This document shows positions 1-64,000 of a stretch of DNA of 64,000 bases, in pieces. The notes under the pieces were generated by a model. The model saw only the letters and a program-made list of their open reading frames with translations. It ran no database searches and was not told where the DNA came from. This DNA is from Tillus elongatus. Lineage: Eukaryota; Arthropoda; Insecta; Coleoptera; Cleridae. Positions within the stretch are counted from its first letter, which is position 1; every line of letters starts with the position of its first letter. Location: contig OZ023267.1 of NCBI GenBank assembly GCA_964006375.1, forward strand, positions 24,362,739 through 24,426,738. The letters run 5' to 3'. The translations under genes and the position numbers were made by a program.

Positions 1-960
1 TTTATTTTATTTATTTAATTAAACAACCCAAACAGGCAGGAGCCCAGTTACAGGGATGTATATAAGAACTAATAAACTAAGAGAAATTAAAAACTCTACA
101 TTAAAACTAAAAAATTAACAAAAAATAAGTAAGTAGTGTCCCCAAGAAGCAGGGATTCACTAGAGGCTGCGGAAAAGGACCCAACATTAGCATGACTAAA
201 TATTCCAGTACCGGAAGAATTATATTCTGCACAAATAGAATACAAGGGTGATTTCAAAAGCAGATTAGTTCTGGAAATCAGAAGTAAAAAACGATGAGTA
301 GAACGAGTTTGACATCCGTGGAAAGGAGAGCGAAAAGACAGCCGGGAGAGAAGTTCAGGTGCATCAATAATTCCGTGAATAAGCTTAAATAAAAAATACT
401 GACCCGAAAGAGTTCCTGTCAGCAAGCCGACATAATATCATATCTAGTGAGTAACAAATTGTAAGATACACCTCTTTGAGGATAAACTTTGTTAACAAAA
501 TAAGACAAATACTTCAGAAACCTACGCTGGACAGATTATAGAAGTGTAAATGTGGCAGGAGTAGAAGGGCATCCAGAACAAGCTGGCATATTCAACATGA
601 GAACAGACAAAAGCATTATATAGACAGATAAGAGTTTCAGTAGATGAAAAATTCCCACCGCTTCTAACAACAAATCCTAGGCTTTTCATAGACGTTCTAA
701 GGATACTGTTCAGATGTAAATTAAACTTCAAGTGTGGATCCATGATCAAACCCAAGTCAGTAATATTAGACACACGTATAAGATTTTCACCATTCACCTT
801 ATAAGTGAAAACCTGCAAGTGATGTTTATTGGAAAAAGACAAAACACTACATTTAGAAAGATTTAGAGGTAACTTATTTTGCCGAAAATATTGGGTGGTA
901 ATACAGAGGATCCATTGAAAATAGATTTCCAATTAGGCAGCGATATTTAAGTTGGCCTCG
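1..960 (-). mobile_element. 3' part of a non-LTR retrotransposon (degenerate)
   Basis: On the minus strand two reading frames (932-522, then 425-96) read as the C-terminal half of a non-LTR reverse transcriptase polyprotein. They contain 'NLSKCSVLSFS', 'DLGLIMDPHLKF', 'HVEYASLFW' and further on 'HRFLLLISRTN'. They are in different frames, so the copy is broken by at least one frameshift, and the catalytic YADD region is absent (5' truncation or decay). The 3' end lies at the window edge, where the + strand starts with a TTTATTTTATTTATTTAA tail, as expected for an A/T-rich short-repeat tail. It probably belongs to the CR1/Jockey-like group also seen at 28590-30005. The clade is an inference. 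Confidence 0.65.
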
Positions 961-1035
961 CAAAAGACGAACGCTCAGAAACTTGTTCATTTCGAGACAT
1001 TGGATGAAGTACTCTGAAACATTCGTTTCGGGTTT

Positions 1036-1375
1036 TTGGCCGATTTTTCAAATTCAACAATTCACCGTATGCATTCGTCTGCTGAGGTATGCATCTTTGG
1101 TCCAAATCATTTCAGCTGTCAACTTCTCCAGAACGACATTAATCTTATTAACGCCTGGTGTCTTAATAATGGCCTATCACTTAATATTTCCCAATGTAAA
1201 GTGATGTCTTTCACGAATAAAGCCACACCACTTGAGTTTAACCACCATGTAAATAATACCACTATTTGTCGTCTCCCTAACTATTCTAGACTTGGGAGTA
1301 ATCTTTGATTCTGAGCTTAGGTTCAGTCAGCACGTAACTAATATTTTGTCATCATCGGTGAAATGCCTGTGGCAA
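1036..1375 (+). mobile_element. Short non-LTR reverse transcriptase fragment
   Basis: The + strand encodes 'INAWCLNNGLSLNISQCKVM' and then, after a frame change near 1290, 'GVIFDSELRFSQHV'. These are the palm/thumb stretch of non-LTR reverse transcriptases downstream of the YADD box. The YADD box itself is not seen. About 110 codons survive, head-to-head with the minus-strand fragment at 1-960. It is a relic with no complete gene. Confidence 0.6.
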
Positions 1376-1460
1376 ATTCAGTTAGAAAATTGTATATTTA
1401 TTAGTTTTGTTTACTAGCTTTTCTTTTACCAGTACAAGAATTTATATCGTTCTGTTTTAG

Positions 1461-2757
1461 TTAAAACAGCAGCAAGAGCTCTCTAAGTTACAAAACCTAC
1501 GGCAAGTACATGATAATCTATTGGCAGATCTCAAAGAAAAAGAATTAGTAGAGGAGGGTTTAGCTAAAAAAATCCAGCAGATAAACAAAACTAACAGCAG
1601 GTATGTGTGAATACCAAATAATTTTTGACCCTGATATAGTTAGTTGAAAGACTAACCCTGATCTATTAAGTATACATGTCGACGACCCTGATCTAGTTAG
1701 CTTACACGTTGACCCTGATCTATCTAGTTTACATGTTGACCCTGATCTATTTAGTTTACACGTTGACCCCGATCTGTTTATTTAAATGTTGACTGCATCT
1801 AGTTAGTTTACACGTTGACCCTCATCTGTTTAGTTTACATGTTGACCCTGATCTAGTTAGGTTACATGTTGACTCTGATCTATTTAGTTTACATGTTGAC
1901 TCTGATCTATTTAGTTTACATGTTGACCCTTAACTATTTAGTTTACATGTTGACCGTGATATATTTAGCTTACAATTTGACCATGATCTATTTAGTTTAC
2001 ACGTTGACCCCAATATATTTAGTTAAATGTTGACCTCATCTAGTTAGTTTACACATTGCCCCTGATCCATCTAGTTTACACGTTGTCCCTGATCTAGTTA
2101 ATTTACATGTTGACCCTGATCTATTTAGTTTACATATTAACCCTTAACTATTTAGTTTACATATTGACCCTGCTCTATTTAGTTTACATGTTGACCCTTA
2201 TCTATTTAGGTTACATGTTGACTCTGATCTGTTTAGTTTACATGTTGACTCTGATCTATTTAGTTTACATGTTTGTAATATTCCTTAGGTCAGCTTATAC
2301 AATGAGAATAATGGAGATTATTGGTAATATCAAGAAACAACACTTGGAAATCCTAAAAGTTTTAGCTGATACAAAAGAAGTCCAAAAAGAAATAAATAAT
2401 CTCACTGGACAAGTGGATCGTTCTTTTACACTCTGTGATGAATTGATATTTAGGGTAAGCCCAATCTTATTCGTCATAAACTCCTTGAAATAATAATAAT
2501 TGCAAATCTTACAGGATGCAAAATATGATGAAGTTGCTCGAAAAGCTTACAAACTATTAGCAACACTCAGGGATGAATGCTCAATAATCATAAAAGCTGT
2601 TACTGAAATTGGTGTGGTGGAGAGAGAAGTTCGCAATACTCAAGATCAAATAGACATTGAGAGTGCAAAACAAATTCCAGAAAAGTTGGAACGTGTTTTA
2701 CTTGATTTGGATGAAATTCGTAAAGAAGCCAAAAACCTCGCCTCGCAGAATAAATAA
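1461..2757 (+). CDS. CCDC22: CCDC22, C-terminal exons (partial gene)
   Basis: Three exons join in phase: 1461-1600, 2289-2454 and 2515-2757, with AG acceptors and GT donors (GTATGT after 1600, GTAAGC after 2454). The joined product has 'SAYTMRIMEIIGNIKKQ', 'TDLTGQ'-like helical sequence and 'FRDAKYDEVARKAYKLL', which I recognise as the C-terminal coiled coil of CCDC22. CCDC22 is a subunit of the CCC part of the Commander complex, acts in endosomal cargo recycling with COMMD proteins, and also touches NF-kappaB and cullin regulation. The reading frame stops at TAA 2755-2757. The N-terminal NDC80-NuF2-like CH domain and earlier exons are not in the window and must lie upstream; the sequence just 5' is retrotransposon debris in the preceding intron. 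The 688-bp intron 1601-2288 is filled by a minisatellite. Identification is from remembered family sequence, with high confidence. Confidence 0.9.
1625..2275 (+). repeat. 27-bp minisatellite in a CCDC22 intron
   Basis: About 24 head-to-tail copies of a 27-bp unit (typical core GACCCTGATCTATTTAGTTT followed by ACATGTT) fill almost the whole intron. Copies differ by a few substitutions and one or two bases of length. Because 27 is divisible by 3, long stretches stay open as 9-residue repeats, for example in the ORF that begins at 2107. This reading is an accident of the period and not evidence for a protein. Confidence 0.9.
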
Positions 2758-2772
2758 TAGACTTTGTATATA

Positions 2773-4130
2773 CAGTGTGATGATAACGTTTGGAACATAA
2801 CTCATAAATGTGTTATTTAATTTTTTCAACAAAAACACTCGGACAGGTCAATTTTATCTTTTCAAACTTATGACTAAAAATTATATTTATGACGTCATCT
2901 TCTGAGTAATGACGCCATCATTTTCTTTTGTTAGACCTGCTTACTACTTAAATGATAATGAAAAAAAATGGTGCTTTACACAACATTTTTTTTTTACAAA
3001 AAATAGCATTGTTAGCGAATTTTTATGAAAAAAAAATCGCTAATAAAGAGGTATCGATGGTGAAATTTTGCAAACATTTTTATTTTAAATAACCCCTCAG
3101 AAAAGGGACACAAGTTTGGGGACTGTGGTGGCCACTCAATTGCTCCTCGACACCCTATCCATCCAGGGTAGGCAAAAAACATGATTTTTTTTATTTTGAA
3201 CAAAAAAAAACAATAAACAGTGTTGAAAACAGTTAGGAATTTAGTCCGATTCAAGCAATATATCCAATCTGACTTCTTCACCTACTCGAGGTCGACGCTG
3301 TCGAGGCAAATCTTTTATGGATCTGGTTTCTATAAATTTTGCAACCAATTTACTTACTGTAGATCTTGCAATTGGAGGTTCATCAGGATGTTCTTGGTTA
3401 ATTGACTCGCATGCTTCCTGATGCCCTGTCGCCATATCTAATCATCAGTAACATCTCTATTCTTTCCTTTCGGTTAAACGTGCTATTTTTGTTAAATTCG
3501 AATTAGAATTGATTACTTTTAGCACTTTTACACTTTCACCTCTAAGACTATTATTGACGATTTAACATTATTGTCTGTATTCACCGAATTCCAAATCCAT
3601 ACTGCGATAGAAGTCCGATAACTAAATACCGATAACAGGAAATAATCAATAAATTATCACGAGTCTTGTTAAAAATTGATTGTGACTTTACTTTTTATTC
3701 CACCTGTCAAATACGTATCAAAAATCACAAAATCAAGTGTTCATTACTTCAGAAAAGTGAAAGAAAACCTCATTATTGCCAAGAAAACTCGTCCTAAACG
3801 AAAACGTTGAGATATATTTCTTATTAAATTTACGTTTACATTCTTAAAGTAAATAATGCAATTTTTTCAAAAAAATGGTTATGTCAGGTACCAATTTGTT
3901 TTCGTCGTCATTTAAGTAGTAAGCAGGTCTATGGAAAAACAGCAAAAAAATGATTGTCATTTAAAAAAACTTATAACGACGTCGTCTTTCAGAAATAGGT
4001 GACGTCATAAATGTAATTCTTAAGTCATAAGTTGGCAATTGAAAATATAAAATGAACCTGTCCAAGCTTTTTCTTGAAAAAATGAAATAACGATCTTATG
4101 AATTATGTTCCAAACTTTATCATCACACTG
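2773..4130 (-). mobile_element. Tc1/mariner-type DNA transposon with long TIRs
   Basis: The left end reads CAGTGTGATGATAACGTTTG and the right end is its near-perfect inverted copy ending ...CATCACACTG, each flanked by TA (2771-2772 and 4131-4132), as expected for this superfamily. The inverted similarity continues with gaps for about 190-230 bp on each side, up to a shared AGACCTGCTTACTACTTAAATG. The ends are therefore far longer than the roughly 30 bp of classical mariner. Transposase remnants lie inside on the minus strand. Confidence 0.85.
3012..3435 (-). pseudogene. Broken mariner-type transposase
   Basis: Reading 3435 to 3241 on the minus strand gives an N-terminal helix-turn-helix piece with 'INQEHPDEPPIARSTVSKL' and 'DLPRQRRPRVGEE', the DUF4817-type DNA-binding domain. 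Reading 3281 to 3012 gives 'GWIGCRGAIEWPPQSPNLCP', which corresponds to the last catalytic motif; the family has SPDL, so the aspartate is replaced by Asn here. Everything between (most of the DDE domain) is deleted. The frame is not functional. Confidence 0.75.
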
Positions 4131-4586
4131 TATAATGTAAACAGAAGAGACAATTAATAAGACTATAAATTATACACATACATGTAATTTTAAGGCAGAA
4201 CGCTATGTACAACTTCATAAGTGCAATTTTAATTCTTATCGCTTTTATTTATTAATAAATGCAAAGTTTTATTAGATGCCTTTTTCCTTTACCTCATTAT
4301 AGTTAGCTTTTATTTTTAAAACCCATACGGGTGTAGAATAAGTCAAAGTGAAATAGGTAAGCTACAAAATGTCACACCGAACTTAACTCGTTCAAAATTG
4401 GACATCTTAACCATTGTGAAATAGTTTGAAGTTTAAAACACATAGATGCCCAAAATAATTCAATGCTGAACTATAGAGGTACTTCAATGAATTGGTGATA
4501 GGTGCTTAGAAATGATGTGCTAACAGGAATGTGTCTCCAAATTATTAACATTAACTGACACATTATGACGTTATCCCTTAATCACT
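4131..4586. other. AT-rich interval, nothing recognised
   Basis: Sequence between the mariner-type element and the next retrotransposon. I see no convincing reading frame, repeat end or splice pattern. It is downstream of the CCDC22 stop and may hold ordinary 3' flanking DNA. Confidence 0.4.
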
Positions 4587-6598
4587 TTGTTGTTCCATGC
4601 AGGACACAATCTGTCTAAAGTGCAGAAAAACATGCAGGAGCAGATTATAAAGATGTATACCAACTATATTTTGGACTCAAAGAACAAAGCAAAAACAATC
4701 TGGAAACTTGTCAACAAGTTGACTGGGAGGCAGCATGAAGGAGATAAACAGTTTGATGTTCGGAATTTTGTAGACGAGAAAGATTATGTGAACACATTGA
4801 CATCGTTGAATAATACATTGGTGAATATGTGTCCAAAATATACTGTGCCGGAAAGGCGCTTGGACTCTAGGAGTCCTAGTGCACTGGGCAACACCATGTT
4901 TTTGAAACCCATCGATAGAGAAGAGGTAGAAAATACAATTATGCTGCTTTAGAACACTTTGGCGGTTGGTTTTGATGAGATGCCGGTATCATTGTTAAAG
5001 TATTGTGCACCGACCCTAGCTGACCCATTATCAGAGCTAATTAATAAAATGTTTGAACAGGGTATTTATCCAACCAATTTGAAGAAGGCAGTTGTGATTT
5101 TATTACTCAAGAGTGGTGCGATGACGGAACTGCTTAATTATCGACCTATCTCTATAAATCCAAACATCTCTAAGGTTATAGAAAAAATAATTGCTGCAAG
5201 GATGCTTGATTTTTTTGAGAAAAATTACATTATAAATCAGTATCAAAATGCTTACTTAAGGGGGAGATCGACAGTGCGGTCGATTTACCAACTGATTGAG
5301 GAAGTTATGGATGGAATTAATAAGGGGGAGAAGGTTTTGGGGGTTTTTATGGACCTGTCCAGAGCGTTTGACAGCGTGGAGCATGAAATACTGTTGGGGA
5401 AGTTGGAAGCCTTGGGTTTTCGTGGGCTAACACAAGAGTTTGCTAAGATCCTACTTAAGTGAAAGAAGGCAATGTTTGTCGGCTGTTGACAGAACAACAG
5501 GTAAAAGAATGTATTCCGCATGGGAGAGCATTGACAGAGGAGTGCCACAGGGATCCGTTTTGGGGCCTTTCTTGTTTCTCATCTATGTGAATGAGGTACC
5601 CAGTCTAACACCACATAGAACGATCTTGTTCGCTGATGACACCTTATTTGTAGTAAGAGACCTAAAAAGTGTAAGAGAAAAGACAGTTAGTGCTTTAGAT
5701 GATTTTAATAGATGGTTTGGTGAAAACGGTTTGCTTTTAAACGTAAATAAAACAGGCCTAGTTGATTTCAATAGAGTACATGACACACAACTCTCTGTTA
5801 GTGATCTGCAAATGAATTTTAGTGAGAGCATAGTGTTCTTGGGAATGAAGCTGGACAGTGACCTGAGTTGGAGAGCTCATGTGGAAATAGTGGCTGCGTG
5901 TATGCGCTAAGAACAATCTCATCTTCGGTGGATGTGTCCGCCAGTCTGTCAGCTTACCATGCTTTGGTGGAGTCCAGAATTAGATATGGAGTAATCTTCT
6001 GGGGCAATTCAGTAGAGGCAAATAGAATTTTTGTGCTTCAGAAGGCGTGTATACGAGCTATTTTTAATTTGAGGGGTAGAGAAAGTTGCAAGGGGGTGTT
6101 TAAAAGTAATTGTATACTTACCTTTGCTTTTCTGTATATGCTTGAATGTTTGTGTCTTGTGAAAAAATATTATAAGTTTTTTGTAGGTAGTGAATTAATT
6201 CATTCACACAACACAAGGGGCACTGTAAGACCTTACCTTTGTCAGCCACAAACACGGCTAGCTAAAGTACAGAAAAGTGTAAAAAATCAATTGATAGTGT
6301 TTTACAATCATTTACCTCATAGTCTAAAAGATCTGAGTGAAAATAAATTCAAATTAAAAATGAAATCAATTTTAATTGAAAAAGAATTGTATAGCATAGA
6401 CGAATTTTACGGAATTGATTTTTAGGGAGTATAATTGTGAAGTACAGGTTGTTTTTTGACTTTTGGCTGATAATTTTGTACATTGCCTGTGAGCTTTGCC
6501 TCCCGTATCTTGTTTTTTTTTTAATAGACTTGACATATATGTGTGTGTATATATGTGTGTGTGCATATATATGTGTGTGTGTATGTGTGTATATATAT

Positions 6599-6670
<72 letters not shown>

Positions 6671-6922
6671 TATCTGTTGTTTGTATGCTGTTTGTGTGCG
6701 TGTGTGTAGGGTGGTGCATTTTATGTATATTTTCACTGTGTTCAATTGTCTACTTTTAAGTGACTATTAATACTTGTTATTTTGACTTGTTTGCGCTTTA
6801 TAGGGTCATGTTTTATATTATTGTGACTGTATATTTTTTCTATTATATTTGTTGACGTATCCAATAACGTTTGTGATAAGTGGATTAATAAATATTATTA
6901 TATTATTATTATTATTATAATC
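4587..6922 (+). mobile_element. Non-LTR retrotransposon, 5'-truncated, frameshifted
   Basis: A reverse transcriptase polyprotein runs through four frames: 4587-4952, 4959-5462, 5440-5910 and 5868-6425. In order the motifs are 'NYRPISINPNISKVIEK', 'GVFMDLSRAFDSVEHEILL', 'GVPQGSVLGPFLFLIYVNE', the catalytic 'LFADDTLF' and a C-terminal '[12 protein letters not shown]'. A TAG at 4950 and frame changes near 5450 and 5890 disable it. No endonuclease domain is seen upstream, so the copy is 5'-truncated. The 3' UTR contains TG and TA microsatellites (6535-6667) and the copy ends in an ATT-type tail at 6886-6922. The C-terminal YSxxEF signature is shared with the copies at 21064 and 58565. Confidence 0.85.
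6535..6667. repeat. Compound TG/TA microsatellite
   Basis: Alternating TATGTGTGTG units (6535-6597) grade into an uninterrupted TA tract of about 70 bp (6598-6667). It lies in the 3' UTR of the preceding non-LTR copy. Confidence 0.95.
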
Positions 6923-6924
6923 AT

Positions 6925-7055
6925 TAGAGCCGGACCCGAACCTTCGGTTCGTAAAATTATACGCGCCGGCGATGTTAAAGTACTTCGAAGTTCGAAATAC
7001 GTAAAACTAAACATTACAGGCATTCAAAGCTTCCAAAGATAGCGAAGTTGTAACT
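6925..7055 (-). mobile_element. Fragment related to the hAT MITE at 31700
   Basis: Contains CGAACCTTCGGTTCG, TTCGAAGTTCGAA and GGCATTCAAAGCTTCC next to AGATAGCGAAGTTG. These match, in inverted orientation, the 3' third of the MITE at 31700-32532. Its terminal TAGAGGTGTGCGAA is not preserved. It is followed directly by TAGTGATGGG (7057), a hAT-like terminus for which I found no partner. Confidence 0.5.
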
Positions 7056-7610
7056 AGTGATGGGAGATATTTCACGAACTGCGATTTATTCACGGATATC
7101 AGAAAATCACAGGTAGTGACTGTTATCGCAGTCAATAAAAAATGATAAAATCGTGATCATGACATGCAGCTTCAGGCTGCAACGCGATTTGCGTTTGCGC
7201 CTGCGATCTGAGTTTGCACATTCTGTCTGTGTAGGTTTGTAGATTACCGTAAAACTGTATTGTGATTAAGTTTTGATAAAGATTTGTATTCTTTTAGCAG
7301 AAAACTTTGTAATAGTACCAGTCTACTTTTTAAATTCCACATATAAAAACACGACAAAATCCTACATGGCATATAGTTGGGAAATAAAGAACAAAGAAAT
7401 GTTAATTAATGAAACATATTAAGACGCGTATATTACATTTTAAATACATATCTGCCTGTACATACCTATTTAGTGAAGTAAGAGAGTATGCTTGTCTGTT
7501 TCCTTGAAACATTTACTACCTTTCGACGAATGGTAGCACGTAAATTGCGCAACATCATCTTTTCGGGAAGCGTCCCATCTTCCTATTGTTCTGAGTAACT
7601 GTTCACTGTA

Positions 7611-7678
7611 TGCACAATAAGCTAAAGGCTGTGGTGCTATCGGGGCAGCAAAGACGCCGATGAGCCCTAAGGGGAAAA
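7611..7678 (+). mobile_element. Ultra-short (68-nt) poly(A)-tailed retroposon-like insertion
   Basis: A 68-nt insert ending in an A run is flanked by a perfect 14-bp direct duplication, AACTGTTCACTGTA, at 7597-7610 and 7679-7692. A second copy is at 59130-59199 and aligns without gaps, sharing AAAGGCTG, GTGCTATC, GGGC and GAGCCCT...GGG. Target duplication plus A tail is the mark of LINE-mediated retroposition. The body is too short to be a normal SINE, and no tRNA, 5S or 7SL similarity is evident. Its RNA could pair GGGGC with GCCCT around an inner stem. Confidence 0.7.
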
Positions 7679-7817
7679 AACTGTTCACTGTAGTTCAAGT
7701 CACTATGTCTGGGTAAACCATGACACCATGGCCTTGTCTAATTCATCATACGTCGCAGTTTTAATAGTTTTCCGTTTAGACATACCAGACACACTGTCGG
7801 AGGTAGAGGAAAACTCC

Positions 7818-9946
7818 TAGTGGCGTGCGGGCCATGGAAGCATTGCTTCCCTTAAAATAACGACTACATACCTAAACCGCATTATTTAAAATCCCTTTTG
7901 TATTTTAAATATTAAATTTCAAATTCTGAAACTAATTTAATAGTACAATGTTTATTTCGCAAGCTCACACACATAATTATTTATTATGCATCAACTGTAT
8001 TTGTATATACGCTCCTAGCAAGCACGTTGTTCCAGTAAATGCGACCGTCCGCGAGCAGCATGAACCTGATACTACGAGTGGATGCAATGACTTCAGTTAA
8101 ATACACGTACTCAGCAGGCAACTTTATAAGAAACCCTAGCTCGACGCGATGTACGCGTATTTTTAGAACGTGTTTTATTCAGAAGACCCGGTGCACGTAC
8201 AAAGTGAATGTCTCTGATTATTTCGTAGATATAAGCAGTTGACTAAGTTAAATACATTGGCATTTTATGAGTATTAATATGGCTGCAAGTAGATCAGCTT
8301 TTAACAGCGGCGACGGTGGGGGTGGGGATTTACAAACTTGACCAACAAGCGGTAATAATAACTGTGATTGTATTGTGTGTTTTTTGATAACCAAAGGATT
8401 TTCAGCTTTACCGTTTGCTGAAAAACTTGCTATTATTAATAAAGGTAGGCCGAAACCTGCTCTAAAAAACTTAAATACAAGAATTAAAACATGTCTCGAC
8501 ATTTCAACGCGGAAAAAACTTATAAACAATATGAATGGTTAAACGGGCTGTGAAAACAGGAATAAACTGTTTTGTTGTTTGTGACTGAAAAGGGAGTGTG
8601 GAATAAAAGTCGGTTTTCCGACTTGAATAATCTACATAAAGTAGTAAAAAGACATGTTATGCCTAAAGCGCATTTACAGACCATTTTAAAATTAAGTGTC
8701 TTTGGAAAAACGCGAATTGAATATGCCGTTGACAAGCAGATAGAAATTAGTCACCGCCAACACAATGAACTGGTTGATAAAAACAGAAACATATTAAAAA
8801 GACTTATTGATGTTGTGTATTTTCTTGGTCAGCATGAATTGTGCTTCAGGGGTCATGACGAAACAACTACATCTGCAAATAGAGGAAACTTTCAAGACCT
8901 AGTTTCTTTAATAGCCAAATACCACATTTGTTTAAAAAATCACTTGGAACAGTGTAAGGTTTTTCGCGGGATATAAAATCGCATTCAGAATGACTTAATT
9001 TCGGCTGCTGCCACTATTATTTTAAACAGAATTAAATCTGAAATTAAAAAGACTCGTTTCATTGCTATCGTTCTAGATGAAACAACCGATGTAACTAATT
9101 TAAGTCAACTATCTGTAGTAATACGCTATGTAAAAATTGATGGGAGTGTACAAGAAAGATCTTTAGGCATTAAATTAAATTTTATCCCAATCTATAAATC
9201 ATATTAAAGAATTTGAGTGTTTTTTTGCTACCTTAAGTAGAATGAATTTGATAAGTTCTGGGAAAAAACAATTGAATTAGGAGAAGTGGAGCCACGAAGA
9301 AAGCGTATGTGCACTGATAATGTGGGAGACCTGCAAACTTCTTACCGCCGCCTTTTCTACGAAACCATAGATCAAATTCAGCAGCAAATTAACTGCAGAT
9401 TTGATCATCTCAGTGACCTGAAATTTCTTGAATTGTGTAATTTTGGAGGATTTAAAGGGATACCTATTCCAGAAGATTCATTCAAATCATTATTTCACTA
9501 CTATGGACATTATTTTGACAAAGCCTTATTACGATCAGAACTTACAATCATTTATGAAACCGATGGTATTGACACAAAAATTAACACGAGTGAACTTTTA
9601 ACTTTCTTAAAACAATCAAAATTGGAAAATGCCTATTCTGAAGTGTTCAAATTATGTGAATTAGTATTAACAATTCCTGCTACTAGTGCATCTTTAGAAC
9701 GAAATTTTTCTACATTGAAACATATCAAGAGTTTTGTTAGGAATTCAACAGGACAGGAAAGACTTTCCCAAATTTCAATTTTGTCACTTGAACATAAACT
9801 CGTCCAGTAAAGGTCCCAGAATCCACAGTTTTATGACAACATTATTAACGAATCTGCCAAAAACGACAAAAGAATTGAGTTACACTACAAATAGGTAAGT
9901 TTATGAGAATTGCTTCCCTTATTTAAAATATCACCGCACGCCCCTG
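7818..9946 (+). mobile_element. hAT transposon with 8-bp target duplication
   Basis: Ends are TAGTGGCGTGCGG (left) and CCGCACGCCCCTG (right), imperfect inverted repeats typical of hAT. Perfect 8-bp duplications AAAACTCC flank it at 7810-7817 and 9947-9954. The subterminal sequence GGAAGCAATG/CATTGCTTCC-like is also shared between the ends. It carries a broken transposase (8485-9810) and sits within a Tigger-like relic. Confidence 0.9.
8485..9810 (+). pseudogene. hAT transposase with internal deletion (ZMYM/TTF-type)
   Basis: From about 8485 the + strand reads 'HFNAEKTYKQYEWLNG', then 'FVTEKGVWNKSRFSDLNN' (TTF/BED-type zinc-finger region), then 'RHDETTTSANRGNFQDL'-like sequence up to 8976. 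A second piece follows near 9000-9180: 'RFIAIVLDETTDVTNLSQLS', holding the first catalytic Asp region. The last piece, 9286-9810, ends with 'TIPATSASLERNFSTLKHIK', the hAT C-terminal dimerisation motif. Stops near 8555, 8974 and 9200, and loss of most of the middle around 9200-9285, make it non-functional. Its product would be nuclear, cutting and joining the element ends. Confidence 0.8.
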
Positions 9947-9954
9947 AAAACTCC

Positions 9955-10381
9955 AGGATTTTGTTTCTGTTTTTACAATGTCACACACAGTTTGATCACC
10001 AACTCAAACAAGTACAAAAACAGTCTTTTTGTAAGGATAACAGAATCATTATTTAAAAAATATATTTCAACAACAAAAGTGCGATGTTCTGAAAGATTAT
10101 TCATGACAGTATGAAATTATTAATGACTGAAGAATTTTTGTTATTGGTTTCCATGGTTTTTGAGGCGTTTTTAAAATGACAATTGATAATTTCTGGTGCA
10201 TCTAACTTAATTAAACACCTTTATTTCTGATAAAGCACATTTCAATATCTGGTTTCGTGTTGGCCAACAGATTGTCGGATGAACTTGACTTTTTCACAAG
10301 AAAATCAGTTTTCTTAAAACAGTTGTCACTTTGTAAGTTAAGTGTCTAACTTGTAATCATTTTGTATGCTTTTATTGTATA
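9955..10381. other. Interval between hAT and mariner-type elements
   Basis: Apart from the short Tigger-like coding scrap at its left edge, nothing is recognised. There is no open frame or repeat end. Confidence 0.4.
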
Positions 10382-12300
10382 CAGCGTGGCGTATTGAAAA
10401 CGAAACAGACCGATTTGCGTCCAGAGAATTTTTTTTAAGAAACGCTAAACACGTCAATTTTAATATTTAAGCGCACATATATTGACATAAAACTCAACTT
10501 TGTCACATCAACCCCTTAAGGGTGGTGATAACAACCCTTATATTTTAAATAGGGAACATGGGTCGAGTGTTATATCATTTGAGAGCTCTTTATTTTCTGA
10601 ATTCAGCACACTAATTTTTTGGAAGTTTTATCAACTCGTTTAAAAATTATTCACAGTTGGAGTTGCAAGAACGTATTTCATTCATTGTGATAAGAAATGC
10701 ACTAATTAGTCAATTATTCGTTAAAAAAAAACTAAAAAACAAAACCAAACGTTCAAAAATGTTTATTCAGTTAAGCAAGTGTTCAAATTGTTGACCACCA
10801 GCTTCCATACAAAAGTACAAATTTTGTTCAAAACGAGCTCTGACATTCTGGAGCATTTGTGGAGTTATTAGACGACATTCTTCAACAATGCGTCGTCGTA
10901 ATTCTTATAGAGACTCCGGTTCTGTTGCGAAAATTCTACTCTTAAAATGACCCCATAGAAAGAAGTATAAAGGAGTTAAATCCGGTGATCTAGGGGGCCA
11001 CTCAATAGCACCTCTACGCACAATCCACTGCTCTAGAAACTCTATGTTCAAAAACTCCCTTACACGTTGTGAAAAATGCAGAGGAGCTCCATCTTGTTGA
11101 AACAATAATTGATTTTCTTGATAGCGATCATCATTTTCAACAATGTCAATTAGTAGAGGGTAAAGATATCTTCTAGTAACTCCAAATACGTTTCGCCACT
11201 CAAATTGCCATCAAGAAAAATTGGTCCGGTTAAACGGTCTCGAAAAATGCCAGTCCAGACATTCAATTTCTGTGGAGTTTGAGTGTGGACTTCGTGAAAA
11301 TTTCTTGGATTATTATCTGCCCAATAATGACAATTGACTGTAAAGTTTAATAAAAACGTACACTCATCTGAAAAACAGATATTGAACAGAAAGTTCCCGT
11401 TATAAGCTATTCGTGCAGTCATAACTTCACAAAAGTCCAGCCGCTGATCAAAATCATCTTCATTCAGTTGTTGTACAAGATGAATTTTATACAGGTGAAA
11501 TTTATAATGCTTCAATATTCGTTGAATAGTTCTTCTTTTGATGTTTGAAAGAGTGACCAATTTTCTCGTGCTCAAAGTTGGGTCTGCAACAATTTGTCCT
11601 AAAACTTCAATCTCAGTAGTCTCATTTCTACCCGGAAATTCACGTTAAGGATCCCGTTTTTTGTTGGCTACTGAACCACTTTGTCGAAACTTTGCAACTC
11701 CAAAATGTATTTTCTGTTAATATGTCTGTTCGGATGTTGTTCATTAAACAAATTTGCGGTACGGTTGGCACAATCATCGTTTTTAAAAAAAAGAGTAATT
11801 ATTTCATCCCTTTCTTCTACAGAATACACCATTGTGAAATTAATTTTCGGTAGTACTATCAAGTATCAAACCGACCGATAAACTGAAATAATAAACCGCA
11901 TTTCTCTCATTTCGATAAGAAATGTTCTGATAGTCAATTTTTTGTTTACAAACCAACAAAACATTGGCTATCAGCACATTTCTTATCGGAATGAGTGAAA
12001 TACGTTCTTGCAACTCCAGCTGTGAATAGTTTTTAAACGAGTTGATAAAACTTCCAAAAAAAAATTTGTGAGCTGAATTCAGAAAAGAAAGAGCTTTCAA
12101 ATAATGTAACACTCGACCCATGTCCCCTATTTAAAATATAAGGGTTGTTATCACCACCCTTAAGGGGTTGATGTGACAAAGTTTAATTTTATGTCAAAAC
12201 ATGTCCCCCTCAATATTAAAATTGACATGTTTCAACGTTTCTCAAAAAAATAATTCTCTGGACGCAAATCAGTCTGTTTCGTTTTCAATGCGCCACCCTA
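10382..12300 (-). mobile_element. Tc1/mariner-type transposon with TIRs of about 300 bp
   Basis: The left end reads CAGCGTGGCGTATTGAAAAC. The right end, read on the opposite strand, begins TAGGGTGGCGCATTGAAAAC, and TA flanks both sides. Inverted similarity continues for about 300 bp on each side, including CTTAAGGGGTTGATGTGAC and CGAGTTGATAAAACTTCC. The element carries a transposase gene on the minus strand. It shares this long-TIR design with the element at 2773-4130, but the terminal sequences differ. Confidence 0.88.
10767..11862 (-). pseudogene. Mariner-type (DUF4817 + DDE) transposase, frameshifted
   Basis: Nearly full length but broken. The N-terminal helix-turn-helix is 11862-11668 ('MVYSVEERDEIITLFF', 'RTANLFNEQHPNRHINRK'). 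A frameshift near 11680 and an in-frame TAA (11645) precede 11575-11150, which holds 'LSTRKLVTLSNIKRRTIQRI' and the first catalytic motif 'FSDECTF'. A further frameshift near 11160 leads to 'LLFQQDGAPLHF' (second Asp) and 'EWPPRSPDLTPLYFFLWG' (third Asp). The frame then meets a stop at 10902 and continues to a natural end 'GGQQFEHLLN' at 10767. By count, 36 residues separate the second and third Asp. All three catalytic Asp residues survive. Confidence 0.85.
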
Positions 12301-13690
12301 TATATGTTTCTTCTTTTTGTACTTATCTAGAATGGGCTCCTGGCCCGTAAATAAATAAAATAAATAAATAACCATTATTGGTGGAACCCACTGAATATTT
12401 TATTTACTTCTTTTTTATGCAGAACAAAACTTTTTGAGTTGCTTTATTAACATATACCAAAATATTTTTGTTAGCACCTTTCATAAAAAAAGTTATTGGG
12501 CGTCCAAATTTATACGGTCATTTTGGCTCACCATTTAGAAGATACAATAAAAAATGTTCGGGACACGGCAAGTGCGTTATAGTAGCGAATTTTCATAAGA
12601 ATTGTACATTATTATTATACGGCATATTAGTAAAGTTAATACTTTAAACTTACACAGACCTTGAAGATCGATTTTAGAGGTCCTGGTATGCACACATTTG
12701 AAGAATTCTTTCAAAAGTGTTACCATTGATATCACTCTATTTCTAAAACAATCTTGCGTTTTAACTCCTTTTGACAAAAATGCCCAAAACTCAAGTTTCT
12801 ATGAAGGTAAAGAACTAAGTTTTGCTATATCTGTAGATAGTGTAAGTCTCTTTAAAAGAAACTTGTATTACAAATTTCATTAAAGTTATACAGAATATTT
12901 CCGGAGGGAAACTTTATTGATATTTAGAAAAGTAAAGTATCTGCCAAATTATAAACGTACCAATTTTCCTTATTAATCACCAGTATGATTTCGTTTTAGT
13001 CAACCTAATCAAACCGCTTTTTTCAATAACAATTACAACAATAACAAAATTATGATTTCAGACTCAAAGGTGACAAACTTATTTAGGTGTTTTAAACAAA
13101 AATGAGATCTTGTTCAAAATGCATGAAATATGTGCACTATTGTTTCTCCAAATGTGAAAATAAAACATTTAAACAAAAGATACATGCATCCAGCTGAATT
13201 CAATATGTCACCTTCTACGTGGGATGCGAACATGGTAACCGCTACGCTATCTGGGCACCCGTCAACAAATGTTTTACTTGCGTCATACTTTTTAGATCGG
13301 TTCCATGACCAGGATATTATATTCAAAGTATACATAATTAATTAATTACAGAAAATTAGGTAGTAGAATTACCATTGAAACACATCCCAGGGCTGTTTCG
13401 GTCTTATGTTTAAGTTTCGAAATAAAAGAAACTATTTTAGAATCATTTTTATAGAGACTTTGCTTGATTTTGTTTCAATGTCTTATACATCATTATGCGA
13501 CAGCATAATATATCTATGCTGCGCTAAAACTGTGTTTGAGGCCATTAATAAAGCTACAAATATAGTGTATTTTAATAATGGGTTGAATCGCCCAGTTAAA
13601 TAACAATCACTTGGCAAATTTTTAATTTCATGTCTATCATTTTCCATAACTGTGGCCGAGATCTCACGATTGTGGGTTCGGGTATTGTTT
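12301..13690. other. Mostly unrecognised DNA with one Helentron-like end
   Basis: At 12550-12600 there is CGGGACACGGCAAGTGCGTT followed by GAATTTTCATAAG, matching the 3' end (read in reverse) of the DINE-like family described at 38344. The rest, including ORFs at 13114-13335, 13130-13345 and 13406-13603, shows no family I recognise and no splice structure. Confidence 0.45.
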
Positions 13691-14300
13691 TTTTTAAATA
13701 ATAATAATAATATTTATTGACTACAATCATACAGCATGTCTATACAGATAAGTCTTATGACTTGTAAAGTATTTAGACATAATTTAGTTAAATGTCAACC
13801 TAAAAATGTTTTGACAGCTATTTTCCAAACATTATACTTCAAATTTTGACACATTAAAAGTCTAGAATTTATATCTTCCGTTTCCAGCCTCCATCCCAAA
13901 AATGCTTCTAAAATTTTCACTGCTTGATTTCCCTTTCTACTTAGCAATGCTCCACAACAAGAATCGTTCTTTTCTGCTCCATATTTTTGCCCAAAATACA
14001 AATTTTGTAACGAAACAACTTACATTGACTTTTTTAATGACAGATGGTTCTGAACATTTTTTTTTTCTGCCTGGTATATATTTAGTTTGGTTATCGTTGC
14101 TGTATGGTTTATACCTGTTGTATGAATTAATCTACGCGTGGTGGTTAACCATGATACAAATAACGAGAGATATGATATCCAGACTATCTATTTTTAGACC
14201 TGTCACACGCATGGTGTCAAGTGGTGAGTTCAATGCAACAATAATATGCTGTCGTGCAGTGGGGTTTGACGTTTCATCACAACCTCTTAACAATTTACGT
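13690..14300 (-). mobile_element. Possible non-LTR 3' end (TTA tail), degenerate
   Basis: The + strand has AATAATAATAATAATATTTA followed by TTGACTACAATC. This resembles the 3' tail of the minus-strand element at 35369 (AATAATAATACTTTATTGATC). A 68-codon frame at 14001-13795 (minus) ends 'LKYNVWKIAVKTFLG' but I cannot place it in a family. The overlapping 189-codon + strand ORF 13902-14471 has low complexity and no known domain, and I do not consider it a gene. Confidence 0.35.
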
Positions 14301-14649
14301 ATTTTACTAATATTTAAGTATATACAGTTGGAAGTAATAAAAATGAAAAAGATTAAATTTAGTGCTGCGATCTATATTATCCGAAAAAGACAATATAGAG
14401 GTAACTTCAACAGCATTAAACTGACGTATAGAAACTTTTTGATTGCGAATGACTTTGTTTTAAGTGTGTAGTTGGACTTCTATAACGTTACTCACCACGT
14501 GACGTCATGGGAGGGGGTGGGGCATATGCGCAATATCATATCTCTTCTAAGTCATTATATCATGGCAGTTAACTACTTTATCTGTCATGCATTCGACTTT
14601 AACCACTAAGTCATTTCAATGTATGTCTTTGGGATTTTATTTTTAATTT

Positions 14650-15165
14650 GAAAAAAATTCGGGACGCAGCAAGTGCGTTATGGTAGTTAATTTTTATTAA
14701 ATGCTTCAATTTTGAATAACTCAATTTTCTATAAACTTAGAAAGTTTAATTTTGGTATGTAGTAAGGTCTTTCCTAAGGCAACATATACACCAAATTTCA
14801 TTTAAATACCTTTGTAATTTTTGGAAAAAAAAATCAAAATTTGAATAACTCAATTTTTTATAAACTTAGAAAGTTGAATTTTAATACGTAGTAAGGTCTC
14901 TCCCAGGGCAACATACCCTTTAAATTTTATTAAAACAGCTTTGTAATTTTCTGGGAATTTTTTTTCCCGGAAAAGCCTTTCCAATTTTCCTGGCTAACGA
15001 ACTCATCCAAGCCATTAATAAAAGAAAGGCACTTGCTGAGTTTCATTGAAATCGGTTAATTAATTTTTGAGTTATTGGATGGATATTTGAAAAAATTTGT
15101 GCAGTCTCACCATAGATACCTCTCCATTACAGACTTTTTTTAAATAAAAATTCACCAATATTTTG
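14650..15165 (-). mobile_element. DINE/Helentron-like repeat copy
   Basis: Inverted copy. Its 3' end is the hairpin ACGCAGCAAGTGCGT at 14664-14678 plus TTAATTTTTATTAAA. Two tandem units of about 150 bp follow (AACTCAATTTTCTATAAACTTAG...). The far end has TCACCATAGATACCTCTCC and AAAATTCACCAATA, the family's 5' end. The central (TA)n tract found in sister copies is missing here. Confidence 0.6.
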
Positions 15166-15284
15166 GTTAAAGGATAAGCAATTTGTTTATTTTTTTTGGC
15201 AATACATTTTTACTCCAATAGTGTTGGAAGGGACCTGCTGCACTTAGTATGATATCTTAGGCAGCACACAATACACAACATATA

Positions 15285-15395
15285 AAAACATTGTGTTCTT
15301 TCTTAAATTGAGTTATTGAAATTTGAAGCATTTAATGAAAATTTGCTACCAAAATGCACTTACTGCGTCTTGATTTTTTTTCTTACAAACATATT
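15285..15395 (+). mobile_element. 3' end of a DINE-like repeat
   Basis: TTAATGAAAATTTGCTACC followed by ATGCACTTACTGCGTC matches the 3' subterminal repeat and hairpin of the family, in + orientation. Only the end of the element is clear. Confidence 0.5.
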
Positions 15396-15629
15396 TCGAT
15401 AAAAATGCAATAAAATAAGGCTGTTCGAAAAAAAAATTGTAGGGATCAACAACGATCGACTTGTGGGCCAGCCGGTGATTGTCAAAATAATTTTATAAGA
15501 TGCAGCTCAAGACACCCTATAATTAACTTATACAATTTTTTCTCGTCTTGTATAATAATAATTATATTCAGCTTTACCGTAGAAACGCGTCACCCTGTAT
15601 AATATCAGCCCTTTTGTAAAACTTCGATC

Positions 15630-15960
15630 ATTTATATTTATTTATTTATTCAATATGCAAATACACAGTTTATAAACCATTTACGTATATATGTATTGAT
15701 AAAATATAACAAACACTGTTTAATCCACCCACTAACATTAATAAAGGAATTATTTGCACTTGTATATAAAAATTTCCCAAATGACACAAATAATAATTCG
15801 TCCACTCAAACAAATAAATAAAAAACATAATATAAACGATCTCATATCATATACGGTAAATGTCAGTTAGAGCGTCTAACAGACCTGCGCAATAATAATA
15901 ATATGTTACGTTACCATGACAACCACAACTAGATCTCATATAAACTATTCAATGTAGGCG
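15630..15960 (-). mobile_element. 3'-UTR fragment of the retrotransposon family at 28590
   Basis: TTTATTTATTTATTCAATATG, read with the following AAATACACAGTTTATAAACC and ATTTACGTAT, is shared with 28600-28660. There it forms the 3' end of a minus-strand non-LTR element. No coding sequence remains here, so this is a heavily 5'-truncated copy. Confidence 0.65.
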
Positions 15961-15984
15961 GTGGAATTAAACATAAATGTTTCA

Positions 15985-16254
15985 AATTTGAATAGCTTAA
16001 TTTTCTGTAACCCTGGAAAGCTGAATTTTGGCACATAGTTAGGTCTTTCCCAAAGCAATATGTACACCAAATTTTATCGAAATATCTTTGTAATTTTCGG
16101 AGAAACAATTTTTTTTCAAAAGAAAACTCAAAATTTTCCCGGAAAACAGTGTCAGATTTTTCTGGCTAACGAACTCATCCAAGCTATTAATAAAAGAAAG
16201 GGACTTGCCAAGTTTTATCGAAATCGGTTAATTATTCTTTGAGTTAGCGGTTGG

Positions 16255-16350
<96 letters not shown>

Positions 16351-16625
16351 ATATAAAAATCGAAACTGACCCCGGATATGGGTTCTAGGGGCCCAAATTC
16401 GCGCTCATTTGCAAAAATTTTTGCAGTCTCACCATCTATACCTCTCTATTAGTGAATTTTTTAAAATAAAAATTCACTAAAAACTAAATATTGTGGACCA
16501 AAAATTTTAACGGACCTTTGTTTCGGGTTCTAGGGACCCCAATTCACGCTCATCTGAAGAAATTTTTTCAAAAGCTTTTCATCGGGACCTCTTTATTAGC
16601 GAATTTGTCTTAATGAAAATTCGTT
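15985..16625 (-). mobile_element. DINE-like repeats flanking a (TA)n tract
   Basis: In inverted order the stretch has one repeat unit (AATAGCTTAATTTTCTG... GAACTCATCCAAGC), a TA tract (16259-16347), the family core GACCCCGGATATGGGTTC, and the 5' terminal palindrome ATTAGTGAATTTTTTAAAAT / AAAATTCACTAA near 16450-16480. A second, partial 5' end follows at 16500-16625 with GGTTCTAGGGACCCCAATTC and TTAGCGAATTTG. Confidence 0.65.
16259..16347. repeat. (TA)n microsatellite
   Basis: About 89 bp of uninterrupted TA inside a DINE-like repeat copy. Confidence 0.98.
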
Positions 16626-16760
16626 AAGTCTGAAAAAAGACAGCAGTTGTCAAAATTAATTGACAATAGTTCCACTGCAAAGAAGGTCTACATATCATTT
16701 TATTGATTTGATTTAAATAAATTACATATTACACCAACAATATTTAATAAACACTTTCCA

Positions 16761-18065
16761 TTACTGCTGCGATGGTAATTTTGAAGTAACTTCTGGAGGT
16801 ATATAACCTTCATCTATTTTCCTTGGCTTCTTCTTTTTACCAAACCATCTTTTCGGATAATATATTTTTTTACCCTCAATATCCAACTCTATTTTTTCTT
16901 CATTTTCAAAGAACCAGAGTTTAGTTTCTTTGTCTTTTAGATCTTTTTTAAGTCTTTCAACTTCCTCCAATCGCCTTATTTTATCAAGTCTTTCACTCTG
17001 TTCTTCTAAAGCTTTTAATCTGTCTTCCTCCCATTTGGTAATAATTTTTTGTTGATTTTGTGCATCTCTTACACCAGTACTTGCAACAGCTTCCCGCACT
17101 TTTGCTTCTAATAACTCTTGAATATTACCTGATTCAGTTTTCACCTCTGATAAATAACCTTTTATCTCACTGTCTTCAGGTAATAAACTTAAAACATCCT
17201 GATAAATAGCACAGTTCTGACTTTTGCATGTTTTTATTATTTCTTCAGCTTTATCTGCTTTTCCATATAACACAAACCCAAGAATAGCAAATGACCTGCT
17301 AAGAGAATCTTCATAGTTCTTAGTGATAGCTACAAGAGTTTTACCTACAACTTTTGTGGGTTCTCTCAAGTCAAAATGTTCGTCATCATAAGGATTTCTT
17401 ACATACTTCACACGAATCTTAACCTCTTCCTCTGGTTCTGCAGGAGGAGGAGCTACTGGCCAGTTCTCTGGCTTCAAAAGATAATTGTAACAATGAAGAA
17501 GTGATAAACTACGGGATAGGGGATGGTTAAAATCTTCCTGCAGCATCAACTGACTTCCAACTCTGCACCCAGCAGAAAAATTTTTCTTTCTCCAAAACAG
17601 GTCCAACAGCATATTGGCAGTATAAAAGTCTAAAAATACACCATAATTAAGTCTGTCATCTATTATATTTAAAAGATCCTCATATTTTTCATGCTTCTGT
17701 AATGTTCTAATAACAGCATGTGGTGTGGAATCTAACATGTTTCCAGTATCGGCACTTAATCGTAATTTATGAAGTAAATCTAACATTTCATCGATGAAAA
17801 GGTCGTCCTTCACAGCATTTACAAATATGTCTACATCAACGGCACTAATTTGTCGAGTCTTCTGGAAGCGTTGATCCAAATTATGATAAAACTCATCTAG
17901 GTTTATTTTCTGCAATACTGGACTGTTTAATCTGTTTTCCCATTCCTCATTACATTGATAAGCTTCAGTTAAAAATGTTCGAAAACTAATTGGCCTTACC
18001 GGCTTTCGTTCCAATAAACGATGCAAGACATTACTTTTAGATAAGAGTGATATAAACTTGGACAT
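16761..18065 (-). CDS. MRPS27: Mitochondrial small ribosomal subunit protein mS27
   Basis: An uninterrupted 434-codon frame on the minus strand, apparently a single exon, starts at ATG 18065 (context TCCAAAATG) and stops at TAA. I recognise it as MRPS27/mS27 from 'RTFLTEAYQCNEEWENRL', 'QISAVDVDIFVNAVKDD' and 'GVFLDFYTANMLLDLFWRK', with PPR-like helical repeats in the N-terminal two thirds. It ends in a charged coiled coil (about residues 330-385, 'KWEEDRLKALEEQSERLDK') and a basic tail ('KRWFGKKKKPRK'). The N-terminus (first ~30 residues, rich in Ser/Lys/Arg, few acids) fits a mitochondrial targeting peptide. The product belongs to the small subunit of the mitochondrial ribosome and binds rRNA. 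Length is close to that of the animal protein. AATAAA-like signals on the minus strand lie just past the stop (near 16700 and 16745). No introns are seen, unlike CCDC22 and TUBGCP2. Confidence 0.92.
   Translation of the reverse strand: MSKFISLLSKSNVLHRLLERKPVRPISFRTFLTEAYQCNEEWENRLNSPVLQKINLDEFYHNLDQRFQKTRQISAVDVDIFVNAVKDDLFIDEMLDLLHKLRLSADTGNMLDSTPHAVIRTLQKHEKYEDLLNIIDDRLNYGVFLDFYTANMLLDLFWRKKNFSAGCRVGSQLMLQEDFNHPLSRSLSLLHCYNYLLKPENWPVAPPPAEPEEEVKIRVKYVRNPYDDEHFDLREPTKVVGKTLVAITKNYEDSLSRSFAILGFVLYGKADKAEEIIKTCKSQNCAIYQDVLSLLPEDSEIKGYLSEVKTESGNIQELLEAKVREAVASTGVRDAQNQQKIITKWEEDRLKALEEQSERLDKIRRLEEVERLKKDLKDKETKLWFFENEEKIELDIEGKKIYYPKRWFGKKKKPRKIDEGYIPPEVTSKLPSQQ

Positions 18066-19458
<1,393 letters not shown>

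Positions 19459-19517
<59 letters not shown>
19459..19517. repeat. (TA)n microsatellite
   Basis: About 59 bp of TA, preceded by two TATATGTTGTA units and followed within 20 bp by the hammerhead-bearing element. Confidence 0.97.
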
Positions 19518-19518
<1 letters not shown>

Positions 19519-19742
19519 CATTCAGTTTTTGTGACGGTAATATTGTTCTACTCAGTAAGTGGTGGACGTGCCGCCACCTAGTTGCGGAACCAAGTAGTAT
19601 GCTGTCACGCCAGCTCCAAATAACACAAAGTGTTAAAAAAATAGAGACTGGATACAGCTAACTAACAATTTAGAAAATTGTCAGCCCTGGCCCATTTCTA
19701 CCCCAATATAGGGACAAAGTATGTAAGACTCGATGCATATTT

Positions 19743-19811
19743 GCAACAATTAGAACCGTAGACCGGTTTCGCTCTCATTAGAGCTCTTCAGTACGGCATA
19801 CTAATTGTAGC
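19743..19811 (-). ncRNA. Hammerhead-type ribozyme core (minus strand)
   Basis: Read on the minus strand: CTGAAGA (19791-19785), hairpin GCTCT-AATG-AGAGC, GAAA, hairpin CCG-GTCTA-CGG, then TTC. Flanking GCTACAATTA and TAATTGTTGC can pair as an outer stem. This is the CUGANGA - stem II - GAAA - stem III order of a type I hammerhead. The bases next to the cleavage position do not pair ideally with the base before CUGA, so activity is uncertain. Identical in sequence to the + strand copy. Confidence 0.6.
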
Positions 19812-20190
19812 AAAAATGCACCAAAAGTAATACGGCTATCGTATAGCCAGTCTTAAAATACTCAGTAAGTGGTGGACGTGCCGCCACCTAGTTGCGGAAC
19901 CAAGTAGTATGCTGTCACGCCAGCTCCAAATAACACAAAGTGTTAAAAAAATAGAGACTGGATACAGCTAACTAACAATTTAGAAAATTGTCAGCCCTGG
20001 CCCATTTCTACCCCAATATAGGGACAAAGTATGTAAGACTCGATGCATATTTGCAACAATGTCCCTATTTTGTTAACACTTTGTGTTATTTGGAGCTGGC
20101 GTGACAGCATACTACTTGGTTCCGCAACTAGGTGGCGGCACGTCCACCACTTACTGAGTATTTTAAGACTGGCTATACGATAGCATTTTT

Positions 20191-20259
20191 GCTACAATTA
20201 GTATGCCGTACTGAAGAGCTCTAATGAGAGCGAAACCGGTCTACGGTTCTAATTGTTGC
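20191..20259 (+). ncRNA. Hammerhead-type ribozyme core (plus strand)
   Basis: Core CTGAAGA at 20211-20217, stem II hairpin 20218-20231, GAAA 20232-20235, stem III hairpin 20236-20246, expected cleavage around 20248/20249 (UU or UUC). An outer stem can form between 20191-20200 and 20250-20259. Type I hammerheads of this layout are known from Penelope-like elements and retrozymes. Confidence 0.6.
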
Positions 20260-20304
20260 AAATATGCATCGAGTCTTACGGTAATATTGTTATTTACTTA
20301 AAAA

Positions 20305-20591
20305 ATTGTGGGAAAGCCGTCAGTTGCAAAATAAAAACTCTTTTTTTATTTCATTTTTAAGGATATAACGCGAGTTTTACTTTAACAAATTATGGAATAA
20401 CAAACATGAAAAAAAACAACATTTTGGTAAATTTGACTTCAGTCCCTAAAATGTTGTTTTTTTTTCATGTTTGTTATTCCATAATTTGTTAAAGTAAAAC
20501 TCGCGTTATATCCTTGAAAATGGAATAAACTTTTCCGAAAGCTAGGCATATAATAAAGAGCTTTTATTTTGCAACTAGCGGCATTCCCACA

Positions 20592-20596
<5 letters not shown>
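20305..20596. mobile_element. Palindromic (foldback) MITE
   Basis: Two arms of about 125-145 bp are inverted copies around a loop of about 20 bp at 20431-20450. The inner part is near perfect (CAACATTTT... and AAAATGTTG, through TAACGCGAGTTTTAC) and the outer part reads ATTGTGGGAAAGCCG against CGGCATTCCCACAAT. No coding sequence. The right end abuts a TA microsatellite (20594-20681). Confidence 0.8.

Positions 20597-20681
<85 letters not shown>
20594..20681. repeat. (TA)n microsatellite
   Basis: About 88 bp of TA directly following the foldback element. Confidence 0.97.
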
Positions 20682-20684
<3 letters not shown>

Positions 20685-20689
20685 ACACC

Positions 20690-21017
20690 TGTCAGATAAG
20701 AGTGTCAATATTTTTGTGCTACAGAATAATGTTTTTTAAGAAGTTTTGATTTGAAAGAAGGAATGGTTTTTGTATTAAATGGATTCTAAATATCCACGGT
20801 TATAGCAGGAAAATTGGTGGGAATAGGCACGGCAACTGAAGAAAAACTTAAGTTGAAAAAGTAGTTGATCATTTTACATAGGGCTAAAGCTACTAATCTC
20901 TTTTTATGGCCAGACTCTCAAGGTTTCATAATCTTACATGATGATTGTCTTTAAACGTTTTAACTAGAAATTAGCTTGACGACTATAGCTTTGAAGCGAT
21001 TATAATAGAATATTTGA
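20690..21017. other. Unrecognised interval
   Basis: No supported feature. Confidence 0.35.
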
Positions 21018-21063
21018 AGTAACGAAATAAAAGACCTCCCTGGCATGCTGTTTACACACAATC

Positions 21064-22787
21064 GCAATACAATACAATATCTGTCAAACTGCTTCTTCAC
21101 CTTCCTAACTGGGTTCTTGAAATCTTGGCAGATGCAATTAATAGTTCGATTGTAACGGGATCTTTTCCTTCGTCTCTGAAAATGGCTAGAGTAATTCTTG
21201 CATATAAAGGAGGTGAAACAAATTCTCTTAATAGTTTCCGTGTTCTGTCTCTACTTCCTACCATCTCTAAAATAGTTGAGAAATTAATTAAAAATAGAAT
21301 GCAGCTATTTCTTGGTAAACACAAGATCCTAACATCTTCCCAGTTTGGATTTCAACCTAAAAAAGGTACAAATGATGCAATATTTTCTTTTCTTGAAAAT
21401 CTGTACCTTTCACTGAATAACAATCAGGTGGCTGCGGCAGTGTTCTGTGGTCTCACTAAAGCATTTGATTGTGTTGACCATGGGATACTGTTACGCAAGC
21501 TTCCTACTTATGGCTTTAGGGGGACTTTGCTTGAATGGTTGAGGTCCTATTTATCTGATCGTCAGCAGAGTGTTCAACTTGGTCATATTAGCTCTGGGTA
21601 CCAACATATTCACCATGGTGTTCCGCAGGGGTCTGTTCTTGGCCCACTGCTGTTTTTACTCCATATTAATGACCTGTCTATGTTGAAAATTAAGGGTCAT
21701 ATGACTATCTATGCTGATGATATAACCATCTTGTGGAGTAGTGATAGTGTTGGAGCACTGGAGTGCACTGTGGCAGAGGATATGAAGATGATAGAAAACT
21801 GGTTTATTTCAAATCTGTTAACTTTGAATGTCTCTAAGACTAATATCATGCATTTTAAATGTAGTCTGCCTGCTGTGACTCTAGCAGCTGAGGAACTTGG
21901 AAACGAGAGCTGTGTTAGGTTTTTGGGACTATACATTGATCAATCGTTAAAATTTGAAACACATATAAATCATCTATGTAAGAAGCTTTCATCAGGTTGT
22001 CACGCACTAAGAGTTGTTTCAAAAAGTTTGGACAAGAGTACATCTAGAAGTGTTTACTTCTCACTTGTGGAGTCCCATCTGAGACATGGCATTTGTTACT
22101 GGGGCTCTTGTGCAGGTTATCTTTTCAATTCTGTATTTATTCTGCAGAAAAGAGCCATCAGATATTTGTGTGGGGTTAGTGTCCGTGACTCTTGTAGACC
22201 TTTATTTGTTTCTGAGCGGATATTGACCCTACCGTCTCTGTTTGTTTTGGAGACTGCATGCCTAATGTATGAAAAATATAAAGATGAAATCAGGTCACTG
22301 TCTTCTCGTGATACAAGACAAAAGAACTACATTCCTCTTCCTATACCGTCCACATCATTATTAAAGAGGTCATTAATATATAATAGTAAAAAGATATTTA
22401 ACCAGATACCACTAAACTTGAGGAGGATTGGTGACATTGAAATTTTTAGGAAAGAGCTTAAGGAATTTTTAATTGAAAAATGTTATTATTCAATACATGA
22501 ATTTTGTAATGATGCACTACTGTGACAGATTCGATTGGTTGTTTTCATTTGAGCTGATTTCTATATATTGTGTGTTTTTATTATATTGTTAGTTAGCTGT
22601 GTATTTATGTTTATATTGTTTTTTATATTGTTATTTATATATAGTTATACTAGTTACATATGCACTTATATTACTATTTGTTGCGAACTTATATTTTTGT
22701 GTTTTTATCTTTTGACAACTTTTACTTTTATATGTTAACACTTTGCTTGTCAATAAGATTTTTATCTTTGGACAATAAAGCACCTAT

Positions 22788-22819
<32 letters not shown>
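21064..22819 (+). mobile_element. Non-LTR retrotransposon copy, 5'-truncated
   Basis: The insertion runs from within a foldback arm (after CAATC 21063) to a TATC tail (22792-22819) that again meets CAATC. It contains the RT reading frame 21068-22525 and a 3' UTR of about 270 bp. The endonuclease half of the polyprotein is missing through 5' truncation. Confidence 0.85.
21125..22525 (+). CDS. Non-LTR reverse transcriptase (uninterrupted fragment)
   Basis: About 466 codons are open without a stop. The frame is also open upstream to the insertion edge ('LLLHLPNWVLEIL'), and the stated start is TTG, so the true N-terminus is lost. Motifs in order: 'NSFRVLSLLPTISKIVEK', 'LTKAFDCVDHGILLRKL', 'GVPQGSVLGPLLFLLHIND', the catalytic 'TIYADDITILW', thumb 'RFLGLYIDQSLKF', and C-terminal 'EKCYYSIHEFCND'. 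It copies element RNA into DNA at the nick made by an endonuclease, which is absent here. Because no stop interrupts it, the copy is fairly young. Same clade as the copies at 4587 and 58565 by the YSxxEF end. Confidence 0.88.
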   Translation: MADAINSSIVTGSFPSSLKMARVILAYKGGETNSLNSFRVLSLLPTISKIVEKLIKNRMQLFLGKHKILTSSQFGFQPKKGTNDAIFSFLENLYLSLNNNQVAAAVFCGLTKAFDCVDHGILLRKLPTYGFRGTLLEWLRSYLSDRQQSVQLGHISSGYQHIHHGVPQGSVLGPLLFLLHINDLSMLKIKGHMTIYADDITILWSSDSVGALECTVAEDMKMIENWFISNLLTLNVSKTNIMHFKCSLPAVTLAAEELGNESCVRFLGLYIDQSLKFETHINHLCKKLSSGCHALRVVSKSLDKSTSRSVYFSLVESHLRHGICYWGSCAGYLFNSVFILQKRAIRYLCGVSVRDSCRPLFVSERILTLPSLFVLETACLMYEKYKDEIRSLSSRDTRQKNYIPLPIPSTSLLKRSLIYNSKKIFNQIPLNLRRIGDIEIFRKELKEFLIEKCYYSIHEFCNDALL

Positions 22820-22820
<1 letters not shown>

Positions 22821-23067
22821 AATCCTCCCAACTGACCTTCCTGATCTGCCCTGACATCAGTTTGCCTAATCAAAAGCTAAAAGAAGGAAAAGGTGGAAGA
22901 AAAAGTATATTATACTCACATGAATGGCAGGGTTGATTTCCTTCCCCTTTTAGCTTTTAATTGGCAAACTGATCTCAGGAAAGGTCAGTTCGGAGGATTG
23001 CGTGTAAACAGCATGTCAGGGCGGTCTTTTCAGTACATTTGGAGTTGTTTTATTTTTTACTTGGAGG

Positions 23068-23728
23068 TAGTGATGGGTTGTTATTTAACAGTCTGTTATA
23101 TTTTAACTGTTGTCGAGCCGTAACAGTAACAACCTGTTATGGATTTATACAAATAACAGGTACAGTGGAGGGGATGCTGTTGCGCTTTACACTAGAACTC
23201 GGAGTCGTATCTGTTTCTGTTGTCGTATCTGTTTCTGTTGCACTGCTACGATGAAGCAACTTCTGTTTTCATCCGCAACTGTTATAACAGGATGAATGGA
23301 CATGAGACTGGGAATGGGGTATAGAGCGGACTTTACTTCATAACATAATACTGTTTTCATCCGCAACTGTTATAACAGGATGAATGGACATGAGACTGGG
23401 AATGGGGTATAGAGCGGACTTTACTTCATAACATACTACTTTATACTAGTGTGCTCACAGCTTTGAGAACGTAGGGTCGTCGGTACAATGAAACTGTTAA
23501 ATTTTGACAGGTTGTTGATTCACACAAAATACACACATATATTTACAATTTATAAACAAACACAAAATATGAAAAATGTAAATAAAATCAACGATGTTTC
23601 TTTTTTTCTTTGAGAAAAATTGTCTTACACTAAAAAAATACTTTTCTAACAAAACACTTTCAAAGTTCTGAGTTTTTGTTGATGAACATTATTTGACAGA
23701 CTTTGGTCGACGAAAGTCTGTTACGTTA

Positions 23729-23810
<82 letters not shown>

Positions 23811-24441
23811 AATGTACAGTTATGCTTTAACATGAGTCCTTAGGTATTATATTATATTAGGTAGTTTCTTTGCTCATTCTTTTTTGCCTATAGATATAGT
23901 AGGTATTCCCTGTACCCGGTATAGTTGAAACCAGACACACTTCGCCCTATAGGTAGAGAGAAAAAAATTTGTTTTAATTTTTTTTAATTTATTTATTTTA
24001 TTTTTGCTTACAAATAATTCATGTATTTTATAAGTCTTATTTTCAAGGAAAAGATGGCTATAGAGGTTTTCAAGCTCAGTGATTAACTAATACTTAATTA
24101 GTAAAGAAAATTCGAAAGAAATTCTGCATTGTTGAATTTTTTACCAAATTATTAATAGTGATGAATACCCAAAAAAAGAAACCTCTATCATTTTTTTAAT
24201 AAAAAATTAATTAATTGTTTTAAACATAATACAAGAATATTGTTTATTTTAAACATTACCCAACTACACCACCGGACGGGTTCAGCTACTGTTACTACGT
24301 CTACGTGGAATTCTTAATAATTCATAATTCATACTGTTATTTTCAACCTGTTATATTTAACTGTTATATTTAACTGATATTTCTAAATAACAGTAACAGT
24401 TGCGACCTGTTACAGCAAAATAACAGTTTTTCCCATCACTA
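23068..24441. mobile_element. Non-autonomous hAT-like element
   Basis: TIRs TAGTGATGGG and CCCATCACTA with perfect 8-bp target duplications CTTGGAGG (23060-23067, 24442-24449). Subterminal regions are rich in TAACAG/CTGTTA motifs at both ends. An 88-bp tandem duplication lies at 23263-23438 and a TA tract at 23732-23809. No transposase is seen; short ORFs at 22893-23295 have no support. Confidence 0.85.
23732..23809. repeat. (TA)n microsatellite
   Basis: About 78 bp of TA within the hAT-like element. Confidence 0.97.
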
Positions 24442-24730
24442 CTTGGAGGTATTTTATTTCGTTACTAAAGGTATCGTGCCTAATGCGCATGATCACTACA
24501 ACTGGTCATTACTGTGGCGAGACACTCTTAATATATTAGGTGGGATTTGATATTTGACACTGACAGACTCATGTAGCCTTCATGTCATGTTTATATTTAC
24601 TAGTTTGAAGTTTGAATTGAATTTAACAAATTAACAATATTTTTAAAACTACATCAAAATTTTGAAATCAGTTTAGACAAATAATTTCCTTCGCAGAAAT
24701 TTAACTGGTTCAGATTCTTGAGACACTGAA

Positions 24731-51931
<27,201 letters not shown>

Positions 51932-53080
51932 GTAAGTTGATGTTGTAATTTACAGTCTGTGATTATTCATTGTAAATTGTGTAAAAAAACTAACCGTATA
52001 TAATGTTCCTTCCAGATTTGCTTTCCTCAAATCAATTTCTACCTGCTTTACTTGTATCTATTTACCAGTTGAAATACTGAGAAGTAACCGTAAATATTTA
52101 TGCATATTGGCTGCTGTTCTGTTACTAATGTTTGAATAGATTCTATAAAAAAACTGTTTATACACGAGGTAAGCACCAAAATTTCCCGGTGTGACATATA
52201 CTCAAAGTATCGTAGCTATAGTGCCCTGACCGGTCAAAAAAGGAGGCAAAGGAAGTGGGTGCGGTTCAGCCTCAGACGCTTACACCCAGGAATCAACAGC
52301 TGGTGCAGGGACTAGCTAGATCATACCGTGCTATTACATCCCGGATTCAACAGCTGGTCGTAGTACCTGGCAGATCAAATACCACAGTGCTATATAGCAG
52401 CGCAACTGACCCATGACTGGGGACGGGCTGGCCGGCAGGTAGACAGTGGACTGGTCGAGCTACTGCTGCTACCATCTGATTGCACGAGGCGTGCTTGAAG
52501 GATACTCGTAGAATACAGATTTTCCTTTAATTCTTGGTCCCATTTACTTTTATATTCACCCATCGCATGATAAAAATGTAGATAAGGGGTGATAAGACTT
52601 ATCTTCGCGGGATTGATACGTGGCCGTATGTGGGTTTAATTCAATTATATAGAGTTATACTCTTATGCTTCATAATTTTATGTATGTTTGATCAGTTACT
52701 CCATCTCTTCATCAAGATGTGAGCAGACGTACATACAGTATTTAGTCGGTGGGAAGGGGGTGGGGGTGTATGGGTGTGTGTGGTAATTTTGCCAGAAAAT
52801 CCGTTCTAAACAAAAAATTGAATACAATTTTTGTTTGCCGTCTATGTAATTCTTGAATTTGAAGGATACTCTGCTTGTCTGTCTTAAAAAATAGTTACGA
52901 TTTACGTAAGTAAGTAGCAAGATGCAGCGACTCGACAAAAGAGAGGTGACAAACTGTTGGCGCTTGTGAAATCACTGTCTGGACTGTCAAGTGCGTGGGC
53001 AGAGCCACAGGAAATGGCGAGTGCGTTCCCCACTTCCCCGCCGGCCGGGTCTGCTATTACTCGTGCCCTAGTCTACTAAA
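51932..53080. other. Intergenic or intronic DNA downstream of the last visible TUBGCP2 exon
   Basis: At 52190-52510 there is a GC-richer block with repeated ATCAACAGCTGGT-type phrases (52292, 52345) and CCGTGCTAT/CAGTGCTAT, which looks like a decayed dispersed repeat. A GGGGGTGTATGGGTGTGTG stretch is at 52760-52785. The expected GCP2 C-terminal exon was not found here. Confidence 0.45.
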
Positions 53081-53088
53081 CCTATAGG

Positions 53089-53457
53089 CAGTGCCGGCCC
53101 GAGGTAACTTTTAGGATGGAGCGACATCCAATTTTGGCGCCCCTCCTTGCTTGCTTGCGCTGGCAGCCAATGTAACCGTGGCGGGGAATGTGAGGGACAC
53201 TCGACCGGCGCGTCTCAACAGATAAGCAGCCTGTTTCAAAACTCGCAGTGAGTGCTCTAAGCCATTTTTTCAGTGATGTAAAGTTTCGGAATTTGTCATC
53301 CGCATACTAGCCACACGCTCACAATAGTCGCAATCAAAATATGGCGAAGCGAACAAAAAAACAGTTTATCCTTTATTTTTCTTTACCTCTGAGGCGCCCC
53401 CTGGGACTTGGCACCTAGAGCGACCGCTCTGTTCGTTCTATAGTAGGGCGGGCGCTG
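53089..53457. mobile_element. hAT-type MITE (369 bp)
   Basis: Target duplications CCTATAGG at 53081-53088 and 53458-53465. Ends CAGTGCCGGCCC and GGGCGGGCGCTG are imperfect inverted repeats. Markedly more GC-rich than the surroundings, with GGCGCCCC motifs near both ends. No coding sequence. Confidence 0.88.
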
Positions 53458-53552
53458 CCTATAGGTATTGAAAACAAAATACATACAGCATTCCATCATT
53501 CGTTTGTTGACGAGAGGCCTGGAGCTCAATTTTCAAATCGTTGAATCAAACC

Positions 53553-53893
53553 TCGCGATGTTATTTTTATTAGCAATTTCGAGTGAGACACACTTTATAA
53601 CGACTCTTGCAAATAGGTAGTGATGTCATTCTCATTATGGCGATTTCGAAATTGGTCAGAATAAAGTGCTTTGGTCTTGAGGTCAGGGGGGGTGGGGTGT
53701 ATCCGCACCTTATTGCGACTAATCAAATGTGCAGCTTACGAGCAAATCTTATGGCCGATCCAATTGTATACTAATTTAAGAAGAAGAATTGTTGTTAATA
53801 AAATTGTTTTAGATCAGTATTTAAAAAAAAATCTTAATACTTACTCCTTTTCTTGTATCACATCCTATATTTTTCACTCTAATGTGGTTTTAA
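53553..53893 (+). repeat. Segmental duplication, copy 1
   Basis: GCGATGTTATTTTTATTAG, GAGACACACTTTATAACGA, CAGCTTACGAGCAAATCTTA and TCTAATGTGGTTTTA appear in the same order at 54466-54816, at roughly 85-90% similarity by eye. Confidence 0.85.
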
Positions 53894-53896
53894 GAA

Positions 53897-54270
53897 TTTT
53901 TTGTAGCCCCAGGTCAGTTTAGACTCGGTTTTGAAAGATTTCACAGTCTTTAGTACTTCCTGACTGAGAGGATGCAGATCTCTGTGTTTCTTGAGTCTTC
54001 TTTGTATGCACTTTTGCACGCAGAAATTTACACCAACCATTTCTGCTTGGAAGATGGTGGAAGTTTTTCCTAGGGACTTATCGAATCTAAATCATTTTTG
54101 TTCTCAGTTGTTTGTCAGCCTTACACTGCCGCTGTCCCATGCTTGGTGGTCACAAGGGATACTTTATATTGTTTATACTGTTGTTTTTTTTCAAATTAGT
54201 ACTATGTTGTCATCTATCAATGCACTGCTATGTAATTTTGTATGGAGATACAACACCATTTCATAATTAG
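53897..54270 (-). pseudogene. Second retroelement RNase H fragment
   Basis: Related to 49830-50365: read on the minus strand it carries 'FQAEMVGVNFCVQKC' and 'SQEVLKTVKSFKTESKLTWG'. It is even shorter, ending inside the domain at about 53897. The + strand frame 53991-54266 is a shadow. Confidence 0.65.
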
Positions 54271-54465
54271 CCACATTTGAAAGTGTAGTTACAATGTTAT
54301 TCATGGAAGCTATTCAGTTATAGGCAAAATTAAAAAGATCAAGATCTTTACTAAATTTACTAGCAATTGAGTCATTGGGAGGAAGAAGTAAAAATATGAG
54401 AAATTTTCCATTTAATATGTCAAGATTTGAAGCATGCTGAATTTGGTCAACAACTGTCAAACACT

Positions 54466-54816
54466 TCTTTGCGATGTTATTTTTATTAGTTATTTCAAAT
54501 GAGACACACTTTATAACGATTTTTGCAAACAGGTAGTGATGTCATTATCATTATGGCGATTTCAAAATTTGGAAATTGGTCAAAAAAAAGTGCTTTGGTC
54601 TTGAGGTGGGGGAGGGGGGTGCGGGTATTTGCGTCTGATTGCGACTAATCAAATGCGCAGCTTACGAGCAAATCTTATGGCAGAGTCAATTGTCTACTAA
54701 TTTAAGGAGAAGAATTGTTATTAATGAAATTGTTTTAGATCAGTATTTTTTAAAAGAATTCTTATTACTTACTTTTTTATACATCACATATTTTCCACTC
54801 TAATGTGGTTTTATAT
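54466..54816 (+). repeat. Segmental duplication, copy 2
   Basis: Partner of 53553-53893, same orientation, about 0.9 kb apart, with the RNase H fragment between them. Confidence 0.85.
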
Positions 54817-55410
54817 TTTGAATCTATTTTAAACTTGAATTTTTTACAGTTTCATTTAAATATATGTACATCTTGTTGTCATTGGCTTTGGGGAATACCA
54901 TTAGGCATTACTTTTTTGTAATAAACTTTTCTTTTCTATTTGTACATAAATAATTTGGAGAAAGATAATTAGTTTATAAAATAATAATGTTTAATTTTCT
55001 ATGGTTACTTTCTAGTTCATTGTGTTTAGTGTTTGATAAATAATAACCAAATGGATTTATTACACTAACACCAACTTTTGCTTTTATCTTTTTAATTAAT
55101 TAGTCAGCACATTTCAGCTATGATTGTGCAATTCAAATAAAATTGGGTACTCTTAAGTCTAGAACATTGTGGAATCAAGGCGAACAATGTGTTATAAGAT
55201 TTTTTAGAAGGTTTCATCAAGTAAGGGCGACAACTATTAATAAAATTCAAATGAAGTTAAAGAATTTTCATAGCTCTTTAAGATGACTGTTTTTCAAAAA
55301 TGAAAGAATAGGTGGATGAACGCAAAGTAGCAAAGTGCGGGTGCTTGGAGCTATGACCACTCTAACTAGGGGTGGGTGCTTGTTTTAAGAGAGTCGCTGT
55401 GCAAGTGTGT
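54817..55410. other. Interval before I/R1-like copy 2
   Basis: Contains an open stretch 55106-55285 after an AG, but it has no resemblance to the missing GCP2 C-terminus or another family I know. Nothing else recognised. Confidence 0.35.
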
Positions 55411-55422
55411 AAGTTGGGTGTG

Positions 55423-58350
55423 ATCGAAGAGAGGTTTTAGATCTTACGATTAGCTCAAGGCTGTTGAGCTCCAAAATCCCCAAATGGAGGGTGTCGTCTG
55501 AACCCTCGTGTTCGGACCATGCCCATATCCTATTTGAGATTGAAACAGGCCCTAGATCTGTGGTGGAGTATCGCGACCCGAGGAGGACAGATTGGGAGGG
55601 GTACAAGCAATCCCTCGCCACCCGACTTGTGTCCGCTATCCCCACAGTGAGGGATCGTGAAGAGATTGAGAAGGGAGGGAATCCTGGAGGAGGTTCTGTG
55701 GGTACATCTCTAATTTGCTCAGCAGCGCCAGAATCCACAGAATTCTCTCACGCGACCGTGTCCAGGAACTGGGATCGATAAAACGACCAGATGGCTCCTT
55801 TACTGAATCACGGAAAGAAACGTTAGAGCTCTTAGCACACACACTTCCCCGATTGTCTGATCCTGAGCAACGAATATGTCCGACCAGCCGAGGGTCGATT
55901 TAAACGCCCTCGGAGGGAGGACTGGCGGGTTGCTCGGAGAATAGTTACGGCCTCGGCGGTGGAGTGTGCTGTGAAACATTTCCAGCCATTCTAGGCGCCA
56001 GGGGAGGATGGGGTGGTACCGGTCCTTCTACAAAATGGACTGGAGATTCTCCTACCTTTCCTAATCAGGCTGTATAGAGCCAGTCTGGCTTGGAACTATA
56101 TTCCATCCAGCTGGACGGTGATTAGGGGGGTTTACATTCCCAAATTGGGACGTAATGACCTCCTACCCACATTACTGAGACCTCTCAGTATTACATCATT
56201 CCTCTTGAAGGGATTGGAAAAAATGCTGGACGGACACATTAGAGGGAGCATCTTAGTCAACAACCCCCTTAATACCCACCAGTATGCCTACCAAACTGGC
56301 AAATCTACTGAGTTAGCACTCAATAACCTCGTCGAGAAGATCACACACTCCCTGGATAACGGGGAGGTGGCGGTGGCTGCATTTCTCAACATTGAAGGAG
56401 CATTCAACAATGCATTACCTATCTCCCTCTATGAAGCCACTATCGCTAGAGGGGTGGAACCTACCATTTGTGGCTGGATCGGAAGCATGCTCCACAATCG
56501 GACCGTTATTACCTCGCTGCAGGGGGAGGTGGTCAGCTTCAGGGCTGCGAGGGGGTGCCTTCGGGGGGGGGGGGTTTCTATCCCCCCTGTTGTGGTCTCT
56601 CTTTGTGGACGATTTGCTGGCTATCCTCGGACTGTGGGAGGTTGAGGTCTAGGCATATGCTGATGATGTAGTCATAATGGTTAGGGGCAAATATGAGGAG
56701 GAACTAGCAAGTACTCTTTAGGAGACACTAAATGTAGTGAATGATTGGTGTCAGAGGGAACAGATGTCTGTGAACCCCCACAAAACGATCATTGTTCCAT
56801 TTACCAGAAGAAGAAGGTTGGACAAATTAAAACCACCTATTCTTATGGGGGAAACGATTACATTTTCGGAACAAGCAAAATATCTGGGGGTTACCCTAGA
56901 TAAGAAGCTCAACTGGGACATACAGTTAGAGAATGTAATCCGCAGGGCTAAACTGTCCCTGTGGACACGCCGGAGAATCTGTGGAAACAACTGAGAACAA
57001 ACCCCCCAACAGATGTACTGGCTCTATGTAGTGGTTATCAGACCAATAATAACATATGGAGCCATAGTTTGCTGGCCTAAGTCACTTCGTGGTATCGCGA
57101 GGGCCAAACTGGCTCATCTACAGAGACAAGCTTGTCTGATGATAACGGGAGCGATAAGCACCGCACCATCAGCTGCTCTGGAGGTTCTCCTTAATATTCC
57201 ACCTCTTCACATATGGTTGGAGAGGGTGGCGAGGTGGACAACATACAGACTAAAACAAACGGCCGACAACATGCCGAAGGAAGTTAGTCTGGGAGGGTCC
57301 GGATTCTGGGAATGGTCTCAGACTTGATGCCTACAAAGATCAGTAAGAGATCTGTCTTTCAAGACCGTTCTCCCAGAAAGGGAGGACTGGGAGCGAAATC
57401 AAACGACCCTATTGAGAGCCGAACTCTGCTGGTACTCTGACAGCTCCAGAACCAATATGGGAGTAGGAGCTGGCGCATATGGGGGCAGCACCGATGCTAG
57501 ACTATCAGCTAGCCTCGGCAAGTACGCAACCATATACCAGGCAGAAGTGTACGCCATCGAGATGTGTGCAAGGGAAAATATAGAAAACCAGTGCACACAA
57601 AAATCGATAAAGATATATACAGATAGCCAAGCTGCAATAAAGGCTCTTGGTTCCTACCGGTCTAACTCAAAAACGGTATGGAGTTGTAAATCTGCCCTCA
57701 ACGAACTGGGCAGCTGTAATGAGGTGTCGCTGGTCTGGATACCAGGTCACTCGGACCATGATGGCAATGTTGCGGCCGACACGGTTGCCAGTAGTGGTGC
57801 CCAGAGAGACTTTGTCGGACCAGAACCGGTGCTGGGGATAACATCATGCACAGCAAAACGCACCTTAAAGACCTGGACAGAAAGAATGACAATCCAGTAT
57901 TGGCAAAATCTTCCAGGATTAGCTCACTCTAAGGCCTTCATAAATGGCCTGTCTGAGTCAAGGGCTAAAAAATTTCTAGAGTTAAACAGACAACAACTGA
58001 GTACTCTAGCCGGTCTGTATACAGGACACTGCCACTTGCGTCACCACATACACCGTATTGGAGTCGGTCAGGAGACCGAGTGCCGGCTGTGTATGGAGAG
58101 TGATGAGACAGCAGAGCACCTACTGTGTTCCTGTCCGGCAGCGGACAGGACTAGATACCTGCTCTTTGGCAAGATAAAGCTTGCTCCGGAGGATCTGGAG
58201 CAACTTTCGCCCACAAAGATTATCAACCTCTGCAGGAGGCTGGCTTTGTTGGGCGAAATGTAGACTATTAGGCGTCAGCCACAATAGACCTTATGGTCGC
58301 GGTGGAGAGACCGGTATGGCTCACTCACAATCAAACCTAACCTAACCTAA
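55423..58350 (+). mobile_element. I/R1-like non-LTR retrotransposon copy 2, decayed
   Basis: Flanked by a 13-bp target duplication TAAGTTGGGTGTG (55410-55422; 58348-58360, overlapping the tail TAA). It extends further 5' than copy 1 and includes the end of the endonuclease ('SSKIPKWRVSSEPSCSDHAH', 55464 on). RT 56013-56645 and 56737-57327, RNase H and tail 57412-58263. Damage: stops near 55781, 55995 and 56650, a 12-G run at 56563-56574 that shifts frame in the GCPQGG motif, and a frame change near 57300. 'AYADDVV' and the RNase H Asp residues persist. Ends in CCTAACCTAA like copy 1. Confidence 0.88.
57412..58263 (+). pseudogene. RNase H and Cys/His tail of I/R1-like copy 2
   Basis: A 283-codon open part of the decayed polyprotein: 'CWYSDSSRTNMGVGAGAYGG', 'IYTDSQAAIKALGSYR', 'WIPGHSDHDGN', 'CRLCMESDETAEHLLCSC'. 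Compared with copy 1, the Gly after SD is Ser and the Ala in YAD is Thr. It is not translated as a unit with the broken RT upstream. Confidence 0.8.
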
Positions 58351-59129
58351 GTTGGGTGTGTCAGGCAAGGCATCGAAGAAAATTTAATACTAAAACAGAC
58401 GAGTTAAGACAACTAACAGGTAAAATAAGAAGAAAAACGTAAAGTTAAAAGAGTGTGAGATTGGTTAGTCATATGGAAAGCATGAATAATGACAGAAGGA
58501 CATAATACTCGAGAACATTGAGAGATCCAGTGGCACACTGCGGAGGAAAGCAGGTCAGACAATAATGTCTTCTGAGGAATGGTTTGCAGAGAATGGGCTA
58601 GAAATGAATGAGAATAAAACCAAGTGCATCACCTTCTCCCCATGCCCTAGTGGGGATGACACTGTGCTAAAGTTTCTGGGTTCGTGGTTTTAGGGTAATT
58701 TGTTGTGGTCCAAACATGTGGAGGTGTCGCTGAGAAGGCTTTCAGGGGTGACATTAATGGTGTGGATAGTTAAACAGGTTGCAACATACCAGGCCGCAGT
58801 GGCAGCATACTACACCAATTTCCACGCTGTGGAGAGTTACAGGCTACTTATTTGGGGCTTATCTACTGAGCTACAGAAGGTGTTCCTGCAGCAAAAAAAG
58901 CTGTTAGGGTGGTATGTGAGACTGCATACTTGCAGACCGCCTTTCCATATAACAAAAATACTTACCATATTCTCCGTATATATACTTGCCTGTGTGGTTC
59001 ATGTGCATGTAAATCGGGATAAATTCAGCCTAAGCTCTGCAATACATGACCACGGCACAAGGCAGAAACACAATATACATATGCCCTATCATAGGGTCAA
59101 CATGGCCAAACAGGGAATTAACTACTGGG

Positions 59130-59199
59130 AAATCATAAGCCAAAGGCTGCAGTGCTATCAGGGCGGCTAAGCCGCGGACGAGCCCTGAGGGAAAAAAAA
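59130..59199 (+). mobile_element. Second ultra-short (70-nt) poly(A)-tailed insertion
   Basis: It interrupts the RT reading frame between 'NYW' and 'GIKFY' exactly, so excising it restores the frame. Short direct repeat ACTGGG at 59124-59129 and 59200-59205. The A run of 9 at its 3' end and the body CAAAGGCTGCAGTGCTATCA...GAGCCCTGAGGG align without gaps to the insertion at 7611-7678. Confidence 0.7.
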
Positions 59200-59387
59200 A
59201 CTGGGCATCAAATTCTATAACAAGCGGCCTAGAGGCGTCACTCTACTGGGTGAGGCAGGGTTCAGCAGAAAAATAAAAAGTTTTCTGTTGGACCGCTGCT
59301 GCTACTCTCTTGATGAATTCTTGGCCTGTGATGTTGCCTTGGATGGACTGTGAATTGGTCGGGATTTGTGTCTTGACCCCAGTGAAC

Positions 59388-59740
59388 TGAGTACTCTAGT
59401 CGGCGTGTATACAGGACACTGCCGCTTGCGTCACCACATGCACCGTATTGGGGTTGGTCAGGAGACTGAGTGCCGGCTGTGTATGGAGAGTGACGAGACA
59501 GCAGAGCACGTACTGTGTTCCTGTCCGTCGGCTGACAGGACTAGATACCTGCTATTTGGCAAGACAAAGCTTGCTCCGGAAGATCTGGATCAACTTTCGC
59601 CCACAAAGATTATCAACCTCTGCAGGAGGCTGGCTTTGTTGGGCGAAATATAGACTATTAGGCGTGAGTCACAATAGACCTTATGGTCGCGGTGGAGGGA
59701 CCGGTATGGCCCACTCACATTCAAACCTAACCTAACCTAA
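59388..59740 (+). mobile_element. I/R1-like copy 3, short 3' fragment
   Basis: Perfect 16-bp target duplication CTTGACCCCAGTGAAC (59372-59387 and 59741-59756). Contains only the C-terminal Cys/His tail ('CRLCMESDETAEHVLCSC', about 88 codons), the 3' UTR and CCTAACCTAACCTAA. A textbook 5'-truncated LINE insertion. Confidence 0.92.
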
Positions 59741-59893
59741 CTTGACCCCAGTGAACATTTGTTTGTTATGACTGTCGGAATTTTTGTGATTTATTTGTAT
59801 TGTACTTTTGTGTTATATGTGTTTTGTTGTTCAAATGTGGACCTGACTTTGTAGAATGTATCCGAAATATATATTATATATTATTATTATATG

Positions 59894-60437
59894 AGATGTA
59901 TGAAAGTAGAAGAATCGAAGGTAGTATGAAAGGATTGAAATACATGGAGAAATATTTTTGGAAAATAGTATAGGTTGTACTGCATGGAAACAATGTGAAG
60001 GTGAATAATAGCAATAAGACTCTGTAAAATTTACTTAACTTTCATATGTTCCCAGTTTTTTTCAAAATGTAAATAAGTAATTGTAATTACATAAGCGCCG
60101 ATTCCACAATTGTTCGTAAGTGTTGCTGATTGGCTCTTTTGACAATTTTGTACACTGGTTTTTGTATTTCTTCTATTCACGCACGCATTGGTAGCGGACG
60201 GAGCGTTATTTCATCGAAGCTGAGTTGGGTTCATTGCCAAACTCATTTTATGAATCTTTTACACAGGTATTCCATGTCATCCATAATCATGTCGCTTTTG
60301 CTTTAACTGTCTGTTGTGCATGAGATTTATTTTTATTATTCCACTTTTATACGTGCTCTTTCACTGTTGCATGCTGTATGAAAATATGCCAGTGTTTAAT
60401 TAATTTAAAATATTTGTCTAAATCATAATGGGCGTTG
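59894..60437. other. Unrecognised interval
   Basis: No feature supported. Confidence 0.35.
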
Positions 60438-62277
60438 ACGAAAAGTAACCGGGTAGATATCGGTTACACCGCAAGCGTTCGAAAATGTAATTGGTTACTC
60501 TGTCCATTGTTCGAACATTATACAGTATCTACCTGGTGCATCAACCTGGTGCAGGATTTGTGTACCGAACCAAACAGTTGGTAAATTGAGTTATATAGAG
60601 AGCAAACTTAATTCTCTATACAAATTGTCTAAAATCTAACCTATAAATTGGATGTAAATAAATAATAATACCAACACCAATACCCTAAGGGCCCTAAGGT
60701 TTTTGATTTTCATTCGTACATTTCTCAATCGTAACTTGAAGGAAGGTGAAGGTGTTGAATTGGCATTTAGTGGATGTTAATAATAGTTAGTGTAAAAGTG
60801 TAAAGTGTCTAGTATTGCTAAGTGTTGAAGAGAAGCCCCTAAATGAGGCTATGAGATGCAAAGTGGCCTAAGCCCGAAATACAACAAATGAGAAAAACGC
60901 CTCTGAAGTTTTTGATATTTTCCCGCTCTAATAACACTGTTCATATAAAAGGAACATTGCAATATTTTTGCTGAACAAGATACAATTTCAAATTGATTTA
61001 TTAGGTGTTAATTAAAATATGGAAAACCTCAATTTTTTTTTGCAAAAATGAGGGATTTTTTAGGCTACTTTGGCACACTGGTATTGGGTCAAAAATTCTT
61101 AATTATACGGACTTTAGGAATGGATAACAGATCAAATCAAACCAAGAGTTTTGATTAAGAATTTAACTGAAATATGTAGGTACATTAAATTTACACATTA
61201 CACATTGAAAAAGTTCGATGGACTAATATTTTTATTCCGGCAATTCTTCTCTATCGCTAGAAACGGCAATAAAATCTTCAGATACATCGTCGACGGTCTT
61301 CAGATTTGCATACAAATTATGATGAATGGGGGGTATACTGGATTAATTCCATTAGGTCAGCTTTTTTTTTCACATCAATTTTGCGGCCGTTCGGATATAG
61401 CAAATCACTCAAGTTTGCAGGAAAAACATAATTTCTTTTCTTTACATTCATTGAATAGAACTAATTCGCTGTTTGAGTATTTATACGAAATTATAAAAGG
61501 CTTATTTTTTTCTAAATGGATCCATTGCATTTTCATCCATTCAACTTTAGATTTATCGGACGCAATTTTTCTGTTTAATTGTACTTTCTAATTGTTTGGT
61601 AGAAAAAAATATTTCTGATTTCATATGGACGATATTGAATGGAGTTTTTTTTCTAGCGGCACACTGTTTAAGCTGACAAGTTAGAAAATAAATATTCACA
61701 TGTACTTCTCTTTATTGACAACCGCCAACTGCTTTCATAGGCATAGTGGCCTAACCCACAATATATGTGGGTTAGGCCAGCATTACCTTTTGAATTATGG
61801 AAATAGTTGTAAATGCAAAAGGAATTTACGATGACATCTACCAACCGGTAGCTGAGGGTTGCTTGGGCCACTTTGCATCTGAAAGTACTTAAATAACAGG
61901 TAACTTTACTATAATGAACGCGTTTTGGTAAAATTGTGGGTTAGGCCATTTTGCATCTCATAGCGTCAAATATAGTTTTATATTATTCTTAATAAATTTT
62001 TTAATGTATAATAAGTAGTAACTGTCTAATATTTCAGATACAACATTAACTAAAGCAATTTTTTCAATATCCATACTGATATATTAATATTACTACTTCA
62101 AAGTTCAGAGTCCAAATATCATCGAACAACAAAGATGAACCTTTGACAGTTTGACGTTTGTCATTTAGTTACCGCACATTTAAAAGCGTTCGAAAATTAC
62201 TGCACCGGATCCATTTACCATAAAGCCAGCTGTGTACCATTCGGTAAATGGTAGATATCTACCCGGTTACTTTTCGT
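60438..62277. mobile_element. DNA transposon with perfect 24-bp TIRs, family unknown
   Basis: Both ends read inward ACGAAAAGTAACCGGGTAGA followed by TATC, with no mismatch. Internally GCTATGAGATGCAAAGTGGC (about 60850) is inverted at 61950-61970, and a 14-bp perfect hairpin GGCCTAACCCAC.../...GTGGGTTAGGCC lies at 61747-61779. Direct repeats GCGTTCGAAAAT occur near both ends. A coding relic is at 61195-61590 on the minus strand. I did not find an unambiguous target duplication. Confidence 0.7.
61195..61590 (-). pseudogene. Coding relic of an unidentified transposon-associated protein
   Basis: Minus strand from 61590: 'KVEWMKMQWIHLEKNKPFII' then 'SYKYSNSELVLFNECKEKK', then after stops and a frame change 'KADLMELIQYTPPIHHNLYA' and 'VDDVSEDFIAVSSDREELPE'. 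The style (WxKxxWIxxEKxxP, then PPIHH) reminds me of uncharacterised ORFs that recur in insect genomes, but I cannot name the family. It is broken by at least two stops. The + strand ORF 61151-61591 overlaps it and is likely a shadow. Confidence 0.5.
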
Positions 62278-62423
62278 AAAGGCATGTTGATGACACCGGT
62301 TATTAAGGATATGTACAGGGTTGGACAGAATGACATATCCATTGTTAAACTGCATTTATTAAGTAATTTAATAAGATCTAATTTCAAACCAAGTCTGCAT
62401 GCATTCTCCATAAATGGCAACTT

Positions 62424-62830
62424 ATGACTGTTGTCAAACAGTTTGCGAGAAACGTCAGATTAATTGTGAACATGGATCATTCGTCCAATATTCAACGTTA
62501 TTTTGCTGTTGACGCTTATTTCAAGAATAAGGATCCTATTTTAACGATGCAGCGTTTATTTCGCTGTCATTTTCATTTAAACCGACGAGATCCAGTATCT
62601 ACTCGAGTAATAATCGGAGAGTGGGCACACAAGTTTTACAGTACCGCTTCAGCCGCCAGACAAAAACCAAAAGGAAGAGCTCGTTCTGTAAGAACACCGG
62701 CAAATGCTGAAACGGTAAGAGCAGCTGTGCTAGAAAGTCCAAAACGACAAGAACTGGCGCTCACTATTTCAAACAGAAGTTTTCGCCGCATTCCGAGAGA
62801 CTTACGCTTCCAACAAAGCTTACTACAAAA
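62424..62830 (+). pseudogene. DUF4817-type transposase N-terminus, truncated
   Basis: 'RYFAVDAYFKNKDPILTMQR', 'FHLNRRDPVSTRVIIGEW' and 'RSVRTPANAETVRAAVLESP' give the helix-turn-helix start of a mariner-type transposase, followed by 'ALTISNRSFRRIPRDLRFQ'. The frame then runs into unrelated sequence at about 62835, where a non-LTR element begins. The DDE domain is absent, so this is a relic cut by the insertion. Confidence 0.8.
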
Positions 62831-62839
62831 CCTGAATGC

Positions 62840-64000
62840 CATAAGACATCAGTCACCGCCCCCCTTGGTCGCTCAGACCACAGCATGGTCACTGCTTCCT
62901 GCGCAATGCAACCCGAGGTGACACAGTCATCACACCCACGTATCGTTTGGCACTACAACTCCGCAAACTGGGACTAAATGCGGGATTACTTTTCCTCATT
63001 TCCATGGGCGTCTGTCTGCTTCTCTCATCCTGACCCCTCTGATATCTCACAAAACGTCACTGAAATCATCCAAGCTGGCATGGAATTATTTATTCCACGT
63101 ACACAGAAAACCTCTTCAGCCACTGAAAAGCCGTGGTTCTCTAAATCCTGTGACAAGGCTAGACTTGAAAAGATCAAAGCTCACAAAACGCTTCTACACA
63201 ATCCCAGTCAAGAAAACCGTCAAGCATTTAACAACGCAAGAAACCGCTATGTCCGCATTCTTTCTGAGGCAAAAAACTCGTTTAATAACCACATCAAAAA
63301 CAAAGTCCTCTCAAGCTTCAACGGCAGCAAACCCTTCTGGACTCTTGCAAAATCTATTACTTATAATTTCTGCAAGAGCACGTTCCCACCTCTTGTTTCA
63401 GAAGATGAAATTGTTTCTACCGCCCTGGGCAAGGCTGAACTTTTTGCCTCGTTGTTCGCCGGCAATTCTACTCTCAACCCACCTCCAAATGCTCAACCAC
63501 CAACAGTCTCCAATGTCGCGTATAAAATGACGGATATCATTTTCAAAACTAAAAAGGTATGAAAGATGCTCTCTTCTCTTAATACCAGGAAAGCCTCTGG
63601 CCTTGACGAGATCCCAGCAATTGTTCTCAAAAAATGTGCACCAGAACTTGCTCCTGTCCTGACTCGTCTGTTTCAGACATCTTACAGTAAAGGCATATTC
63701 CCTTGTAACTGGAAAACTGCTCGAGTACAACCCGTCCCCAAGAAATGATCCAAAGTCCTTCCTAGCAACTACAGGCCTATTTCTCTCCTTTCAGTCGTCT
63801 CTAAAGTGATGGAAAAATATATGAACACCGAATTACTAAAATTTCTTGAAAAACACAGTATAATCCACGACAGGCAGTATGGACTCCGTCAGCGCAGATC
63901 AACTGCCGACCTTCTTTCCTTTGTCACCCATTCTTGGAGCAAGTCTATGGAACTACACGGTGAATCCCAGATTGTCGCTCTAGACATATCCAAAGCATTC
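62840..64000 (+). mobile_element. Jockey-like non-LTR element, continues past the window
   Basis: One continuous frame with three in-frame stops (TAA 62975, TGA 63560, TGA 63746). The endonuclease end is 'VTAPLGRSDHSMV', then the linker from 62978 ('NARNRYVRILSEAKNSFNNH'), then RT start 'TRKASGLDEIPAIVLKKCAP', 'SNYRPISLLSVVSKVMEKY', 'IHDRQYGLRQRRSTADLL' and 'QIVALDISKAF' at the edge. The catalytic box lies beyond 64000. No frameshifts: decay so far is by nonsense changes only. Same family as 50373-51690. Confidence 0.88.

Follow-up and report, generated by a model that had tools for sequence, protein, structure and literature searches.

Paired end sites in head-to-head insertions of a small hammerhead-ribozyme retroelement of the beetle Tillus elongatus, with a parallel in Penelope-like elements

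The window analysed here, a 64,000-nt stretch of the Tillus elongatus genome, carries a recent-looking insertion of what its sequence indicates to be a tiny, gene-less beetle retroelement with a self-cutting ribozyme. Comparison with related loci of the same genome revealed that the outer ends of such insertions recur at two sites within the repeated unit, here termed A and B, and that all 31 loci in which both outer ends could be classed have one A and one B end, with no A+A or B+B insertion among them. The reading that we favour, and regard as probable, is that RNA circles are copied by a reverse transcriptase of the Penelope type from two internal start sites, each serving one strand of the target.

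A 731-bp stretch of the window is a single insertion, whose interior (19549-20277) consists of copies of one 310-bp unit and nothing else, running for 1.65 units and then inverted. The constituent units lie at 19549-19858 (310 bp), 19859-20060 (202 bp) and, reversed, 20061-20277 (217 bp). The second is a direct repeat of 19549-19750 at a spacing of 310, identical at 202/202 positions, and the inverted arm aligns in three stretches (I1-I3) of 133 nt at 95%, 100 nt at 98% and 97 nt at 100%. Alignment confirmed the original prediction of one insertion made solely of 310-bp units, arranged head to tail and then inverted; a BLAST search of the element against the window gave, outside the element itself, one 19-nt match only. 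With the unit numbered in ribozyme sense from the cleavage site (u1), the insertion comprises a B arm (19549-20060, ribozyme sense on the minus strand) of 512 nt, or 1.65 laps of the 310-nt unit, with its outer 3' end at u212 (site B), and an A arm (20061-20277, ribozyme sense on the plus strand) of 217 nt with an internal 17-nt deletion, whose outer 3' end lies at u36 (site A), or at u37-38 if an A and a C shared with the flank are counted. These arms are joined 5' end to 5' end at 20060/20061. The inverted copy differs from the direct one by the 17 absent bp and two substitutions, both no more than 12 bp from the joint. Losses of about 85 and 17 bp had been predicted: the shorter is a real deletion, whereas the "85 bp" are the stretch between the two end points of the inverted arm, 76 nt in the alignment and at most a candidate second deletion.

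The insertion is flanked by ACGGTAATATTGTT both on the left (19534-19547) and on the right (20278-20291), a target-site duplication of 14 bp (13-14 bp). Since its first one or two bases (A, and then C) also match the unit, the real duplication length is 12-14 bp, so that the repeat originally described as a perfect 13-bp duplication is genuine, but identical over 14 bp and of slightly uncertain true length. An extra single C at 19548 belongs to neither duplication nor element. Directly beside the insertion lies a fold-back element of about 290 bp (20303-20595), which ends in a TA repeat and has arms complementary at 97% over 72 nt (75.6% over 320 aligned positions); it looks like a MITE. The window also contains a gene for the mitochondrial ribosomal protein mS27 (Pfam MRP-S27), with the beetles Acanthoscelides obtectus (61%) and Rhamnusium bicolor (60%) as best named matches among the best 120 of 295, and a tandem array of 285- and 370-bp units at 41513-42889 (three copies of about 370 bp, with 91% matches).

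Each arm of the insertion contains a sequence that can be read as a type I hammerhead with a complete core: in the B arm at 19739-19805 on the minus strand (core 19767-19791, predicted cleavage between 19761 and 19760) and in the A arm at 20197-20263 on the plus strand (core 20211-20235, predicted cleavage between 20241 and 20242). Both have the order CUGAAGA - GCUCU(AAUG)AGAGC - GAA - A(CCGG)U - C, closed by the stem I strands CCGUA/UACGG, beyond which a small internal loop is followed by an outer helix of GCAUUUUUGCUACAAUUAG with CUAAUUGUUGCAAAUAUGC; cleavage is predicted at GGUC|UACGG. A descriptor of the type I fold (4- or 5-bp stem I, 4-bp stem II, GAAA, A..UH) matched these two places only over the 64 kb, and had no match in 300 dinucleotide shuffles. 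The Rfam model RF02275 (Hammerhead_HH9) likewise matches both arms and pairs the same strands as the manual type I reading. Its score of 26 bits (E 4.5e-4 for 821 bp) lies below the gathering score of 52, a score reached by no Rfam family anywhere in the window; the covariance-model check that accompanied the original prediction thus gave a match in both arms, though a sub-threshold one. Accordingly, the predicted type I-like core stands in each orientation, beyond chance, while the "stem III CCG/CGG" of that prediction was in the wrong register, CCGUA/UACGG being stem I in the HH9 alignment. Helix III consists of a single A-U pair and the palindrome CCGG, on account of which cleavage would probably proceed best as a dimer. 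Free minimum-energy folds retain stem II and the outer helix and extend the inner stem differently, so the active ribozyme fold is a reading of the sequence and not a prediction of folding.

To place this insertion we searched the genome assembly (1.72 Gb, 30 contigs) with the ribozyme pattern CTGANGA-N8-16-GAAACCGGTCTACGG, which gave 14,765 exact matches (7320 + 7445), as against none for the reversed control pattern in the same genome. Among copies, any of the four bases can stand at position 7 of the hammerhead core (CTGAAGA, CTGATGA, CTGAGGA and CTGACGA in the first 100 places listed). Elsewhere, the hammerhead pattern has 21 matches in prokaryote genomes and two in viral contigs. One of the latter, at 54-82 on the minus strand of a locus from the phage contig IMGVR_UViG_3300037485_002668, reads CTGATGA-GCTTATAAAAGC-GAAACCGG...CCGGTCACAGG and looks, on visual inspection, like a type I hammerhead whose helix III is normal; the other sits in apparent coding sequence.

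Forty loci were compared. These are the best-scoring of 811 first-look candidates, the window copy included, and not a random sample; the other 39 were compared against the window copy, with ends taken as BLAST limits that may overrun by a few bases. Thirty-three of the 40 have the same two-armed, head-to-head layout as the window copy, a minus arm followed by a plus arm with 5' ends inside and 3' ends outward. In locus L039 the left arm extends past the sequence examined, and the plus-then-minus order occurs only within the compound locus L050. A tally independent of similarity ranking agrees with this: for the 100 ribozyme sites listed first along contig C1, opposite-strand neighbours within 700 bp were head-to-head in ten cases and tail-to-tail in none, and at 2 kb the counts were 11 versus 2. 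The inversion had originally been attributed to template switching that joined two variants; this cause we discard, given that head-to-head arms with two fixed end sites are the family standard. The 33 arm joints represent 33 different pairs of unit positions, and, as a raw count, 18 of the 33 loci have arms that overlap by 1-14 nt at the joint. Twenty-nine of the 40 loci have an arm with two or more ribozymes; the window copy has only one per strand and hence cannot itself release a unit-length monomer.

Several features place the family among known retrozymes, namely the type I core, tandem units within 150-450 bp, low GC (41.6% for the unit) and target duplications longer than 4 bp. There is no coding frame in the unit, the longest stop-free stretch of a unit dimer being 46 aa. 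On these sequence grounds we assign the insertion to the non-LTR retrozymes of the metazoan type, of which it is a single copy; ribozyme, unit and tandem layout make it a member. It is not an ordinary satellite of long local arrays without target duplications: copies are dispersed and have such duplications (the first 100 C1 sites listed form 50 clusters over 7.36 Mb), and yet arrays of 18 laps occur inside single insertions. Same-strand steps below 1 kb among these 100 sites measured 306-307 bp in 32 of 37 cases. A DNA-level origin, in which a satellite or extrachromosomal circular DNA was reinserted with inversion, could draw on the tandem units and on the length of some arrays, but the target duplications, the two recurrent ends, the variety of joint positions and the dispersal of the copies make it extremely improbable.

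The outer ends were grouped into class A (u30-52) and class B (u204-226). Within these, 16 of 34 ends at site A fall at u36-38 (range u36-48) and 20 of 37 at site B at u212-213 (range u208-222). Among the 31 A+B loci, B is on the left in 16 and A in 15. Outside this set, L058 has an A end and, by eye, a 12-nt B arm, L039 has an A end with its opposite end beyond the sequence examined, and the single arms of L045, L055, L056 and L066 all end at B. The remaining ends are A and u118 in L057, B and u146 in L044, and B and u126 in the compound L050. A single start site common to both arms was rejected, as the classed ends are always two different sites. Three older repeats (L044 687-836, L070 8-133 and L073 622-771) share with the unit, at 75-80%, a common part lying only within u28-u189, which belongs to the A-B domain and excludes the ribozyme domain; L070 and L073 are 84% alike for 554 bp past the retrozyme-like stretch. 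The shared u28-u189 stretch is possibly a module recognised by the enzyme.

Twenty-nine of the 31 A+B loci share a stretch of at least 9 bp between their edges, as against 3 of 193 displaced windows. When aligned to the expected ends, the duplication measures 6-16 bp in 30 of the 31, with a mode of 12, and at least 9 bp in 28; the 6- and 7-bp duplications are within chance. Outward from both edges the sequence tends to read K-T-T-A at +1 to +4, left and right edges being alike (28 loci, 56 edges; p 0.006, 0.0009, 0.02 and 0.04, uncorrected, against positions 7-12), while at six positions inside the duplication there is no base preference. Such agreement between the edges is what cleavage of both strands by a single kind of endonuclease would produce.

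These ends and edges bear on whether LINE machinery of the APE type might have made the insertions, with the inversion arising by twin priming or template switching. LINE insertions have target duplications in a similar size range, and twin priming on a single linear RNA should yield segments that do not overlap, with no fixed position for the second end. Such machinery may well be at hand, in that RVT_1 scored above its cut-off in 5 of 10 window proteins tested, and reverse transcriptase frames other than BEL/Pao, which we read as LINEs, are present. The window's BEL/Pao-type LTR element itself is a single 1738-aa frame at 43613-48829 (Peptidase_A17, DUF1759, DUF5641). Nevertheless, each of the 31 classed loci is bounded on both sides by a 3' end, and these ends fall at two recurrent sites inside the unit, the second of which is fixed, contrary to twin priming; in addition, the target edges carry the same motif on both sides and the arms run for several laps. 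We therefore regard a LINE origin as unlikely.

The nature of the template can be approached through the length and the likeness of the arms. Fifty-two of 79 arms are longer than one lap; the longest measures 5669 nt, and they reach 18 laps (L039). All arms were divided into 250 unit passes, whose median differences, when pooled, are 0.32% (n=349) for passes of the same arm, likewise 0.32% (n=282) for passes from opposite arms of one locus, and 3.55% (n=17,846) for passes of different loci, L039 with its 28 passes dominating the first two. Without L039, and with gaps ignored, the medians become 1.94%, 2.78% and 3.30% (n=169, 137 and 13,390), the first two of which indicate that laps have diverged since insertion. 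With loci weighted equally, the arms of one locus differ by 1.62%, compared with 2.48% from arms of other loci at the same positions. The own-arm difference is the lower in 26 of 33 loci (Wilcoxon p 1.5e-5), with a mean rank of 0.19 for the own partner where chance gives 0.5. A strict nearest test gave a less clear picture, the own partner being nearest for 16 of 62 arms, tied for 13 and not nearest for 33.

Template-level bases, meaning those agreed by two or more passes, could be called in both arms of seven loci, which show seven shared non-commonest bases (five of them in L039, a locus with no contrast) and three contrasts; arms of different loci share 83 such bases and contrast at 1103. 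Four non-commonest bases of L039 are present in every covered pass, 25-26 in number, across both arms, one of them (u254 T) being found also in L044 and L046. The window arms have three non-commonest bases in common (u19 A, u22 T and u263 A), none unique to the locus, and contrast in the 17-nt deletion and the two bases at the joint. The arms of one insertion were thus, to judge by these variants, usually copied from the same or closely similar RNA templates, most clearly in L039. Fixed variants contrast between the arms at u204 and u208 in L041 and at u263 in L051, where two slightly different RNAs were likely used, so that two templates may be joined at times.

The same comparison supports the expectation that the ribozyme is conserved across copies, since none of 388 catalytic cells and 4 of 1974 in the core region are changed at the template level, as against 54 of 7387 elsewhere (Fisher p 0.0055 for core region versus elsewhere). 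Variability is highest in the outer part of stem I, with 24 template-level changes in 1437 cells, which speaks against a simple reading in terms of selection. Differences below the template level are spread about evenly across regions (0.3-0.7%).

As the arms run for several laps, passing A, B and the ribozyme on the way, the template is most simply taken to be a circle. The circular fold of the 310-nt unit is also a very stable one (-105.9, against -72.5 for 100 shuffles, sd 4.4, z -7.7), the complement of the unit folded as a circle giving -84.9. We infer that circular RNA, as originally predicted, best explains the multi-lap arms. The rival is a long linear multimer, with transcripts of existing arrays serving as templates on which the enzyme would still start at A and B. 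Donors of the required kind exist, as the 18-unit arrays of L039 show; the divergence between laps of one arm outside L039 would fit heterogeneous donor arrays, and in PMC11167929 unprocessed Penelope RNA is the main substrate in vitro. Linear multimers, however, would be cut by their own ribozymes, and to give the variants found throughout the passes of L039 the donor would have to be a homogeneous array longer than 18 units. Furthermore, circles are the abundant RNA form in coral, mussel and axolotl according to PMC7229834. On balance we consider linear templates somewhat unlikely and retain the circle as the preferred template.

In the partition function of this circle, u31-37 pair with u216-222 and u39-44 with u208-213 (probabilities 0.55-0.98), leaving C38 unpaired opposite U214 and U215 in an internal loop. 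In the window, with coordinates converted by hand from unit numbering, the A-side strand (u31-u44) lies at 20027-20040 and the B-side strand (u208-u222) at 19849-19863, both on the minus strand. Site A (u36-38) is beside the loop base C38 and site B (u212-213) beside U214 and U215; from this pairing pattern A and B adjoin the internal loop on opposite strands, and would therefore face each other across one predicted helix. A facing as good as this is reached by 123 of 10,585 position pairs in the same fold, by 3 of the 310 pairs that have the same spacing, and by 1 circle in a set of 200 shuffles. At the locus-majority level 513 of 520 cells of the helix pair, though the copies are too alike for this to carry weight. 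No locus has a majority double change in the helix; at the level of passes four loci vary on both sides of a pair, of which only L059 could restore one, and covariation lends the helix weak support. A retrozyme relative of 85% identity with a complete hammerhead core, L094 2066-2452, lies as one arm inside a Penelope coding region. By eye, it has U33-A220 replaced by C-G and 40-212 kept as U-G; 37-216 and 44-208, at the edges, no longer pair. We considered whether A and B might be cut by an RNase III-type enzyme and set this aside, since the offset would leave 5' overhangs and the multi-lap arms cross both sites, where the RNA must thus have been intact.

The Penelope-like elements of this genome offer a second case of paired ends. 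The genome is rich in GIY-YIG domains (14,221 candidates, of which 150 were scored), and one 476-aa frame combines RVT_1 with GIY-YIG, a domain absent from the 10 window proteins tested among the 30 listed frames of at least 120 aa. In one Penelope group, copies have one or other of two 3' ends, which lie 35 nt from each other (25 nt in L090): S1 (...GTGTACTTAT|) and S2 (...TTCACATAGTG|), which have no clear sequence likeness to A and B. Using the 3' module, we collected minus-plus neighbours within 2.6 kb from 70 loci and the window, with 35 sequences matched. Of 14 such pairs, 11 are S1/S2 and one, in L091, is S1/S1; the other two each have an end that falls in neither class, so that 11 of the 12 scorable pairs are mixed, following the same one-of-each rule as the A and B ends of the retrozyme. 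Seven of the 11 mixed pairs have 10-16 bp in common at their edges; one more is situated within TA repeats. Two tiny Penelope insertions of about 200 bp (L042 1009-1214 and L061 3911-4142) consist solely of two head-to-head 3' ends, S1 and S2, with shared edge stretches of 14 and 10 bp. A retrozyme appears to be inserted in an inverted Penelope copy at L040 726-2810.

The retrozyme insertions have the head-to-head arms, target duplication and single type of 3' end per side that mark Penelope-like elements, while their unit contains no frame with reverse transcriptase and GIY-YIG. The retrozyme thus appears, from its sequence features, to behave like a Penelope substrate although it is non-coding, and the notion of a compact, non-autonomous retrozyme-like element with a Penelope connection is supported by the type I hammerhead and the head-to-head ends. 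This raises the alternative that the unit belongs to an autonomous Penelope-like element as its pseudo-LTR, the window copy being a solo fragment. The architecture is the same, pseudo-LTRs are known to carry hammerheads, and in its weak helix III the ribozyme is like the minimal Penelope type described in PMC7761336. Looking for Penelope loci that share the unit, as suggested with the original prediction, met with partial success: unit-like pieces are present in 4 of 30 GIY-YIG loci at E 0.01 (three at 1e-4), but at no common place and in no common orientation. The Penelope 3' module here is, moreover, a different sequence, and the copies compared, from one Penelope group with no complete 5' end, do not support the unit as its pseudo-LTR; nor does the lack of a longer open stretch in the unit dimer. 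A pseudo-LTR origin is in our view decidedly unlikely.

Comparison with published systems helps to separate what is shared from what is particular to this beetle. Cervera and de la Pena (2020, PMC7229834) describe metazoan non-LTR retrozymes as tandem dimers to multimers. Like the present family, these have a type I hammerhead, tandem units of about 300 bp with GC below 45%, no open frame, duplications longer than 4 bp, a stable circular fold and many copies; unlike here, no fixed insertion ends, head-to-head rule or A/B pair is named in the available text. Helix III is also of the weak amphibian kind, unlike the stable invertebrate kind of these retrozymes (PMC7229834). In the same source the axolotl hammerhead, with its weak helix III, works as a dimer, and the newt and axolotl satellite-type hammerheads, likened by its description, share the one-pair helix III with palindromic tetraloop that makes dimeric cleavage likely, though their hosts are amphibians and ours a beetle. 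Minimal Penelope hammerheads lack a proper helix III (PMC7761336). The Dolichopoda cave-cricket repeat pDo500 (PMC2837043) likewise comes from an insect and is repeated in tandem, and its hammerhead, variable at position 7, is better conserved than the remainder of the repeat, but it is a satellite with a unit of about 500 bp, for which the portion available describes no dispersed head-to-head insertions.

Penelope-like elements share with the present family the head-to-head inverted arms with duplications, two 3' ends, internal initiation and hammerheads; they differ in that the element here is non-coding, and in the spacing of the end sites, 175 nt on the 310-nt unit as against 30-40 nt in Penelope. 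According to PMC3846280, an inverted Penelope pseudo-LTR lies beside a direct one, duplications measure 8-10 bp, and the tail is optional on one of the inverted arms. The anole Penelope enzyme of PMC11167929 cuts and extends both target strands in vitro, needs no homology to cut DNA, and starts internally at two sites bracketing the "tail". The same work reports insertion with no need of hammerhead cleavage and, against the analogy with A+B, start sites that are the same for top and bottom strand in vitro. The enzyme that moves animal retrozymes, and whether circles are its templates, are left open in what is available of PMC7229834 and PMC7761336. No A+B rule for retrozymes was found in the literature at the level of titles and abstract openings, and within these bounds the paired A and B ends, the regular head-to-head build and the Penelope parallel appear to be new.

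The following course of events would account for these observations. Read-through transcripts of multi-unit copies would be cut by the type I hammerhead, probably best as dimers, and the resulting monomers of 306-310 nt ligated into highly folded circles. A Penelope-type reverse transcriptase with its GIY-YIG endonuclease would make a staggered cut in the target, leaving 3' overhangs of 12-13 nt, and reverse transcription would start inside intact circles at two facing points of one RNA helix, with the two target strands as primers, one for site A and the other for site B. As a circle has no RNA 3' end, the enzyme must be able to start without one. Each start would then run for a variable number of laps, before the two antisense cDNAs were joined head to head, often via a few matching bases. 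The predicted facing of A and B suggests a symmetric enzyme dimer on one helix. A bolder and tentative extension, to which we give only about a one-in-three chance in our own minds, is that Penelope integration is intrinsically two-sided, with a symmetric dimer on an RNA helix making one cDNA per helix strand, and that retrozymes are parasitic on it.

With A+B ends, multi-lap arms and the Penelope parallel in hand, the question of the mobilising enzyme and its template becomes a simple in vitro test. If the proposal is true, retrozyme circles would be copyable because a Penelope-type enzyme starts internally and needs no RNA 3' end, and each start would be primed by one strand of a symmetric staggered cut, which would give one end of each kind. 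The A+B rule would thereby also suggest why Penelope insertions are built in their puzzling inverted way.
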